Assembly (NCBI GenBank): GCA_016291905.1
Contig: JAEEZS010000060.1
Span: 1 to 64,000, forward strand
DNA: 64,000 bases
From: Bacteroidaceae bacterium
GTDB taxonomy: Bacteria > Bacteroidota > Bacteroidia > Bacteroidales > Bacteroidaceae
Reading direction: 5' to 3'
In this document: positions 1-64,000 of the stretch, in pieces
Layout: each line of letters begins with the position of its first letter
How positions within the stretch are numbered: position 1 is the stretch's first letter
Translations under genes and position numbers: made by a program
Notes under the pieces: model-generated
Told to the model about the DNA's origin: nothing
Databases searched by the model: none
The model's input: only the letters and a program-made list of their open reading frames with translations

Positions 1-1
1 A

Positions 2-96
2 ACGTAGTGCGAATTGTCCGAAAACGCACTACGTCTGTATCTGAACGCACTACATTCGTCTGCGCACGTAGTGCGTCGTGCTCACGACGTAGTGCG
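2..96. repeat. Array of ACGTAGTGCG 10-mers, about 21-bp spacing
   Basis: The 10-mer ACGTAGTGCG occurs at 2-11, 66-75 and 87-96, and as its reverse complement at 25-34 and, with the last base changed, at 46-55. Start-to-start distances are 23, 21, 20 and 21 bases, so all copies lie close to the same face of the helix. No gene is visible between 1 and 428. The function is unknown; the array may continue left of the window. Confidence 0.75.
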
Positions 97-148
97 CTGT
101 GCGCTCAGAGCAAGGGGCTGGCGTCACAGCCCAAGCATCTGACGATGC

Positions 149-205
149 AGAATCAGCTTCTGGCAAAATAGAATCAGCTTCTACGAAAATAGAAGCTGAT
201 TCTAT
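149..205. repeat. Three phased AGAATCAGCTTCT copies with strong hairpin
   Basis: AGAATCAGCTTCT lies at 149-161 and 170-182 and its reverse complement at 191-203, giving an exact 21-bp period. Copies two and three form a perfect stem (168-183 with 190-205) around a six-base loop. This could act as a terminator or processing hairpin, but the nearest gene ends at 429 on the other strand, so the role is unclear. The remaining sequence to 428 holds no supportable gene. Confidence 0.7.
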
Positions 206-428
206 CGACATATAAGGTTACAATCCGTAAGTCCTCAACGCAAAACCCTCCCCTCCGAATGACAACCCAAAAAGATAATCGCTCAGCAGACGGTAGTTCT
301 AACGTAGAATGGAGGGTACGGAGGTTGTCAGCCGATGTAGCCAATGAAACGGGCAACGGCCTTCTTGTCCGCAAACTTACAATTCGTAACCATGCTTATT
401 GTTCGCGTGCGCGAGATAAAGAAACCGG

Positions 429-2015
429 TCAGAATCCCATGCCGAACTGTTGCCAGAAGCGGGCTTCGAGGGCTGCCCAGCGGGCGACGGCATCGTCGTA
501 GATGCGGCGGGTGTAGGCGTTAATGAGCGCGGCGCGATGCTCGGGCGTGGCAGCAGCTACATCAAGCTCAAGGCCGGCGAGGCCGTTGAGGGCCGTCTGC
601 TCGACCTGCAGGACGTTGTCGATGAGCGTGCCCTTGGTGCTCTGCCAGGCGACGGTGGCAAGCTTGTTGGCCTTGCGGAACTGCCAGAGGGCGGTGGCGG
701 GCTCGTAGGCGTGCTGTCCGCAGCGGTCGTAGGCTTCGGGCAGACGGGTGGTGCCGCTGAAGACGGGGATGCGGGGGCTCTGGCCGGGGTTGTCGAGCGA
801 GAGCCAGCAGATGCCGCCTACATCGTCGGGGAGCCAGCTGCGGAGCTGGGTGACGTGGGAGTAGGAGCACCACGCGACGGCAACGGTACGGCGGAACTCA
901 ATGGTGCCAGGGGCGAGGAAGTTGAGCGTCCGTTGCATGGTACCGCCCAGCCAGGGATTGGCAACGGGGCTGACGATGGTGTCGGTACGGATGCCGTCGG
1001 GGGTGCGGCGCGTGACGGGCACGCGGACGTTCTGGCACATGTCCATGAAGGTGCCCTCGAAGGTGCTGCGGAAGAGCTCCATGACACGACGGATGTCCAC
1101 GAGGGTGTCGGGCTTGACGGAGAACGGCAGTTCGTCCATGTCGCGCGTGAGGCCGAGCGAGGGGGCAAGGGCGTTGAGGATGAAGTACTCACGGTCGGAG
1201 TAGTTGTGACCGTCGCCGTAGTCGGAGTGGAAGGCACGCCAGAAGACGAAGTCGCCCTTGCCGTCCCAGAGGCCGTATTGGCGGGCGACGCGCTCGACGT
1301 TGTCGGAGGCCATGAAGTAGTCGGCATTCTTACGGTCAATCTTGCCGATGCGGGGGATGTTGGCCGAGACGCCGACATGGTCGTCGGGGATGCGCTGGGC
1401 GGCCCAGATGCCGCCTATGCGGTCGGGGCCTTCACCCATGATTTCCATCTGCCAGACCTCGCGCTTGTCGGCAATGGTGATGCACTCGCCGCTGTCGCCG
1501 TAGCCGTAGGTCTTGATGAGCTGGCCGATGAGGCGGATGGCGTCACGGGCGTTGTCGCAGCGTTGGAGGGCGACACGCTCAAGCTCCTCAATGGTGAACA
1601 GCCCCTTGGGGTTCATGAGGGTGTCGGGGCCTTCGAAGGTGGTCTCGCCGATGGCGAGCTGGCGCTCGTTGAGGCAGGGGTAGCCGGTGTTGAGGTAGGC
1701 ATAGGTGTGGGCGGCCTCGGGAATCTGTCCGGCAAGGCGTACGCCGGTGGTGTCGCCACGGAAGGCGGTATGCATGGTGCCGTGGAGGACGTCGTGGAGG
1801 GCGCCCTTTTCGTGGTCGGCAGCAGGCTCGACGTAAGCCCAGGTGCGGTAGCGGCCGTCGCAGGTGTGGGAAGTGACGACGGAGCCGTCGGTACTGGCAA
1901 GGCGGCCGACGAGGATGCTGGTGCAGCTCTGGCCGACAAAGGGGCTGTCGATCTGCGCAAAGAATGCCGCACTACACGACAGTAGTGCGGCAAAGAGAAG
2001 GAGGAATCGTTTCAT
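429..2015 (-). CDS. C69 family dipeptidase
   Basis: Secreted or periplasmic dipeptidase of peptidase family C69 (U34), an Ntn-hydrolase group that cleaves dipeptides. A signal peptide covers about residues 1-20. The conserved SCTSILVG segment follows, and Cys31 is the expected nucleophile, exposed as the new N terminus after processing. TDGSVVTSHTCD and the GETTFEG segment are also typical of the family. The length of 528 residues is normal for Bacteroidales members. It reads in the same direction as the SGNH hydrolase and GH27 gene upstream (gap 27 bases) and may share their transcript. Substrate is not predictable from the sequence. Confidence 0.9.
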   Translation of the reverse strand: MKRFLLLFAALLSCSAAFFAQIDSPFVGQSCTSILVGRLASTDGSVVTSHTCDGRYRTWAYVEPAADHEKGALHDVLHGTMHTAFRGDTTGVRLAGQIPEAAHTYAYLNTGYPCLNERQLAIGETTFEGPDTLMNPKGLFTIEELERVALQRCDNARDAIRLIGQLIKTYGYGDSGECITIADKREVWQMEIMGEGPDRIGGIWAAQRIPDDHVGVSANIPRIGKIDRKNADYFMASDNVERVARQYGLWDGKGDFVFWRAFHSDYGDGHNYSDREYFILNALAPSLGLTRDMDELPFSVKPDTLVDIRRVMELFRSTFEGTFMDMCQNVRVPVTRRTPDGIRTDTIVSPVANPWLGGTMQRTLNFLAPGTIEFRRTVAVAWCSYSHVTQLRSWLPDDVGGICWLSLDNPGQSPRIPVFSGTTRLPEAYDRCGQHAYEPATALWQFRKANKLATVAWQSTKGTLIDNVLQVEQTALNGLAGLELDVAAATPEHRAALINAYTRRIYDDAVARWAALEARFWQQFGMGF

Positions 2016-2042
2016 TTAATGATGCTGTTAGCTCCTGGTTTT

Positions 2043-2801
2043 CTATTTCTTAACATACTTCCTGATGGCCTTGAGGGCAATGGGTTCCATGATGGCGTAG
2101 CCGTCGAGGGTAGGATGGCAGCCGTCGGAGGAGATGCCGTCCTTCATGGTGCCGTCGGGCTTGGCAAGGGCCGTCCAGTAATCGACATAGTCGATCTTGG
2201 CTTTCTTGCAGTAGGCCTTCAGCATGTTGTTCATGGTGCGGATGGTACCGGCGGCATCCTTGACCTCGGGGGCCCAGTTGAAGCCGGCGCAAGGGGGCAC
2301 GGAGCAGACGAGGGGACGAATGCCGTGTACCTTGGCAAGTTCGCACATGGAGATGATGTTCTGGACAGCGTGCTCGAGGGTAATCATACCGTTGTTGCCT
2401 GCCACGTCGTTGGTGCCTGCCATGATGAGGACGAGTTTCGGTTTGAGGGCGATGACGTCGGCCTGGAAGCGGACGAGCATTTCGCTGGTGGTCTGACCGC
2501 CGATGCCACGGCCTGCGAAGTTATTCTCCTCGAAGAACTCCTTGTGCATGCGTGCCCAGTTGTCGGTGATGCTGTTGCCCATGAAGACGACCTTGGGGGT
2601 CTGGGTGAGCTCGGCGTTGGCCTTCTCGTAGCGCCAGAAGCTGGCCCAGTCGCGGTTACGCTGGGCGGCACGGTTCTTGCCGTTGAAGTGGCGCTCGAGC
2701 TGTTTGTACTCTTCACCCGAGATTTTGAGGGTGACTTCGTTTTCCTGGGCCATCAGCGTGAGGGGTAGGAGGAACAGGATGGAAAGGATGACTTTTTTCA
2801 T
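2043..2801 (-). CDS. SGNH/GDSL-family hydrolase
   Basis: Secreted esterase-type hydrolase of the SGNH superfamily, 252 residues with an N-terminal signal peptide (MKKVILSILFLLPLTLMAQ). The blocks are visible in order: VFMGNSITD (block I, with GNS in place of GDS), the GIGGQTT glycine block, GTND (block III) and DGCHPTLDGY, which supplies the catalytic Asp and His. Members with this GNSIT form in Bacteroidetes often remove acetyl or other acyl groups from glycans, which would fit the neighbouring alpha-galactosidase, but the substrate is inferred only from context. The gap to GH27 is 31 bases and both read the same way, suggesting an operon. Confidence 0.88.
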   Translation of the reverse strand: MKKVILSILFLLPLTLMAQENEVTLKISGEEYKQLERHFNGKNRAAQRNRDWASFWRYEKANAELTQTPKVVFMGNSITDNWARMHKEFFEENNFAGRGIGGQTTSEMLVRFQADVIALKPKLVLIMAGTNDVAGNNGMITLEHAVQNIISMCELAKVHGIRPLVCSVPPCAGFNWAPEVKDAAGTIRTMNNMLKAYCKKAKIDYVDYWTALAKPDGTMKDGISSDGCHPTLDGYAIMEPIALKAIRKYVKK

Positions 2802-2832
2802 GATGGGTTTGGGGATTATGGTTTTTGTTCTT

Positions 2833-5058
2833 TTAATACTTCACTTTGAGGTATTTCACGCCGTGGCTGGGGATGAAGTAGTTGGTGTCGGAAGTGGAGA
2901 GGTCCTGCTGGCGCCAGAGGTCGCGGACGCTCTGGAGGCGGGTGATGCCAAGGGCATTGAAGTACTGGCGGAAGTCGACCTTCAGGTTGTCGGTACCGAC
3001 GTTGAAGATACCGACGGCGTGCGAGCCGTCAGCGAGCGGGCGGACCCAAATCTGGATGTTGCCGTCGATGACTTCGGGCTTGGCCTGTATGCCGAGGATG
3101 TCCTGGTTGACGGCGTTGACTTCGTTGTTGCAGAGGAGGTTGATGGTGAAGTCGTCAATCTGCGAGACATCGCACCCGATGAGCATGTTGGAGGCAAGCA
3201 ACGTCCAGAGGCTGATGTGGGTGTACTGTTCGTCGGGGGTGAGGCGGCTGTCGCGGAGGTTGTTGCTCCAGCCCACCTTGCCAACGATGAGCATGTCGGG
3301 GTCGTTCCAGCGTCCGGGCTTGGCGTAGGGCTGCAGCTTGGCTTGACGGATGAAGCCGATGTCGTACATGGAGCGCCACGTGTCGGTGATATCGCCGGTG
3401 GTGCGCCAGCTGTTAGCGTCGACGAACTCGCCCCACTCCCACACGCTGGCCATACCGTACTGGCAGAGGCTATAGAAGATGTCGCGGGGCTGGTCGCGCA
3501 GGTATTTCTGCATGAGCAGATAGGGACGGACATAGGAGGCTGTGCTGTGGTAGTTCTCCTTGTCGAACTCGCGGCTGTAGCCGCACCAGTCGTACTTGAG
3601 GTAGTCAACACCCCAGGCGTTGTAGGTCTCGGCGTCCTGCTTCTCGTGGCCGAGGGAGCCAAGGTAGCCACCGCAGGTGCGGTCACCGGGGGATGAGTAG
3701 ATGCCGAACTTGAGGCCGTTTGCATGGAGCCAGTCACCAAGGCCCTTCATGTCGGGGAACTTGTCGTTGGTACCGATGGTGCCGTCGGGGTTGCGCTCGG
3801 CAGCCTCCCAGGCGTCGTCAACGTTGATGTATTGGTAGCCATAGTCGGCGAGGCCCTTGTCAACAATGGCCTGGGCGGACGACATGACCTTCTCCTGCGA
3901 GACGCTGAGGCCCCAGCAGTTCCAGCTGTTCCATCCCATCGGGGGCGTGAGGGCAATCTGGTTGCCGACGCGGAGGGTGAACTCCTGCGTGGCGGTGCCG
4001 TGAGCGTTCTCGGCTTTCACCGTGAAGCGAAGCGTGGCACGGTGGTCGATGGTGCCGCTGAGGGTGCCGTTCTCGGGGTTGAGGGTGAGTCCCTTGGGGA
4101 GGTTCTCAGCCGTAATCTTCATGGGACGTTCGCCGCTGACACCAAACTTGAAGATGACAGGGCAGCCCGGACGCACCCCGTAAACGGCGGTGGTGTTGAA
4201 GCGCGGAGCGGCAGGGGCGGGAGGCGTGAGCAGGTACTTGGGGATGTAGGTGCGTACAAGGGTCTTGCCTGTGCCGGCATCGGTATAGGTGAGCTTGACG
4301 CTGGAGATCTCGGTACGGTCGTAGGGGACGGCGAGGGTGAGGCTCTTCTTCTCCTTGAGGCTGACGTTCTTTTTGACGGACTTCAGCACTTCGCCGGTCT
4401 CGGGATTGCTGATTTCCAGCACGGCCTGGCCCTTCTGCACGAGGGGATAGGTGTTGGTGAGTGTGACGTTGCAGACATCGCCCTTTTTGTCCTTGCCCTC
4501 CTTGAAGGCGAAGGTGAGGCCATCGGTACGGGCGGGGACACGCACGACGATGGGGTTGTCGAAAAGACCGCCGGGCTCGTTGCCGCTATAGACGCGGAAG
4601 GCGAGGACATTGTCGGCATCCCACTTGATGGCGGAGGCATCAGCCTTGACGCTGAAGGAGAGGGGACGGCTCCACGCGGACGAGTAGCCTCCGTTGTCGC
4701 TGGGGAAGCGGCCTGACTTGCCAATGAAGGTGCCGTTGAGGAACACTTCTACGGCATCGTCGGCCTTGGGGACGTCGAGGATGATGACTTCCTTCGACTC
4801 GCCCTGCTGGAGGAGCGACTTGGGAATGGTGACGTGGGCGCGATACCAGCCCCAGCCGTTTTCCTGGTTGTCGATGCCTTGGTCGGACCAGGTCTGGGTG
4901 ATGTCAAGCGTCTGCCACGAGGCATCGTTGAACGTAGGCTGTGCCCATTCGAGGTTGTCGCCGAGGTGGAACTTGGCCTTCTTGACGGGGGACGTCTGAG
5001 CCTGCATGCCCATCACGGCAAGCGCAAGGACAAGCGAGAGTAATGCAGCTTTTTTCAT
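2833..5058 (-). CDS. GH27 alpha-galactosidase with N-terminal sandwich and Ig-like domains
   Basis: Secreted alpha-galactosidase of glycoside hydrolase family 27, releasing terminal alpha-linked galactose from glycans. After a signal peptide (1-20) comes a galactose-binding-like beta-sandwich (about 30-175, with WYRAHVTIP and VFLNGTFIG), then a stretch of Ig/He_PIG type (about 300-366, NPENGTLSGTI) and the TIM-barrel starting at TPPMGWNSWN (about 371). YLKYDWCGY gives the nucleophile Asp490; TGDITDTW gives the acid/base Asp556. The modular 741-residue form is common in gut Bacteroidetes. It heads the minus-strand run of three genes and has its own promoter candidate at 5128-5135. Confidence 0.93.
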   Translation of the reverse strand: MKKAALLSLVLALAVMGMQAQTSPVKKAKFHLGDNLEWAQPTFNDASWQTLDITQTWSDQGIDNQENGWGWYRAHVTIPKSLLQQGESKEVIILDVPKADDAVEVFLNGTFIGKSGRFPSDNGGYSSAWSRPLSFSVKADASAIKWDADNVLAFRVYSGNEPGGLFDNPIVVRVPARTDGLTFAFKEGKDKKGDVCNVTLTNTYPLVQKGQAVLEISNPETGEVLKSVKKNVSLKEKKSLTLAVPYDRTEISSVKLTYTDAGTGKTLVRTYIPKYLLTPPAPAAPRFNTTAVYGVRPGCPVIFKFGVSGERPMKITAENLPKGLTLNPENGTLSGTIDHRATLRFTVKAENAHGTATQEFTLRVGNQIALTPPMGWNSWNCWGLSVSQEKVMSSAQAIVDKGLADYGYQYINVDDAWEAAERNPDGTIGTNDKFPDMKGLGDWLHANGLKFGIYSSPGDRTCGGYLGSLGHEKQDAETYNAWGVDYLKYDWCGYSREFDKENYHSTASYVRPYLLMQKYLRDQPRDIFYSLCQYGMASVWEWGEFVDANSWRTTGDITDTWRSMYDIGFIRQAKLQPYAKPGRWNDPDMLIVGKVGWSNNLRDSRLTPDEQYTHISLWTLLASNMLIGCDVSQIDDFTINLLCNNEVNAVNQDILGIQAKPEVIDGNIQIWVRPLADGSHAVGIFNVGTDNLKVDFRQYFNALGITRLQSVRDLWRQQDLSTSDTNYFIPSHGVKYLKVKY

Positions 5059-5127
5059 AGAATTAGGAATTAGTGGGTTAAACGAAAAAAAGATTTCTTT
5101 TCATGGGTGAAGTGGGAAAAACATGTG

Positions 5128-5135
5128 CAAACATA
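5128..5135 (-). promoter_or_regulatory. Candidate -7 element for GH27 gene
   Basis: On the minus strand this reads TATGTTTG, a full match to the Bacteroidetes TAnnTTTG element. An ATTG lies 19 bases upstream in place of TTTG, so the -33 half is weak. The region 5059-5199 is otherwise AT-rich and carries no gene. Confidence 0.45.
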
Positions 5136-5199
5136 CACATTTTTTTCCAAAGTGCAATCTTTTTTCTCGTTTTTATTTTCAAAAACGGGTGTGGGGAAG

Positions 5200-6108
5200 T
5201 TATTCGGACTGGGCGCGTTTGCGGGCCGTGAACACCCCAATCAGATAACCGATGAAGAGAGCGCCGAAGGGAACGGCAAGCAATGCGAGGAAGATAAGGA
5301 GGGTCATCGGTAGAGATTGATTGAAGGAATAGTCTCCAATCAAGATGCAACCCAATGTGATAAGGATAAGACCAGCAACGGCGCTGGCCGTCAGGAGCAG
5401 GAAAATGCGCCAGAGCGTCCCCCAGAAGCCATAACCGAACAGCTGACGATAGGTGATGTGGTAATATACAGGTATGAGAAGGAGAAAAATATCCGAAATC
5501 AAGGAAAACAGGGAGATAAGGAGTAAAATGGAACTGAGGAAAATCTGAATGTAGATGCCGTCAGGAAGGGTGTGATGAGTGTTTCGGGGCGAGTTGCGGA
5601 ACAGAAGCCAGGTGGGGAGGATGATGAAGGATGTCAAGGCCAACACCCCCCAAGCCGGATGGTTTTGAAACCAGACAATGATACCCTTGATGATTTGAAA
5701 GTCGTTCTCGTTGTCTGTTGTTATCTCTACCGAAGGAGTGTTCCCCGTCAGCTGATGTAAAATGATGACCACGATGGCGATGAGAAAGAGCATACTGACA
5801 GGCGAATAGCAGACTTGGCGGCGTCCGTGAATGTAGTCGTTGATGAGGTATCCGGGGCGGCCGAGAAGCTGCATGACGGACGAGACAGCAGAACGAGACT
5901 CTCTGCCCCAGACCTTCATAAGGTCCAGTCCGATGGATTTCCAGCTGATGCGGCCATACGTGGATTTCTGTCCGCACACGGGGCAGAAATTCCCCGTGAA
6001 TTCGTTGCCGCAGTTGGCGCAGACGTGCTTGTCGGAACTGGTGTTCTCAAAATGGAGCGGTTCGTGCTGCCAGGCACGAAAACGACTGCGAAGGTTTTTC
6101 AGATTCAT
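5200..6108 (-). CDS. DUF3667 membrane protein with N-terminal zinc ribbon
   Basis: Member of the DUF3667 family. A CANCGNEFTGNFCPVCGQK zinc ribbon sits near residues 31-50 and is followed by a short conserved helix region containing GRPGYLINDYIHGRR, then about five hydrophobic helices (for example around SMLFLIAIVVIILHQL and VYYHITYRQLFGYGFWGT). The family function is unknown. The gene lies 23 bases after QueF on the same strand and so probably shares the queuosine transcript, although DUF3667 is not a known queuosine enzyme. Confidence 0.85.
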   Translation of the reverse strand: MNLKNLRSRFRAWQHEPLHFENTSSDKHVCANCGNEFTGNFCPVCGQKSTYGRISWKSIGLDLMKVWGRESRSAVSSVMQLLGRPGYLINDYIHGRRQVCYSPVSMLFLIAIVVIILHQLTGNTPSVEITTDNENDFQIIKGIIVWFQNHPAWGVLALTSFIILPTWLLFRNSPRNTHHTLPDGIYIQIFLSSILLLISLFSLISDIFLLLIPVYYHITYRQLFGYGFWGTLWRIFLLLTASAVAGLILITLGCILIGDYSFNQSLPMTLLIFLALLAVPFGALFIGYLIGVFTARKRAQSE

Positions 6109-6131
6109 ATCCTGTCTTTGGGGTAAAACGG

Positions 6132-6587
6132 TTATTCATGCTGTTCGAGGCGGGTGCGGGCGAGCTGCTCCCAGCGTGTGCCGAGACGGCCGTAGTTGGC
6201 GTAGGGCCAGATGGAGATACCACCACGCGGGGTGAAGAAGCCCGTAACCTCGATGTACTTCGGGTCCATGAGGCGGATGAGGTCCTTCATGATGATGTTG
6301 ACGCAGTCCTCATGGAAGTCGCCGTGGTTGCGGAACGAAAAGAGGTAGAGCTTGAGGCTCTTGCTCTCCACCATGCGACGGTCGGGGACGTAGGCGATAC
6401 GGATTTCGGCGAAGTCAGGCTGGCCTGTGATAGGGCAGAGGGTGGTGAACTCGGGGCAGTTGAAGCGCACCCAGTAGTCGTTGTCGGGATGACGGTTCTC
6501 GAAGGTTTCCAGTACCTCGGGGGCGTAGTCCTGACGGTACTCGGTCTTCTTTCCTAAGGCTTGCAGATGGTCTTGTTCTCGTGACAT
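6132..6587 (-). CDS. queF: NADPH-dependent 7-cyano-7-deazaguanine reductase QueF
   Basis: Reduces preQ0 to preQ1 with NADPH, the last step before insertion into tRNA. It is a short unimodular QueF of 151 residues. [12 protein letters not shown] holds the catalytic Cys51, which forms a thioimide with the nitrile, and Asp58. [22 protein letters not shown] contains the substrate-binding region. It is the third gene of a queuosine run (yhhQ, queC, queF) and is separated from queC by 13 bases. Confidence 0.95.
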
Positions 6588-6600
6588 GATTCCTAACTCT

Positions 6601-7272
6601 TCATTTTTTATTATTAAATCTCTTCAAATACTCTTCCAGTCCCTTGCGACGGAGGTCGCAGGAGGGGCAATGTCCGCAGCCGTCGCCGGGGATGCCGTTG
6701 TAGCAGGTGAGGGTGCGCTGGCGAACAAGGTCGAAGACACCAAGGCGGTCTGCCAAGGCCCATGTGTCGGCCTTGTCAATCCACATGAGCGGGGTGTGGA
6801 GGACAAACTGCTCATTCATGGCGAGGTTGAGCGTGACGTTCAGCGAGCGGACGAACGAGTCGCGGCAGTCGGGATAGCCGGAGAAATCGGTCTGCGAGAC
6901 ACCCGTAACGATGTTCATAATGCCGAGCTCGCGGGCATGGACGGCTGCGATGGATAGGAAAAAGAGGTTGCGACCGGGCACAAACGTGTTGGGCGGGGCA
7001 TCGGCGGGCTTGACGCAGTCCATCTTGATGGCGTCGTTGGTGAGCGAGCATTGGGTGCTGAGCTGGCTGATGAAAGGGATGTCCATGATGGTGATGGGGA
7101 CGCCAGCTTCGGCTGCCAGTTCCGTAGCGATGTCAACTTCACAGACATGGCGCTGGCCGTAGCGGAAGGTGATGGCGTGGACATCGGGCCATTGCGACTT
7201 TGCCCAAAAGAGGCAGGTGGTGCTGTCCTGTCCGCCCGAGAAGACCACGAGGGCTTTATTCTTGTCAAGCAT
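6601..7272 (-). CDS. queC: 7-cyano-7-deazaguanine synthase QueC
   Basis: ATP-dependent ligase converting 7-carboxy-7-deazaguanine to preQ0. The PP-loop signature [13 protein letters not shown] lies at about residues 9-21 and the zinc-binding cysteines near the C terminus ([13 protein letters not shown]). The length of 223 residues is normal. It follows yhhQ by four bases and precedes queF, giving a compact operon. QueD and QueE are not in the window, so the early steps are either elsewhere or replaced by precursor uptake through YhhQ. Confidence 0.95.
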
Positions 7273-7276
7273 AGTG

Positions 7277-7969
7277 TCAGAGGTCTTTGATGTTGAAGAT
7301 GTTGTACGAGACGTTGTTGTCGTAGGTGTCGATGCCTTCGCGGCGTTTCACGTAGCGCACGACGCGGGTCGTCAGCGGCAGAGCTATAACCTCATAAAGC
7401 GTCTTGGCCGTCACCTGCAGCAGCATCAGCTTGGCCAGTTCGTTCACGGGCATCAGCCCCGCAAACGCCATCGGGAAGAAGATGAGCGAGTCGGCGCCTT
7501 CGCCCACAAGGGTGCTCAGAATGGCGCGCCAGGCAAAGCGGCGTTCCTTGTCGCGCAGCTTCATGCGGCTCATCACCCAGGCGTTGAGAAACGAGCCAAT
7601 GAGGAATGCCGTGAGGCTGGCAACGGCGATACGGGGTGCCAATCCGAATACAAAACGGAACGCCTCGTCGCCCTCCCAAAAAGGAGCAGCGGGCAACGCT
7701 ACGGCGATGCCTCCCAACGTCACGACGAAGAAATTCATCAGGAAGCCCATCCAAATGATGAGCCTTGCCTTGCGAAATCCCCACACCTCGGCGATGCAGT
7801 CGTTGATGATGTACGAGACGGGGAAGACGATAAAGCCTGCCGTCATGGAATACGAGCCAATCTGTACGATTTTCGTCTCAAACAGATTGGCGGCGATGAG
7901 GCACACACAGAACATTATCCCCATTATCATGAAGGATACGCTGACGGTTTTAGTTGTTTTTTCTTGCAT
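7277..7969 (-). CDS. yhhQ: Queuosine precursor transporter YhhQ family
   Basis: Integral membrane transporter of the YhhQ/DUF165 family, which takes up preQ0 or preQ1. The protein has 230 residues and about six hydrophobic helices. [12 protein letters not shown] and [21 protein letters not shown] match the family core. It is the first gene of the yhhQ-queC-queF run. Its start codon lies four bases beyond a pseudoknot-forming element resembling a preQ1-I riboswitch, so translation of the transporter, and perhaps of the coupled genes, is expected to fall when preQ1 is plentiful. Confidence 0.92.
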
Positions 7970-7973
7970 ATTT

Positions 7974-8004
7974 CTTGTTTTTTACGTGGTGTTCAAGCAC
8001 ACGG
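7974..8004 (-). promoter_or_regulatory. Candidate preQ1-I riboswitch upstream of yhhQ
   Basis: On the minus strand, CGUG (8003-8000) pairs with CACG (7988-7985) to form P1. The loop UGCUUGAACAC ends in the ACAC typical of class I aptamers, with C7989 in the position of the preQ1-recognising cytosine. After P1 comes U, six A residues (7983-7978) and CAAG (7977-7974), which is complementary to CUUG in the loop and would close the pseudoknot. In the well-known Bacillus aptamer the same positions are UAG and CUA, so the change here is compensatory. The element lies between the stop at 8013 and the yhhQ start at 7969. Confidence 0.72.
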
Positions 8005-8012
8005 TCCGCTTG

Positions 8013-9335
8013 TCAGGTGATGTGAAGGCGGACTTGGAGGATTTTGCCGGGAGCGGCTTTGAGAATGGTGAACTGGGCCTCGCCTTTACCGCTTCCCGAG
8101 GCGAGGGGAAGGTTTATCTTGTCGCCCACGACAGGGATGCTGCGGTGGTAATGGAGGATGAGGCCGCCGATGGTGTAGTACTCGTCAGAGACGGGTAGGT
8201 CGAGGCCAAACATCTCGTTGACTTTCTCAATCTCCAGTCGGGCAGAGAGGACGTAGGTGTCGTCGCCCACGGCACGAGCCACGAGGCGTGTGGTGTCGTG
8301 CTCGTCCTCAATATCGCCTGTGAGCTCCTCAAGAATGTCCTCGAGCGAAACAATACCTGCTGTGCCGCCGAACTCGTCCACTACGACGGCGAGGGATTTC
8401 TTCTGCTGCATGAGAGTGGTCATCAGCTTTTGGGCATTGGCCGTCTCAGGAACGATGGGGAGGGATTGGATGGAGTTGGTAATGAGGAAGGAGGAATGTG
8501 GAATTGATGAGTCAGGGCTTTGCTGCGAAGCCTTGAAGAGGTCGGAGGAGTGGATGTAGCCGATGATGTTGTCGATGGTGTCCTCGTAAACGATAATCTT
8601 TGAGTAGCCCGTCTTGACAAAGAGGCGGAGGAGTTCGTCAGGGGTGCAGTCGTTTTTATCGATGGCGGCAATCTCGTTGCGGGGCACCATGCAGTCACGG
8701 ACACGAAGTGTGGAAAAGTCGAGGGCGTTGCGGAAAATCTGCACCTCGGTGGAGGCGGGCTCGTCGCCCGTGCCGATGCCCGACTCGATGAGGTCGTCGA
8801 GGTCCATCTTTGTGAAGAGCTTGCCGCTGCTCTCTTTCTGGGTGCGAATGCCAGCAAGTCGTAGCAGCCCCCGCGCACACCACGTGGCGAACAGCGAGAG
8901 TGGGTAGAGGAGGATGTAAAAGAGGTATGCAGGCAGGGAGAGGTTGGAGAGGGTGCCGTTGGCGTTGCGGCGGAAGACGGTCTTGGGGATGTACTCGCCG
9001 AAGATAATGACGACGAAGGTGGAGAGGAGGGTGTCGATGAGGAGTAAGAGCGAGTCGGAGATGCCGGGCATGAGGGCCGTGAGCCAGGGGTTAAGAAGCT
9101 TGGCCATGAGGATGCTGTAGATGACCAGCACAGCGTTGTTGCCGACGAGCATGGTGGAGATATAGCTGTCGGGGTGACGGTAGAAGATGCCGAGGAGGCG
9201 CGAGGAGATGCTGCGGTCGGCCTTGTCAACCTCGTAACGCAGCTTGCTGCTGGAAACAAAGGCTATTTCCATGCCGCTAAAAAAAGCGGAAAGGAGAAGG
9301 GCTGCGATGAGGAGGATTACTTCTGCGGTACTCAC
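8013..9335 (-). CDS. Hemolysin-family CNNM/CBS transporter-like protein
   Basis: Member of the CNNM/CorC (DUF21-CBS) family, inner-membrane proteins linked to magnesium or other divalent cation export. DUF21 with three to four helices occupies about residues 1-190 (SAFFSGMEIAFVSSSKLR, GEYIPKTVFRR). A CBS pair follows (about 205-340, VRDCMVPRNEIAAID and VVVDEFGGTAGIVSLEDILEEL), then the C-terminal CorC/HlyC domain. The length of 440 is typical. In Bacteroidales this gene often lies next to lptC and a TPR gene, as here. The gliding protein GldE belongs to the same family. Confidence 0.9.
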   Translation of the reverse strand: MSTAEVILLIAALLLSAFFSGMEIAFVSSSKLRYEVDKADRSISSRLLGIFYRHPDSYISTMLVGNNAVLVIYSILMAKLLNPWLTALMPGISDSLLLLIDTLLSTFVVIIFGEYIPKTVFRRNANGTLSNLSLPAYLFYILLYPLSLFATWCARGLLRLAGIRTQKESSGKLFTKMDLDDLIESGIGTGDEPASTEVQIFRNALDFSTLRVRDCMVPRNEIAAIDKNDCTPDELLRLFVKTGYSKIIVYEDTIDNIIGYIHSSDLFKASQQSPDSSIPHSSFLITNSIQSLPIVPETANAQKLMTTLMQQKKSLAVVVDEFGGTAGIVSLEDILEELTGDIEDEHDTTRLVARAVGDDTYVLSARLEIEKVNEMFGLDLPVSDEYYTIGGLILHYHRSIPVVGDKINLPLASGSGKGEAQFTILKAAPGKILQVRLHIT

Positions 9336-9366
9336 TTTGAAAAACTATGAAACGGAAGTTTTGATT

Positions 9367-10005
9367 TTATGAATCGGGGATTATATTTGTGGAGTCAGCA
9401 ACGATTTCGCCCACATCGTTGCGCGTGGCGCGGTCGTTCTCCTCAATGGGGAAGATGCCTTGAGTGCGGCGGATGCGGTAGTCGGTGAACTGTTGGTTGC
9501 TGGTGAATCCGTAGCCGGTGACGACGGTACCGTTAGCCTTCTCGATGCGAATGTAGGCCTCGGACCACACACGCTCGGTGTCCTGGTTCCAGAAAAGGGT
9601 GTCGGTATCGAAGATTTCACCCTCGAGGTTCTCGATGTGGACGCGGCCGTAAAGTTCCCAGAGTTTGCTCTCGTCGTAGTAGTAGGCGGTGTCGGCACGG
9701 ACGGTAGCGTTGATGGTGAGGCTGTCCGTGAATTTCTCAAGATAGACGCCCTCTTCAAAGGCCCACTTCGAAGGGTGAAGCTGGTCGTAGACATCCCAAC
9801 GGTCGGCGAGGATGCGGTAACGGACGACGCCCGAGTCGGAGATGAGCGTCTCGATATCGAAGGTGGTGAGACCGGGGACAGAGTCTCGATTAGTGACAGC
9901 GTCGGTGTATTGTTTGCTGCTGCGGCTGCACGACACAAATACGAGCAAAGCAATCGTCAGTAGGACGATTGCTTTACACGTATGTTGTATAGGGATACTG
10001 TCCAA
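9367..10005 (-). CDS. lptC: LPS export periplasmic protein LptC
   Basis: LptC links the LptB2FG ABC transporter to LptA in lipopolysaccharide transport. The protein is anchored by a lipobox (LLVFVSC, Cys26) rather than a plain helix, as is common in Bacteroidetes. The beta-jellyroll region includes YRILADRWDVYD, ALYY-like YYYDESKLWELYGRVHIENLEGEIFDTDTL, and GTVVTGYGF. The length of 212 is normal for the group. It starts three bases after the TPR gene stop and so is probably translated from the same message. Confidence 0.9.
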   Translation of the reverse strand: MDSIPIQHTCKAIVLLTIALLVFVSCSRSSKQYTDAVTNRDSVPGLTTFDIETLISDSGVVRYRILADRWDVYDQLHPSKWAFEEGVYLEKFTDSLTINATVRADTAYYYDESKLWELYGRVHIENLEGEIFDTDTLFWNQDTERVWSEAYIRIEKANGTVVTGYGFTSNQQFTDYRIRRTQGIFPIEENDRATRNDVGEIVADSTNIIPDS

Positions 10006-10008
10006 TCG

Positions 10009-11391
10009 TTAGCGGATGGTGGTGTCCTCGTCAATGAGACCGCCTACGTGGACGTTATCGCCGGGCTTGAGGCCGAGGAAGAACAGGTTGGCGGGGTCGG
10101 GCGTATGGTCCTTGTAGAGACCGATGAGGCGGTTTGCTTCGGAGGTTACGCTTTCATCGACGCTCTTGGCGCGGGCCAGCTTGTCAAGCACCACGTAGTA
10201 CTTGCAGGGGTTGAGTTCGGGTTTGTCGCTCCAGTTGGGGGCTGCGGCGTATATATTGGCGAGCAGGATGTAGTAGGAACCCTTACGCCCGTTGAGGGCG
10301 ATGGCGGTCTTCACATAGCTCTTTGCCTTAGCGAGCTTTTTGTCGCTATTGGCGATGACGGCAGCCTTGTAGTTGTAATCGGCTTTCTTGGCATTGTCCT
10401 CCTCGAGGCTGATGGCCTGGTCGAAGAAGTCGAGGCTCTTGGCGACGTCACCGCGCTTGTAATAACTGTAAGCGCAACCGGCAGCGGTGCCAGCGGTGGG
10501 TTGGATGTTGTGGGCGTGTTCAGAGGCGGCGTAGTAGACATCACTTTCCGTGCAGTTCAGGAGTGCCATCACGGCTACCACCTTACGCAGGTAGTCAAGG
10601 TTATCCTTGTTCTCCTCTACCTTGGGGGCATAGATCTTCTGGAGCTGGTCGCAGTCGGCAGCGCCGCTGTTGATGAAGTAGGCATCAACGTTGTCCTTCG
10701 TCTTCGTCACGGCGTTGATCATCTCGTTAGCCTTCTCCTCGGAGGGGTACTCGGTGTCGATGGCCTTACCGTAGATCTTGGCAATCAGCTCGGAGGCGAA
10801 GAGGTAGTCCTGGATGAAGTCCTCGCGGAAGCTCTCGTCGGCCTTGAAGATGCCCGAAGACACTTTCATCAAGTCGCCAAGGAGGTAGTATTCACTGTCA
10901 ACGTCGCCGGCCTCGATGGAGGTCATGAGCATTTCGCGGGCCTGACGGGCATCCATTTTGGGGTAGTATGTGATGTAGTCGTGCGCCTTCTGGCCAAGGA
11001 TGCGATACTCCTTGAGGGGGTTTTTGAGGATGAGGTTGAGCTGGGGCACGTACTTGACGTACTGGTCGTAGACGGCCATGAGCTCGTCGGCATAGGCCTT
11101 GCGGGGCTCAAGTTCCTTGCTCTTCGAGATGAGGTTCTTCAAGATAACGATACCCTTCGTATATGTGGCTGCCTGAGCGCAGGGAGCCTCCTGAAACACC
11201 TTCTTCCAAGGCTCGTAGGCCTCTTGGAAGTTGTTGGTCTTCACATACTCGCTGTAGATACTGATGTTGTTGAGGCAGTTGATGCTGTCTTGTCCGTGGC
11301 CGAAGCGGGAACCGTCTTCAACGCCTTTTTGTGCAAATGCCATCGTGGCGGTAAGTGCCATGAGGCCGATCATCAAGAATAACTTTTTCAT
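10009..11391 (-). CDS. Secreted TPR-repeat protein
   Basis: Periplasmic protein of 460 residues with a cleavable signal peptide (MKKLFLMIGLMALTATMAFAQ) and helical repeats of TPR type over most of its length, clearest near YYKRGDVAKSLDFFDQAISLEEDNAKKADYNYKAAV. The exact role is not known. Conserved position beside lptC and an outer-membrane protein suggests a part in envelope assembly. Members of this family also occur with the CNNM gene, as here. Confidence 0.82.
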   Translation of the reverse strand: MKKLFLMIGLMALTATMAFAQKGVEDGSRFGHGQDSINCLNNISIYSEYVKTNNFQEAYEPWKKVFQEAPCAQAATYTKGIVILKNLISKSKELEPRKAYADELMAVYDQYVKYVPQLNLILKNPLKEYRILGQKAHDYITYYPKMDARQAREMLMTSIEAGDVDSEYYLLGDLMKVSSGIFKADESFREDFIQDYLFASELIAKIYGKAIDTEYPSEEKANEMINAVTKTKDNVDAYFINSGAADCDQLQKIYAPKVEENKDNLDYLRKVVAVMALLNCTESDVYYAASEHAHNIQPTAGTAAGCAYSYYKRGDVAKSLDFFDQAISLEEDNAKKADYNYKAAVIANSDKKLAKAKSYVKTAIALNGRKGSYYILLANIYAAAPNWSDKPELNPCKYYVVLDKLARAKSVDESVTSEANRLIGLYKDHTPDPANLFFLGLKPGDNVHVGGLIDEDTTIR

Positions 11392-11472
11392 TTCCGTATA
11401 GGTTTTAGTTGAGTTAATATTCGGTTTTTATCTTGTTTCTGGCTTTTTGACTTGTTATGGCGAGGAAAGTTT

Positions 11473-11506
11473 AATCTTCAATCTTCTATCTTCAATTTTC
11501 AATCTT
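11473..11506 (-). repeat. GAAGATT-type low-complexity repeat
   Basis: On the minus strand the sequence is a run of degenerate heptamers (TTGAAAATTGAAGATAGAAG and continuing copies of GAAGATT). It begins at the stop codon of the outer-membrane gene and fills the gap to the TPR gene. Similar runs occur at 16299, 22636, 33557 and 57769. Confidence 0.6.
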
Positions 11507-12797
11507 AATTGACTTTCCACTTCGTGAACCAGTTCTCAATGAACGAGACGCTGATGTTCAGCCGCAGGCAGTTTTCGGCCATCATGCCACGGACGGCGGG
11601 CTGAAGCCGTACGAACTGCCCCGAGATGTTCACCGTCGAACGTTGGTTCCAGCGGTTCAGGATGGGGATGGCCAGTCCCAGCGATGCGCCGTATTCCGTG
11701 GGGCCCGGCTGTCCGTTCACGTTATAATAAGGAGTGGCGTAGTACAGTCCGGCGCGGTAGTGCATGCAGCGCAGCAGGTTGTGGCGGTTGTATTCGGGGA
11801 TGTACTGCATGCCGAGGGAGTATCGCCATTGGTCCGTGCCCCGCTCGCCGAAGAATTCGGTATCGCCGAAGCGGCTGAGCCGGGCGTCGGCTGCCAGGGT
11901 GAGGTGGTTACCATGCTTCCACGACACTCCTGCCCCGTACGTCTCGGGCAGGCTGAGGGGGTTGAAGCTGATGGTGTCGGCGCTGGTGGCAACGCTGCTG
12001 GTCACCACATAGTCCACCACGTACGGCCGTCCCTTCAGCGTGTGGGCAGGGCTGTACGTGGTGCCGAGGACGAAGCGGTCCGTCTTCGTGCCGAAGGTGA
12101 GCTGCATGCCCGCGTTCCAACTCAGTGAACTGACGTCCGCCGAATAGATTTTCGTTCGTGAGCTGATGGAGCTGGTGGTTGTCCCCGAGCCTCCCGACGT
12201 CTCGCTGTAGCTGTTGGCGACGCCGTGTTGCAGATAGCCGTAGGTGTAGATGCCGTTTGCCCCGATGGATATCCAGCGGAAGGGTTCCCAGCCCAGCCCC
12301 ACGTAGGCCTGATGCAGTCCGCCCTCGCCCGTATAGCTGGTGGATGAGGTGACGGTGCCGTCGTCGTCCTGACGGATGACGGCCGAGTTGCTGTAGGCAT
12401 AGCCCACGTTGCTATAAGGCAGATAGGCCAGCGTCATGCCAAGCCCGGGGCGGAGGCGCCATTGGGCGGCAATGTAGTCGAACGATGCGTTGCGAATGTT
12501 GCGGCGGACGGCCCCCTCGGCAAAGTTGGTGTTCTGCAGGCTCATGCCCATGTCGAGGATGAAGGTCAGCGTGTCGACGGTGCTGTACGTGGCGGGGTTC
12601 ATCATGTTTATCTGGTTGTAGTTCCTGAGCCCCGTGCCCGTACCGCCCATGGCTTTGTGGATGCCCATCTCGGGCAGAGCCAGCTGTCCGAAGCCAAAGC
12701 GCGTATAGGGCGAGTTCAAGCCGTTCTCAGCCCTTGCCGTGGAGGCGGCTGCGAACGTCAGCAGACAGGCCATCACCGTGTAAAACCATTTCGTCAT
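11505..12797 (-). CDS. Outer-membrane protein of unknown function
   Basis: Predicted outer-membrane beta-barrel of 430 residues with a signal peptide ending at STARA (about residue 23). NGLNSPYTRFGFGQL and KAMGGTGTGLRNYNQINMMNPATYS at the start of the mature chain resemble FadL/PorV-like proteins of Bacteroidetes. The ATG at 12797 is chosen because it begins a good signal peptide and lies 26 bases downstream of a strong promoter; the open frame upstream is only the antisense of the neighbouring receptor gene. Function is unknown. Confidence 0.8.
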   Translation of the reverse strand: MTKWFYTVMACLLTFAAASTARAENGLNSPYTRFGFGQLALPEMGIHKAMGGTGTGLRNYNQINMMNPATYSTVDTLTFILDMGMSLQNTNFAEGAVRRNIRNASFDYIAAQWRLRPGLGMTLAYLPYSNVGYAYSNSAVIRQDDDGTVTSSTSYTGEGGLHQAYVGLGWEPFRWISIGANGIYTYGYLQHGVANSYSETSGGSGTTTSSISSRTKIYSADVSSLSWNAGMQLTFGTKTDRFVLGTTYSPAHTLKGRPYVVDYVVTSSVATSADTISFNPLSLPETYGAGVSWKHGNHLTLAADARLSRFGDTEFFGERGTDQWRYSLGMQYIPEYNRHNLLRCMHYRAGLYYATPYYNVNGQPGPTEYGASLGLAIPILNRWNQRSTVNISGQFVRLQPAVRGMMAENCLRLNISVSFIENWFTKWKVN

Positions 12798-12822
12798 ACC
12801 AGCATTTTCGCAAAATCGGCTG

Positions 12823-12854
12823 CAAAGGTAGCACAAGGCTGTCGAAAAAACAAA
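12823..12854 (-). promoter_or_regulatory. Promoter of outer-membrane protein gene
   Basis: Minus strand TTTG (12854-12851), a 20-base spacer, then TACCTTTG (12830-12823). Both elements match the Bacteroidetes primary sigma consensus fully. It faces away from the receptor gene at 12946. Confidence 0.8.
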
Positions 12855-12945
12855 TATATTTACTTTTTTTAATTGCAACTTTTTTGTGCGCTCGATACGT
12901 CTAATCAGCAAACAGAAAAAATGAAATATAAAAACAATCATTCTT

Positions 12946-15324
12946 ATGAAAAGAAATTCTTTCAGGTGGGCTGTGATGTTGGCAGCCGTGATGATGTCAG
13001 TGATGAGTTTTGCCCGTACGCGTACGCCGGATTTCCGGGGTCGGGTTGTTGACGAGGAGGAAAACCCCTTGCCGTTCGTGAACGTGGTGCTGCTGTCGCT
13101 GCCTGACTCGGCTTTCATCGAGGGTGCCGTCACCGACGAACAGGGCATGTTCAAGATAACGACGGCGGTGAACAGCGGCCTGCTGAAGGTGTCGAGCATC
13201 GGGTATGAAACGCTCTGTCTGCGTGCTGCCGATGCGCTGACCATCCGCATGAAGGAAGATGCGCAGCTGCTCGGCGAGGTGGTGGTGAAGGCCATGCGCC
13301 CCAAGACCAGGATTACCGGCGAGGGGTTGCAGACGAGCATCCAGGGCTCGGTGCTGGAGCATGTGGGCAGCGCTGACGATGTGCTGGCCCAGACCCCGGG
13401 TGTCATCAACGGCCCGAACGGGTTGGAAGTCATCGGCAAAGGCTCGCCACAAGTGTATATCAACGGTCGTCGCGTGACGGATGAAACCGAACTGAAGCGT
13501 CTCCGCTCGGAGGAAATTCAGAGCATCGAGGTTATCACCAACCCCGGGGCACAGTACGACGCCACCGTCCGCAGCGTCGTCCGCATCCGCACCGTCCGCC
13601 GCCAGGGCGACGGCTTAAGTTTTAGCCTCAATGCCTCCGACTCACAGTCGCCCCGCTGGACTTCGCACAACGACCCCTTCGGAGCCCTCAACGTCAACTA
13701 CCGCACGGGCGGCGTGGACGTCTTTGGCGGTGTGAACTATCAACGCTTCTCCTTCCGTCAGGAGAGCAACATCGACAAGACCTCTTACGGCAGGGGCTTT
13801 CAGTTCGACGAAGTGGGTGCGCTGGTGGGCGAGAGCTTCGAACGAAGCCTTTACGGCAATGCCGGTGTCAACTGGCAGTTGGCAGACAATCACTTCCTCG
13901 GCGGCAAGGTGGAGTGGGGACGTAAGCTGACGCTCAACCTCAACACCGTGGTGGACGACATGGTCTATGAGAACGGCACGCTCACCGACAAACTCACCAC
14001 CACCTCCGACGACTGCATTGGCGACCGCACCCCCTACAACCTCGGCGCCAACCTCTACTACAACGGTGTCGTCGTCGGCAAGCTCGGCATCGATGTCAAT
14101 CTCGACTACTACGGTACGGACAACTCCACCCGTTCGCTGTCCGAGGAAGTCAGCACGATGACGCACAACGCCAGCGTTGCCAGCGGCAGCTACAATGCCG
14201 GCCGCCTCTACGCCGCCAAGGCCGTATTCTCCTATCCTGTCTGGAAAGGTCAGCTGCAGGCCGGTACCGAGGAGACCATCTCGCGGCGCACCGACGAATA
14301 CACCATCAGCGGCGTCGCCATTCCCGCCTCGATGGCCGAGGTGAAGGAGGACAATTACGCCGGCTTTGCCACCTATGCTTTCCTGCTGGGCCGTTCGCAG
14401 CTCAGTGCCGGTGTCAGGTACGAAAATGTCCGCTATGCCTATGCCGATGCGCTGGCACCGGAAAACGACCTCACCCGTCACTACGGCAACTGGTTCCCCA
14501 CCGTCTCCTATGCCGGTGCGGCAGGACCCGTGCAGCTGATGCTCAACTACAGCGCCAAGACGCGCCGCCCCAACTACGCCAACCTCTCCAGCGCCATCCG
14601 CTACAACAACCGCTATACCTGGCAGAGCGGCAATGCCCAGCTGCAGCCAGAACTATCCCACAACATTGGTGCCACGGCCGTCTGGAAGTGGGTGACGCTG
14701 ATGCTCAACTATGTCCGTACCGACGATGCCATCATGACGTGGTCGTCGCTCTACGGTACGGACGGTGTGGTGCTCGTGCGGCCCCGCAACATCCACAGCC
14801 CCTTCCGTGCCATGACGGCCATGGTGAACCTTACCCCGACGTTCGGTCCTTGGACGGTGAACTACTCTTTCGGCATCCAGCCGCAGTGGCTCAGCATCCG
14901 TGTCGAGGATCCACGTGAGACGTCCGGCTTCCGCACCACCACCTTCAACGACCATCCCGTCTGCTTCGCCCAGCTCTTCAACACCGTGCGTGCCGGCGGC
15001 GGCTGGCAGTTCGAGCTCGGCGGCGTGGTGCAGTCGAGGGGCTGGTCGCAGAATCTCTACATGACCAATGTCTTCTGCAACGTCACGGCCGCCGTGCAGA
15101 AGTCCATGTTCCGTGACGGCTCGCTCGTCATGCGGCTCGAGGGAGCCGACCTCCTCGGCATGGCCCAAATGAACGTCAACACCGACTTCGGCAACCACAC
15201 CATCCGCCAGACAAACCTGATGGACCTGCAGCGCATCAAGTTCAGCGTCAACTACAGCTTCAATGCCGCCCAAAGCAAATACCGTGGCACCGGTGCCGGA
15301 GCAGGCGAGAAGGCGCGCATGTAA
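12946..15324 (+). CDS. Outer-membrane beta-barrel, TonB-receptor-like
   Basis: Large outer-membrane receptor-like protein of 792 residues. After the signal peptide a carboxypeptidase-regulatory-like beta-sandwich occupies about 28-100 (GRVVDEEENPLPFVNVVLLS). A plug domain follows (about 110-205, containing VYINGRRVTDETELKRLRSEEIQSIEVITNPGAQYDA, split here only in description), then a C-terminal barrel of the OMP_b-brl_3 type. The final segment SVNYSFNAAQSKYRGTGAG is characteristic of this group. No SusD partner follows, so a general uptake or structural role is more likely than a polysaccharide locus. The barrel sequence is clearly richer in G and C than the start of the gene. Confidence 0.88.
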   Translation: MKRNSFRWAVMLAAVMMSVMSFARTRTPDFRGRVVDEEENPLPFVNVVLLSLPDSAFIEGAVTDEQGMFKITTAVNSGLLKVSSIGYETLCLRAADALTIRMKEDAQLLGEVVVKAMRPKTRITGEGLQTSIQGSVLEHVGSADDVLAQTPGVINGPNGLEVIGKGSPQVYINGRRVTDETELKRLRSEEIQSIEVITNPGAQYDATVRSVVRIRTVRRQGDGLSFSLNASDSQSPRWTSHNDPFGALNVNYRTGGVDVFGGVNYQRFSFRQESNIDKTSYGRGFQFDEVGALVGESFERSLYGNAGVNWQLADNHFLGGKVEWGRKLTLNLNTVVDDMVYENGTLTDKLTTTSDDCIGDRTPYNLGANLYYNGVVVGKLGIDVNLDYYGTDNSTRSLSEEVSTMTHNASVASGSYNAGRLYAAKAVFSYPVWKGQLQAGTEETISRRTDEYTISGVAIPASMAEVKEDNYAGFATYAFLLGRSQLSAGVRYENVRYAYADALAPENDLTRHYGNWFPTVSYAGAAGPVQLMLNYSAKTRRPNYANLSSAIRYNNRYTWQSGNAQLQPELSHNIGATAVWKWVTLMLNYVRTDDAIMTWSSLYGTDGVVLVRPRNIHSPFRAMTAMVNLTPTFGPWTVNYSFGIQPQWLSIRVEDPRETSGFRTTTFNDHPVCFAQLFNTVRAGGGWQFELGGVVQSRGWSQNLYMTNVFCNVTAAVQKSMFRDGSLVMRLEGADLLGMAQMNVNTDFGNHTIRQTNLMDLQRIKFSVNYSFNAAQSKYRGTGAGAGEKARM

Positions 15325-15339
15325 GTCACCCGCGAAACA

Positions 15340-15371
15340 TTTGCACCGTTCCGGCTTTTTCCGTATCTTTG
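15340..15371 (+). promoter_or_regulatory. Promoter of GNAT/zinc-ribbon gene
   Basis: TTTG at 15340-15343, 20 bases, TATCTTTG at 15364-15371. Full match to the Bacteroidetes consensus. It places transcription start near 15378 and therefore supports the downstream ATG at 15414 as the start codon. Confidence 0.82.
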
Positions 15372-15413
15372 CCCGCCCGAAATGATAGTTACCGAAAAAA
15401 ACCTGTGAAAACT

Positions 15414-16298
15414 ATGGAAATCCGATTAGAACAGCCATGCGACTACCGAGAAGTGGAAAACCTCACCCGCGAGGCCTTCTGGAACGTCTATCGCCCCGGA
15501 TGCACCGAGCACTATGTACTCAACCAGTTCCGCTCCCGCCCCGACTTCATCCCCGAGCTCGACTTCGTGATGGAGCACGACGGACAGATCATCGGCCATG
15601 TGATGTTCGCGAAGGCCGAGATTATTCTTGACGGCGGCACCCCGTTCCCCTCATGGACTTTCGGCCCCATCAGCATCCATCCCGACTATAAACGTCAGGG
15701 CTACGGCCTGAAGCTACTCACCCATGCGCTCGAGAAGGCCCGTGAACGGGGCGTCGGCCTACTCACGATGGAGGGAAACATCGACTTCTATCGCAATGCC
15801 GGCTTCGACCTCGCCAGCAAACTCCGCATCCACTACCACTCTGAGCCCCGCGACGCCGACGTACCCTACTTCCTCGCCCAAGAGCTCATCCCGGGCTATT
15901 GGGGCGACCGCGAAGGCACCTACTGTCCCCCAAAAGGCTACTTTGTGGCCGACGAGCATCCCAAGGCCTTTGCTGCCTACGAAGCCGCCTTCCCTCCCAA
16001 GGAGCGAATGCTCCAGCCTGGCCAGTTGCCCCAATTCTGCCAGAGTTGTGGTATGCCGCTGACGCGAAACGAGGACTGCGGCACCGGGGCCGACGGTAGC
16101 ACGGACTTCGATTACTGCCGCTACTGCTACGCCGACGGCCATTTCTTGCAAGACTGCACCATGGACGAGATGATTGACCACTGTGCCCAGTTTGTGGACG
16201 AGGTGAACAAGCAGATGCCCCAGCCCATGACAAAGGAAGAATACCGACAGATGATGCGCGGCTTCTTCCCGATGCTGAAGAGATGGAAGGGGAAATAA
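15414..16298 (+). CDS. GNAT acetyltransferase fused to C-terminal zinc ribbon
   Basis: Two-domain protein of 294 residues. The N-terminal part (about 1-175) is a GNAT acetyltransferase with the acetyl-CoA loop KRQGYGLKLL at 93-102 and the GFxL-type end strand (NAGFDLASK). The C-terminal part is a putative zinc-ribbon domain of the Zn_ribbon_2 kind: Cys209, Cys212, Cys235 and Cys238 (QFCQSCGMPL, DYCRYCYADG) and a conserved helical tail. The substrate is unknown. Similar fusions are found in gut bacteria. The start at 15414 is favoured over an upstream in-frame ATG at 15369, which lies inside the promoter. Confidence 0.85.
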   Translation: MEIRLEQPCDYREVENLTREAFWNVYRPGCTEHYVLNQFRSRPDFIPELDFVMEHDGQIIGHVMFAKAEIILDGGTPFPSWTFGPISIHPDYKRQGYGLKLLTHALEKARERGVGLLTMEGNIDFYRNAGFDLASKLRIHYHSEPRDADVPYFLAQELIPGYWGDREGTYCPPKGYFVADEHPKAFAAYEAAFPPKERMLQPGQLPQFCQSCGMPLTRNEDCGTGADGSTDFDYCRYCYADGHFLQDCTMDEMIDHCAQFVDEVNKQMPQPMTKEEYRQMMRGFFPMLKRWKGK

Positions 16299-16351
16299 TT
16301 GAAGACTGAAGATTGACAATGGATAATTAGTTTTTCGGTCATCCTGCCCGA

Positions 16352-17176
16352 ATGATGAGGTTGTTCTACAAAATTGGCCTTTACCTTGTGCCTGTCCTCA
16401 TGGCACTTACCTCCTTTCTGGCAAAAGCTGAGTGCGAGGTGGCTGGCTGCTGCCTGAAAAGGGACGGAACGGAATGCGGCGTGGGTGCCGACGATCGTTT
16501 CCCGATGTATAGCGTAATGAAGTTCCCGCAGGCGCTGTTCGTCGCAGACTTCCTTGTGAGGAACAATATTGATTTGGCGTCTGAGGTTTCCGTCAGGAAA
16601 AATGGGCTGATGCAGGACACATGGTCGCCGATGCTGAGCACGTTTGAGGAGGAACGGACGTTCACCTATGCCGAGTTGCTGGCTTTGTCATTGGGACAGA
16701 GCGACAACAATGCCTGCGACATCCTCTTCCGCCAGTGTGGCGGCCCGTGGAGGGTGGAGAGTTACATCTGTAGTCTTGGGATAAAGGACATCCATATCCG
16801 GCGGACGGAAAGACAGCTTCATGCCCGTCCGGCACAGAGCCGCAAAAACTGGTGTACGCCGCGGTCGATGGTCAGGCTGCTGGAGTGGTTCCTTGTGCAT
16901 CACGACGACAATGAGCCGCTCCGCTACATCTGGCACTTGATGGCCGCATGTCAGACCGGAGAGGATCGTTTGCCCGCAGCAGTCCAAGGTGCTGCCGAGG
17001 TCGTCCACAAGACAGGCACCGGCTACCCCCTGCCGTCAGGACTGCCGTCAGGCATCTGCGATGTGGGCATTATCCTGTATGACGACGGCCGACAGCTTCC
17101 GATAGCCGTTTTCGTCATAGCCCCATCATCTATGTCACGGGTAGCCGAGGTGGCCCGCGGGCTGCTGAGTATGTGA
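16352..17176 (+). CDS. Class A beta-lactamase
   Basis: Serine beta-lactamase of class A, most like the Bacteroidetes CfxA/CepA/CblA and PER branch. All active-site elements are seen: Ser54-V-M-Lys57, Ser117-Asp118-Asn119, Glu153 in RTERQLHA (omega-loop glutamate in the branch-specific TExxxH setting) and Lys220-Thr-Gly. A signal peptide precedes (cleavage near AKA, residue 26). At 274 residues it is slightly shorter than typical members. There is no transposase or integrase beside it, so it looks like a resident chromosomal gene. Resistance spectrum cannot be judged from sequence alone. Confidence 0.88.
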   Translation: MMRLFYKIGLYLVPVLMALTSFLAKAECEVAGCCLKRDGTECGVGADDRFPMYSVMKFPQALFVADFLVRNNIDLASEVSVRKNGLMQDTWSPMLSTFEEERTFTYAELLALSLGQSDNNACDILFRQCGGPWRVESYICSLGIKDIHIRRTERQLHARPAQSRKNWCTPRSMVRLLEWFLVHHDDNEPLRYIWHLMAACQTGEDRLPAAVQGAAEVVHKTGTGYPLPSGLPSGICDVGIILYDDGRQLPIAVFVIAPSSMSRVAEVARGLLSM

Positions 17177-17206
17177 AAAACGCGTACGTAAAAAAAGTGA
17201 AAAGAA

Positions 17207-17584
17207 ATGAAAGACATGATAGCATTCTGCGGCCTTGATTGCGAGAAGTGCGACGCCTACATCGCCACAAAGAACGACGACCAGGCACTGCGTGTGAAGA
17301 CAGCCAAGCTCTGGGCTGAACTAAACAACGCCCCCATCCTGCCAGAGCATATCAATTGCGACGGCTGCCGTGCGGACGGGAGGAAGACGGTTTACTGCCA
17401 GCATCTTTGTGCCATCCGTCAGTGTGCGCTGAAACGGGGCGTGCAGACCTGCGGCGACTGCCCTGAAATGGACGGTTGCCCCACCGTCGGAGCTGTATTT
17501 GCGGGTAGCCCCGACGCACGGAAGAACCTGAGGGAGATTGCTGGAAGAATGACAGTGGAGGGAGGCTGCCCGAATGGAAATTGA
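17207..17584 (+). CDS. DUF3795 domain protein
   Basis: Small cysteine-rich protein of 125 residues matching DUF3795: FCGLDCEKCDAYIAT at the N terminus, CDGCRADG in the middle and CGDCPEMDGCP near the end, a spacing of cysteine pairs that suggests metal binding. The function of the family is unknown. Its 3' end overlaps the start of the next gene by 11 bases, so the two are likely co-translated. Confidence 0.85.
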   Translation: MKDMIAFCGLDCEKCDAYIATKNDDQALRVKTAKLWAELNNAPILPEHINCDGCRADGRKTVYCQHLCAIRQCALKRGVQTCGDCPEMDGCPTVGAVFAGSPDARKNLREIAGRMTVEGGCPNGN

Positions 17585-17918
17585 CTTCTTGCTGGAATTC
17601 GGGACGCGGAAACAGCTGCGGGAGTGGCTGGAGGGCCATCATGCAAGTGCCTCGCACTGCTGGGTGACCTGCAACCGCGGGAAGACGCCACGTCCCGATG
17701 CAGTCCCGTACCTCGACGTGGTGGAGGAGGCGCTCTGTTTCGGATGGATTGACTCCACCTGCAAGCGTTTGCCTGACGGACGGCTGGCGCAGCGGCTGTC
17801 GCCACGGAGAAAAGGAAGCCATTGGACGGAACGGAATCTCCAGCGCTGTCTTCGTTTGGAGGAGCGTGGCTTGATGACCGAGGCCGGAAGGCGCGCGTTC
17901 GCCGCCGCCCTACTATGA
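17574..17918 (+). pseudogene. Truncated YdeI/OmpD-associated family protein
   Basis: The 114 residues align in character with the N-terminal part of the YdeI/OmpD-associated family: REWLEGHHASASHCWV, VEEALCFGWIDSTCKRLPDG and RLSPRRKGSHWTERN. Intact members are about 190 residues and carry a second half that is absent here. The frame stops at 17918 and the next 50 bases contain only a short open frame with no family likeness. A frameshift or 3' deletion is the simplest explanation, so the product is probably non-functional. Confidence 0.7.
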
Positions 17919-18065
17919 GAAACACGGCTGCGAGCCCCAAGACGCTGGCGGAAATCATCGGCATATAACGAAAAAAACACGTTGGCCGATGCAGTTTTTT
18001 TGACTCTCACGACACAATATAGGAAAAACAACACTTTTGCTGGCATAATTAACGGAGAAAAGAAA

Positions 18066-18344
18066 ATGAAGGTGGCGAGAATCGTTGTATGTCTTTTGGG
18101 GAGCCTGGCGCTGCTGACGGCCTGTGCTGATAGTGACCCCGCTTTCGGCGAGACGGGGTCCAGCCAGACGAAGGTCTCGAATCTTTTTTTCCACTCACAT
18201 CTGTTCTATGACATCGGTTGCCGATTCCGTGTCTGTTTCTATGAGGGTGACATGTCACCAAAGGAACTGATGCTGCAGAACGCTGTAGGGGTGGAGCGCT
18301 TCATCAAGATTCTCCGTAAGGCGGGCAAAATAGTCAAAGAATAG
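18066..18344 (+). CDS. Small predicted lipoprotein
   Basis: A 92-residue protein with a lipoprotein signal (MKVARIVVCLLGSLALLTAC, lipidated Cys20). No known domain is recognised in the remaining 72 residues, which contain PKELMLQNAVGVERFIKILRKAGK. The ATG at 18066 is chosen because it starts the lipoprotein signal and follows a purine-rich GGAGAAAAG. It ends 16 bases before the sigma-barrel fusion gene and reads the same way, so it may be part of the same envelope-sensing unit. Confidence 0.6.
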   Translation: MKVARIVVCLLGSLALLTACADSDPAFGETGSSQTKVSNLFFHSHLFYDIGCRFRVCFYEGDMSPKELMLQNAVGVERFIKILRKAGKIVKE

Positions 18345-18360
18345 CGTGCACGTGGGAGAC

Positions 18361-20046
18361 ATGGATGGGGATGAACTGGTGAACAGGTGCAAGGCAGGTG
18401 ACCGTCAGGCCTTGCATCAGCTTTATCTGCAATACAGGCCCCGGCTGCTCGCCATCTGCATGCACTATGCCAAAGACGGCGATGTGGCGGAAGACTTGCT
18501 GCACGACGCCTTTATCATTATCCTGACATCGCTGGACAAACTGCGGAGTGCCGACAAGCTGGAGCCGTGGATGGCGAGGATTGTCAGAAATGTGGGTTAT
18601 CACTATTGCAAACACATCGACCAGGAACAGGCTGCCCTCCAGCAAATGGAGAGCGAAGAACCCGTGGGGGAAGAGACGACGCCGATGCCTGACTACGACC
18701 AGCTGCAGGCGCTGGTTACCCAACTGCCCAAAGGCTATCAGCAGGTTTTCCGACTTTCGGTCTTTGAGGGGCTTTCCCATCAGGAGATTAGCCAAAAGCT
18801 TGGCATAGCGCCCCATACCTCCTCCTCGCAGCTCTCCCATGCAAAGCGGATGTTACAACGGCTTATCAAACAATCGTGGATGCTGATATTGCTGCTGTTC
18901 ATCGCCATTCCGATAGTCTGGACGCTGCTTCGCCAGACTGGGCCGACGGTGGAGCCAGAGGTGGCTGTGTCTGAAGCAAATATAGACTATCAGACATCAG
19001 ACTCCTATGCAGATAATACCCCTGCATCTGAGCCGCAGAACGAACATTTATCTGCCAGTCTGCAGCCTGTTAGTCTGAAGTCTAAAAAAGATAGTATAGA
19101 CTATCAGACTTCAGACTCCGTGACTGAAGATAATACCCCTGCATCCGAGCCGCAGAACGAACATTCGTCTGCCAGTCTGCAGCCTGTTAGTATGAAGTCT
19201 AAAAAAGATAGTCTGCAGTCTAAAGACGCTCCCGTTCTTCATCATCAGCCGTCCATTAGGTTCCGTTCGTCGTCGACTAACCAGTCATGGAAAGTCAGTG
19301 CCAGCGTGTGTGGCCCGGTGGGGCGGCGTGACGATTATTTGGCAGCAGCTACCATTGGCAGAGGCAGCTTCGATGCCTATAGTAACAGCAAGCTTTTGGC
19401 AACTCAGGTGTTCGGCAACTGGAAAGACTACGGACAATATCTAGATGCCAATGCATGGATGTTGAACGATATCGAAACCCGTTCCATCATGAACATTGCA
19501 TCCCAGAATGCAGCCATCAACGAAGGTGCTATGGAGGCCCACTACGTGCATCAGCTACCTGTCACTATTCAAATCAAGTTCACCCGTCAGCTCAACAGCC
19601 GTCTTTTCGTTGAAACTGGCCTCAGCCACACCCAACTTACCTCCACCGTCACCACAGGCAGTACTCAGGCCTATATTCAGGAGCATCAGCGAACAAACTA
19701 TCTCGGCCTTCCATTCAGCGTGGGTTGGCAGTGGTACAATAAGGCTCAGTTCAGCCTCTATTCTTCAGGTGGCATCATGCTTGAACTGCCCGTCCGCAGT
19801 ACCCTTGACGTGGTGCACATGGCAAACGGCTACAATACCTTCAGCAAGACATCGTCTCCCGCTATCCCCGTCCAGTGGTCGGCAATGCTTGGTTTCGGCA
19901 TCCAGTACGACCTTACACCCAGTCTCGGCATCTACATGGAGCCCAGCCTACAATACTTCGTGGGCAATGGCAGTACCCTTAAGACGTATCGTACGGAGCA
20001 TCCCGTCAGCATCTCTTTACCCCTTGGTATACGTTTCCATTGGTGA
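18361..20046 (+). CDS. ECF sigma factor fused to membrane helix and outer-membrane barrel
   Basis: A single open frame of 561 residues. Residues 1-90 form a sigma region 2 (ALHQLYLQYRPRLLAICMHY, DVAEDLLHDAFIIILTSLDKL, EPWMARIVRNVGYHYCKH). Residues 112-168 form sigma region 4 (LPKGYQQVFRLSVFEGLSHQEISQKLGI). A transmembrane helix follows (about 173-190, MLILLLFIAIPIVWTLL), then a Ser/Asp-rich linker with two 38-39 residue repeats (208-284), then about 260 residues with the alternating pattern of an outer-membrane barrel ending in PLGIRFHW. The topology implied is cytoplasmic sigma, periplasmic linker, outer-membrane barrel. A GTG at 18346 is an alternative start. Biological role is inferred only. 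Confidence 0.85.
   Translation: MDGDELVNRCKAGDRQALHQLYLQYRPRLLAICMHYAKDGDVAEDLLHDAFIIILTSLDKLRSADKLEPWMARIVRNVGYHYCKHIDQEQAALQQMESEEPVGEETTPMPDYDQLQALVTQLPKGYQQVFRLSVFEGLSHQEISQKLGIAPHTSSSQLSHAKRMLQRLIKQSWMLILLLFIAIPIVWTLLRQTGPTVEPEVAVSEANIDYQTSDSYADNTPASEPQNEHLSASLQPVSLKSKKDSIDYQTSDSVTEDNTPASEPQNEHSSASLQPVSMKSKKDSLQSKDAPVLHHQPSIRFRSSSTNQSWKVSASVCGPVGRRDDYLAAATIGRGSFDAYSNSKLLATQVFGNWKDYGQYLDANAWMLNDIETRSIMNIASQNAAINEGAMEAHYVHQLPVTIQIKFTRQLNSRLFVETGLSHTQLTSTVTTGSTQAYIQEHQRTNYLGLPFSVGWQWYNKAQFSLYSSGGIMLELPVRSTLDVVHMANGYNTFSKTSSPAIPVQWSAMLGFGIQYDLTPSLGIYMEPSLQYFVGNGSTLKTYRTEHPVSISLPLGIRFHW
18982..19212 (+). repeat. In-frame tandem duplication in sigma-barrel linker
   Basis: Two adjacent units, 18982-19095 (114 bases) and 19096-19212 (117 bases), encode near-identical linker segments beginning IDYQTSDS and ending KSKKDS. 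They differ by one codon insertion and few substitutions. The repeat lengthens the segment predicted to cross the periplasm. Confidence 0.85.
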
Positions 20047-20070
20047 AAAATCGGTAAGTTTTTCCGGAAA

Positions 20071-20102
20071 TTTGGTCAGGACGGCAAAAAGACGTACCTT
20101 TG
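20071..20102 (+). promoter_or_regulatory. Promoter of double-GNAT gene
   Basis: TTTG at 20071-20074, 20 bases, TACCTTTG at 20095-20102, a full consensus match. It lies just after the stop of the sigma-barrel gene and 24 bases before the ATG at 20126. Confidence 0.82.
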
Positions 20103-20125
20103 CAGCGTTTTATCAGAGCCGTACA

Positions 20126-21079
20126 ATGAAACTATTCAAGGCACTACTTGAGGATTTCGAGTCCGTTATGGCGTTCTACGACGATGTGACGGAACGAACG
20201 CCCGACATTGTGCGCTTTGCCCGATGGAGAAAAGGCGCACACCCTACTGAAGAAGGTATCCGGACCTATATCAACGAAGGGAGCATGTTCCTATATAAAG
20301 ATCGTGAAGTCATTGTCGGTGCAATGGCTGTTACTATGTATCAGGGCGAGGAATACCATGTCATCAAATGGTCAAAGCAAGTTGCTGACGACGAGGTGGC
20401 GGTAATTCATATCCTCGCCGTGAGTCCTGACCGTCAGGGTGAGGGTATCGGCTCGGAGATGATTCGCGAGGCAATCCGCCTCGCTTATGCAAATGGGAAG
20501 AAAGCTGTCCGTCTTGACGCCTTGGCTTCCAACACGCCGGCGCACGAAATCTACAAACGATTAGGTTTCGAGTTCCGAGGCCAGCAACATCTTTATGCCG
20601 AGAATACTAGCTGGACTGACTTCTACTTTTTTGAATATAAAGAAACCATTATAATTCATCTTATTGAAAAAGATAAATGGAAAGAAGCCTTGCAATTAGT
20701 GAAAGAGGTGTTCATAGAGTTTGAGGCGCCAGATTATTCCGACGAGGGTGTCGCTGATTTCATGCATGCAATCAGCGATGAATCCTATTTGAATATGCAC
20801 CGCTTTTATGGAGCGTATATTTGTGACAAGTTGGTAGGGGTGATTGCCACTCGTAACGAGCATCACCATATCGGACTGCTATTTGTTGATAGAAACTTTC
20901 AACGCAGGGGGATTGGTCGACTGCTGATTCAGCATATATTAAAAAGGAAGGACGAAGCCCCCATTACGGTGAATGCCTCTCCTTATGGTCACGAATTCTA
21001 CAATAAATTGGGATTCGAGGACACCAACGAAGAACAGATAACGAATGGCGTACGGTATTATCCGATGAGTAGGAAATAA
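20126..21079 (+). CDS. Protein with two GNAT acetyltransferase domains
   Basis: 317 residues made of two GNAT folds in tandem. The first (about 1-172) has VIHILAVSPDRQGEGIGSEMI with the acetyl-CoA loop and NTPAHEIYKRLGFEF. The second (about 175-317) has HHIGLLFVDRNFQRRGIGRLL and GHEFYNKLGFE. Both retain the Q/R-x-x-G-x-G/A loop. The substrates are unknown. The open frame extends upstream through the previous gene, but the promoter and ATG at 20126 fix the start. Confidence 0.87.
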   Translation: MKLFKALLEDFESVMAFYDDVTERTPDIVRFARWRKGAHPTEEGIRTYINEGSMFLYKDREVIVGAMAVTMYQGEEYHVIKWSKQVADDEVAVIHILAVSPDRQGEGIGSEMIREAIRLAYANGKKAVRLDALASNTPAHEIYKRLGFEFRGQQHLYAENTSWTDFYFFEYKETIIIHLIEKDKWKEALQLVKEVFIEFEAPDYSDEGVADFMHAISDESYLNMHRFYGAYICDKLVGVIATRNEHHHIGLLFVDRNFQRRGIGRLLIQHILKRKDEAPITVNASPYGHEFYNKLGFEDTNEEQITNGVRYYPMSRK

Positions 21080-21094
21080 TTTCTAATTCTCTTC

Positions 21095-21586
21095 ATGGCA
21101 AATCTCATTACGTGCATCAGAATTGTGTGCAGCCTGGCGTTGTTGTTTTGTGCGGCATTCTCTCCGGCGTTTTATGGACTGTATGCCGTAGCGGGATTAT
21201 CCGACATCGTTGACGGATGGGTGGCGAGACGGACAAATACCGCCAGCGAGTTTGGTGCCAAGTTGGACACCGTTGCAGACGGCGTCTTTGTCGTTGTTTG
21301 TCTTGTAAAGTTGATTCCTGTCCTGAACATCCCCGTCTGGCTTTATGTCTGGGTGGTGCTGATTGCCTCAATCAAGCTAACGGGCATCGTTTCAGGATAT
21401 GTCGTGCAAAGGCGTTTTGTGGCAGTCCATTCCGTGATGAATAAGGTTGCAGGGGGGCTGCTGTTCTTGCTGCCGCTGACATTATCCTTTATTAATATAA
21501 GGTATAGCGCAGCCGTGGTTTGCCTGTTTGCTACATACGCGGCGATTCAGGAAGGGCACATTATCCGAACAAAAAACAGCAGTTGA
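21095..21586 (+). CDS. CDP-alcohol phosphatidyltransferase family protein
   Basis: Integral membrane enzyme of 163 residues that would join a CDP-activated lipid to an alcohol such as glycerol-phosphate, inositol or serine. The signature D-x2-DG-x2-AR-x8-G-x3-D-x3-D is complete within residues 36-62 (SDIVDGWVARR ... GAKLDTVADG). Several hydrophobic helices follow. The alcohol acceptor cannot be told from the sequence. It lies 15 bases after the double-GNAT gene and probably shares its transcript. Confidence 0.88.
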   Translation: MANLITCIRIVCSLALLFCAAFSPAFYGLYAVAGLSDIVDGWVARRTNTASEFGAKLDTVADGVFVVVCLVKLIPVLNIPVWLYVWVVLIASIKLTGIVSGYVVQRRFVAVHSVMNKVAGGLLFLLPLTLSFINIRYSAAVVCLFATYAAIQEGHIIRTKNSS

Positions 21587-21669
21587 TGTCACCTTTTGCT
21601 TTTCTGACTTGTTATATAGGCGAACTGGTTCAGAAAACAAATGTTTAACTAATAAAATGAAAAAGAAAA

Positions 21670-22167
21670 ATGAGTCCTTATTCACTTGACACCTTAATGG
21701 AAATTATTGTCTCCATTGCATGCGGATGCGTGCTTCCCATCATGGCCATTTGGTTGGTTACACGGATGAAAGCAAACGAGTCAAAAGACCGCACAAAGAT
21801 TGTTCTGACAGCTATTGAGAAGAACCCAGACATGGATCTCGAAGAGTTGATGAAGAAGATGACTCCCCAGCGGAAGTCGCTGAAAGAAAGGATGCTCTCG
21901 AAAATGATGTGGGGCACCATCATCACCTTTATCGGCGCATGCTTCACAGGGTTTGGTATCTATGGTCACCATGCATTTAATCCATTCAAGAACGGAGATG
22001 TTGATGCAACTTTAATTTCCACCTATGGTTGGGCCAATTATGCCCTGTATATCGGTGTAATCCTTTTGGCAGTGGGCATTGCCCTTCTTCTCTATTATTT
22101 CATAGGCAAGAAAGTCCTCGCCAAGGAGATTGAGGCAGAGGAGAGAAAACTGACAGAACAGGCGTAA
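21670..22167 (+). CDS. DUF6249 membrane protein
   Basis: 165-residue membrane protein resembling DUF6249: an N-terminal helix (IIVSIACGCVLPIMAIWLVTRMK), a soluble segment with TKIVLTAIEKNPDMDLEELMKKM, and two further helices. In Bacteroidales this family is found directly upstream of ECF sigma factor genes, as here (three bases before the next start). A role in the regulation of that sigma factor is likely but unproven. Confidence 0.8.
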   Translation: MSPYSLDTLMEIIVSIACGCVLPIMAIWLVTRMKANESKDRTKIVLTAIEKNPDMDLEELMKKMTPQRKSLKERMLSKMMWGTIITFIGACFTGFGIYGHHAFNPFKNGDVDATLISTYGWANYALYIGVILLAVGIALLLYYFIGKKVLAKEIEAEERKLTEQA

Positions 22168-22170
22168 CCC

Positions 22171-22653
22171 GTGACACGCGAAGTATTTATAGCCCATGTG
22201 GAGCGTGAGCAGGAGGCCCTGCGGGGCTTCATGCTCGCCCTCTGCTGCGGCAACAGGGACGATGCCGACGACCTGGCACAGGATGCGCTGGTAAAGGCCT
22301 ACCTCTCGTCGGCGGGCTATCAGGACAGGGGGCGGTTCCGCTCGTGGCTCTTCAAGATTGCCTACAATACGTTCCTCAACCACGTGGCAAGCCGACAAAC
22401 CGCGGAGAGCATCGACGAGGCACGGACGCTCGTCAGCGACGTCTCAGCCGACTCTTCCTTCGAACACCAGGATCTTTACCTCGCCCTGCGCACCCTTCCG
22501 AAAAAAGAACGCTCGGCCATCACGCTGTTCTACCTCAGCGGCTACAACGTCAAGGAGATTGCCTCCATTACCGAGACCTCTGTGGAGGCCGTGAAAAAAC
22601 AGCTCTCGCGAGGCCGTGACAGACTGAGGGAGGCATTGAAGATTGAAGATTGA
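22171..22653 (+). CDS. ECF-type RNA polymerase sigma factor
   Basis: 160-residue sigma-70 family protein. Region 2 is seen at about 10-75 (DDADDLAQDALVKAYLSSAGYQDRGRFRSWLFKIAYNTFLNH) and region 4 at about 105-155 (ALRTLPKKERSAITLFYLSGYNVKEIASITE). It starts with GTG three bases after the DUF6249 stop. The last codons (LKIED and stop) are formed by the GAAGATT repeat that follows, so the C terminus has probably been remodelled by the repeat. Confidence 0.92.
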   Translation: MTREVFIAHVEREQEALRGFMLALCCGNRDDADDLAQDALVKAYLSSAGYQDRGRFRSWLFKIAYNTFLNHVASRQTAESIDEARTLVSDVSADSSFEHQDLYLALRTLPKKERSAITLFYLSGYNVKEIASITETSVEAVKKQLSRGRDRLREALKIED

Positions 22654-22735
22654 AGATTAAAGATTGAGAATTGTAGATTGAAGATTGAGAATGGATAAAG
22701 TATTAACTATGAACTATGAATTGTGAACTATGAAC
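22633..22735 (+). repeat. GAAGATT and AACTATGA low-complexity repeats
   Basis: Degenerate GAAGATTGAA-type heptamers run from within the last codons of the sigma gene to about 22692, followed by AACTATGA-type copies that include the start codon of the next gene. No other feature is visible in this gap. Confidence 0.65.
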
Positions 22736-23131
22736 TCAGATAAAGCCCTTGAGGACGTGTTCCTCGCCCAGACGCCCCGTTTCACGGACAACGACGCCTT
22801 CATGGCTTCGCTCACGAAGCGCTTGGATGCGGTGGAGTACGTCAAGCGCTTTCAGGAGGCCACCCTCCGCCGCTACAAGATGATGATGTTGGCGGCCTTC
22901 GTGGTGGGTATCATTAGCGGAGCCCTTGCCGTCATGTACGTGCTCTCCACACCTGCCGACGTCCCCCTCTTCACGTTCCGCATGCACTCGGCTGTACTTT
23001 CGTGGCTGTCCGAGAACTCACGCATTATCATGGCCACCACCCTCGCGTTTCTGATAACGTTGGGACTCATTAGCATTGTGGGGAATGTGCAGGACATCGT
23101 GCGAATGCGCGCTAAGGAGATAGAAATGTGA
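22730..23131 (+). CDS. Membrane protein following ECF sigma factor
   Basis: 133 residues with two helices (about 50-72, MMMLAAFVVGIISGALAVMYVL, and about 98-120, IIMATTLAFLITLGLISIVG). The first 48 residues are soluble and would face the cytoplasm. Position directly after a sigma gene and small N-terminal domain suggest an anti-sigma factor, but no zinc-binding HxxxCxxC motif is present and the family is not recognised. Confidence 0.65.
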   Translation: MNSDKALEDVFLAQTPRFTDNDAFMASLTKRLDAVEYVKRFQEATLRRYKMMMLAAFVVGIISGALAVMYVLSTPADVPLFTFRMHSAVLSWLSENSRIIMATTLAFLITLGLISIVGNVQDIVRMRAKEIEM

Positions 23132-23137
23132 CGACGT

Positions 23138-24373
23138 ATGGAAACAGACAGACTGTTTTTGCGCCGGTGGCGCGAGAGTGATGCCGAGGCGCTGTACCGC
23201 TATGCCAGCGACCCCGAAGTTGGGCCTCGGGCAGGCTGGCCTCCGCACAAGAGCGTGGAGGAGAGCCGCGAGATTATCTGCACCGTCTTCAACACGGAAA
23301 CCATGTGGGCGGTGGTGTGGAAGGAGACTGACGAGGCCATTGGCTGCGTGGGATATCTTCCTGCTGAGGCCTCGAACCTGACGATTGCCGCCGACGAGTG
23401 CGAGGTGGGCTACTGGATTGCCCGTCCGTACTGGGGGAGGGGCATCTGCACGGAGGCCCTGCGGAGAGTCATCGACTATTGCTTCAAGGAGAAGGGCTTC
23501 ACCACGCTGTGGGGCAGCTATTTCCCCGACAATCCCGCCTCGGGCCGCGTGATGGAGAAGTGCGGCTTTGTGGCGACGGGCGAGAAGGTGCTCTGCCCGC
23601 ACCTCGCCGTAGGAGCCGACCGTCCCGTGAGCGTAATGCGATTAGTAAACAACCCGATAATCATAGAGAAAAAAGATGAAAATACTGGTTTTAACGGAAG
23701 TCCCAAGAGAGAGAAAAGCGACACAATGCACATCACGAGGGCGTTCCTCGAAGGGATGCAGGAGGCTGCGCCGCAGGAGGTGACCCTCGTTCATGTCATC
23801 GACCGTCACATCGAGTACTGCACCGGCCGCTTTGCCTGCAAACGAAACGGAGGCACCTGCATCCACAACGACGACATGCGTGAGATTCTGGAGGAGATTC
23901 TGACGAGCGACCTGCTGCTGTTCAACTTCCCACTATACAGCTACGCGATGCCTGCGCCGCTGAAGGCGCTGCTGGACCGCACGATGCCGCTCTCGTCGAT
24001 GGCGATGCGGAAGGTGGGCGACCGTTATGAACATCCTTGCCAGGCCGATTTCTCCCGTCTGCGCTACCTGATGATCTGCTGCTGCGGCTTTCCGAACAGC
24101 CGTCACAACTTCGAGCCTGCCGTCGCACAGTTTAAGCTCTGTTTCCCGGGTAACCACACCATCATCACCGTCCCTGAAAGCCCGATGTTCAATGCCCCTG
24201 AGGCCGACGTGGTGACAAAGCCCCGTCTGGCACTTGTCCGCAAGGCTGGGAAACAGTATGCCGAAACGGGCACGATTGATGCCGACCTGCTGGCGGAGAT
24301 TGGCTCGCCGATGATTCCCGAGGAAACCTACGCTGCCATCGTCAACGCTACCACCGCTCCCCCCGCTTCATAA
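23138..24373 (+). CDS. GNAT acetyltransferase merged in frame with FMN-dependent oxidoreductase
   Basis: 411 residues. Residues 1-170 are a RimJ-type GNAT domain (ARPYWGRGICTEALR, NPASGRVMEKCGFVATGEK). From about residue 190 the sequence becomes a flavodoxin-like NADPH-dependent FMN reductase (NGSPKREKSDTMHITRAFLEGM, GGTCIHNDDM, LFNFPLYSYAMPAPLKALLDR). The classical start of such reductases, MKILVLNGSPK, is present at 23675 but split between two frames: ATGAAAATACTGGTTTTA is followed by ACGG where AACGG is expected. One lost A would merge two formerly separate genes. Either a recent fusion or a sequencing or assembly error. Confidence 0.75.
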   Translation: METDRLFLRRWRESDAEALYRYASDPEVGPRAGWPPHKSVEESREIICTVFNTETMWAVVWKETDEAIGCVGYLPAEASNLTIAADECEVGYWIARPYWGRGICTEALRRVIDYCFKEKGFTTLWGSYFPDNPASGRVMEKCGFVATGEKVLCPHLAVGADRPVSVMRLVNNPIIIEKKDENTGFNGSPKREKSDTMHITRAFLEGMQEAAPQEVTLVHVIDRHIEYCTGRFACKRNGGTCIHNDDMREILEEILTSDLLLFNFPLYSYAMPAPLKALLDRTMPLSSMAMRKVGDRYEHPCQADFSRLRYLMICCCGFPNSRHNFEPAVAQFKLCFPGNHTIITVPESPMFNAPEADVVTKPRLALVRKAGKQYAETGTIDADLLAEIGSPMIPEETYAAIVNATTAPPAS

Positions 24374-24461
24374 AAGACGCTTGCAAGCCATTGTGTCCTG
24401 ATAAGCTTTTTCTGCTCTGCCATTCCCTGCAAAAAAGGCTTCTTTCCTTCCTCTTTTTCTT

Positions 24462-24548
24462 AAAACCCAATTGGGTTTTAATTAAGACTCAGCTGTGTTT
24501 TAATTAAGACTCAATTGGATTTTAATTAAAACTCAATTGAGATTTAAG
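24462..24548. repeat. Four palindromic units at exact 22-bp period
   Basis: Units centred at 24470.5, 24492.5, 24514.5 and 24536.5, each with a CAATTG or CAGCTG core and separated by TTTTAATTAA. The first, AAAACCCAATTGGGTTTT (24462-24479), is a perfect 18-bp palindrome. The array lies between convergent genes ending at 24373 and 24606, so it could serve as a terminator cluster or a protein-binding site. A single diverged copy (CCAATTG then TTAAGGAA) is seen near 35218. Confidence 0.8.
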
Positions 24549-24605
24549 GAATTTATCAAGCGCCGGCAAGAGTTTTTTAGGGGAAAACACATATTTCCCC
24601 CTGTT

Positions 24606-25277
24606 TTACCAGACGTAGGGAACGAGCCGCCAGCGGACACGCTGCTTGTATTCGCGATAGCCTTCAAGTTCCTGCTCGAGCACTGTTTCTTCGTTCCTAA
24701 TCCGTTTAACAATAATGGGGATATACAGCAGCATGATGACGAATGACCAAAACGATGCGAGGATGACGGGCGTCGCGAGAAAGAGTATCAGCGTGGCGGT
24801 GTACATGGGGTGACGGACGATGCCATAAAACCCCGTGTCGACAACCTGCTGATGCTCCTGCACCTCAATCGTTCTTGAAAGCCAAACGTTTTCGCGCATG
24901 ACCTCGGCATACATGACGTAGCCCAGCAGGAAGATAATGGCTGCCGCAATCACAAGCCAATCGGGAGCCGTCCACCACCCAAATCGATGGTTGAGGCCTG
25001 CCGTAACAAACATAGCAATAAAAAGGATGCCGCTCAAGTGGACGACGCTCTTCTGCTCTCCTTCTTTTTCTTTGGCGTCAAGGCGCTTGCGGAGAAGCGC
25101 AGGGCTTCGGCTCATCAGCACAAACCCCATCACAAGCATTGGCACGAACAACACGCCGATGAACAGCCATGCCTGCGGGTAGGCGAGCGTTCCCGCTGGA
25201 ATAAACAGCAACGCCATCACGAGTGCCAACCCTATGACGAATTTCGTCAGGGCTTGAAAGAACAGTTGTTTTGTCAT
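24606..25277 (-). CDS. Isoprenylcysteine carboxyl methyltransferase-like membrane protein
   Basis: 223-residue membrane protein of the ICMT/PEMT-type methyltransferase family, which uses S-adenosylmethionine. About five hydrophobic helices; the conserved C-terminal half holds TGFYGIVRHPMYTA (substrate and cofactor site) and RIRNEETVLEQELEGYREYKQ. Bacterial members act on unknown small lipophilic thiols or lipids. It reads toward the palindrome array and has a strong promoter at 25310-25341. Confidence 0.88.
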   Translation of the reverse strand: MTKQLFFQALTKFVIGLALVMALLFIPAGTLAYPQAWLFIGVLFVPMLVMGFVLMSRSPALLRKRLDAKEKEGEQKSVVHLSGILFIAMFVTAGLNHRFGWWTAPDWLVIAAAIIFLLGYVMYAEVMRENVWLSRTIEVQEHQQVVDTGFYGIVRHPMYTATLILFLATPVILASFWSFVIMLLYIPIIVKRIRNEETVLEQELEGYREYKQRVRWRLVPYVW

Positions 25278-25309
25278 TGTACCTTTTTATATTATTGTTT
25301 TTCTGACGG

Positions 25310-25341
25310 CAAAAGTAATGAATTCGCAGCGAAAAAACAAA
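25310..25341 (-). promoter_or_regulatory. Promoter of ICMT-like gene
   Basis: Minus strand TTTG (25341-25338), 20 bases, TACTTTTG (25317-25310). Full consensus match, 33 bases upstream of the ATG. Confidence 0.8.
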
Positions 25342-25374
25342 TTTGCAAGTAAAATAGGTTTTGCTCAGGATAAA

Positions 25375-25406
25375 TTTACATTATCTCTCACCTTGCACTA
25401 TCTTTA
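25375..25406 (+). promoter_or_regulatory. Decayed duplicate promoter
   Basis: This copy has TTTA, 20 bases and TATCTTTA. It is a near-identical duplicate of the promoter at 25458-25489, placed 83 bases upstream, but both consensus G residues have become A. It is therefore expected to be inactive. Confidence 0.7.
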
Positions 25407-25457
25407 ATCCCCTGCGGGGCTTTTAGATAGGCTGCGGCTCGGATAATTGCAAATAAA

Positions 25458-25489
25458 TTTGCATTATCTCTCACCTTGCACTATCTTTG
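25458..25489 (+). promoter_or_regulatory. Promoter of DUF4105 gene
   Basis: TTTG at 25458-25461, 20 bases, TATCTTTG at 25482-25489, full consensus. The ATG used at 25510 is 20 bases downstream, so an upstream in-frame ATG at 25447 cannot be the start from this promoter. Confidence 0.83.
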
Positions 25490-25509
25490 CAAGAATTTTT
25501 GAAATAAGT

Positions 25510-26763
25510 ATGAAGCGATACGTTTTTTTTGCTGTGATATTGCTGCTGGCGCTGACGGCAAGGGCGCAGCAGGACAGCAACGCGGAGGCAGAGATCCCGT
25601 CTGACAGTCTGCAGTCTGACACCCTGCAGTCTATAATAGAGCCTGACAGCCTGCAGGCTGTGTATGTTCCCCGCGTGAGCCTGCTCACTTGCAGCCCTGG
25701 CACTGAGGTGTGGCAGCAGTATGGCCATACGGCCGTCCGCTTCGAGGACACGGAGAAGGACATCGACGTGGTGTTCAACTACGGGCTGTTTGACTTTGCT
25801 GCCCCTCACTTTATCTGGCGCTTCTGCCTGGGGGAGACGGACTACGTCGTCGGCGCCGAGACGTATGATTCCTTTGAAAAAGAATACATCGAGCGCGGCT
25901 CGTACGTGGCCGAGCAGCAGCTGAACCTGACAGCCGATGAGGTTACCTGCCTCTGGAACCTGCTCGCGCAAAACTGCCGTCCTGAAAACCGCACTTACCG
26001 CTACAACTTCTTCTATAACAACTGCAGTACCAAGGCGCGCGACATTATTTATCAGTCGCTGGCTTCGCCCGTCAGCGTGGCTCGCACGGACTCCGTCAGC
26101 CTGCGCCATGTGCTGCACGATTATAATGCCGCCTACCCTTGGGCGTCGTTCGGCATCGACTTACTGCTGGGCGTCGAGGCTGACCGCCTCGCCCCGCACG
26201 ATGTGCAGGAGTTTGCCCCCCTCAACTTGGCAGAGAGCTTTTCCAGGGCGACACGGGAGGGCGAGAACCTCGTGGCAGGGACCACCGTCATTAACCCCAC
26301 GGCTCCCCTGCCGAAGGGGCACCGCTTCCCCCTTACTCCCCTGCAGACGATGATACTGGTGCTGCTGGTGACAGCCATCGTCTGCACGCTGGAGCTGCTG
26401 ACGGGACTTCGGTTCTGGCCGTACGACATCATTCTCTATGGACTGCAGGGCATCGGCGGAATCGTCGTAGCCTTCCTGTTCCTGTTCTCCACCCATCCTA
26501 CGGTGGACTCGAACATCTTAGTGATAATATTGAATCCGTTGGTGCTGGTGCTGCTTCCCTTCCTGCTACGTCAGGCGCGTCGTCGCACATTCCCCTGGGC
26601 GGCATGGACGGAGATGGGGCTCATCGTCCTCCTCGTCGTGGTCTGGCTCTTTGTCCGTCAGGACATTCCTGCTGCAGCATGGGTGTTCGCCGGCTCACTC
26701 TTCCTCCGCACCGGAAGACATATCGTCCGTACAATGCACAAAAAAAAGAAGGATGAAAAATGA
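25510..26763 (+). CDS. DUF4105 membrane protein
   Basis: 417 residues. A signal peptide (MKRYVFFAVILLLALTARAQ) is followed by a low-complexity SDSLQSDTLQS tract and the DUF4105 domain (about 55-240), with LLTCSPGTEVWQQYGHTAVR and RYNFFYNNCSTKARDII, whose His and Cys residues suggest a papain/NlpC-like fold. Three or four helices end the protein. The biochemical function is unknown. The last four bases overlap the start of the next gene (ATGA), indicating coupled translation. Confidence 0.88.
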   Translation: MKRYVFFAVILLLALTARAQQDSNAEAEIPSDSLQSDTLQSIIEPDSLQAVYVPRVSLLTCSPGTEVWQQYGHTAVRFEDTEKDIDVVFNYGLFDFAAPHFIWRFCLGETDYVVGAETYDSFEKEYIERGSYVAEQQLNLTADEVTCLWNLLAQNCRPENRTYRYNFFYNNCSTKARDIIYQSLASPVSVARTDSVSLRHVLHDYNAAYPWASFGIDLLLGVEADRLAPHDVQEFAPLNLAESFSRATREGENLVAGTTVINPTAPLPKGHRFPLTPLQTMILVLLVTAIVCTLELLTGLRFWPYDIILYGLQGIGGIVVAFLFLFSTHPTVDSNILVIILNPLVLVLLPFLLRQARRRTFPWAAWTEMGLIVLLVVVWLFVRQDIPAAAWVFAGSLFLRTGRHIVRTMHKKKKDEK

Positions 26764-28346
26764 AGAATAAAGCGTTCCATCATTCCGCACTCGCTTCCGC
26801 AGGCGTTTCCGTTTGCAGGGCAATCTGTTTTTCATGGTTCATGGTTCATTTTTCGTTGATTGGTGCCACTACCCCTCGTCTGGTGGTGGGGATTGTGGTG
26901 GACCAGCTACGCTCGGACTATGTGGAGAAATTCTCCTACCTCTATGGCGAGGACGGCCTGAAACGGCTTTGGAGCGAGGGGACGGTCTTCGTGAACGGCA
27001 GCTTCGACTTCATCTCTCCCGACCGTTCGTCTGCTACGGCTACCGTGTATGCCGGCACCGAGCCTTGCTATCACGGCATTATCGGCAACCGTTACTTGGA
27101 GCGTAAGTCGTTGAAGGTGAAAGCCTGCATTGACGATGCGGCGTTTCGTGGTATTCATACGGCTGAAACCACCTCCCCCTCCGGCATCCTTGTCACCACG
27201 CTTGCCGATGAGTTGAAAATTGCTACGGGAGGGCGCAGCACGGTCTTCTCCATTGCTCCTGAGCGCGACATGGCCGTGCTGGCAGGCGGACATGCTGCCG
27301 ATGCCGCTGTCTGGCTTGAAGATGTCAATGCTTATTGGGCCTCCTCCTCGTTTTATGCGGGCATTCCTTCGTGGGTGGATCTATATAATCGAAGGACAAA
27401 CTCTGCTTATGACTTCACTTCCCTGAAGTGGACGCCCTATTACCCGCAGTCGTCCTACCGTGACCTCTCGGACGAGACTGCCAAGGACTTCTGCCATACT
27501 TTCAGCACCAAGAGTGTCCGTCGCTACAAAACCTCCGCCATCATCAACGATGAGGTGACACAGCTGGCAAAGACCTGTGTGATAAGTTCCCCTATGGGGC
27601 GCGACGAACGTCCCGATTTGCTCTGCGTGGGGTATTATGCCGGAGTCTATGACCATCAGGCTGAGACGTATGCACCGCTGGAACTGCGCGACATCTATTG
27701 CCGTCTGGACCGTAACATCGCCGACCTCATTCATACCGTTGAACAATACGTGGGGCTTGATAATGTCCTGTTCTTTATCACCTCCACAGGGTACAACGAC
27801 GTTCACCAGCCTGCCGTCGGAGCCTACAATATGCCGACGGGTGAGGTACGCATGGAGCGTTGCACGGCTCTGCTAAACCTTTATTTAGGTGCCATTTACG
27901 GATCGGGGAATTGGGTGGAAGCCTCGTTCAGGAATCAAATATATCTTAATCATGCCCTCGTCGAAAGTCTCCAGCTGAAGCTGCGCGACGTGCAGGAACG
28001 CTGCTCCGAGTTTCTCGGGCAGATGAGCGGCGTCACTCGTGTCTACACTTCCACCGAGCTGATGGAGGGCGACAGCAGCCCTGCCGTCCGCAACTCGTTC
28101 AATCAGGGCCGTTCAGGCGATATTCTGCTTGAGATAGCCCCTGGATGGTCGCTCGTCGATGAACGGTGGGGCGAGACGTCGTGGTCAAGCCGCGCCCTTG
28201 TGCCCGTCCCCGTGGTTTTCTTTGGAAATGGAATTGCGGCCGAGAAAAGTACCGACCCTGTCTCCGTTAATTCCATTGCCTCCACAGTAGCAACCATCCT
28301 TAAGCTCAATACCCCCAACGGCTGCGCCGCCAAACCTTTGTTTTAA
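26760..28346 (+). CDS. Alkaline-phosphatase-fold protein, probably catalytically degenerate
   Basis: 528 residues, PafA/nucleotide-pyrophosphatase-like member of the alkaline phosphatase superfamily. VVGIVVDQLRSDYVEKFS holds the first metal-binding Asp, and DRSSATATVYAGTEPCYHGIIGN matches the nucleophile region. Active relatives have a TADHG motif later in the chain that supplies two metal ligands; here the matching strand reads FFITSTGYNDVHQP, without the Asp-His pair. Catalysis by the usual two-zinc route is therefore doubtful. It is coupled to DUF4105 and precedes secA, an arrangement I recall from other Bacteroidales. Confidence 0.8.
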   Translation: MKNKAFHHSALASAGVSVCRAICFSWFMVHFSLIGATTPRLVVGIVVDQLRSDYVEKFSYLYGEDGLKRLWSEGTVFVNGSFDFISPDRSSATATVYAGTEPCYHGIIGNRYLERKSLKVKACIDDAAFRGIHTAETTSPSGILVTTLADELKIATGGRSTVFSIAPERDMAVLAGGHAADAAVWLEDVNAYWASSSFYAGIPSWVDLYNRRTNSAYDFTSLKWTPYYPQSSYRDLSDETAKDFCHTFSTKSVRRYKTSAIINDEVTQLAKTCVISSPMGRDERPDLLCVGYYAGVYDHQAETYAPLELRDIYCRLDRNIADLIHTVEQYVGLDNVLFFITSTGYNDVHQPAVGAYNMPTGEVRMERCTALLNLYLGAIYGSGNWVEASFRNQIYLNHALVESLQLKLRDVQERCSEFLGQMSGVTRVYTSTELMEGDSSPAVRNSFNQGRSGDILLEIAPGWSLVDERWGETSWSSRALVPVPVVFFGNGIAAEKSTDPVSVNSIASTVATILKLNTPNGCAAKPLF

Positions 28347-28427
28347 GATTTGGTAACTTCGGTTTGACAGAAACTATATTTCCAAAAACTGGTAAAAGCA
28401 GGGGTTAATAGTTAGACGAAGTAAATC

Positions 28428-28889
28428 CTACTCTACCGTGTGATGATCGATGTCTATAAGACGCATGGCACGGTTGAACGTCAGTTCCGTGCCGTCTGCA
28501 AGGTCGATTTCAAAAAGGCGTTGATTGTGTTCGTACTTTACGATGCCTTTGTCGGGGTATAGTTTGCGGATTTGCTGAAGGACGGGGGTGGGGATGACTT
28601 CATCGGGAACTGTTGAGCCGGGTTTCTTGCACTCAATTTCCGTGCAGACGCCATTACGGTCGAACTGCACGTCGATACCCCCCTTCAAGTCAACGTTATA
28701 TTGCATGAGGCTTGCCCGTTTTTCGATGGTGATTTCCTTTATCTTCACATTGCTATAGTGTTTTTTGATGAATTCCTGAGCCGGAGCGGGCAGGGCGTCG
28801 AGGGTGATGGCTTTATCTTGACGGTCGTGGGACGTGTTCACACAGCCGACAAAAAGGCAGAGAAGGAGGAGGGAGAGCAGCTTTTTCAT
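28428..28889 (-). CDS. PepSY-like (DUF2874) lipoprotein
   Basis: 153 residues with a lipoprotein signal (MKKLLSLLLLCLFVGC, Cys16). The mature part is of the PepSY-like PF11396 kind: LPAPAQEFIKKHYSNVKIKEI ... YNVDLKGGIDVQFDRNGVCTEIE and a second related half with PTPVLQQIRKLYPDKGIVKYE. These periplasmic proteins have no firm function. The internal ATG at 28889 is preferred over one 36 bases upstream because it starts the lipoprotein signal and lies 34 bases after the -7 element. Confidence 0.85.
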   Translation of the reverse strand: MKKLLSLLLLCLFVGCVNTSHDRQDKAITLDALPAPAQEFIKKHYSNVKIKEITIEKRASLMQYNVDLKGGIDVQFDRNGVCTEIECKKPGSTVPDEVIPTPVLQQIRKLYPDKGIVKYEHNQRLFEIDLADGTELTFNRAMRLIDIDHHTVE

Positions 28890-28922
28890 GACATTATTTC
28901 TGATTGAGTATATAAATCTGGG

Positions 28923-28930
28923 CAAAGATA
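28923..28930 (-). promoter_or_regulatory. -7 element of PepSY-like gene
   Basis: Minus strand TATCTTTG, a full TAnnTTTG match. No good TTTG is found at the expected upstream distance. Confidence 0.55.
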
Positions 28931-29024
28931 CACTTTTTTTCGCTATGGCATACTTTTTGTGTGAACTTTTATGAAAAAACGGGTGTTTTTTCTGAAAAAT
29001 CGCCGACGTTTGAGAAATAGTTTG

Positions 29025-29032
29025 TAATTTTG
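29025..29032 (+). promoter_or_regulatory. -7 element of secA
   Basis: TAATTTTG, 34 bases before the secA ATG. The -33 region does not show TTTG at 19-21 bases, so only this half is supported. Confidence 0.5.
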
Positions 29033-29065
29033 CCGGATAATGTCAGATAAACAAAAGTACACAAT

Positions 29066-32000
29066 ATGGGATTCAATGATGTAATCAGCAAGTTATTTGG
29101 AAATAAGAGTACGCGTGACATGCGCGAAATACAACCGTGGGTTGAGAAGGTCAAGGCTGCCTATACGGAAGTGGAGCAGCTTTCCAACGACGACCTCCGT
29201 GCACGGACGAAAGAGCTTAAGGTGCGCATCCTCGCCTCGGCCGAACAGGAGCGTGCAAAGATTGCCGAACTGAAAGCTAAGGTCGAAGAGACTGAGCTGG
29301 AAGACCGCGAGGCGCTGTTCAACCAGATAGATAAACTGGAGAAGGATGTCCTTGAGGTCTATGAGAAAGCCATGGACGAGGCATTGCCCGAGGCGTTTGC
29401 AATCATTAAGGAGACTGCCCGCCGCTTTGCCGAGAACGAGGAGGTAGAGGTAACTGCCACCGATTTCGACCGTGAACTTTCCATCAGCAAGGATTTCGTT
29501 CGTATCGAGGGTGACAAAGCCATCTACGTGAATCACTGGCAAGCGGGAGGTAACGAGACGGTTTGGAACATGATTCACTACGACGTTCAGCTCTTCGGTG
29601 GTGTCGTGTTACATAAAGGAAAGATTGCCGAGATGGCTACTGGTGAAGGTAAAACCCTCGTGGCGACCCTCCCAGTCTTCCTCAATGCGCTTACCGGCAA
29701 CGGTGTTCATGTGGTTACCGTCAACGACTATCTGGCCAAGCGTGACTCGGAATGGATGGGCCCGCTTTATATGTTCCACGGACTGAGCGTCGATTGCATC
29801 GATAAACACCAGCCTAACAGCGAAGCACGCCGTAAAGCCTATCTGGCTGACATCACCTTTGGTACCAACAACGAGTTTGGCTTCGACTACCTGCGCGACA
29901 ATATGGCCTCCAGCCCTGAAGACCTCGTGCAGCGCTCGCACAACTTCGCCATCGTCGATGAGGTGGACTCCGTGCTCATTGACGATGCCCGTACTCCTCT
30001 TATCATCAGTGGCCCCGTTCCCAAGAGTGAAGACCAATTGTTTGAGGAACTGCGTCCCTACGTGGAACGTCTAGTGGAGGCCCAGAAACGTCTCGCCACT
30101 CAGCTCCTTGCCGAGGCCAAGAAACTCATCCCTTCCGACAAGCCCGAGGAGGTAGAGGCCGGTTTCCTCTCGCTATTCCGTGCTTTCAAGGCCTTGCCGA
30201 AGAACAAAGCCCTCATCAAATACCTCTCCGAGCCTGGTATCAAGACGGGCTTGCTCAAGACCGAGGCCATCTACATGGAGCAGAACAACCGCCGTATGCC
30301 CGAGGCTACCGATCCGCTTTATTTCGTCATTGACGAGAAGCTCAACTCCGTGGATATGACGGATAAAGGTACCGACCTTATCACGGGTAACATGTCCGAC
30401 AGTACCTTCTTCGTCCTGCCCGACATTGCTGCTCAGCTTTCCGAACTTGAGGGACAGCATCTGCCTGACGAAGAACGTCTGCAGAAAAAGGACGAACTAC
30501 TCACCAACTATGCCATCAAGAGCGAACGCATCCATACCATCAACCAGTTGCTGAAGGCCTACACCATGTTCGAGAAGGATGTGGAGTACATTGTGGATGA
30601 AGAAGGACATGTGAAGATTGTCGATGAACAGACGGGTCGTATTATGGAGGGACGTCGCTACTCCGACGGTCTCCATCAGGCTATCGAGGCCAAGGAACGC
30701 GTGAAAGTCGAGGCTGCAACGCAGACCTTTGCCACCATCACCTTGCAGAACTACTTCCGCATGTATCATAAGCTGGCAGGTATGACCGGTACGGCTGAGA
30801 CGGAGGCAGGCGAGTTCTGGGATATTTACAAGCTCGACGTTGTTGTCATTCCCACTAATAAGCCCGTTATCCGCAACGACATGAACGACCGCGTCTATAA
30901 GACCAAGCGCGAAAAGTACAAAGCCGTTATCGAGGAAATCGAGCTAATGCGTAACTTGGGCCGTCCCGTGCTGGTGGGTACTACATCCGTCGAAATCAGT
31001 GAGATGCTGAGCCGTATGCTTGACATGCGCAAAATTCCCCACAATGTCTTGAATGCTAAGCTCCACCAACGCGAGGCTGAGATTGTTGCCGAAGCGGGAA
31101 AGAGTTCAATGGGATTGGTGAAGACGTTTGACAAGGACGGCAATGAACATCTTGAAGAACGTATGCTCGGCGCTGTCACCATCGCTACCAACATGGCAGG
31201 TCGTGGTACGGATATTAAGCTGACGCCTGAAGTGCGTGCTGCAGGCGGTCTTGCCATCATCGGCACAGAGCGTCATGAGAGCCGACGCGTTGACCGTCAG
31301 TTGCGTGGACGTTCCGGACGTCAGGGCGACCCGGGTTCATCTGTCTTCTATGTTTCGTTGGAAGATAACTTGATGCGCCTTTTCGCCAGCGACCGTATTG
31401 CTTCCGTCATGGACCGTATGGGCTTCAAGGAGGGCGAGATGCTGGAGCACAAGATGATCAGCAAGTCCATTGAAAACGCCCAGAAGAAGGTGGAGGAGAA
31501 CAACTTCGGCATTCGTAAGCGTTTGCTCGAATACGACGACGTAATGAACAAGCAACGCTCGGTGGTCTATACCAAGCGTCGTCACGCCCTCATCGGTGAA
31601 CGCCTCGGCATGGACATCTCCAACATGATATGGGACCGCTGTGTGGAAGCCATTGAGAACAACGATTACGAAGGCATCAAGGAACAGCTCTTCCGTGTGC
31701 TGGCTATGGAGACGCCCTTCACCGAGCAGGAATTCCGCGACACACCTCCTCAAGAACTGGCCGAAAAGACCTTCGCCATTGCTATGGAGAACTTCAAGCG
31801 CAAGACCGACACGCTGGCAGGCATTGCCAACCCCGTCATCCAGCGCGTCTATGAAGAACAGGGCAACCGCTACGAGAATATTCTTATCCCCATCACCGAC
31901 GGTAAACGACTCTATCAGATTCCCGTCAACCTGAAGGCTGCTGCTGAGAGTGAGGGCAAGGAAGTGGTGAAGTCGTTCGAAAAAGCCATCATGTTGCACG

Positions 32001-32440
32001 TCATCGATGAGGCTTGGAAGGAAAATCTCCGCGAGCTCGACGAACTGAAGCATTCCGTGCAGAACGCCTCGTACGAACAAAAAGACCCGCTGCTTATCTT
32101 CAAGCTGGAGTCTGTCAACCTCTTCGACGCGATGGTTAACAAAATCAACAACCAGACCGTCAGCATCCTCATGCGTGGTCAGATTCCTATCCGCGAGCCG
32201 GAGCAGGTGCGTGAGGCACCGCCCCAGACCCGCGCGCAGCGTCGTCAGCAGTATCACGAGAACAAGGGTGCCGAAGCCGAATCGCTCACCGACCGCAACC
32301 AGCAGAACGCCGCCCGTCAGGATACGCGCGAGCAGCCTGTCCGTCAGCCCTACCGTAAGGAGGCTGTGGTGGGCCGTAACGACCCCTGCCCCTGTGGTTC
32401 TGGCAAGAAATATAAGAATTGCCACGGACGATTTGCGTAA
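29066..32440 (+). CDS. secA: Preprotein translocase ATPase SecA
   Basis: Motor ATPase driving Sec-dependent export. 1124 residues, longer than Escherichia coli SecA as is usual in Bacteroidetes because of an extended N-terminal region (coiled segment about 55-90) and an insertion in the first motor domain (about 345-420). Walker A is [14 protein letters not shown], Walker [23 protein letters not shown]; the second motor domain has [13 protein letters not shown] and [14 protein letters not shown]. The C-terminal zinc tail [17 protein letters not shown] is complete and would bind SecB and lipid. Confidence 0.98.
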
Positions 32441-32458
32441 AAATCGGGAGAATTGAAA

Positions 32459-33532
32459 ATGAAAAACATAGAGTTTTGTTTGCAGCAAACCTGCCATTGG
32501 CTTCGCCTGCGACATGCTTCCCGCAAGGCCATTTGTTTTTCATTTGTCATTCTTCTATGCTCATTGTTTGTCTCCTGCGTCAGCATCAAGTACGTTGCCA
32601 TTGAGCAGTACGTCCCTGCGCCGTATCCTTTGCCAAAGGGCATCAGCGTGGCTGTGCTCAACAACCTCAGCCCCTACAATGTCTCTCTCATCGACGAAGT
32701 CTATGCCTATTCCTTCGACGGCGATTCGCTGATGGAATACGTGGCGCAGGCCTTTGCCGATGCGGAACTGTTCAATGAGGTCGTTGTCCTCGACTCGTGC
32801 ATCTATCCTCGTGGCGATACCATTTTCCATCTGCTGACAGACGAGGAGGTACGTCATCTCTGCGACACATTGTCTGTCGATGCCTTATACGTCTGCGACT
32901 ACGGCTGCGTCACCTCGTGGGGTCCCGAAGCCACTGACGGCGAATGCAAGACCTACCTCGCGTCGCACGTCTATGTCCCAGGCCGCAAGGAGCCCACCCA
33001 CTCATTTATCCTCGATAGTTTTTTGCGTCGCGGCACCTACCGCAACCGTCAGGAAGTCGACCGTTGGATTGCGCGCTCCTATCCCGGGGTGGCACAGATG
33101 GCCGTCGAATGCTTTGCCCCCCATTGGGATGCGCGTGACCGAGTGTTCTATCACAGCCGAGCCTACAATATGCGTGAGGCCACCGTCTGCGTCTGCGACG
33201 GCGATTGGGAAGGCGCCTACCGCTATTGGCAGCGCCAGGCACAGAAAAAGAAACCCCGTCAGCGGCTCATCTCCCTCTTCAATCAGGCCCTCTATCACGA
33301 GATGAACGACAGCATTGACCTCGCCCTCCGCTGCCTCGACGCGGCCGACACCTATGCTGCTGACACCACAGCCGTCGACAGCACCCTCCTGCGCGAATGG
33401 TACAACGCCGACTTCATCATCGGCCAGTTCCCCTACACCGACCACCAGCGTATCGAACAATACCGCTCGCTCCTCCACAAACGTCAAGACGAAATACAAA
33501 AGCTCATTATCATCGAGCATGAAAAAAAGTGA
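32459..33532 (+). CDS. DUF6340 family lipoprotein
   Basis: About 357 residues. A lipoprotein signal ends at SLFVSC (Cys40); the mature part starts SIKYVAIEQYVPAPYPLP and ends in helical TPR-like segments, as expected for DUF6340. Function is unknown. The signal is preceded by an unusually long hydrophilic stretch (CHWLRLRHASRKAICFS), whose DNA resembles the 5' end of the gene at 26760, so it may derive from an inserted repeat. ATG at 32459 is chosen over the TTG at 32453. Confidence 0.8.
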   Translation: MKNIEFCLQQTCHWLRLRHASRKAICFSFVILLCSLFVSCVSIKYVAIEQYVPAPYPLPKGISVAVLNNLSPYNVSLIDEVYAYSFDGDSLMEYVAQAFADAELFNEVVVLDSCIYPRGDTIFHLLTDEEVRHLCDTLSVDALYVCDYGCVTSWGPEATDGECKTYLASHVYVPGRKEPTHSFILDSFLRRGTYRNRQEVDRWIARSYPGVAQMAVECFAPHWDARDRVFYHSRAYNMREATVCVCDGDWEGAYRYWQRQAQKKKPRQRLISLFNQALYHEMNDSIDLALRCLDAADTYAADTTAVDSTLLREWYNADFIIGQFPYTDHQRIEQYRSLLHKRQDEIQKLIIIEHEKK

Positions 33533-33556
33533 TAACTGATAAATTCTGATTATATA

Positions 33557-33591
33557 CTTCCTCAATCTTCAATCCTCAATCTTCAATCTAA
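33557..33591 (+). repeat. GAAGATT-type repeat in reverse orientation
   Basis: Short run of CAATCTTCAATC-type units, the reverse complement of the GAAGATT repeat seen elsewhere. It fills the gap before the start codon at 33593. Confidence 0.55.
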
Positions 33592-33592
33592 A

Positions 33593-34021
33593 ATGACCAC
33601 CCTTTCTGAAGTCCTTCAAACCGTTATCCGCACCTTCACCCGCACAGACGATGACGTTGTGCTCACCGACATTCACTTTCAGCCTGTCAGCGAAACGGGC
33701 GAGCTGTTTGTCTTCGACGATGAAGACAAGCCTATTGCCCACGCCGTTGTGGAGTCGTGGGCCGACCTGGACGATGAGGCTTTCCTTCCCACCGTCCGTG
33801 TCGATTTGGAAAAAGCCATTGCTGCAGCCAATGCCGACGGAGCCTTGGAACGCCTTGCCGTCTGGAAGCCCTACAGCTTTGTTCTTGTCGATGAGGACCG
33901 CGAAACCATATGCGACCTTTTCCTTGTCAGCGACGATACCCTCGTCCTCACCGACCAGCTCCTTTCCGACCTCGACACCGACCTCGATGCCTTCTTCGAG
34001 AATCTGATGGACGAGCTTTAA
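33593..34021 (+). CDS. Acidic hypothetical protein
   Basis: 142 residues, rich in Asp and Glu, no signal peptide or membrane helix. I do not recognise a family. The order of secondary structure (helix, [17 protein letters not shown] strand pair, [12 protein letters not shown], helix [14 protein letters not shown], and [15 protein letters not shown]) suggests one small alpha/beta domain. No functional clue from neighbours. Confidence 0.6.
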
Positions 34022-34043
34022 CCCCGCCCTCCTGTCGGACCTG

Positions 34044-34700
34044 ATGGAGATAACGAATAGACCCAATCCCAACGAGGCTTTCCCCAATCCTAAGATTCCC
34101 AGCCTCTGCTTCATCAAAAATGTGGTGAAAAATCCTAACATCATTATTGGTGACTATACCTATTATGACGATGTGGATGGTGCCGACCAGTTCGAAAAGC
34201 ATGTCACACACTTCTACGATTTCATTGGCGACAAATTGATTATCGGCAAATTTTGTGCCATTGCCAAAGGTGTGGAATTCGTTATGAATGGAGCTAATCA
34301 CAGAATGGACTGCGCGACTACCTATCCTTTTTATATTATGGGTGGGGATTGGGGAAGTGCTATCGCTCCTGTGAAAGAAGAACTCCCATTAAAGGGCGAT
34401 ACGGTCGTTGGTAATGACGTATGGATAGGACAGAACGTGACTGTCATGCCTGGAGTCCATATTGGCGATGGAGCCATCATTGGTGCAAATTCCGTTGTGG
34501 CCAAAGATATTCCCCCTTATTCAGTGGCAGTTGGGAATCCTTGCAGAGTTATCAGGAAACGGTTTGATGATGAACTTATCGGCTATCTTTTGAGATTGAA
34601 ATGGTGGAATAAAGATATTGAAGAGATTGAAAGCTTGATGCCAATCCTCTCTTGTGCAGATTTTGAAAAAGTCAAAAAGGAGCTGAAGAAAAGGCTATGA
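34044..34700 (+). CDS. Vat/CatB-like hexapeptide acetyltransferase
   Basis: 218-residue left-handed beta-helix acetyltransferase of the xenobiotic (Vat/CatB) group, which acetylates streptogramin A or chloramphenicol. [27 protein letters not shown] contains the catalytic His, and hexapeptide repeats follow ([32 protein letters not shown] is the longest run, given here only by description of positions about 128-160). C-terminal [17 protein letters not shown] is typical. Overlaps the next gene by four bases. The gene is visibly AT-richer than its neighbours, suggesting acquisition from elsewhere. Actual resistance is unproven. Confidence 0.87.
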
Positions 34701-35218
34701 TTATACTGATAACAGGGGCGTCACATACAGGGAAAACCCTTTTGGCGCAACGGATGCTTGAAAAAAATCACTATCCCTATCTTTCCATCGACCATCTGAA
34801 GATGGGATTGATACGGAGCAGTATCACCAAACTAACGCCAGAGGATGATAATGCCCTCACTGAATACCTTTGGCCCATTGTCCGTGAGATAATAAAAACC
34901 GCTATTGAGAATCGACAACATCTTATTGTGGAAGGCTGCTACATTCCTTCAAATTGGAGGCAGGAGTTTGATGAGTCATATTTACCGTCAATCCAGTTCA
35001 TTTGCCTTGCTATGACGGACAATTATATCGACACTCATTTCGATAAGATAAAGCGTCATAGCTCCGATGCTGAATCAAGATTGTTTGACACGGACTTGAC
35101 ACCCGATGCATTAAAAAGAGACAATCATTACTATATCGATGCATTTGCCCGGAGTGGAGAGCCGGTGAAGTTAATAGAATCAGATTATGAGGAGGCAATC
35201 AAAGGCCTTTTTCTTTAA
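34697..35218 (+). CDS. P-loop kinase-like protein
   Basis: 173 residues with Walker [11 protein letters not shown] at the N terminus and a nucleoside/adenylate-kinase-like arrangement ([21 protein letters not shown]). Closest in character to small kinases of the zeta-toxin or chloramphenicol-phosphotransferase kind. The substrate is unknown. Coupled by ATGA overlap to the Vat-like gene and similarly AT-rich, so the two probably moved together as a cassette. Confidence 0.72.
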
Positions 35219-35345
35219 ATCCCAATTGTGGCTTAAGGAAATTCCCTTGCGCTGTGAGGTGTTTTGCTTTTGCTGCGCAGTCTTTTTCATGCTTGGAACG
35301 CTCTCCGGCCGAAAATCTTTTTCCAGCGCAAAAAGCCGACATCCT

Positions 35346-35377
35346 CTTGCCTAATCGATTTTTTGTAATTACCTTTG
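35346..35377 (+). promoter_or_regulatory. Promoter of GH31 gene
   Basis: CTTG at 35346-35349, 20 bases, TACCTTTG at 35370-35377. The -7 element is a full match and the -33 has one change. The rest of 35219-35453 holds no gene, only a lone CCAATTG...TTAAGGAA element at about 35220-35240 like the repeat at 24534. Confidence 0.65.
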
Positions 35378-35453
35378 TAGCCGAAGAGAACAAGGATATG
35401 GATGCCAACGTTTCAGCCCTTGTTTAGAAGATAATTGTCCCAAATTCAGAACG

Positions 35454-37727
35454 ATGAAAAACTATATCTCCTTATTGCTTGTGTTGGGCCTGCTGGGCTG
35501 CGCGGGCAACGACGCCCGCATGGAGGGCGAATGTATTCCCCTTGGCAAGGGGACGCTGCAGGTGCTGCCGCTGAGTGAACGGGCTGTGCGCGTGCGCTAT
35601 ACCGAGGGCGACATCGCGCCGCTGGAGGAACTGATTTATACGCAGAAGGTGAAGCGCCCTACGTGGAAGGTAAGCCGGAGCAAAGATGAGACGGTGGTGT
35701 CAACACGGCAAATGCGCGTGGTATTCAATCAAACGTCGCAACAGCTGACGTTCCTCGACGCAAAGGGGAACATTCTGCTGCAGGAGGCCCCTTCGGGGCG
35801 GACGGTGAAGCCGACGACGGTAGGGGAGATCCCCTCTTCGCCTGCCGTGCGGGCACTTGATGTGGAGCAACGCTTCCTCTCGCCCGACGACGAATGCCTC
35901 TTCGGCACGGGGCAGTTTCAGGACGGCTACCTGAACATCCGCGGGCTGAGCCGCAGGCTGACACAGGTGAACACGCAGATTTCCATTCCATTCATCCTCT
36001 CCAGCAAAGGCTACGGCCTGCTGTGGAACAACTATGGCCTGACGGAGCTGAACCCCAAGGGGGAATTGCTTGTGCTCACGCCGTCGGATGAGGCGGGCGA
36101 AGCCTACGAGGTGTCGGCGACGAGCACCACGGGAGGCATCCGCGAACGGCGTGTCACGGACACGTTCAGCGGGCAGATGGAGGCGACGGAGGCGGGCGAC
36201 TATGCTCTGCTGCTTGACGTCGGGCAGCGTATGAGCCGACGTCAGTATCTAGCGATTGACGGAAAGGTGCTCACAAACCAGAATAATCTGTGGCTGCCCC
36301 CAACGACGTCGCTCATTGTGCCGCTGGAGGCGGGTACACACACGGTGGTGGTGCGGGGTGTGCGGGGCGACAACCCTGTTGTCCATTGGGGCAGGGTAGA
36401 GGCGCAGACGGTGCTCCATTCGCCTGTGGCTCAAGCACTCGACTATACCGTCTTTGCCGGCAATGCCGACGAGGTCATTGCCGCTTACCGCAAGCTCACC
36501 GGTCCTGCGCCGTTGATGCCCGACTGGATGCTGGGCTATGTGCATTGCCGAGAGCGCTACCACACGCAGCAGGAATTGCTGGAGAACGCGCGTACGTTCC
36601 GCGAGAAGGAGATACCTGCTAGCGTCATCGTGCAGGATTGGCAGTACTGGGGACGCACGGGGTGGAACTCCATGCAGTTTGACCCTGAGCTCTACCCTGA
36701 CCCCAAGGCAATGGTGGACGAACTGCATGACATGGATTTCCGCCTGATGCTCTCCGTGTGGTCGAAAATCGACCGGAACAGCACGTTGGGGCGGGAGTTC
36801 GCACGGCTTAACTACTACATCCCTCAGACGGATTGGGTGGACTTCTTCAGCCACGATGTGGCGCAGTTCTATTGGGCAAACTTCCGCGACAGCCTCGTGC
36901 GGAAGTACCACATTGATTCGTGGTGGCTGGATGCTACAGAGCCCGAAAACGACGACCTCGTGGGGCGGCGCGTGGCAGGTGGGATGATGCCGGGTGAGCT
37001 GGTGCGCAACGTCTATCCGATGAAAGTCGTCAGCACCATATACGACGGACTGCGTGAGGAAGAGCCCAAGCAGGTGCCCGTCATTCTGACGCGCAGCGGC
37101 TTTGCAGGCATGCAACGCTACAATGCCGTTACGTGGAGCGGCGATGTGGGTTGGGACGGCGAGACCCTGCGTCGCCAGATTGTGGGAGGGCTGGGCTACG
37201 TGGCCTGTGGACTCCCTTGGTGGACCTACGATGCTGGCGGTTTCTTCCGCAAAGGCAATCAATATACCGATGCCGACTATCAGGAGATGATGCTCCGCTG
37301 GATTCAATGCAGCGTCTTTCTGCCCATCATGCGCGTGCACGGATACATCAGCAATACTGAGCCTTGGAACTATCAGCCTGAGACGGAGCGCATCTTCACC
37401 CAGTGCATCCGTCAGCGGACGGAGTTGCTGCCTTACATCAGGGAGTGTGCGCGTCGCGTGGCGAAGGATGGGTACACGCTGATGCGCCCGCTGGTGTTCG
37501 ACTTTGCCGACGATGCCGAGGCCTTGCGTCAGACGACGGAGTACATGTTTGGCCCGCGCTATCTAGTCTGTCCCGTCACGGAGGTGGGACGGGCGAGTCT
37601 GCGCGTCTACTTGCCGCAGAACCCCGGCGGATGGGAAGATCTCAACACCTCGCGCCATTACGAAGGAGGCCAGTACGCCACCATCCCCCTCACCCTTGAC
37701 CGCATCCCCGTCTTTGTCCGAAAGTAG
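35454..37727 (+). CDS. GH31 glycosidase, probable alpha-xylosidase
   Basis: 757-residue lipoprotein (LGLLGC, Cys16) of glycoside hydrolase family 31. An N-terminal sandwich (about 25-235) is interrupted at about 239-318 by a PA14-like insert (GQMEATEAGDYALLLD), as seen in xyloglucan-active alpha-xylosidases. The TIM-barrel follows; DSWWLDATEPEN gives nucleophile Asp493 and VTWSGDVGWDGE gives acid/base Asp564. The DATEPE form of the nucleophile motif and the PA14 insert favour alpha-xylosidase over alpha-glucosidase, but this remains an inference. A surface or periplasmic site is expected from the lipid anchor. Confidence 0.88.
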   Translation: MKNYISLLLVLGLLGCAGNDARMEGECIPLGKGTLQVLPLSERAVRVRYTEGDIAPLEELIYTQKVKRPTWKVSRSKDETVVSTRQMRVVFNQTSQQLTFLDAKGNILLQEAPSGRTVKPTTVGEIPSSPAVRALDVEQRFLSPDDECLFGTGQFQDGYLNIRGLSRRLTQVNTQISIPFILSSKGYGLLWNNYGLTELNPKGELLVLTPSDEAGEAYEVSATSTTGGIRERRVTDTFSGQMEATEAGDYALLLDVGQRMSRRQYLAIDGKVLTNQNNLWLPPTTSLIVPLEAGTHTVVVRGVRGDNPVVHWGRVEAQTVLHSPVAQALDYTVFAGNADEVIAAYRKLTGPAPLMPDWMLGYVHCRERYHTQQELLENARTFREKEIPASVIVQDWQYWGRTGWNSMQFDPELYPDPKAMVDELHDMDFRLMLSVWSKIDRNSTLGREFARLNYYIPQTDWVDFFSHDVAQFYWANFRDSLVRKYHIDSWWLDATEPENDDLVGRRVAGGMMPGELVRNVYPMKVVSTIYDGLREEEPKQVPVILTRSGFAGMQRYNAVTWSGDVGWDGETLRRQIVGGLGYVACGLPWWTYDAGGFFRKGNQYTDADYQEMMLRWIQCSVFLPIMRVHGYISNTEPWNYQPETERIFTQCIRQRTELLPYIRECARRVAKDGYTLMRPLVFDFADDAEALRQTTEYMFGPRYLVCPVTEVGRASLRVYLPQNPGGWEDLNTSRHYEGGQYATIPLTLDRIPVFVRK

Positions 37728-37831
37728 TGGAGCTCCGCGCTCACGGGCGAAGGAGTGCAAATTTATCTTAAATAGTCGGTACGGGTGTGTTATTTCATCG
37801 GCACTTTTTTCGTTTTTCGAAAAAAAGTGGC

Positions 37832-37839
37832 TATTTTTG
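37832..37839 (+). promoter_or_regulatory. -7 element of RND efflux operon
   Basis: TATTTTTG, with TTTC 20 bases upstream in place of TTTG. It lies 35 bases before the first gene of the operon. No regulator gene adjoins it. Confidence 0.5.
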
Positions 37840-37874
37840 CACGATTTTTCGCATACGTTTAAAGAAAAGGAGTA

Positions 37875-39191
37875 ATGAAGATGAAAAGAAGGATAATGGC
37901 ACTGGCGATAGCGATGACGATGGCCCTGACGGGAACCTTTGCTGAGACGCTACATCTGACGCTGGATAAGGCCATCGAGATTGCTCTGGCCGACAACCCC
38001 ACCATACAGATTGCTGAGCAGGACGTGCAGCTGAAGGAGCTGGCTAAGCTGGAAACCACCATGGGGCTGCTGCCTGAGGCAAACCTCTCAGGATCGTACC
38101 AGCGCACCATTGAGAAACAGACGATGGTGATGAACAACATGCAGTTCAAGGTGGGTGTAAACAATATGTACACGGGCGGCCTCTCCGTGAGCTTGCCGGT
38201 GTTTGCCCCTGCGCTCTACAAGAGCATGAACCTCACGCGCACTGATGTGGAGTTGGCGCTGGAGTCGGCAAGGGCATCGAAGCAAGACCTTGTCTGCCAG
38301 GTGACCAAGGCGTTCTATCAGCTGATGTTGGCACAGGATAGCTACGCCGTGCTGCAGAAGAGCTTGGCGCAGAGCGAGGAGAACTTCCGCATCGTCGCTG
38401 CCAAGTACGACGAGGGACGCGTCAGCGAGTATGACAAAATTAGTGCCGAGGTGCAGATGCGCAACCTGCAGCCCTCCGTCATCAGCGCCCGTAACGCCGT
38501 TGACCTCAGCAAGCTGCAGCTGAAGGTGCTGATGGGGGTGACGGCCGACGTGGACGTTGCCGTGGAAGGAAACCTCAAAGACTACGAGGAACAGATGTAC
38601 GCCTCCATGCTGACGATTGACAGCCTCTCGCTGGCGCAGAACAGTTCACTCATGCAGATGGACCTCAACAGCCGCCTCTTGCAGAACACCCTTGCCGTCC
38701 AGCACACAAACTTCATGCCCAACGTGGCGCTGCAGTTCAATTATATGTACACCTGTATGGCCGACAACTTCGACTTCGGGAACTACAACTGGAACCCTTA
38801 CGCCAACGTGTCGCTCAGCGTGAGCGTACCGCTGTTTAGGTACAGCAACTTCAGTACGCTCAAGAAGACGCGCCTGCAGATGAACCAACTGCAGCTGAAC
38901 CGCGACTACGCCGAGCGCCAGCTGCGCATGCAGATGAACACCTATCTGAACAACATGACGGCCAGCGCCGAGCAGGTGAGCTCGAACAAGGAGGCCATCA
39001 TTCAGGCACAGAAGGGGCGCGACATCGCCCAAACGCTCTACGACGTGGGGCGTGGCACGGTGCTGGAGCTCAACAGCGCCGAGGTGGCGCTGACACAGAG
39101 TGAGCTCACCTACAGTCAGTCCGTCTTTGACTGGCTCACCGCAAAAGCCGACCTTGACAAGCTCATCGGCGTGGATTATGAAAATGAATAA
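37875..39191 (+). CDS. TolC-family outer-membrane efflux protein
   Basis: 438 residues, signal peptide ending near residue 22 (TGTFAET). Two copies of the outer-membrane efflux repeat; the periplasmic helices are clear (LAKLETTMGLLPEANLSGSYQ, GRVSEYDKISAEVQMRNLQPSVI, GTVLELNSAEVALTQSELTY). Exports drugs or metabolites through the outer membrane together with the next two genes. A Shine-Dalgarno-like AAAGGAG (37867-37873) is better placed for the second ATG at 37881 than for 37875. Confidence 0.92.
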   Translation: MKMKRRIMALAIAMTMALTGTFAETLHLTLDKAIEIALADNPTIQIAEQDVQLKELAKLETTMGLLPEANLSGSYQRTIEKQTMVMNNMQFKVGVNNMYTGGLSVSLPVFAPALYKSMNLTRTDVELALESARASKQDLVCQVTKAFYQLMLAQDSYAVLQKSLAQSEENFRIVAAKYDEGRVSEYDKISAEVQMRNLQPSVISARNAVDLSKLQLKVLMGVTADVDVAVEGNLKDYEEQMYASMLTIDSLSLAQNSSLMQMDLNSRLLQNTLAVQHTNFMPNVALQFNYMYTCMADNFDFGNYNWNPYANVSLSVSVPLFRYSNFSTLKKTRLQMNQLQLNRDYAERQLRMQMNTYLNNMTASAEQVSSNKEAIIQAQKGRDIAQTLYDVGRGTVLELNSAEVALTQSELTYSQSVFDWLTAKADLDKLIGVDYENE

Positions 39192-39215
39192 TGAAAAAAA
39201 AGCAGAAAGAATAAG

Positions 39216-40235
39216 ATGAAAAAGGGTATTTCAATCGTAGCAGTCGTCGTGGCTGTGCTGGTAGCCGGGTGTGCGGATAGCCAAAAGGAACAGAAAACGG
39301 CGATGATGGATGGCGGACAGCCCAAGGTGCGTCTGACGACCGTCCATAAGAAAGCCGTCGACCAGGTGCGCGATTACACCTGCACGGTGGAGGCCGAGGT
39401 GAAGAACAACATCGCTCCGCAGACGATGGGGCGCATCAGCAAAATCTATGTTGAGGTGGGCGACCACGTCGTTAAGGGGCAGAAGCTCGTGCAGATGGAC
39501 GCTTCGTCGCTCCGTCAGCTGGAGTTGCAAATTGCCAACCAGAAGACTGACTTCGAGCGCGTAGAAAAACTCTACAAAATCGGCGGCGTCAGCAAAGCCG
39601 AGTACGACAACGCCAAAATGACGCTCGACGTCAACGAAACCAGCTACGCAAATCTGAAGGAGAACACGCAGCTGCTGAGTCCCATCACCGGCATCGTCAC
39701 CGCCCGCAACTATGACAGTGGCGACCTCTACAGCGGTAACCCCGTACTCACCATTCAGCAGATTCGTCCCGTGAAACTGCTCATCAACGTCAGCGAGCAG
39801 TACTTCAGCCGAGTGCAGAAGGGTGACGTCGCCACCATCCGTCTCGACGCCCTACCAGGCAAGGAATACGAAGCAAAGGTGACGCTGGTCTACCCGACCA
39901 TCAACGCTTCGACGCATACCTTCCCCGTTGAGCTCAGCCTACCGAACAACGACGAGGCCGTGCGTCCCGGCATGTTCGCCCGCGCCACGCTCAATTTCGG
40001 CACCGAGCAGCACGTGGTGGTGCCCGATCAAGCCATCGTCAAGCAACCCGGCAGCGGCGAGCGGTTTGTCTATATCTATAATGCCGACGGTACGGTCAGC
40101 TACGTGAAGGTGGAGCTGGGGCAGCGCCTCGACGATACCTACGAGCTGCTGAGCGGCGTGGCCGACGGTGCCCGCATCGTCATGGCCGGACAGAGCAAAC
40201 TGGCCGACGGCGTGGAAGTGCAGGTGGTGGAATAA
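39216..40235 (+). CDS. RND efflux periplasmic adaptor
   Basis: 339-residue membrane fusion protein, lipid-anchored (VLVAGC, Cys19). Biotinyl-lipoyl-like halves flank a short coiled coil (QLELQIANQKTDFERVEKLYKIGGVSKAEYDNAKM). The beta-barrel and membrane-proximal domains follow. It bridges the permease and the TolC-like channel encoded either side, with gaps of 24 and 33 bases. Confidence 0.93.
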   Translation: MKKGISIVAVVVAVLVAGCADSQKEQKTAMMDGGQPKVRLTTVHKKAVDQVRDYTCTVEAEVKNNIAPQTMGRISKIYVEVGDHVVKGQKLVQMDASSLRQLELQIANQKTDFERVEKLYKIGGVSKAEYDNAKMTLDVNETSYANLKENTQLLSPITGIVTARNYDSGDLYSGNPVLTIQQIRPVKLLINVSEQYFSRVQKGDVATIRLDALPGKEYEAKVTLVYPTINASTHTFPVELSLPNNDEAVRPGMFARATLNFGTEQHVVVPDQAIVKQPGSGERFVYIYNADGTVSYVKVELGQRLDDTYELLSGVADGARIVMAGQSKLADGVEVQVVE

Positions 40236-40268
40236 TGCTGTAAGAATTAGAAAATTAGGAAATAAGCA

Positions 40269-43200
40269 ATGAGTCTATACGAAGGAGCGGTCAAGCGACC
40301 GATTATGACCTCGCTGATATTTACAGCCATTGTGGTGTTGGGTGTGTTCTCGCTCACAAAGCTGCCAGTGAATCTGTTCCCCGACATGGACACCACCAAC
40401 ATCATGGTGATGACCTCTTATAGCGGAGCTTCGGCTGAGGACATCGAGCAGAACGTTACCCGTCCGTTGGAGAACACGCTGAACACCGTAGGCAACCTGA
40501 AGCATATCACTAGCCGTTCGTCCGAGAACGTCTCGCTCATTACCCTTCAGTTCGAGTACGGCTTTGACATCGACGACCTGACAAACGACGTCCGTGATAA
40601 GCTCGACATGGTGAAGCGCGCACTCCCCGATGGCGCCTCAGACCCCATCATCTTCAAATTCGACTCGGAGATGATGCCTATCCTCCTCCTCTCCGTGCAG
40701 GCCGATCAGAGCGTCAACGGCCTTTACAAGATTTTGGATGAGAACGTTGCCAATCCCTTGGCACGTATTTCGGGCGTGGGTAGTGTCAGCATTGGCGGTG
40801 CCCCCGAGCGCGAGATTTACGTCTATTGTGACCCCGTGAAGCTCGAAGCCTACAACCTCACCGTCGAGGCTATCTCTAGCATCATCACGCAGGAGAACCG
40901 CAACACCCCTGGCGGCTCGTTCGACGTCGGCAACGAGACCTACCCCCTCCGCGTCGAGGGCGAGTTTAGCGACCCGCGTGAGATGGAGAACATCGTCGTG
41001 GCCTCTGTGGCAGGTAGCGATATCTACCTCCGCGACGTCGCCGAGGTTGTCGACACCCTACAGGAGCGCGGGCAAATGTCGTTCACGAATGGCGTGCGCG
41101 GCGCTACCATCATCGTACAGAAACAGTCAGGCGCCAACTCCGTTGAAATCTGCAAAAAAGTGAAGAAGATGCTGCCCGAGTTGCAGCGCAACCTCCCCTC
41201 CGACATCCGCATCGGCATGATTAACGACACGTCTGAGAGTATCATGAACTCCATCAACAGCCTTGCTGAGACCGTGCTGTTTGCTATGCTGTTCGTGGTG
41301 CTGGTGGTGCTGTTCTTCCTGGGGCGCTGGAGAGCGACGTTCGTCATCGCCATCACCATTCCGTTGTCGCTTATCGCCTCGTTTATCTATCTGCTCCTGA
41401 GCGACGGCTCGCTGAATATTATCTCGCTCTCGTGTCTCTCCATCGCCATCGGCTTGGTGGTCGATGACGCCATCGTGGTGTTGGAGAACACCACTACCCA
41501 CATTGAGCGTGGTGCCGACCCCAAGCAAGCCGCCATCCACGCTACCAACGAGGTGGCCATCTCCGTCATTGCTTCCACGCTCACCATGCTTGCCGTGTTC
41601 TTGCCGTTGACGATGATCAAGGGTATGTCGGGCATGATGTTCCGCCAGCTCGGCTGGATGATGTGCATCATCCTCACCGTCTCCACCACCAGCGCCCTCT
41701 CGTTCACACCCATGCTCTGCTCGCAGATGCTGAAGCTGAAGAAGAAGCGCACTATGTTTGTCGAGAAGGTCTATGGTCCCATTGAGCGTTTCCTCGACCG
41801 TTTTGACGGTTGGTATCAGCGCCGCCTCAACTGGTGTGTACGTCATCGCGGCCTCATCATCGGCGTCTGCGTCGTCATCTTCGGTGTCAGCCTCCTCACC
41901 ACCCGCACACTCGGCACCGAGTTCTTCCCATCGAGCGACGACAGCCGTCTGACCATAAAGGTCTGGATGCCCATCGGGACACGTACCGAGCGCAGTCAGG
42001 TCGTAGCTGAGGAGCTGGCCGAGAAGTGGCGCAGCGACTTCGGCTCCGAGTGCCGTGTCATCAACTACACCGTTGGCCAGGCATCCGAAGACAACACCTT
42101 CGCCTCCATGCAGAGCAACGGCACCCACATCATCTCCTACAACGTCCGCCTCAAGAACCCTAGCCAACGCAAAATGACTGCCTTCGATGTCGCCGCCATC
42201 ATCCGTAAGGACCTCGGCAGTCGTCCTGAGATAGAGCGCTTCACCGTCGGCGCTGGCGGCAGCTCGGGTATGGGTGGACAGAGCACCGTGGCGTTCGAGG
42301 TCTATGGTTGGGATTTCACCGAGACCGATGCCGTGGCCAAAATGCTGCGTACCGAGCTGAAGAAAGAGCCGGGCGTGGCCGAGGTGCGCATAAGCCGCGA
42401 TGAGTACCAGCCTGAGTATCACGTCGAGTTCGACCGCGAGAAGCTCGCCCGTCACGGCCTCAATGTGGCTACCGCTGCCACCTACCTCCGCAACCGCATC
42501 AACGGCTCCACCGCCTCCTACTACCGCGAGGATGGCGAGGAGTACGACATCAAGGTGCGCTTTGCCCCCGAGTTCCGCACCTCCATCCAGGACATCGAGA
42601 ATATCCTCCTCTACGGTGCCTCCGGCAACACCGTCCGCGTGAAAGACGTGGGCAAGGTGGTCGAGCGTTTTACGCCCCCTACCATCGAGCGTAAGGACCG
42701 CCAGCGTATCAACACCGTCACCGCCATCGTTGAAAAGGGTACCCCCATGAGCGAGGTCGTCGAGGCTGGCCAGCGCATTATTGCAGAGAACAACATCCCT
42801 CTCGGCATCTCCGTCGGCATTTCCGGCGACGTTGAGGAGCAGAAGGACTCCTTCTCTGACATGCTCCTGCTCGGCATCCTTATCCTCATGCTTGTCTATA
42901 TCGTCATGGCCGCGCAGTTCGAGAGTTTCTCCGACCCGTTCATCATCATGCTCAGCGTCCCCTTCGGCGTCAGCGGCGTGCTCATCGCGCTCTGGCTCTC
43001 GGGCACCACGCTCAACCTGATGAGCGCCCTCGGTATCGTGCTGTTGCTGGGTATTGTGGTGAAGAACGGTATCGTCCTCATCGACTACATCCGCCTCTGC
43101 CGCGAGCGCGGACTGGGCGTCATCAAGGCCGTCGTCACCGCCGGCCGCAGCCGTCTCCGTCCGGTGCTCATGACCACGCTCACCACCATCCTCGGCATGG

Positions 43201-43436
43201 TCCCGATGGCCTTTGGCCGCGGCGAGGGCTCCGAGCTTTGGCGCCCGCTCGGCATTAGCGTCATCGGCGGCCTCACCCTCTCCACGGTACTCACGCTCAT
43301 CCTCGTCCCCGTCGTGTACAGCACGTTCGCTGGTGGCCAGATCAAGCGCACTCGTAAGAAGCACGCCCGTCAGCTCGCCCTCGATGCATATTGGCGCGAA
43401 AACAAAGAGAAACACATTAAAGCAGCAAAACGATGA
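40269..43436 (+). CDS. RND efflux permease, AcrB/HAE1 type
   Basis: 1055-residue proton-driven inner-membrane transporter with twelve helices and two large periplasmic loops. The start ([21 protein letters not shown]) and the proton-relay region ([23 protein letters not shown]) are typical. The closest named group is hydrophobe/amphiphile efflux rather than heavy-metal CzcA. Substrate cannot be told. Its stop overlaps the next start (ATGA). Confidence 0.95.
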
Positions 43437-43726
43437 AAGCGATATTTATTGCCTACGACCAAGCCTACAAGGAGCGTATCCTCACCCTTCTTGACCATCA
43501 CCGCCAGCGCGGCTTCAGCCTCTTTCCTCAGGTGCAGGGCCGCGGCAGCGCCACTGGCGACCCCCACTACGGCAGCCATGCCTGGCCTTCGATGAACAGC
43601 GCCATCCTCACCATCGTTGACGACAACCGTGTCGACGCCCTGCTCGATGCCCTCCACGCCCTCGACCTGGAGACCGAGAAGCTCGGCCTGCGTGCCTTTG
43701 TCTGGGAGATTGAAAAGTCCATTTAG
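43433..43726 (+). CDS. PII-like small protein coupled to RND permease
   Basis: 97 residues with the beta-alpha-beta pattern of PII/CutA-like proteins: [42 protein letters not shown], and SAILTIVDDNRVDALLDALHAL. It lacks the classical PII T-loop tyrosine region. Such proteins (compare DUF3240 with CzcA systems) are often encoded directly after RND permeases and may sense a ligand and adjust the pump. Translation is coupled to the permease by a four-base overlap. Confidence 0.7.
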   Translation: MKAIFIAYDQAYKERILTLLDHHRQRGFSLFPQVQGRGSATGDPHYGSHAWPSMNSAILTIVDDNRVDALLDALHALDLETEKLGLRAFVWEIEKSI

Positions 43727-43752
43727 CTCACCCATTAAAACCCTTCCGTACC

Positions 43753-45765
43753 ATGAAAAAACTTGCTTGTTTGCCGCTACTGCTGGCCTCCGTGGCATTG
43801 CTGCTCTCCTGTCAGGGAGGAGCCACCTCGACTACGTCGTCATCCACGTCGTCCGTTGTCACCGTCACCCCGGCTGACGACTACACCACCCCGTTCGATG
43901 TCCCTGCCTTCGGCCGTGCGCCTGAGGGCGGCGTTTATCTTGAACCCCTCTGCTGGTGGACAGGCATGAAGCAGCCCCTTCAACTCATGGCTCATGCCGA
44001 CGGCATCGGCGACTGCGATGTCCATATCGAGGGCGTTAAGGGCGTCCGTGTCAAGGCCGTTCACAAGGCCGATAGCCCCAACTACCTCTTTGTCGATGTA
44101 GAGATTGGTGCGCGAACCAAGCCCGGCACGGCCCAGGTCATCTTCAGCCGCGGGGGTAGGGAAGTGGCGCGCCAGCCCTATCCCCTCTTTGCGCGCGCTC
44201 AGGGCTCGGCCGACCGTGTGGGCTTCACCACAGCCGACATGATCTACCTCATCATGCCCGACCGCTTCGCCAACGGCGACCCCTCGAACGACTCGTCGCC
44301 CCTCTGCCCCGAAGGCCCCAACCGCTCGAACTCGTTCGGCCGTCACGGTGGCGACCTGCAGGGCATCATCAACCACCTCGACTACCTGGAGCAGCTGGGC
44401 GTCACCGCCATCTGGTGCACCCCCCTGACGCTCGACAACGAGCGGCGCGCCTCGTTCCACGGCTATGCCGCCTCGGACTACGTACACATCGACCCCCGCT
44501 ACGGCACGAACACCCTCTTCAAGAGCTATGTCGCCGCCTGCCATCAGCACGGCATCAAGGTCGTCACCGACTTCGTGCCCAACCACTGCGGCGCGCAGCA
44601 CTGGTGGATGCGCGACCTCCCCTTCACCGACTGGGTGCACCAGTTCCCCAGCTACACGCGCAGCCTCTTCAACTTCGCCCCCAACATGGACGTCAACGGC
44701 TCGAAGAAAGACCTCTACTACCAGGAGAGCGGATGGTTCGCCCCCTCGATGCCCGACATGAACCTCGACAACCCCTTCGTGCTGCGCTACTTCCAGCAGG
44801 TGGCCATCTGGTGGGTTGAGTGGAGCGGCCTCGACGGCATACGCATCGACACCTATCCCTACAACGAGAAAGTGCCGGCCTCGCTGCTCTGCAAGGCCGT
44901 GATGGACGAGTTCCCCTACCTGAACATCGTGGGCGAGTGCTGGACGCAGAGCGTGCCCCAGCTGGCTTACTGGCAGGGCGGCAATCCCAACAGCGACGGC
45001 TTCGACAGCCACCTGCCCTCCATCATGGACTTCCCGCTGCGCGATGCCATCGTGAACGGCATCCCCGCCCGGCGCGGAGGCGGCATGAACCGCATCTTCG
45101 AGGCTCTCTCGCACGACTTCGCCTATCACGACCTCTCGCACATGATGATCTTCGCCGCCAACCACGACACCGAGCGCATCGGCAGCATCGTGGGGGCCGA
45201 CATACGCCGCATGAAGATGATCACCGCCCTGCTGGCCACCCTGCGCGGCATTCCCCAGACCTACTACGGCGACGAGCAGATGTTCCTCTCGACCAACGAC
45301 TCGGGCGACAGTGCATGGCGCTGCGAGTTCCCCGGCGGCTGGGAGGGCGACAGCATAAACCTCTTCACCGCCGAGGGACGCTCGGCCGAGCAGAACGAGC
45401 TCTTCGACTACAACCGCCGCCTCTGGCAGTGGCGTAAGAACGCCGAGGTCATCCACCGCGGACGCACCCTCCACTTCATCCCCCGCGACAACGCCTACGG
45501 CTACTTCCGCTACCTCACCGCCGGCGACGACAACGCCCCCGACGCCCGCGTCAGCAAGGCCGTCTTCGTCTTCATCAACAACAGCGACACCGACCGTCAG
45601 CTGCCGTGGAGCTACTACGACGAGTTCACCCCGCGTCTTGCTCCCCTCGCCGGCGACAATCCCGCCGCCGCAGCTAAGGGCACCGACGTCCTCACCGGTC
45701 AGACCGTCACCCTCTCCGACGCCACCGTCGTCCCCGCCGGCGGCACGCTGGTCGTAGAGTTCTGA
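43753..45765 (+). CDS. GH13 amylase/neopullulanase-type lipoprotein
   Basis: 670-residue lipoprotein (LLLSC, Cys20) of glycoside hydrolase family 13, close to SusA-like neopullulanase/cyclomaltodextrinase. An N-terminal starch-enzyme sandwich covers about 50-150. The catalytic triad is Asp366 (DGIRIDTYPY), Glu395 (IVGECW) and Asp472 (AANHDTER). It would hydrolyse alpha-1,4-glucans or maltooligosaccharides in the periplasm. No other Sus genes lie nearby. Confidence 0.93.
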   Translation: MKKLACLPLLLASVALLLSCQGGATSTTSSSTSSVVTVTPADDYTTPFDVPAFGRAPEGGVYLEPLCWWTGMKQPLQLMAHADGIGDCDVHIEGVKGVRVKAVHKADSPNYLFVDVEIGARTKPGTAQVIFSRGGREVARQPYPLFARAQGSADRVGFTTADMIYLIMPDRFANGDPSNDSSPLCPEGPNRSNSFGRHGGDLQGIINHLDYLEQLGVTAIWCTPLTLDNERRASFHGYAASDYVHIDPRYGTNTLFKSYVAACHQHGIKVVTDFVPNHCGAQHWWMRDLPFTDWVHQFPSYTRSLFNFAPNMDVNGSKKDLYYQESGWFAPSMPDMNLDNPFVLRYFQQVAIWWVEWSGLDGIRIDTYPYNEKVPASLLCKAVMDEFPYLNIVGECWTQSVPQLAYWQGGNPNSDGFDSHLPSIMDFPLRDAIVNGIPARRGGGMNRIFEALSHDFAYHDLSHMMIFAANHDTERIGSIVGADIRRMKMITALLATLRGIPQTYYGDEQMFLSTNDSGDSAWRCEFPGGWEGDSINLFTAEGRSAEQNELFDYNRRLWQWRKNAEVIHRGRTLHFIPRDNAYGYFRYLTAGDDNAPDARVSKAVFVFINNSDTDRQLPWSYYDEFTPRLAPLAGDNPAAAAKGTDVLTGQTVTLSDATVVPAGGTLVVEF

Positions 45766-45775
45766 GAAATCCCAA

Positions 45776-45809
45776 GGCGTAAAAATGGGCGTTAAAATGG
45801 GCGTAAAAT
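45776..45809 (+). repeat. Three GGCGTWAAAATG units, 12-bp period
   Basis: GGCGT starts at 45776, 45788 and 45800, each followed by A-rich sequence, just before the start of the next gene. Possibly a regulatory or random tandem; nothing else is in this gap. Confidence 0.5.
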
Positions 45810-45821
45810 AATAGAGTATCC

Positions 45822-48800
45822 ATGAAAAAGAAATCCCTTCTCCTGATTCTTCTTTGCGTGGTGGCAGGGACGGCGGCACTCATCCTTGCCACGCGGGTAC
45901 AGACGGTGACGCTTAGCAAGGACGTCCTGCTGGACAAAATCAAAGGCGGCTGGGCGGGACAGACCATCGGCTGCGCCTACGGCGGCCCCACGGAGTTTGG
46001 CTATCGCGGCGTGATGATTCCCGATGAGACGCCCATCGTCTATCCCGAACATCACCTGCAGCACTTCTTCGACCATGCACCAGGCCTCTACGACGACATC
46101 TACATGGACCTCACGTTCGTGAGCGTCCTCGCCCGTCTGGGCCTCGACGCCCCCATCGACTCCATTGCCGCAGCCTACGCCTACGCTCGCTATCCGCTGT
46201 GGCATGCCAATCAGGCCGCCCGCTACAACATCCAACACGGCATCCTGCCGCCCACCTCGGGGCACTGGCTCAACAACCCCCACGCGGACTGCATCGACTA
46301 TCAGATTGAGGCTGACTATGCCGGACTGCTCTCGCCCGCCATGCCCAATGCGGCCTCGGCACTCAGCGACCGTATAGGCCACATCATGAACTACGGTGAC
46401 GGCTGGTACGGCGGCGTCTTCGTGGGCGCCATGTACGCGCTGGCGTTCACGGAGAGCGATGTCGAGCGCGTTGTCACCCGTGCGCTGACGACCATCCCCG
46501 CTGAGAGCAAGTTCCACCGCTGTCTGAGCGACGTCATCCGCTGGTACCGTGAGGACCCTGCGGACTGGAAACGCACATGGCAACTCTACAACGATAAGTG
46601 GAGCGAGGACGTGGGCTGCCCCGAGCTGGTGCTTGCTCCGGGCAACATCGACGCCACGATGAACAGCGCCTATGTCGCTATCGGGCTGCTCTTTGGGCAA
46701 GGTGACTTCGGCCGCACCATCGACATCGCTACCCGCTGCGGACAGGACTCGGACTGCAACCCCTCGACGGCTGCCGGCGTGCTGGGCACGATGCTCGGAT
46801 ACAGCCACATCCCCGCCGAATGGATGGCGAACGTCCGCGAGGTGGAGGACCGCCCCTTCGCCTACACCGACATCTCGCTCAATAAGGCTTACGGCATGAC
46901 CTACGAGCTTGCTCTGCAACAGATTGTCCGCAATGGCGGGCGCGTGAAGGAGCATGGCGTGCGCATCCGTGCGCAGCGTCCGCGTGCCGTCCGCCTCGAA
47001 CAGAGCTTCCCCGACCTACACCCCGTGCTGGTGGCTGAGAACATCGCCCACGTGGGCACCGCCGAGGCAACCGTGGAATCCGTCACCTTCGAGGGCAAGG
47101 GCATCGCCGTTCACGGCCAGGTGAGCTGCCCCGACGGGAGCTACTCGGCACGGCTGGAGGTCAGCATTGATGGCGCCGTCAGCCGCGTGGTGGACCTCCC
47201 CGCCGCTTATCTGCGGCGCTCGGCGGACTGCCTCTACTGGAACTACGACCTCCCCGCAGGCCGTCACACCATCGCCTTCCGCTTCCTCAATCCCCGTCCC
47301 GACGCCGACATCACCGCCTGGAAGGTCATTGGCTACGAAGAGGGACAGGGACAGACTGCGGATGTGCTGGACAACGTCAATCTTTTCATCGGCACAGCCG
47401 ACGATTATGGACAGATGGCCCCCGGTGCCTGCATGCCGTATAGCCAGATTCAGGTCTCGCCTGACAGCAAGCCGCGCCAGCATCCGGGCTACGACTACGA
47501 GGTGGCGCGGATTTCGGGCTTCAGCATCAACCGTCTCTCAGGCGTGGGCGGCAGCGGATGCGGAGGCAACGTGTCGCTGATGCCCGACGAGACGGGTGCC
47601 GACGTGCGGCTGATGAAGGAGACGGAGCGGGCCGTCCCGGGCTGCTATAGCGTGCAGCTGACGAACGGCGTGACGTTCGCCGCCACGGCCGACCGCCGCA
47701 TGGCCGTAGAGCGCTTCACGTTCCCCTCGCCCGACAAGGCGGTGCTGATCCTGAACCCCTCGTCGGCCTTCGACAAGGTGCGTCAGGCCTCGTTCAGTCA
47801 GGCTGGCGAGCGCGTGGGACAGGGGTACTTCGCCGGTGCCAACACCTGCGGCCGCGGTACCTATCATCTGCACTACCGCCTCTATACGTCGGCGCCCTTC
47901 GTCATGGAAGAGCTGGCGGACGGGCAGAAGCGCCTGACGTTCCCCTCGCTGGCCGACAACCTCGTGGAGGTACGCATCGTGGTCTCGACGGGGCTGGCCG
48001 AGGAGCTCGACGCCCTGGCCGAGGCGGACGTGTGGAGGACAGACTTCACGACGCTGGCGGGCAACGCCCGTCAGGCATGGCAGGAGCTGCTCTCGACCGT
48101 CGAGGTGGAGGGCGGCACGGCCGACCAGCGCGCCCTCTTCTACACCTCGCTCTACCGCACCTTCCACAGCCCCTTCCAGGTCACGGACGACGTGATGACG
48201 CACTATCTGGGCACGGACGGCCGTGCGCACGAGGCACGCGACTTCACCTACTTCAGTTCGTGGTCGCTTTGGGACACCTACCGCACCAAGTTCCCGCTGA
48301 TTACGCTGCTGGACTCGCAACGCTCGGCCGATATCATGCAATCCCTCGCTACCCTCTACACGACGGGCAAGAAGGACTGGAGCACCGACCACGAGTGCGT
48401 GCCGACGGTGCGCACCGAACATGCCGTCGCCACCCTGCTCGACGCTTATCGTCAGGGCATCTCCATTCCCAACCTCCGCGATGCCTATCCGGGCATGACG
48501 ACGGAGGTGAAGGCCCTCCCGCTGAAGAGCCCCGACCAGTGTCTGGAGGCGGCAGGCGACTTCTGGGCGCTGGGGCAGCTGGCAGGCGAGCTGGGCATGA
48601 CGGACGAGGCGGCACGCTGGACGCGCCGCGGCGTGGAGGTCTTCGACAGCATCTGGCCGCGTGAGTTCCAGACCATTGACGACTCGTTCGTGAAGATGCG
48701 CGGCAACGGCCTCTATCAGGGCACGCGCTGGCAGTACCGCTGGGGTGCGCCCATGTACCTCAATCGCATGACTGACCTTGTGGGAAAGAAGGAACTGGCG

Positions 48801-49307
48801 CAGGAACTGGTGGCCTTCTTCGAGCAGGAACTCTACAATCAGGGCAACGAGCCCGACATCCACGTCCCCTTCCTCTTCGGCCGTCTGGGCATGCCCGCGC
48901 GGACGGGACTGACGGTACGCCCCCTCGCCACCCAGGTCGTTACCCATCGCTATGGCGGCAACGACGCCTATCCCACACCGTGGCAGGGCTGTGCTTTCGT
49001 CAACGCCCCGCGCGGCTATGCCCCCGAGATGGACGAGGACGACGGCACCATGAGCGCGTGGTATGTCTTTGCCAGCATCGGCCTCTATCCCCTCATTGTG
49101 GGTGAGGCGCAGTACGAGGTCTTCGCGCCCCTTTTCGACAACGTCACCCTCCATCTTGCTGGTGCCGACGTCCACATTGTCACCCGTGGCCGTACCGATG
49201 CCAGCCAGCCCCTCCGTCGCGTCACCTGGAACGGTCGTCGCCTCCGTCACTTCCGCATTCCCGCTCGCGAACTCAAGCGAGGCGGCACGCTGGTCATGAC
49301 CTTCTGA
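45822..49307 (+). CDS. ADP-ribosylglycohydrolase-like domain fused to GH92 alpha-mannosidase
   Basis: 1161 residues. After a signal or anchor segment, about 29-335 is an ADP-ribosylglycohydrolase-type fold (GGWAGQTIGCAYGGPTEFG, YDDIYMDLTFV, CGQDSDCNPSTAAGVLGT), with the metal-binding Asp clusters present. A beta-sandwich linker follows (about 385-505). Residues about 515-1161 are GH92 exo-alpha-mannosidase: NLFIGTADDYGQMAPGACMP, NEPDIHVPFLF (near 1010) and a DEDDGTMSAWY segment (near 1070-1080) where most relatives have GNDDxGxMSxW. The GH92 half would cut alpha-mannosides in a calcium-dependent way. One catalytic Asp appears replaced by Glu. The role of the first domain outside the cytoplasm is unknown. 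Confidence 0.88.
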   Translation: MKKKSLLLILLCVVAGTAALILATRVQTVTLSKDVLLDKIKGGWAGQTIGCAYGGPTEFGYRGVMIPDETPIVYPEHHLQHFFDHAPGLYDDIYMDLTFVSVLARLGLDAPIDSIAAAYAYARYPLWHANQAARYNIQHGILPPTSGHWLNNPHADCIDYQIEADYAGLLSPAMPNAASALSDRIGHIMNYGDGWYGGVFVGAMYALAFTESDVERVVTRALTTIPAESKFHRCLSDVIRWYREDPADWKRTWQLYNDKWSEDVGCPELVLAPGNIDATMNSAYVAIGLLFGQGDFGRTIDIATRCGQDSDCNPSTAAGVLGTMLGYSHIPAEWMANVREVEDRPFAYTDISLNKAYGMTYELALQQIVRNGGRVKEHGVRIRAQRPRAVRLEQSFPDLHPVLVAENIAHVGTAEATVESVTFEGKGIAVHGQVSCPDGSYSARLEVSIDGAVSRVVDLPAAYLRRSADCLYWNYDLPAGRHTIAFRFLNPRPDADITAWKVIGYEEGQGQTADVLDNVNLFIGTADDYGQMAPGACMPYSQIQVSPDSKPRQHPGYDYEVARISGFSINRLSGVGGSGCGGNVSLMPDETGADVRLMKETERAVPGCYSVQLTNGVTFAATADRRMAVERFTFPSPDKAVLILNPSSAFDKVRQASFSQAGERVGQGYFAGANTCGRGTYHLHYRLYTSAPFVMEELADGQKRLTFPSLADNLVEVRIVVSTGLAEELDALAEADVWRTDFTTLAGNARQAWQELLSTVEVEGGTADQRALFYTSLYRTFHSPFQVTDDVMTHYLGTDGRAHEARDFTYFSSWSLWDTYRTKFPLITLLDSQRSADIMQSLATLYTTGKKDWSTDHECVPTVRTEHAVATLLDAYRQGISIPNLRDAYPGMTTEVKALPLKSPDQCLEAAGDFWALGQLAGELGMTDEAARWTRRGVEVFDSIWPREFQTIDDSFVKMRGNGLYQGTRWQYRWGAPMYLNRMTDLVGKKELAQELVAFFEQELYNQGNEPDIHVPFLFGRLGMPARTGLTVRPLATQVVTHRYGGNDAYPTPWQGCAFVNAPRGYAPEMDEDDGTMSAWYVFASIGLYPLIVGEAQYEVFAPLFDNVTLHLAGADVHIVTRGRTDASQPLRRVTWNGRRLRHFRIPARELKRGGTLVMTF

Positions 49308-49326
49308 CCTCACGGGCACAAAAAAA

Positions 49327-49356
49327 CGCGGCATCACGAAATTTCGTGATGCCGCG
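49327..49356. terminator. Bidirectional terminator, perfect 30-bp palindrome
   Basis: CGCGGCATCACGAAA and its exact reverse complement meet at 49341/49342. Seven A residues lie before and T-rich sequence after, so it works in both directions. It sits between the convergent GH92 and glutaminase-family genes. Confidence 0.92.
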
Positions 49357-49372
49357 AATTCTTTCTCCTTTT

Positions 49373-52036
49373 TTATTGGACGAAGACCTTACGACCGTCC
49401 TGGATATAGATGCCGCGCGTGGGATGCGTGACGGGACGTCCGGTAAGGTCGTAGAGGGGCGCGGCCTCGGCGTCTGCGGATTCGCGGACGAGGGGCGAGG
49501 GCAGAGCGGTCATCTCGGCAAAACGGTCCATGAGCACCTTCATCCAGTGGCCTCCAATGACGCTACGGGCGCGGAAGCCTACCCAGCGACCGGTCTTCGT
49601 GTCGTACCAGTCGCTAAGGGGGACGCGCGAGGTGGTGGTGTTGACATAGCGGTAGAGGGGCTCAAGGAACTGGAGGAACATACGGTCGTTTTCGGCCATG
49701 GCGGCAGTCCACATGATCCAGTCACTCTTGGTGTAGTCGGCGCGGCTGTCGAGGGGCAGTCCGTAGGTGTTCTGGTGGCTGCGGTAGTAGCGCACCTCGG
49801 TAAGCATGGCGTCGTTGGGGAAGAGGTTGGTGCCCCACATGCGGTCCCACACCATGTTGTACTTCTGGCTCCAGGTATTCTGGCGGTCGAAGGCGAGGCG
49901 GTAGTGGTTGCTCTCGAGGGCGTCGGCCTCCCATTGCACGGCCATGTCGGCAGCCTTCTGGAGATAGCTGGCTGCCATGGCTTCGTCGCCACGCTGGCGG
50001 CATATCTCGGCAAAGCCGGCGATGCCCATGATGGCCTTGACGGAGAGGTTGCAGTTGTGGGCCCAATGGCCGGCGAAGTCATCGGTACAAAGCTGCTCTG
50101 CGGGGTCCTGACCATACTCGACGAGGTAGTCGGCCCAGCGCTTGCAGATGCGGTAATAGCGTTTAAGCCAGTCGCTATAACCCTCGATGCGGCAGATGGT
50201 GGCAGCAAGGATGAGCATGTTGCCGCTTTCCTCAAGGGGCATGTCGCCTCCATAGACCTGTCCGTTGGCATGGGGGTAGGTGCCGAGGTCGTGGGCAGCG
50301 AAGGCCTTGCTCCACTTGCCGGTGTAGGTGTACTCAAAGATGCTGGACATCATGGCCTTCTGCAGCTCGTGGTTGTAGAGCAGGAAGAGGGGCGCCGAGG
50401 GGTAGGTGAGGTCAACGGTATTGACGCAGCCGTTGGAGTTGTTCTCCTTGGAGAAGAAGAGGAGGCGTCCGCCGCTGTCCTCGAAGAGCTTGTGGGCGGC
50501 GATGACCTGACGGTACGAGCCGCTGAGGAGCTCGGCATAGTGGGCATTGCCGGAGGCAAGGCCGTCGTCGTAGATGCGGGCATCCATGGCGCGGCAGCGC
50601 GTCATGATGTCGGTATAGCCCTCGCGCAGCTCGTCGAAGGCCTGGAAGATAGTCTTGCCGTTGCGGGCCCAGTAGCCCTTGTAATTCTTGCGGAAGTACT
50701 GGATGTCATAGACTTCGTCGTAGCCGACCATCATGAACGACGTGGCCTCGGACGCGGTACCGAAGTCGTGGGCGTAGGCGAGGCAGGGGAATTGCGACTC
50801 GTTGGCCGAGATTACCTCTGTCTGCGTGGGGGCGAGGGCGCCGGTGGTGAGGAAGGCGTTCTCCATGTCGCTGAGCGGGGCGATGCTGACGGTACCGTCC
50901 GTAGCGGGGATGTAGAGGTAGCCCCAGTCAATGCTGATCTGGTCCCCGGCACGGCCTAGCACGTTCTGATCGACGGAGCCGGAACGGATGTAGGTGGTGC
51001 CGCCTTCGGTCACGAGGGACGACACGGTAGCCTGCGTCATCTCGTTGACAACCATCTGCGGGGTGGTGGCGATGAGGAGCTGGCAGGCGTGAGGCTGGCC
51101 GTCGGTGCTGCGCACGCGGGTGGAGATGTAGTTGATGGGCGTGGAGAGGAGGTCGAGGTCGTCGATAATCATCGGGGCGGTGAAGACGACGTCGAGCTCG
51201 ACGGGTCCGCACGTGAAGGTGTAGTAGGTGTTGGTGGCAAGGACGTTGACAGCGGTCTGGCGGGCGGTAGTGACGTCGCCCACCTTCTGCCAGGTGTTGG
51301 CGTAGAGGCCAAAGTCAACGTAGGCGCCTCCGGTGGTGTTGTGGCAATGGGCGGCAATGATGTTGTCGCCCTCGTGGAGCAGGGCGCGCTGGTCGTCGGT
51401 AAGGCGCTGGCGCTCGCCCTGGAGCCACGTCTCGCCGGTACGGACGACACGGGTGCCGTTGATGAAGAGCTCAAAGACATCGTCGTGGGAGAACATCACC
51501 CAGAGCTCGCGCTCGGTATCGGCAGCGGTAAGGGTGACGGTACGGCGGATGTAGATGTCGCTGTTGGTCTCCTTCCAGACGTGCTTGACGCGCGGATATT
51601 CGCCCTGAGTGCCCCACGCGGCTTCCTCCACGGCCCAGCCAGAGTCGTCGAAGTCGGGAGCTGCCCACGCGGTACCCGTCTGGGTGGTGTACTTGACGCG
51701 GCCCGTCCACGTGGCCTCGTCGGTCATGGGGGCGATGGCGGTAAGAAGGCACTCGCGTTCGGTACCCATCCAGCGGTAGGTGGTGCCGTCCACGCGCAGC
51801 AGGCCGTCCCAGGCTTTCTCGGCATCGCTCCAGTGGCGCGTGGTGCCGTCGGTGAGACGGTCGTAGGGCGACCAGACGGAGAGGTACGGGTCGTTGAGGA
51901 TGAGCGGCACGGAGGGCAGGCGGAGGCTGACTTCCTGATAAGGCTGGAAGAAGTCGGCAGGCTGCCCTGCACTACCGATGGGGCAGAGCAGGGCAGCGGT
52001 GACGACCGTGGCTCGAATAATTCGGGTGAGGGTCAT
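49373..52036 (-). CDS. Glutaminase-family (DUF4965/DUF5127) secreted protein
   Basis: 887 residues, signal peptide, then DUF4964/DUF5127-type N-terminal region (VPLILNDPYLSVWSPYDRLTDGTTRHWS), a beta-sandwich (about 110-240) and the all-helical DUF4965/DUF1793 domain. Named after fungal glutaminase A, but bacterial members in glycan-rich settings may be glycosidases. The last 25 residues (YDLTGRPVTHPTRGIYIQDG and KVFVQ) form a C-terminal sorting-like tail shared with the next gene. Gap of 13 bases to that gene. Confidence 0.85.
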   Translation of the reverse strand: MTLTRIIRATVVTAALLCPIGSAGQPADFFQPYQEVSLRLPSVPLILNDPYLSVWSPYDRLTDGTTRHWSDAEKAWDGLLRVDGTTYRWMGTERECLLTAIAPMTDEATWTGRVKYTTQTGTAWAAPDFDDSGWAVEEAAWGTQGEYPRVKHVWKETNSDIYIRRTVTLTAADTERELWVMFSHDDVFELFINGTRVVRTGETWLQGERQRLTDDQRALLHEGDNIIAAHCHNTTGGAYVDFGLYANTWQKVGDVTTARQTAVNVLATNTYYTFTCGPVELDVVFTAPMIIDDLDLLSTPINYISTRVRSTDGQPHACQLLIATTPQMVVNEMTQATVSSLVTEGGTTYIRSGSVDQNVLGRAGDQISIDWGYLYIPATDGTVSIAPLSDMENAFLTTGALAPTQTEVISANESQFPCLAYAHDFGTASEATSFMMVGYDEVYDIQYFRKNYKGYWARNGKTIFQAFDELREGYTDIMTRCRAMDARIYDDGLASGNAHYAELLSGSYRQVIAAHKLFEDSGGRLLFFSKENNSNGCVNTVDLTYPSAPLFLLYNHELQKAMMSSIFEYTYTGKWSKAFAAHDLGTYPHANGQVYGGDMPLEESGNMLILAATICRIEGYSDWLKRYYRICKRWADYLVEYGQDPAEQLCTDDFAGHWAHNCNLSVKAIMGIAGFAEICRQRGDEAMAASYLQKAADMAVQWEADALESNHYRLAFDRQNTWSQKYNMVWDRMWGTNLFPNDAMLTEVRYYRSHQNTYGLPLDSRADYTKSDWIMWTAAMAENDRMFLQFLEPLYRYVNTTTSRVPLSDWYDTKTGRWVGFRARSVIGGHWMKVLMDRFAEMTALPSPLVRESADAEAAPLYDLTGRPVTHPTRGIYIQDGRKVFVQ

Positions 52037-52049
52037 ACGGGGGAGGGGA

Positions 52050-54782
52050 TTACTTCACGATAATCTTCTGACCGTCGCGGACATAGATGCCGCGTGCGGG
52101 CTGGGCCACCTCGACGCCCTGCAGGTTGTAGAGCTTGCCGACGGTGACGGGCTCGGTGCCGACGACGTCGCGGATGCCGGCCGGGTCGTCCTTGAGGTAG
52201 ATGATGCGGAAGTTATCGACCACCACCCAGTCGTGGTACTGTTCGACGTCCTTGTGGATGATGAGCGACAAGGTGTTGTCGACGACCTCGACGAGCAGGC
52301 TGACCTTGTAGAGGTTGTTCTGGAAGTAATCGACAGCCTGATAGACCCATTGCGGGACTTCGCCGGCCTCGGTGACGGCACCCTGTCCGGGAGCCATGTC
52401 GCGGTAGTCGGTGAGCAGGGGCAGCGGGGTCTCATAGAGCTCCTTGGCCTCGACTTGGAAGAGGGCAGCGGGGTCGAGTTCTTCGCCGTTGACGAACTTC
52501 TCGATGTGGCCTGGGATGTGCTCGCCGTCGATGTCGTTGCTGTAGTGGTCACCGTCGCGGTAGTAGCCGGTGACGGTAGCGTAGTACCAGCCGTTAGGCA
52601 GGTCGTAGATGTCCTGACGCATTTCGAAGAAGGTCTTGCTCCAGCACTCGTAGGTGAAGTCGGGGTAGTTGCTGCCTCGTCCCCACATGCCGTGCGTGCC
52701 GGTGTCGTCGGGCTCGATGTACCAGCCGGAGTTGTCGAAGTCCTCACGCTGGCTGAAGTTAGGCATGCCGATGCGGTAGCTCATGTCGATGGGTCGGGCT
52801 GCCGTGGCAGTCTCGGCAATGGCGTCACGCTCGGCGCGGCTGACGAGTACCCACTGGTTGTCGGGGTTGTCGGCGCCGGTCATATTGGTATCGACGCGGA
52901 CGTCGGTGCCAGGACGGTAGCCGAGGAGGAGGGTGGCAGAGTCGGCACGGACGATGTTGAAGACGCCGTTGCCGAGGGGCTCAAACACCCAGTCGTCGCC
53001 TGCGGTATCCATGTAGCCGCCATAGTTGAGGTACTGGAGGTCTCCGCCGTTGTTCAGGAAGGTGTTGAGGCGGAAGGCGTTGCCGTCGAACTCGCTGGTC
53101 TCAAGGAGAATCTCGATGCCGGGCCAGCCGAGGGCTGCATGAGCACCCCAGTCGTCGCCACCGCAGAGGAAGCGGCCCTGACCGATGTTGTAGAAGTAGA
53201 ACTTCTCTTCGGCAACGGGTTCGCTACCCTCCCAGAGACGCGGGCCGCGCTCGGCGTTGTAGAGCTTACGGGCAATCTGCAGGTTGTGGAGGGCGCTGCT
53301 GAACTCTTCAGCCGTGGTGGCATCGCTGTAGGCCTGACGGGCCTCGGCGATGGCGGTAGCGAAGTTGAAGTAGGGGTTCTTGCCGCCCTTCTCCAGCTCC
53401 TGCTGGCAGATTTCGACGGTAGCCTCGAAGTTGGCCATGTCGGTACCGGCTGCGAGGACCACGTTGTACTTGTTGTTAAGCTCCTGCATGGCGTTGCCGA
53501 TGACCTCGGGGTCGCGTGAGTCGAGGGCTGCCACAGCGGCGTTGTAGGCGTCGGTAAGGAACTGCGGCGTCACGCCCTCGTAGGTGTTCACCTCGTCGAT
53601 GAGCTTCTGGAGGTTCTCAAGGAGGGTGCTGACCTCCATGTCGTTGCCGTAGTAGGTGAGGTGGAAGTTGTCAAAGACGGTCCAGTCGTCGCCCACACCA
53701 CCGTCCTTCTTGATGCCGATGCGGAGGGTGCCGTTCGTGACGATGACCTGAATCTCCTCGTTCCAGTAGTAGCCCATGTAGAAGCATTGGGCTGCGTTGC
53801 CGAGGGCCTTGCCACCGTCGCCGGGGTACCAGTAACCATCGTCGTAGGTGTCCTCGAAGGCGCCCTCGATGTAGTCTTGTACGCCATTGTCGCAGATGGA
53901 CATGAGGGGAGCGCTCACTTCGTTAGCGAAGTAGTAGGCGCGGATGACCTCGGTGCCGTTGTCGTGCTTGGGACCGATGGCGTTGGTGGAGCCGTCGCGG
54001 TAGTAGCCCTGCACGGTGAGGCCGTAGGTGCCGTTAGGCAGGCCGGTGATGTCCTGATAGAACGAGCCCACGCTGTTGCTCCAGCTCTCCACGGCGCAGT
54101 TGTACATACGTCCGTTGATCTGGTTGTTGCCTGCGCCCTTGAACTCGTTCTTCCAGCCGTTGTTACGTTCGTCCTGGTTGGCGAAGTCGAAGCCGGGCAC
54201 GAGCCACGTGGCGTCTTTGGGGTTCTCGGCCGTAGCCTTCAGCAGGTCGTTCATGCGCTCTTCCTTGCTGACGAGCTGCCAGAAACCGTCGTTGAAGAAG
54301 GTGAGGTAGGTGTCCTCATCGCTTGAGCCGATTTCGGGACCCAACACCACGCCGCCGTCGAGGGCCTCAAAGACATAGAGGTTCGAGGCTGTGTAGCCGG
54401 CTACGTTGTTGTAGGGGGTGATGGACCAGGGGGTGACGGGGTCGCCCGTGTCCAGATAGCCCTGGTTGGTGAGGGCGTTCAGGCTGTGGTTGTGGCCGAA
54501 GCGGGGGTCAATCTGCCAGTAGGTGCCGGTGGGGTCGTCGGCGTTCTCCACGGGCGAGATCACGACGTCGAAGCCCACCTGGTCAAGCTGGGCGTGCGTG
54601 GTCCAGTAATCCATCTCCTTGCGGTTGTGCTGCAACCACAAGCCGGACTCGACGTTGTAGAGGTAGTACGTGCCACCCTCCTCAGGCAGGACGGAGCCTA
54701 CCCACGGAGAGTCAGTCATCTGAGCCTGAACCGTCAGAGCGGCTGCAAGGCCCATGCCGAAAAGAAGTAAACTTTTTCTCAT
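52050..54782 (-). CDS. Large secreted protein with sandwich and FIVAR-like domains
   Basis: 910 residues. Signal peptide (MRKSLLLFGMGLAAALTVQA), a beta-trefoil-like start (GGTYYLYNVESGLWLQHN), two carbohydrate-binding-like sandwiches with TYGLTVQGYYRDGSTN and WYYATVTGYYRDGDHY, helical FIVAR-like segments in the middle (about 400-510), and the same C-terminal tail as its neighbour (LYNLQGVEVAQPARGIYVRDG). No catalytic domain is recognised. A surface carbohydrate-binding role fits. ATG at 54782 is preferred over an upstream one at 54842, which would put 20 residues before the signal. Confidence 0.72.
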   Translation of the reverse strand: MRKSLLLFGMGLAAALTVQAQMTDSPWVGSVLPEEGGTYYLYNVESGLWLQHNRKEMDYWTTHAQLDQVGFDVVISPVENADDPTGTYWQIDPRFGHNHSLNALTNQGYLDTGDPVTPWSITPYNNVAGYTASNLYVFEALDGGVVLGPEIGSSDEDTYLTFFNDGFWQLVSKEERMNDLLKATAENPKDATWLVPGFDFANQDERNNGWKNEFKGAGNNQINGRMYNCAVESWSNSVGSFYQDITGLPNGTYGLTVQGYYRDGSTNAIGPKHDNGTEVIRAYYFANEVSAPLMSICDNGVQDYIEGAFEDTYDDGYWYPGDGGKALGNAAQCFYMGYYWNEEIQVIVTNGTLRIGIKKDGGVGDDWTVFDNFHLTYYGNDMEVSTLLENLQKLIDEVNTYEGVTPQFLTDAYNAAVAALDSRDPEVIGNAMQELNNKYNVVLAAGTDMANFEATVEICQQELEKGGKNPYFNFATAIAEARQAYSDATTAEEFSSALHNLQIARKLYNAERGPRLWEGSEPVAEEKFYFYNIGQGRFLCGGDDWGAHAALGWPGIEILLETSEFDGNAFRLNTFLNNGGDLQYLNYGGYMDTAGDDWVFEPLGNGVFNIVRADSATLLLGYRPGTDVRVDTNMTGADNPDNQWVLVSRAERDAIAETATAARPIDMSYRIGMPNFSQREDFDNSGWYIEPDDTGTHGMWGRGSNYPDFTYECWSKTFFEMRQDIYDLPNGWYYATVTGYYRDGDHYSNDIDGEHIPGHIEKFVNGEELDPAALFQVEAKELYETPLPLLTDYRDMAPGQGAVTEAGEVPQWVYQAVDYFQNNLYKVSLLVEVVDNTLSLIIHKDVEQYHDWVVVDNFRIIYLKDDPAGIRDVVGTEPVTVGKLYNLQGVEVAQPARGIYVRDGQKIIVK

Positions 54783-54869
54783 GTTGTTGGTTTTTTTATA
54801 AGTGAAACAATCTAAAGTATTTACGGTTTGACAATCTTTCAATTCACGGTTTATCCGGAGGGGGCCGGT

Positions 54870-56888
54870 TTACGATTTCCCGATCTCCTTCCGGTTCTTC
54901 TTGATGCGGATGCCCTTGCTGCGCGAGGCGGCATCAGCCGAAAGGCGTCGGCCACCGGTGTCGAACACGGCCTCGTTGCCCTCCTGGGCACGCATGGGCG
55001 GGGTGGCGACGGCTGTGTCGTCCTTCACCTTCGGACGGATGAGCGAGTCGGCGGTAAGGCCGAGGACGCCGTCATCGTCAAAGGCCATGGAGCCGATGTA
55101 CATCATGCGGGGATGGATGGCGCCCGAGCTGTGGTGGGCGTGGAAGACGATGCGCAGGCGGCCCTCCTTGTCGGTGAAGAACGAGTGGTGCCCCGTGCCG
55201 AAGAGGCCTTCCACGTTCTGCACGATGGGGTTGTTGCGGTACTTGGTCCATCCGCGTCGGATGTCCGTAGCAGTACTGTAGCCCACGCCGTACCAGGGGC
55301 TCTGGTAGTCGTTGGCCGAGTAGGTCATGTAGTACTTCCCGTCGTGACGCAGCACGAAGGGACCTTCGGCCACCTTGCCGAGCTTCTTCTCCCACGCCAC
55401 GGAGGCGGCAGCAACACGGCGCAGCGTGGTCTCCTCGGCAGGGGCGAGGCCGTCGTCAGCCAGGTCGCAACTCCAGATGACGTTGCCGTCGGTAAAGCGG
55501 ACGAAGAAGAGGTACATCTTGCCGTCCTCGTCGGTAAAGACGGTACTGTCGATACACTTCTCGTCGCCGATGAGGGGCTCCAGCAGGTAACCCCCGTGCT
55601 GCACGAAGGGACCCGTGGGGCTGGCAGAGGTGGCCACGAAGAGGTGCTCGTTGGCAGAGTAGTACATGTAGTACGTGTCGCCCCGCTTGTACACCTCCGG
55701 CGCCCAGAACCATTGCGTCTCGGTGGTGTTCTTCTTGTCGAGGGCGAGGCCCTGGCACTCCCACGTCAGCAGGTCGGTCGATGTATAGACCTCGATGCCG
55801 TTGGAAGCGTGCGTGCCGTAGGCATAGTAAGTGTCGCCGTCAAGCAGGATGAACGGGTCGGCAAGGGGCACCTGGCTCAGGTGCGACTCGTGCAGGCTGG
55901 GGTCGATGACGGGGCGTGCCGACGATTTCGAGGGCTGTGAGTTCTTCACCGTGGGCCAGCCCGCCTTGTCCCACGCGATGGGGTCCATGAAGGTCAGACG
56001 CCCCGCGTCAGGGTCTTTCTTCAGGTAGCCGTGGTAGATCATCCAGTCCGTGCCCGCGTCGTCCTTGACGAAGCGCGAATTGTGTCCCGGGCCGGCCACG
56101 GTGGTGTTGCCGCTGAGCATCGAGGTGAAGCCCCCGTTGAGGGCGCGGTTGCCCGAGCGGTTCGCGTAGGGGCCGAACAGCTTGCGCGAGCGGTTCATCA
56201 CCACCTGGTAAGTGCTCTTGGCGCCCTCGCAGCACGTGCCCTGGCTGCCGATGAGAATGTACCAGTCGTTGCGCTTCACGATGTTGGTGGCCTCCATGAA
56301 TCCGCTGGCAACCTGCTGCTTCACGGCACCCTCCTTGATGGCAAGACCGTCCTCCGTGAGCTCTATGCCGTAGATGCCGTGGAAGCTGCCCCAGAACAGG
56401 TAGTTGCGTCCGTCGTCGTCGGTAAAGAAGAAGGGGTCGATGCTGTTCTCCACATCTATCTCCTTGCTGATGAAGAGCTTGCCGTGGTCGATGAAGGGTC
56501 CGCAGGGCACGGCAGCCGAGGCGACGCCGATGCCGCACTCCCATGTGCCGCCCCACGTCGATTTGCTGTAGTAGAGCAGCCAGCGCCCGCCCACGTAGTT
56601 GATTTCAGGGGCCCAGATGCCACCGCCCGACACCATCTTCGGACGGGTGACGTCGGTGAACGCCGTACCCACGTACGACCAGTCAATCAGGTTGGTGCTC
56701 TTGTAGATGGGCACGTTGTGGATGTCCTCGGTGGCATAGAGCCAGTAGGTGCCGTCAACGTCGCGGATGACGGTAGGGTCGGGGAGACTGCGGTCGATGA
56801 TGGGGTTGGTGTAGGTGTCCTGTGCCGTCAGGCCAAGGCTCAGCAGACAGAACAGGGAAAGGATGAGGGCGGTCTTCCGCGTGCGCAT
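54870..56888 (-). CDS. Secreted protein with two GH43 domains
   Basis: 672 residues with signal peptide and two five-bladed propellers of glycoside hydrolase family 43 (arabinofuranosidase/xylosidase family). First: PDPTVIRD (Asp37), SIDPFFF and SGFMEATNIV. Second: LADPFILLDGD, CIDSTVFTDED and VAEGPFVLRHDGKYYMTYS. Each holds the base, pKa-setting Asp and acid Glu. The end (FDTGGRRLSADAASRSKGI then basic residues) is a variant of the C-terminal tail. ATG at 56888 starts the signal peptide. Confidence 0.88.
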   Translation of the reverse strand: MRTRKTALILSLFCLLSLGLTAQDTYTNPIIDRSLPDPTVIRDVDGTYWLYATEDIHNVPIYKSTNLIDWSYVGTAFTDVTRPKMVSGGGIWAPEINYVGGRWLLYYSKSTWGGTWECGIGVASAAVPCGPFIDHGKLFISKEIDVENSIDPFFFTDDDGRNYLFWGSFHGIYGIELTEDGLAIKEGAVKQQVASGFMEATNIVKRNDWYILIGSQGTCCEGAKSTYQVVMNRSRKLFGPYANRSGNRALNGGFTSMLSGNTTVAGPGHNSRFVKDDAGTDWMIYHGYLKKDPDAGRLTFMDPIAWDKAGWPTVKNSQPSKSSARPVIDPSLHESHLSQVPLADPFILLDGDTYYAYGTHASNGIEVYTSTDLLTWECQGLALDKKNTTETQWFWAPEVYKRGDTYYMYYSANEHLFVATSASPTGPFVQHGGYLLEPLIGDEKCIDSTVFTDEDGKMYLFFVRFTDGNVIWSCDLADDGLAPAEETTLRRVAAASVAWEKKLGKVAEGPFVLRHDGKYYMTYSANDYQSPWYGVGYSTATDIRRGWTKYRNNPIVQNVEGLFGTGHHSFFTDKEGRLRIVFHAHHSSGAIHPRMMYIGSMAFDDDGVLGLTADSLIRPKVKDDTAVATPPMRAQEGNEAVFDTGGRRLSADAASRSKGIRIKKNRKEIGKS

Positions 56889-56918
56889 GGGTACTACTTT
56901 ATCTAATGTTTTCAGCGG

Positions 56919-56950
56919 CGAAGGTAGGGCTTTTTTTTCATTCTCACAAT
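56919..56950 (-). promoter_or_regulatory. Promoter of GH43 gene
   Basis: Minus strand TACCTTCG (56926-56919), one change from consensus, with TTGT 20 bases upstream. It is back to back with the mla promoter. Confidence 0.5.
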
Positions 56951-56966
56951 GATTAGCCGTTTTTAT

Positions 56967-56998
56967 TTGCACTTTCCGGAGAAAAGCGCTACCTTCGC
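56967..56998 (+). promoter_or_regulatory. Promoter of mla genes
   Basis: TTTG at 56967-56970, 20 bases, TACCTTCG at 56991-56998 (one mismatch). It precedes the MlaE-like gene by 24 bases. Confidence 0.65.
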
Positions 56999-57022
56999 AG
57001 GCGGAAAGAGAGCATCAGACGA

Positions 57023-57766
57023 ATGGTTTTGCGAGCACTACAACGAGTGGGCGATTGGCTGCTGGTGATGCGGCGGGCATTGGCACGGCCTCAGAACGGC
57101 CGGCTGTTCCGTCGTCAGGTGGCCGACAACATGTGGCGGCTGGGCGTGGGCAGCCTGCCGCTGGTGCTGATAGTCTCGCTTGCCATCGGGGTGCTGCTGG
57201 TGCTGCAGATTGTGCTCAACTTCGGCTACCCCTGGCTGCCCCGCTTTGCCATCGGCTATGCCGCCCGCGAGGTCATCCTGCTTGAGTTCTCCACAGCCAT
57301 CGTCTGCGTCATCCTGGCAGGCAAGGTGGGGTCGAACATCGCCTCGGAGATAGGCACCATGCGCATCACGCAGCAGATCGATGCGCTTGACGTCATGGGC
57401 GTCAACTCGGCAGGCTACGTCATCCTGCCCAAGGTGGTGGCGTTCGTGGGCTTCATCCCCGTCATCAACATCATCAGCGTCTCTGCGGCCATGCTGGGCG
57501 CGTTCCTGCTCTGCTGGGTGGGAGGCGTCATGCCGGCCGACTCGCTGCAGGTGGGCCTGCAGCACTCGTTCCAGTCGTGGTACGTCTGGGGCGGCATCAT
57601 CAAGTCGGTGGTCTTCGCGTTCATCATCAGCAGCGTGTCGGCCTACGAAGGCTACTCCGTGCGGGGCGGTTCCGTCGAGGTCGGCAACGCCAGCACCCAT
57701 GCCGTCGTCTACAGCAGCATCCTCATCCTCTTTGCCGACATCCTGCTCACAAGCCTGCTGAAGTAG
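57023..57766 (+). CDS. mlaE: MlaE-family ABC transporter permease
   Basis: 247-residue inner-membrane permease of the MlaE/YrbE family, which moves phospholipids between the two membranes and keeps outer-membrane lipid asymmetry. Five to six helices. EFSTAIVCVILAGKVGSNIASEIGTMRITQQIDALDVMGVNSAGYV is the hallmark region (about 85-135). The cognate ATPase follows after a repeat-filled gap. No MlaD gene is in the window. Confidence 0.92.
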   Translation: MVLRALQRVGDWLLVMRRALARPQNGRLFRRQVADNMWRLGVGSLPLVLIVSLAIGVLLVLQIVLNFGYPWLPRFAIGYAAREVILLEFSTAIVCVILAGKVGSNIASEIGTMRITQQIDALDVMGVNSAGYVILPKVVAFVGFIPVINIISVSAAMLGAFLLCWVGGVMPADSLQVGLQHSFQSWYVWGGIIKSVVFAFIISSVSAYEGYSVRGGSVEVGNASTHAVVYSSILILFADILLTSLLK

Positions 57767-57768
57767 AA

Positions 57769-57817
57769 TGAAGATTGAAGATTGAAGATTGAAAATTGAA
57801 AATTGAAGATTGAAGAT
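57769..57817 (+). repeat. GAAGATT-type repeat between mlaE and mlaF
   Basis: About seven degenerate copies of GAAGATT or GAAAATT fill the gap between the two genes, ending 14 bases before the mlaF ATG. Confidence 0.65.
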
Positions 57818-57831
57818 GAACAATCTAAATT

Positions 57832-58485
57832 ATGATCAAGGTTCATAATTTATCAAAGCAGTTCGACGGCGAGCCGGTGCTTGACCACCTGAACGCCACG
57901 TTCGAAGCCGGGCGCACCAACCTCATCGTCGGGCGCAGCGGCTCAGGCAAGACCGTGCTGATGAAGTGCCTCATCGGGCTGCTCACCCCCGACAGCGGAC
58001 AGGTGCTCTACGACGGGCGCGACTTCCACGCCCTTCCCCCGCGCCAGCTGGCCCTGCTCAGGCAGGAGATGGGCGTGCTCTTCCAGGGCGCGGCGCTGTT
58101 CGACGCCATGAGTGTCATCGACAACGTCCTCTTTCCCCTCCGCATGTTCTCGGCTGACAGCGAGGCCGCGCAGCAAGCTCGGGCCGAGGAATGTCTGGCG
58201 CGTGTGGACATGGCCGACGCCCTCCATAAGATGCCCGGCGAGCTGAGCGGAGGCATGCAGAAGCGTGTGGGCATCGCCCGTGCCATTGCCCTCCGGCCCC
58301 GCTACCTGTTCTGCGACGAGCCCACCTCGGGCCTCGACCCTGTCACCGCCCGTCGCATCGACGAGCTCATCCACTCCATCACCCACGAGGACGGCATCAC
58401 TACCGTCATCAACACCCACGACATGGAGTCCGTCCGCACCATCGGCGAGACCCTCCTCAGCCTCGACGACAACTGTTTTTCTTGA
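57832..58485 (+). CDS. mlaF: MlaF-family ATPase, 3' end lost
   Basis: ABC ATPase partner of MlaE. Walker A GRSGSGKTVLMK, Q-loop VLFQGAALFD, signature ELSGGMQKR, Walker B YLFCDEPTSGLDP and the switch His in INTHDM are intact. At 217 residues it is about 35-40 shorter than usual: the family's C-terminal segment after IGE (normally a strand, then a helix) is replaced by TLLSLDDNCFS and a stop at 58485. The stop falls inside the left inverted repeat of the VapE unit (58482-58590), so the repeat junction cut the gene. Activity may be reduced or altered. Confidence 0.85.
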   Translation: MIKVHNLSKQFDGEPVLDHLNATFEAGRTNLIVGRSGSGKTVLMKCLIGLLTPDSGQVLYDGRDFHALPPRQLALLRQEMGVLFQGAALFDAMSVIDNVLFPLRMFSADSEAAQQARAEECLARVDMADALHKMPGELSGGMQKRVGIARAIALRPRYLFCDEPTSGLDPVTARRIDELIHSITHEDGITTVINTHDMESVRTIGETLLSLDDNCFS

Positions 58486-58590
58486 AAAATATCTACATTA
58501 CTACATAATCTGCCTTAATCTGCTTTTACATAGGCATTTGCCTTATGTAGATAGGCGTTTTTACTACATTTTACTACATATTACTACATA
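58482..58590 (+). repeat. Left 109-bp inverted repeat with iteron-like ends
   Basis: Starts at TTGAAAAATATCTACATTAC and ends in three 10-bp copies of TACTACATWT (58561-58590). It contains a hairpin, TACATAGGC, loop ATTT, GCCTTATGTA (58527-58549). The same outer TACTACAT word also occurs near the outer edge. Confidence 0.85.
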
Positions 58591-58626
58591 AATAAGCAGG
58601 TTTTTTCGAAAAAAACAGGAAAAAGT

Positions 58627-58658
58627 GTTGCGGAAACGGAAAAGATTTCGTATATTTG
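58627..58658 (+). promoter_or_regulatory. Promoter of VapE-type gene
   Basis: GTTG at 58627-58630, 20 bases, TATATTTG at 58651-58658. The -7 is full consensus. It lies inside the inverted-repeat unit, so the gene has its own promoter. Confidence 0.68.
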
Positions 58659-58692
58659 CATCGTAGTAATAACCCTTAAAACATCTGCTATT

Positions 58693-60138
58693 ATGAGAAA
58701 TAAACTCACAGAATTTGATGTGAATAACAACTCCGTAGAGGAGAAATTCAACCAGGCGCTCTCCCCCTTTGAGGAGTATCTGCCGGGGATGCGCCCAAGT
58801 AATTCCGACAAGTACCTGACGCAGTTGGCCGAGGCCATGCGGAAGGCTGGCGAAGAGGAGGAATGGACTTGCAGGCATATCCTCGAGAGGAATCCTTTTC
58901 TCTTGGACGAAGCACATTTGAAGGAATTGGTACACAAGGTCTATTGTGGGCACAACCAGTCACAGCAAAAAGGCAATCCTTCGAAGGTGCAGGAGGAGGC
59001 AGTAGCCTTACAGGAGTTTATGACGCGCCGCTACTCGTTCCGTCGGAACGAGGTGCTGGGCCTGACGGAATACTGCGAGCGCAAGCGCCTCCACACCCGC
59101 TACCGCCCTGTGGATGAGACCGTCGTCAACTCCATCGCCCTCAACGCACGCGAGGAGGGCGTCAACGTGTGGGACAGGGACGTGAAGCGCTACCTGAAGT
59201 CGGACCGCGTGATGACGTTCAACCCCTTCGATGCCTTCCTCGACACGCTACCCAAGTGGGACAACCGCCCACGCATCGACAAACTGTTCCGCCTCGTCCC
59301 AACGGACGACGAGGCGTGGTATCCGCTGGCGCACACGTGGTTCCTGGGCATGGTGGCGCTTTGGATGGGGAAGAATCGCAGGAAAGGCAACGAGTCGATG
59401 CCCATCCTCGTAGGGGCGCAAGGGATTGGGAAGAGTACGTTCTGCCGCAGCCTGCTGCCGCCCGAGCTGGAGCCGTACTACCTGGAGAACTTCACGTTGG
59501 GCGACCGTCGCAAGGCCATGCTGATGCTGACGCGCTACGGCCTCATCAATTTCGACGAGGTGAACCGCCTGACGGAGCGCCAGCAGCCTGTGCTGAAGAA
59601 TATGCTGCAGCTGCCTACCATCGACGAATATAAGCCCTACGCCTCCACGTCGGCGCAGATGACGCGCTACGCCTCGCTCATCGGCACGAGCAACAACTTC
59701 GACGTCATTACCGACCTGACAGGCTCGCGTCGCTACGTCTGCGTGCATGTGACAGGCAAGATAGTACTGCCGAAAAGCATCAACTACCCGCAGCTCTATG
59801 CCGAGGCTGTCCACGAGATAGAGGCAGGGCGTCGATGCTGGCTTGACGAACAGGACGAGGCAGCCCTCATGGAGCGCAACATGTGCTTTGTGCGCATGCC
59901 GGCTGATGCTGAGGCGTTCGACATGCACTTCGAGGCAGCACAGCTTGGCGACGAAGGTGCCGAGTGGCTCTACGCCTCTGAAATTCATCATCGTCTGCAC
60001 CCCACCATCAATGAGCCTATGACGCGGAAACAACAGCGGGATTTCTGCGCCTTTATGACTGCCCAAGGCATACAAACCAAACGTGCAATGGCAGGAATGG
60101 CTTATCTTGTGAAACAAAAATCGCCCAAAAACATGTAG
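58693..60138 (+). CDS. VapE-family helicase with C-terminal DUF3874
   Basis: 481 residues. An N-terminal 110 residues of unknown type precede a VapE/superfamily 3-like P-loop domain: KWDNRPRIDKLF entry motif, Walker A VGAQGIGKSTFC, Walker B INFDEVNRL, sensor IGTSNN and the RRY arginine in GSRRYVCVHV. The C-terminal DUF3874 part includes WLDEQDEAALMERN and AEWLYASEIHHRL. Related phage and satellite proteins act as replicative helicases, often joined to a primase domain; the primase half seen in longer relatives is absent here. The stop codon is within the right inverted repeat. Confidence 0.85.
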   Translation: MRNKLTEFDVNNNSVEEKFNQALSPFEEYLPGMRPSNSDKYLTQLAEAMRKAGEEEEWTCRHILERNPFLLDEAHLKELVHKVYCGHNQSQQKGNPSKVQEEAVALQEFMTRRYSFRRNEVLGLTEYCERKRLHTRYRPVDETVVNSIALNAREEGVNVWDRDVKRYLKSDRVMTFNPFDAFLDTLPKWDNRPRIDKLFRLVPTDDEAWYPLAHTWFLGMVALWMGKNRRKGNESMPILVGAQGIGKSTFCRSLLPPELEPYYLENFTLGDRRKAMLMLTRYGLINFDEVNRLTERQQPVLKNMLQLPTIDEYKPYASTSAQMTRYASLIGTSNNFDVITDLTGSRRYVCVHVTGKIVLPKSINYPQLYAEAVHEIEAGRRCWLDEQDEAALMERNMCFVRMPADAEAFDMHFEAAQLGDEGAEWLYASEIHHRLHPTINEPMTRKQQRDFCAFMTAQGIQTKRAMAGMAYLVKQKSPKNM

Positions 60139-60240
60139 TAATATGTAGTAATATGTAGTAAAAACGTCAATCTACATAAGACAAATATTTATGTAAAAGC
60201 AGATTAAGGCATTTTATGTAGTAATGTAGATATTTTTCAT
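60132..60240 (-). repeat. Right 109-bp inverted repeat with iteron-like ends
   Basis: Reverse complement of the left repeat with 11 differences. Read on the plus strand it begins with three 10-bp copies of ATGTAGTAAT. It overlaps the last codons of the VapE gene (stop at 60136-60138). Confidence 0.85.
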
Positions 60241-60265
60241 GGAAATGAAATTCCCTGCGTTTGAT

Positions 60266-60360
60266 GTTTTTTATAAACAGGGCCCGTGTTTATATAAACG
60301 CCGCCCCTGTTTATATAAACGCCGCCCCTGTTTATATAAACAGCGCCCCTGTTTATAAAC
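60266..60360. repeat. Five GTTTATATAAAC palindromes at 21-bp period
   Basis: Perfect 12-bp palindromes at 60288-60299, 60309-60320 and 60330-60341, a 10-bp form GTTTATAAAC at 60351-60360 and a looser copy at 60266-60278. The spacers are GCCGCCCCT or variants, nine bases long, so the period is exactly 21. It stands 47 bases before the HU-like start codon and looks like an operator array with all sites on one face of the helix. Confidence 0.88.
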
Positions 60361-60407
60361 CGTTGCTTTGAATAATAAAATAACAACCTATAAAAAAGAG
60401 TTATCCA

Positions 60408-61034
60408 ATGCCAATTAAGTACGATTTCAAGAAACTGCCCCGCACGACGGGGAATGAAGAGACGGTGCGGCTCTATCCGCAGGTCGTCAAGTCGAAAACC
60501 ATCACCTTTGCCAAGCTGGCCAAGGAGATTGAGGAGGCCACGTCGTACACCGTGGGCGACCTGAAGGGTATGATGAAGGCCATAGCACAGATGACTGCCA
60601 AGCACCTCAACGCCAGCGAGCACGTCGAGCTGGAGGGCTTGGGAACGCTCAGCCTCAGTATTGCCTGCGAGAAGGATGCAGAAGGCCACCAGCCCGTCAT
60701 CACCTCGCCCAGCCAGGTGAAGCCCCACCAGCTGCACGTCAGCCGTGTGAACTTCGATGCCAAGCCCGAGTTCATGAAAGAGCTGACAGGCCCGTTCGTC
60801 CGAGCCAAGGAACCCTTCCCTGCCAATCAGGAGCAGGACGTCCCCACGCCCGCCGAGCGCCGTGCCCTACTGATGAGCCACCTTGACGAGCACGGCTACA
60901 TCAGCACGACGACCTACATGCAGCTCACTCGCCTTACTCGTCACCACGCCTCTGCCGAGCTGAATGCCCTTGTCCATGAAGGCCTTCTCGCCCGCTCCGG
61001 CCCCTCCACCCATCTGGTTTTCGTGAAAGCCTAA
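60408..61034 (+). CDS. HU-like DNA-binding protein with C-terminal winged-helix-like region
   Basis: 208 residues. The first 125 match the HU-HIG type of histone-like protein in Bacteroidetes (MPIKYDFKKLPRTTG, SYTVGDLKGMMKAIAQMT, EGLGTLSLSI, KPEFMKEL). The last 70 (TPAERRALLMSHLDEHGYISTTTYMQLTRLTRHHASAEL) look like a small helix-turn-helix/winged domain. It probably binds DNA, perhaps the palindromes just upstream. HU-HIG genes frequently adjoin VapE/DUF3874 genes, as here. Confidence 0.83.
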   Translation: MPIKYDFKKLPRTTGNEETVRLYPQVVKSKTITFAKLAKEIEEATSYTVGDLKGMMKAIAQMTAKHLNASEHVELEGLGTLSLSIACEKDAEGHQPVITSPSQVKPHQLHVSRVNFDAKPEFMKELTGPFVRAKEPFPANQEQDVPTPAERRALLMSHLDEHGYISTTTYMQLTRLTRHHASAELNALVHEGLLARSGPSTHLVFVKA

Positions 61035-61066
61035 TTGCCATCCTCCCGTCTTGCAAATCGACCTTA

Positions 61067-61113
61067 CAGACTCATAATCTGGAGGTCCCTGGTTCAAGCC
61101 CAGGCTGGTCCAC
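61067..61113 (+). pseudogene. 3' half of a tRNA-Met(CAT)
   Basis: Anticodon stem-loop CAGA-CTCATAA-TCTG (61067-61081), variable GAGGT, T-arm CCTGG-TTCAAGC-CCAGG and acceptor strand CTGGTCC-A. The expected 5' half (GGACCAG acceptor, D-arm) is not found upstream. Such fragments typically mark an integration site of a tyrosine-recombinase element, the intact tRNA being restored at the other end. No intact copy is within the window. Confidence 0.75.
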
Positions 61114-61123
61114 ACTAAAAATC

Positions 61124-61156
61124 AAGGAGTTACGCAAGTCGCGTAACTCCTTTTTT
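61124..61156 (+). terminator. Rho-independent terminator after tRNA fragment
   Basis: AAGGAGTTACGC (61124-61135), loop AAGTC, GCGTAACTCCTT (61141-61152), with T residues to 61156. Perfect 12-bp stem. Confidence 0.9.
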
Positions 61157-61162
61157 CATGTC

Positions 61163-61183
61163 TGCGTAAACAATGCGTAAACA
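61163..61183. repeat. Direct repeat TGCGTAAACA x2
   Basis: TGCGTAAACA at 61163-61172 and 61174-61183, eleven bases apart, just after the tRNA fragment. This resembles arm-type binding sites of integrases, but no integrase gene is present in the window. Confidence 0.5.
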
Positions 61184-61314
61184 AACTATTTCAGTCTCCC
61201 CTTTTGTATCACAGATAGTCACGGAGGTTTTGTGGAACTAACCAATGAATAAAAGGAAAATAAAATGCCATAACGATTCACATCGCCATGGCACAATCCT
61301 TAAAGAAGTTGCAA

Positions 61315-61449
61315 TCATTTTTTCTTTTGACCTTTACAATCGCTTCGATTGCTTCTGACATGAGCAGACACATGAATGGTCTTGCCATTCTGGACTCGAT
61401 CATATTCAGGAATGCGATTGAATTTACGGCCATCGCTGTCCTTTGCCAT
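61315..61449 (-). CDS. Small hypothetical protein
   Basis: A 44-residue frame starting MAKDSDGRKFNRIPEY and ending basic (HVRSNRSDCKGQKKK). The HVSAHVRS core resembles tiny proteins common in Bacteroidetes mobile DNA. The ATG at 61449 is preferred over one at 61506. The rest of 61184-61531 shows no gene. Confidence 0.45.
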   Translation of the reverse strand: MAKDSDGRKFNRIPEYDRVQNGKTIHVSAHVRSNRSDCKGQKKK

Positions 61450-61531
61450 AATCATTGTAACCCGTCCTGTGGCGGGGATCCCTAATTGGCTGCATGTTTC
61501 AGGCAACCGTTATATATTTTTCACATAGACC

Positions 61532-62251
61532 TCAACAATCTCTCGGTTTCTCTTTCCCTGTAAAAGTCGCAAATAAGTATTTAGCATATGTCCAGCCTCT
61601 TGTCTCCAACAACAGATAACATGCGACCATTAATAAGACTTGAATTATCAACACCACCCCAATAGCCCACCACGACAACCAGCCACAGAAGATATTGGCT
61701 ATGCCTATGCCTATTATTAAAAGAATGCTCCATATACTAGCACCAAGATAGTTTCGACAGACGCCGAACTCTATGTTGTACTGCCTCAGGATCACATCGC
61801 CACGACAGTTTTGCCTAATCTGAGATACTGCATCCGCAATCGTCTTTTTGGCCATACTAAGGTCTGCCTGTTCATCCTCTTTGGTAGGCAGCTTAATGCC
61901 AAACGTCGCTTTCACTTTGGCAGCAATCTCCTTGTGATACGCAGGTGAAATTGCCGCATTCTGCCACAGCAGCATCTTCGTAGTTGGCATCTCTGTTTCA
62001 TCCTTCTTAAACAAGGGGTACTGAAAGAGCCACTTCGAGGTCTCCTTAAATAGTTCCCTTACCAAATAGCCTACTGCCATGCTTACCAGGGCAGTACCGC
62101 CGATAAGAAACAATATCCACTTAACGTTACCAACCAATACTTGATACCGAGGAAGCCACTCCCCCATACACATGGCTAACAATATGCATGTGGGGAGCAT
62201 TCCCAAAACTGCAGGATATACCCTTGCAACTCTAATGTACTTATCCATCAT
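61532..62251 (-). CDS. Four-helix membrane protein, possible effector
   Basis: 239 residues with two helices near the start (about 12-29 and 44-65), a soluble middle of about 95 residues (ETEMPTTKMLLWQNAAISPAYHKEIAAKV, GDVILRQYNIEFGVCRNYLGAS) and two helices near the end (about 165-210). No family is recognised with certainty; the 2+2 layout recalls SMODS-associated four-helix effectors but sequence motifs are not clear. The ATG at 62251 lies four bases after the MBL stop; a GTG at 62272 is an alternative. Probably translated from the MBL transcript. Confidence 0.75.
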   Translation of the reverse strand: MMDKYIRVARVYPAVLGMLPTCILLAMCMGEWLPRYQVLVGNVKWILFLIGGTALVSMAVGYLVRELFKETSKWLFQYPLFKKDETEMPTTKMLLWQNAAISPAYHKEIAAKVKATFGIKLPTKEDEQADLSMAKKTIADAVSQIRQNCRGDVILRQYNIEFGVCRNYLGASIWSILLIIGIGIANIFCGWLSWWAIGVVLIIQVLLMVACYLLLETRGWTYAKYLFATFTGKEKPRDC

Positions 62252-62255
62252 AGGC

Positions 62256-63152
62256 CTAATCTTCCTTGACACTCCCCAAATACTTCATACCGTCATGACT
62301 GCCATGATTGGCATTCGTTACCATACCATCTTTCTTGTTATAACTATCCTCCGACACGAAGATGTCCAGATAGTCACCATTTGTTTCAAACAAGATATCT
62401 CCTGCCGTATTCTGCGTGATGGTATCATAGTTACTATAGTAATCTAACTCGTCACTGGGTGCCTCGCCAACTATCACTAATTTGGGAGTCAACTTGTCCA
62501 TTAGCGATTTGGGGATGTGACCAGTCTTTCTGCCATGGTGGGGTGCAAACACTATGGTCTTATGAGTGTTTGTCACCTTTTTATCAAACTCTTCTTGCAT
62601 ATCCGTTTCCATGTCACCCATCCACAGGAATGAAAATTTGCCTACAAGATACTTAATAGCCGGCGAAATATTGTTAGGGCTCCCACCATCTGCTGCTGTC
62701 TCCAACGCCTCCTTATACAGGTCGTCATCTGTTATAGGCCACAAACAATAAAGCCCGGCTCCATCACGTTCGTCATCCGACTCGTTCATCCACTTACGCT
62801 TACACCCTTTTTTAAGTTCGAAGCTTTTCTTGCTATCATCGCGCAGTTTCTTATACCTCTTGAAATCATCCGTTTCCGTATCCTTCTTAGTCGTATTGTT
62901 ATCAACACGATAGAAATTCAGGATGCCAAGCTTGTCGTCGTACTCCACCAAACTTTTGATATGATCATCATCAGGATGGGTCGAAATAAAACGCTTGATA
63001 CCCTTACTTGAAGATTCTGTTTCAATCTCGTCAAGAATATCATCCTTAACGTCATCTTTTAGACAACAGTCAATTGTTGTAAAGTTGTCTGAGTTGTGTC
63101 GGATGTAGAACATGTCTCCATTGCCGACCGAAAAACTTTTTACTTTGCTCAT
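62256..63152 (-). CDS. ComEC-type MBL-fold hydrolase
   Basis: 298-residue soluble metallo-beta-lactamase-fold protein. The start VKSFSVGNGDMFYIRH and the metal motif STHPDDDHIKSL (H-x-D-x-D-H, as in ComEC/Rec2-type nucleases) are followed by WMGDMETDMQEEF and APHHGRKTG, completing the metal site. A nuclease or phosphodiesterase role is plausible. The middle (residues about 75-125) is highly charged. It has a strong promoter and heads a two-gene unit with the four-helix protein. Confidence 0.85.
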   Translation of the reverse strand: MSKVKSFSVGNGDMFYIRHNSDNFTTIDCCLKDDVKDDILDEIETESSSKGIKRFISTHPDDDHIKSLVEYDDKLGILNFYRVDNNTTKKDTETDDFKRYKKLRDDSKKSFELKKGCKRKWMNESDDERDGAGLYCLWPITDDDLYKEALETAADGGSPNNISPAIKYLVGKFSFLWMGDMETDMQEEFDKKVTNTHKTIVFAPHHGRKTGHIPKSLMDKLTPKLVIVGEAPSDELDYYSNYDTITQNTAGDILFETNGDYLDIFVSEDSYNKKDGMVTNANHGSHDGMKYLGSVKED

Positions 63153-63184
63153 TGTATAATCAATTTTAAAATTAACAACTGCCG

Positions 63185-63215
63185 CAAAGGTACAAAGAAA
63201 ATCCGAATTTTCAAA
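63185..63215 (-). promoter_or_regulatory. Promoter of MBL/four-helix unit
   Basis: Minus strand TTTG (63215-63212), 19 bases, TACCTTTG (63192-63185). Good consensus. It separates this pair transcriptionally from the ATPase gene upstream. Confidence 0.72.
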
Positions 63216-63220
63216 ATTTT

Positions 63221-63237
63221 CCGTGAAAAAATCACGG
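63221..63237 (-). terminator. Weak terminator after ATPase gene
   Basis: Inverted repeat CCGTGA...TCACGG (63221-63226, 63232-63237). On the minus strand AAAATTTT follows. Stem is only six pairs, so support is limited. Confidence 0.35.
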
Positions 63238-63285
63238 TACTTTTGAAAATCAAACTGTTTATTAGCGAGAATGCGATGCTTTACG

Positions 63286-64000
63286 CTATTTTTTCACGTA
63301 TTGAAGTTCTTGCAGCTCCTTCAGAAATTCACTTACCAAATCACGATATTCCAAAAACAGCTCCCTCTTTACCATCAATTCATCCAATTTCGGATCAAGG
63401 TTTTTACTATATAGTTTCTGGAAATTGATGGTATTATGTACATAAACATGTTTCCGTATATAGGTACAGCCGTTTTCATCTTTTTCAAACATACGAACTG
63501 CATCACGCCTCAAATCTGGATTTCCCAACAGGCTCAAGTCGTGAGTTGCTACGGCAATCTGACAATCCTCAGCTATCGAGAGGTACATTTTTATGATAAA
63601 GGCCAGTGCCTTAGCATGTATACCCGCATCTATTTCATCTATACAGGAACACTTTCTCCCCATTACGATGTCATATATTACCACCAGCAACCTTATGATG
63701 TTAATCGTACCAAACGACTCCAACCCGCCATCAAGTGATTTTTTGCCTGCATGAGCTGTAGAATGAATAAACCGCAAGTTCTTGTGTGATATTATGCCCA
63801 TGGGATACTGCTCCCGCATGGCCTTAATAACAATCTCAGGGGCTCCACTTTTTACCAAGTCAGAAATCAGCACACTCGCATCGTCTACTTCGTAGTCCAC
63901 TATGTTTGTTCCCACGTCTGCCAACAGTTTCAGCAACAAAGTCTTCACACGTTTATCGCGTTCTTGATCACCAGTTTGCAGCCTATCAGCCAGGCTCTGA
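63286..64000 (-). CDS. AAA15-type (RloA/AbiL-like) ATPase, C-terminal part
   Basis: The frame is open to the window edge, so only the C-terminal 237 residues are seen. GLESFGTINIIRLL is the ABC-like signature, CSCIDEIDAGIHAK Walker B and D-loop, and IAVATHDLSLL the switch His, in the order typical of COG1106 ATPases found in abortive infection and related systems. The Walker A is outside the window. A GTG at 63948 is not the start because the frame continues upstream. The partner RloB-type nuclease is not next to it; an MBL gene is instead. Confidence 0.82.
   Translation of the reverse strand, partial: QSLADRLQTGDQERDKRVKTLLLKLLADVGTNIVDYEVDDASVLISDLVKSGAPEIVIKAMREQYPMGIISHKNLRFIHSTAHAGKKSLDGGLESFGTINIIRLLVVIYDIVMGRKCSCIDEIDAGIHAKALAFIIKMYLSIAEDCQIAVATHDLSLLGNPDLRRDAVRMFEKDENGCTYIRKHVYVHNTINFQKLYSKNLDPKLDELMVKRELFLEYRDLVSEFLKELQELQYVKK

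Follow-up and report, generated by a model that had tools for sequence, protein, structure and literature searches.

A single-chain protein of Bacteroidaceae joins an ECF sigma factor to a predicted outer-membrane barrel

One gene from a Bacteroidaceae bacterium encodes, in a single polypeptide chain, an ECF sigma factor, an inner-membrane helix, a disordered periplasmic linker, and an outer-membrane barrel. The gene is located in a 64,000-nucleotide stretch of contig JAEEZS010000060.1 (assembly GCA_016291905.1), hereafter called the window, where it occupies positions 18361 to 20046 of the forward strand as one open frame of 561 amino acids that begins with ATG; an in-frame GTG is present five codons upstream. 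This sigma-to-barrel architecture is well supported by the open frame and by Pfam, AlphaFold2, and Foldseek. On balance, we favor the interpretation that the protein is a trans-envelope sigma factor that would activate its own gene and be freed by proteolysis when the barrel or the outer membrane is disturbed. We infer the signal and the proteolytic steps of this proposal, the latter by analogy.

Pfam identifies Sigma70_r2 (PF04542) at residues 21-83 (positions 18421 to 18609; E = 2.3e-11) and Sigma70_r4_2 (PF08281) at residues 113-165 (18697 to 18855; E = 2.2e-13). Regions 2 and 4 are thus present in the arrangement that defines ECF sigma factors, and profile matches to ECF sigma factors of known structure extend over positions 4-175. 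Within the barrel domain (residues 305-561; 19273 to 20043), which ends in an aromatic residue, OMP_b-brl_2 matches residues 395-525 with an E value of 2.2e-4 that falls below the curated cut-off. When the 43 members of alignment A2 were scanned singly, all three domains were found at E <= 1e-3 in every member. The AlphaFold2 model built on the same alignment (mean pLDDT of 77, pTM of 0.48) places confident sigma2 helices at residues 3-98 and confident sigma4 helices at 112-147, followed by a single 41-residue helix (151-191) that continues from the recognition helix of region 4 into the membrane helix. The membrane-embedded part, also evident in the alignment, is predicted at residues 173-191 (18877 to 18933), and its W173 and P184 are near-invariant in A2. 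Residues 193-304 (18937 to 19272) form the predicted periplasmic linker and are disordered (pLDDT < 50), and barrel strands are predicted at residues 311-560 with block means of 80-96.

A Foldseek search with this same single model returned E. coli sigmaE (1or7, E = 2.3e-7), AlgU, and SigW for the sigma portion and the OmpA barrels 1bxw (E = 3.2e-6) and 9fzd (E = 1.7e-5, TM of 0.56 by target) for the C-terminal portion. A reading of the sequence alone had proposed an uninterrupted frame with sigma regions 2 and 4, a membrane helix at about residues 173-190, a linker with repeats, and a C-terminal barrel, and each of these elements was recovered. The repeats are tandem nucleotide copies inside the linker (18974 to 19212), with 88 nt at 94% identity (spacing of 117 nt) and 32 nt at 88% (spacing of 114 nt). 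Both halves share one frame and the model contains a barrel, such that a sensor-like barrel is tied covalently to the sigma factor, as that reading had also suggested.

The distribution of this gene was assessed in 301 genomes from the window's family, which include the window's genome and 300 others. A single match spans at least 509 of the 561 residues in at least 45 of the other genomes, and at least 43 of these lack an internal stop. The match comes in pieces in 15 further genomes, each of which was checked and has one open reading frame with both domains. Therefore, the fusion is present in at least 60 of the 300 other family genomes, 58 of them without a stop. Among the matches listed, the fusion also occurs in 1 of 244 genomes from the order beyond the family (G519, at two places, one of which was checked and is a single open reading frame of 526 amino acids), and in none of 244 further genomes from the phylum.

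A search of named genomes with the single protein as query gave no match, whereas an alignment search did find relatives. The named collection has 344 stretches that encode a relative, of which the best 80 were used, a choice that favors intact fusions. One open reading frame covers more than 480 query residues in 79 of these 80 loci, the exception being L067; a stop at codon 11 in L118 leaves 78 loci with no stop in the matched frame. One locus (L082) is cut by a contig edge, and in three (L059, L060, and L062) the protein begins 15-19 residues downstream of the window protein's start; the start codons assigned to some relatives are approximate. According to the named records, the relatives are mainly from Prevotella, Prevotellaceae, and Bacteroidaceae metagenome-assembled genomes from ruminants; the fusion is also carried by two isolates, Prevotella ruminicola KHT3 (L060, with the late start) and P. 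aff. ruminicola Tc2-24 (L063). Fused relatives have both halves in a single frame and are 30-54% identical to the window protein. In the analyses below, 124 fused proteins correspond to 114 distinct proteins and 102 coding sequences to 93 distinct sequences, as judged by the C-terminal 300 residues; the distinct counts are lower because some genomes occur both as a survey genome and as a named record.

The fused gene is sometimes lost, given that in-frame stops are present in three relatives (L037/G156, L067, and L118) and that two fused-type relatives (L134 in G074 and L151 in G002) are broken within the linker or beyond it by a stop or a change of frame. In L037, and also in L219, a TGA codon lies exactly at the near-invariant tryptophan of the sigma/helix junction, and the remainder of the frame is open. 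This form would yield a free sigma factor and a separate helix-barrel protein, and would represent decay, a natural always-on form, or readthrough.

The likely origin of the fusion is revealed by 40 split pairs, in which a sigma gene of about 185 codons is followed by a gene for a separate protein of about 360-500 amino acids. This second protein has an N-terminal segment of about 45 residues, a membrane helix, a long tether, and a homologous barrel, and the available portions of the reports on Dma (PMC13088901) and Reo (PMC9308784, PMC13114119) describe the same design. A profile of the anti-sigma segment, built from the 40 split proteins, matches 18 of 18 split loci, which are its training data, and detects a Dma-type anti-sigma domain in none of the 124 fused proteins (114 distinct). 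Among 5526 open reading frames in 81 fused loci, the same profile has three matches, in L059 and L063. In the fused proteins, the membrane helix comes directly after region 4, which leaves no room for an anti-sigma domain between them, and Pfam and NCBIfam detect no other anti-sigma type in the window protein. Therefore, the fused protein is not a sigma factor joined to an intact Dma. Rather, the sigma domain occupies the place where the anti-sigma domain was.

All 36 fused rows (35 of the 124 proteins plus L174, the checked place in G519) fall on one side of one branch in a sigma tree that also includes 42 split and 5 outgroup rows (SH-aLRT of 100). The same 36 again fall on one side of one branch in a barrel tree with 38 split rows (SH-aLRT of 95). 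Both trees come from a short search with SH-aLRT as the measure of support, the barrel tree was midpoint-rooted for drawing, and L134 was dropped from the former and L178 and L197 from the latter (weak scores). Because the two trees agree in this respect, the simplest reading is that the fusion probably arose once, followed by joint divergence of the two halves. Sigma and barrel distances are correlated among fused proteins (r = 0.68, with none of 2000 permutations as high), and the value for split pairs is higher (r = 0.86). The window sigma groups with those of the split pairs, apart from the five other ECF sigma factors of its genome. Together, the trees and domain content show that the ancestor was a two-gene pair of a sigma factor and a trans-envelope anti-sigma factor, of the EcfO-Reo or Das-Dma type, whose anti-sigma domain was lost. 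Elsewhere in the window (22171 to 23131), a second ECF sigma gene (160 amino acids) is followed by a gene for a 133-residue protein, a possible anti-sigma factor for this sigma that seems to contain membrane helices.

Under the proteolytic-release model, a helix that extends the DNA-recognition helix of the N-terminal sigma domain would fix this domain to the inner membrane on the cytoplasmic side, the disordered linker would span the periplasm, and the C-terminal barrel would be inserted in the outer membrane. Anchoring would restrain the sigma factor while the barrel reports the state of the outer membrane. Disturbance of this membrane or failed barrel assembly would open the linker to periplasmic proteolysis, and an RseP-type intramembrane protease would then cut the helix to free the sigma factor. 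Since the anchor would be cut in the process, each molecule would be a single-use sensor. The freed sigma factor would recognize TGCAGTCTTTT...TATA promoters of its own operon and of small lipoprotein genes and, in a large subgroup, would also drive a radical-SAM/SPASM and Gfo/Idh/MocA gene pair. The lipoproteins may serve as envelope effectors in a role comparable to that of NigD. A bolder formulation, which we regard as evenly poised, is that the sigma factor is itself the outer-membrane protein, forming a cytoplasm-to-surface chain without an anti-sigma factor that would act as a single-use reporter of outer-membrane assembly or damage, and whose release would activate the fused gene itself together with one lipoprotein dedicated to it and, in one lineage, an operon for radical-SAM modification.

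Because the sigma factor and barrel share one chain, proteolysis offers the simplest switch. Of 102 fused sequences, 93 have a proline at position 184 (84 of the 93 distinct ones), whereas none of 18 anti-sigma membrane helices from split pairs has one (L134, the nineteenth row, is not a Dma and was left out), which suggests that P184 would suit intramembrane cleavage. A set of 18 mostly deep-branching fused proteins includes 17 that were scored, and 9 of these lack the proline in the helix core; the residue is thus not essential, and its value as proof of cleavage is weakened accordingly. An RseP-type gene is present in the window's genome, and because the RseP model also matches 14 of 14 control genomes, this presence says little.

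These observations bear on a serious, if rather unlikely, rival. The sigma factor might remain uncut at the membrane, in the manner of ToxR or CadC, with the state of the barrel and linker switching its access to RNA polymerase or DNA. Consistent with such tethering, the AlphaFold2 model shows region 4 and the membrane segment joined in one continuous helix, and the DNA-contacting start of the recognition helix in ECF sigma4 domains faces away from the membrane end. Likewise, most predicted targets adjoin the fused gene, and the helix proline is not universal. However, one predicted target is on another contig of the window's genome, an arrangement that would be possible even for a tethered protein. 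Furthermore, IutY, the nearest precedent for a fused membrane-sigma protein, is activated by Prc/RseP cleavage according to the available part of one review (PMC8999054).

The target assignments rest on a shared promoter motif. Fused loci carry TGCAGTCTTTT, then about 16 nt, and then a TATA-like box. The window contains a single match to the pattern TGCAGTYTTTN{15,18}TATA (chance expectation of 0.01 from shuffles), and this predicted promoter (17990 to 18021, forward strand) precedes an operon composed of a small lipoprotein gene (18066 to 18344, forward strand) and the fused gene, whose ATG begins 16 nt after the lipoprotein gene ends. Farther upstream (16352 to 17176), the window encodes a class A beta-lactamase-like protein (PF13354, E = 9e-30). 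The lipoprotein has 92 residues and a lipobox pattern with Cys 20, and it is a truncated member of a family whose proteins are about 185 amino acids long (alignment A3). Over its last 32-33 residues it shares 55-63% identity with three relatives, and it matches the family profile with an E value of 3.4e-6, though A3 includes the window row. About half of the family's length is absent, and the protein may be a decaying or minimal form. For a family example (L106, 6747 to 7292), the predicted structure is largely confident (pTM of 0.71), with no Pfam family. An identification of the lipoprotein as NigD was rejected, given no Pfam match and no PDB fold match better than E = 0.7; NCBIfam likewise gives no match for the window lipoprotein and only an unrelated weak match for L106.

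In the 3.27-Mb genome of the window, the reversed control has no match, whereas the same promoter pattern has two: the window promoter and a site on a different contig (C28:14424-14452, minus strand), about 30 nt before a gene for a 189-residue lipoprotein that a separate profile search (E = 3.7e-25) detected as the only other family member in this genome. The probability of a random site in such a 100-nt slot is about 1.5e-5. This second occurrence, together with the presence of the family under the same promoter by other fused genes, makes it very likely that the upstream lipoprotein gene is part of the system, as the sequence-only reading had considered.

Across 80 loci (the window plus 79 named loci), 76 have a promoter site no farther away than 1.5 kb upstream or 2.6 kb downstream, and 4 have none; antisense sites number zero, and the reversed pattern has one match. 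Another promoter pattern, applied to whole loci, yields 124 sense versus 3 antisense sites. In the subgroup near the window, the promoter is followed by the lipoprotein gene and then the fused gene. In a larger subgroup, it lies directly before the fused gene (53 nt from the ATG in 39 of 73 scored), is often repeated before a gene for a lipoprotein of about 185 amino acids just downstream, and often also precedes a radical-SAM/SPASM gene that is followed by a Gfo/Idh/MocA gene. This gene pair, found at loci L065-L118, L219, and L224, perhaps carries out envelope sugar or peptide modification. By blastp (E of 1e-5, sense strand), the lipoprotein family is present in 39 of 80 loci, the radical-SAM gene in 36, and the oxidoreductase in 33. 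These counts are incomplete at contig ends and for some family members, such as L046 and L056, which align in A3. Several loci near the window encode lipoprotein-like proteins of 213-446 amino acids under the same promoter, which have no match to the lipoprotein family in the same search. This arrangement strongly suggests that the fused sigma factor reads the TGCAGT promoter and drives itself and the lipoproteins.

It is improbable that the TGCAGT promoters instead belong to the cell's separate split sigma factor, with the fused one reading other sites or being inert. In support of this idea, split pairs have a related promoter, TGCAGTATTTT...; it occurs in 11 of 19 scanned sigma loci, among which L134 is a broken fused gene. 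A split pair (L139) is likewise present in the window's genome. However, split and fused sites differ at the position next to TGCAGT: all 11 split sites have A there, whereas C predominates ahead of fused genes (with T in the window and A in L094). A strict C-type pattern, TGCAGTCTTTTN{9,14}ACTATA, tracks the fused gene: it has 20 sites in 17 of 301 genomes, with none for the control, and 17 of the 20 are at a fused sigma gene. Sixteen of these are within 100 nt (in one, G148, the sigma gene is cut by a contig end), and the site in G075 is 1.4 kb upstream. The strict pattern is insensitive: it lies beside the gene in 13 of the 60 fused genomes plus the contig-cut case, and does not match the promoter of the window itself. 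Because split pairs carry a related promoter, the motif looks like a self-controlled promoter of the whole sigma lineage. Sequence comparisons further indicate that the fused sigma domain is under strong purifying selection, contrary to an inert protein: the median dN/dS over 293 pairs (dS of 0.15-0.95; 74 of the 102 sequences, the window not among them, some genomes twice) is 0.114 for sigma, 0.196 for the helix, 0.303 for the linker, and 0.150 for the barrel.

Some promoter sites are found apart from these genes. Three of the 20 strict sites (in G110, G029, and G045) have no adjoining sigma or lipoprotein gene that we recognized. The one in G110 (L221, C23:4695-4724) is a perfect fused-type promoter, perhaps the scar of a lost fused gene. 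A looser pattern has three sites in the window's genome, one of the split-pair type, and one control match. A TGCAGTATTTT-type site (L220, G000:C25:37299-37328) lies just upstream of a gene for a 283-residue lipoprotein-like protein, a possible target of the genome's split pair (L139).

The linker is nearly constant in length and highly variable in sequence. The distance from residue 193 to W310 is 100-139 residues in the 102 fused coding sequences including the window (median of 115, standard deviation of 7.5), and identity to the window's linker averages 16%. About 110 extended residues would be able to span the periplasm. It is very improbable that the chain is always cut during maturation into a free sigma factor and a barrel, with no sensing. 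A linker whose sequence is free to vary would fit such constitutive cutting, whereas its narrow length range and the continued joining of the halves across the sampled clade argue against it, and a permanently freed, self-activating sigma factor would be expected to run away. Finally, conservation in at least 60 of 300 other family genomes and open matched frames in 78 of 80 named loci, including the isolates KHT3 and Tc2-24, exclude chance, a frameshift, or a sequencing or assembly artefact that joined two genes, even though split pairs exist in the same family and four (L130-L133) have both genes in the same frame, where the open reading frames were checked separately because the open-frame measure runs across the stop between the sigma and Dma genes.

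If the proteolytic-release model is correct, outer-membrane sensing would be wired to transcription by one protein with no anti-sigma factor. The system would be simple, with one gene, one promoter motif, and one lipoprotein family. It would allow a direct test of how the Reo and Dma trans-envelope regulators pass their signal by reducing a two-protein pathway to one molecule, and it would add a predicted class of envelope regulator to rumen and gut relatives of Prevotella.

The sequence-only reading had held that Bacteroidetes commonly encode the sigma factor, anti-sigma factor, and outer-membrane partner as separate genes. The comparison was incomplete because two-protein trans-envelope pairs, EcfO-Reo and Das-Dma, are already published. 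The novelty therefore lies in the fusion with loss of the anti-sigma domain and not in trans-envelope control. We recognized no description of a sigma factor fused to an outer-membrane barrel in the portions of the literature covered (including PMC13088901, PMC8999054, PMC9308784, PMC13114119, and PMC12596196), and the single-chain form without an anti-sigma domain is apparently undescribed, whereas trans-envelope sigma control itself is known.

ToxR- and CadC-type regulators are membrane-tethered proteins that carry a cytoplasmic transcription module on one helix. They share the one-helix anchor with the fused protein, but are DNA-binding regulators rather than sigma factors and have no outer-membrane domain. 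IutY and the sigma/anti-sigma fusions ECF243, ECF48, ECF52, and ECF53 likewise combine a sigma factor and a membrane regulator in one chain. However, these fusions keep an anti-sigma domain, whereas our protein lacks one of the Dma type. Activation by proteolysis has been shown for IutY, where Prc/RseP cleave, and proposed for others, and the word "barrel" is absent from the available part of the review that describes them (PMC8999054).

The closest known systems are the published pairs EcfO-Reo and Das-Dma. The sigma factors Das1, Das2, and EcfO (the Das sigma factors are termed ECF21 in the available part of PMC13088901) have sigma domains homologous to the fused one, as seen in the tree of split pairs, and likewise have lipoproteins in their known or predicted regulons. 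Judging from accessible sections of the source papers, EcfO-Reo is induced by the antibacterial toxins BcpT and Bd-A, drives NigD surface lipoproteins, and has been proposed to sense outer-membrane stress (PMC9308784, PMC13114119), and Dma1/Das1 activity raises nigD1 and vesiculation (PMC13088901). Pfam gives no NigD match for the lipoprotein family of the fused genes. Dma (dual membrane-spanning anti-sigma) and Reo of Bacteroides and Phocaeicola share with the fused protein, by prediction, one inner-membrane helix and a long disordered tether and, by prediction and profile, a C-terminal outer-membrane barrel of the same family; their sigma partners are homologous, and a related promoter precedes the split pairs. 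The N-terminus of Dma and Reo is an anti-sigma domain, and these proteins control a sigma factor made from a neighboring gene of its own, whereas the fused protein has the sigma domain in that place, covalently anchored within the same chain.
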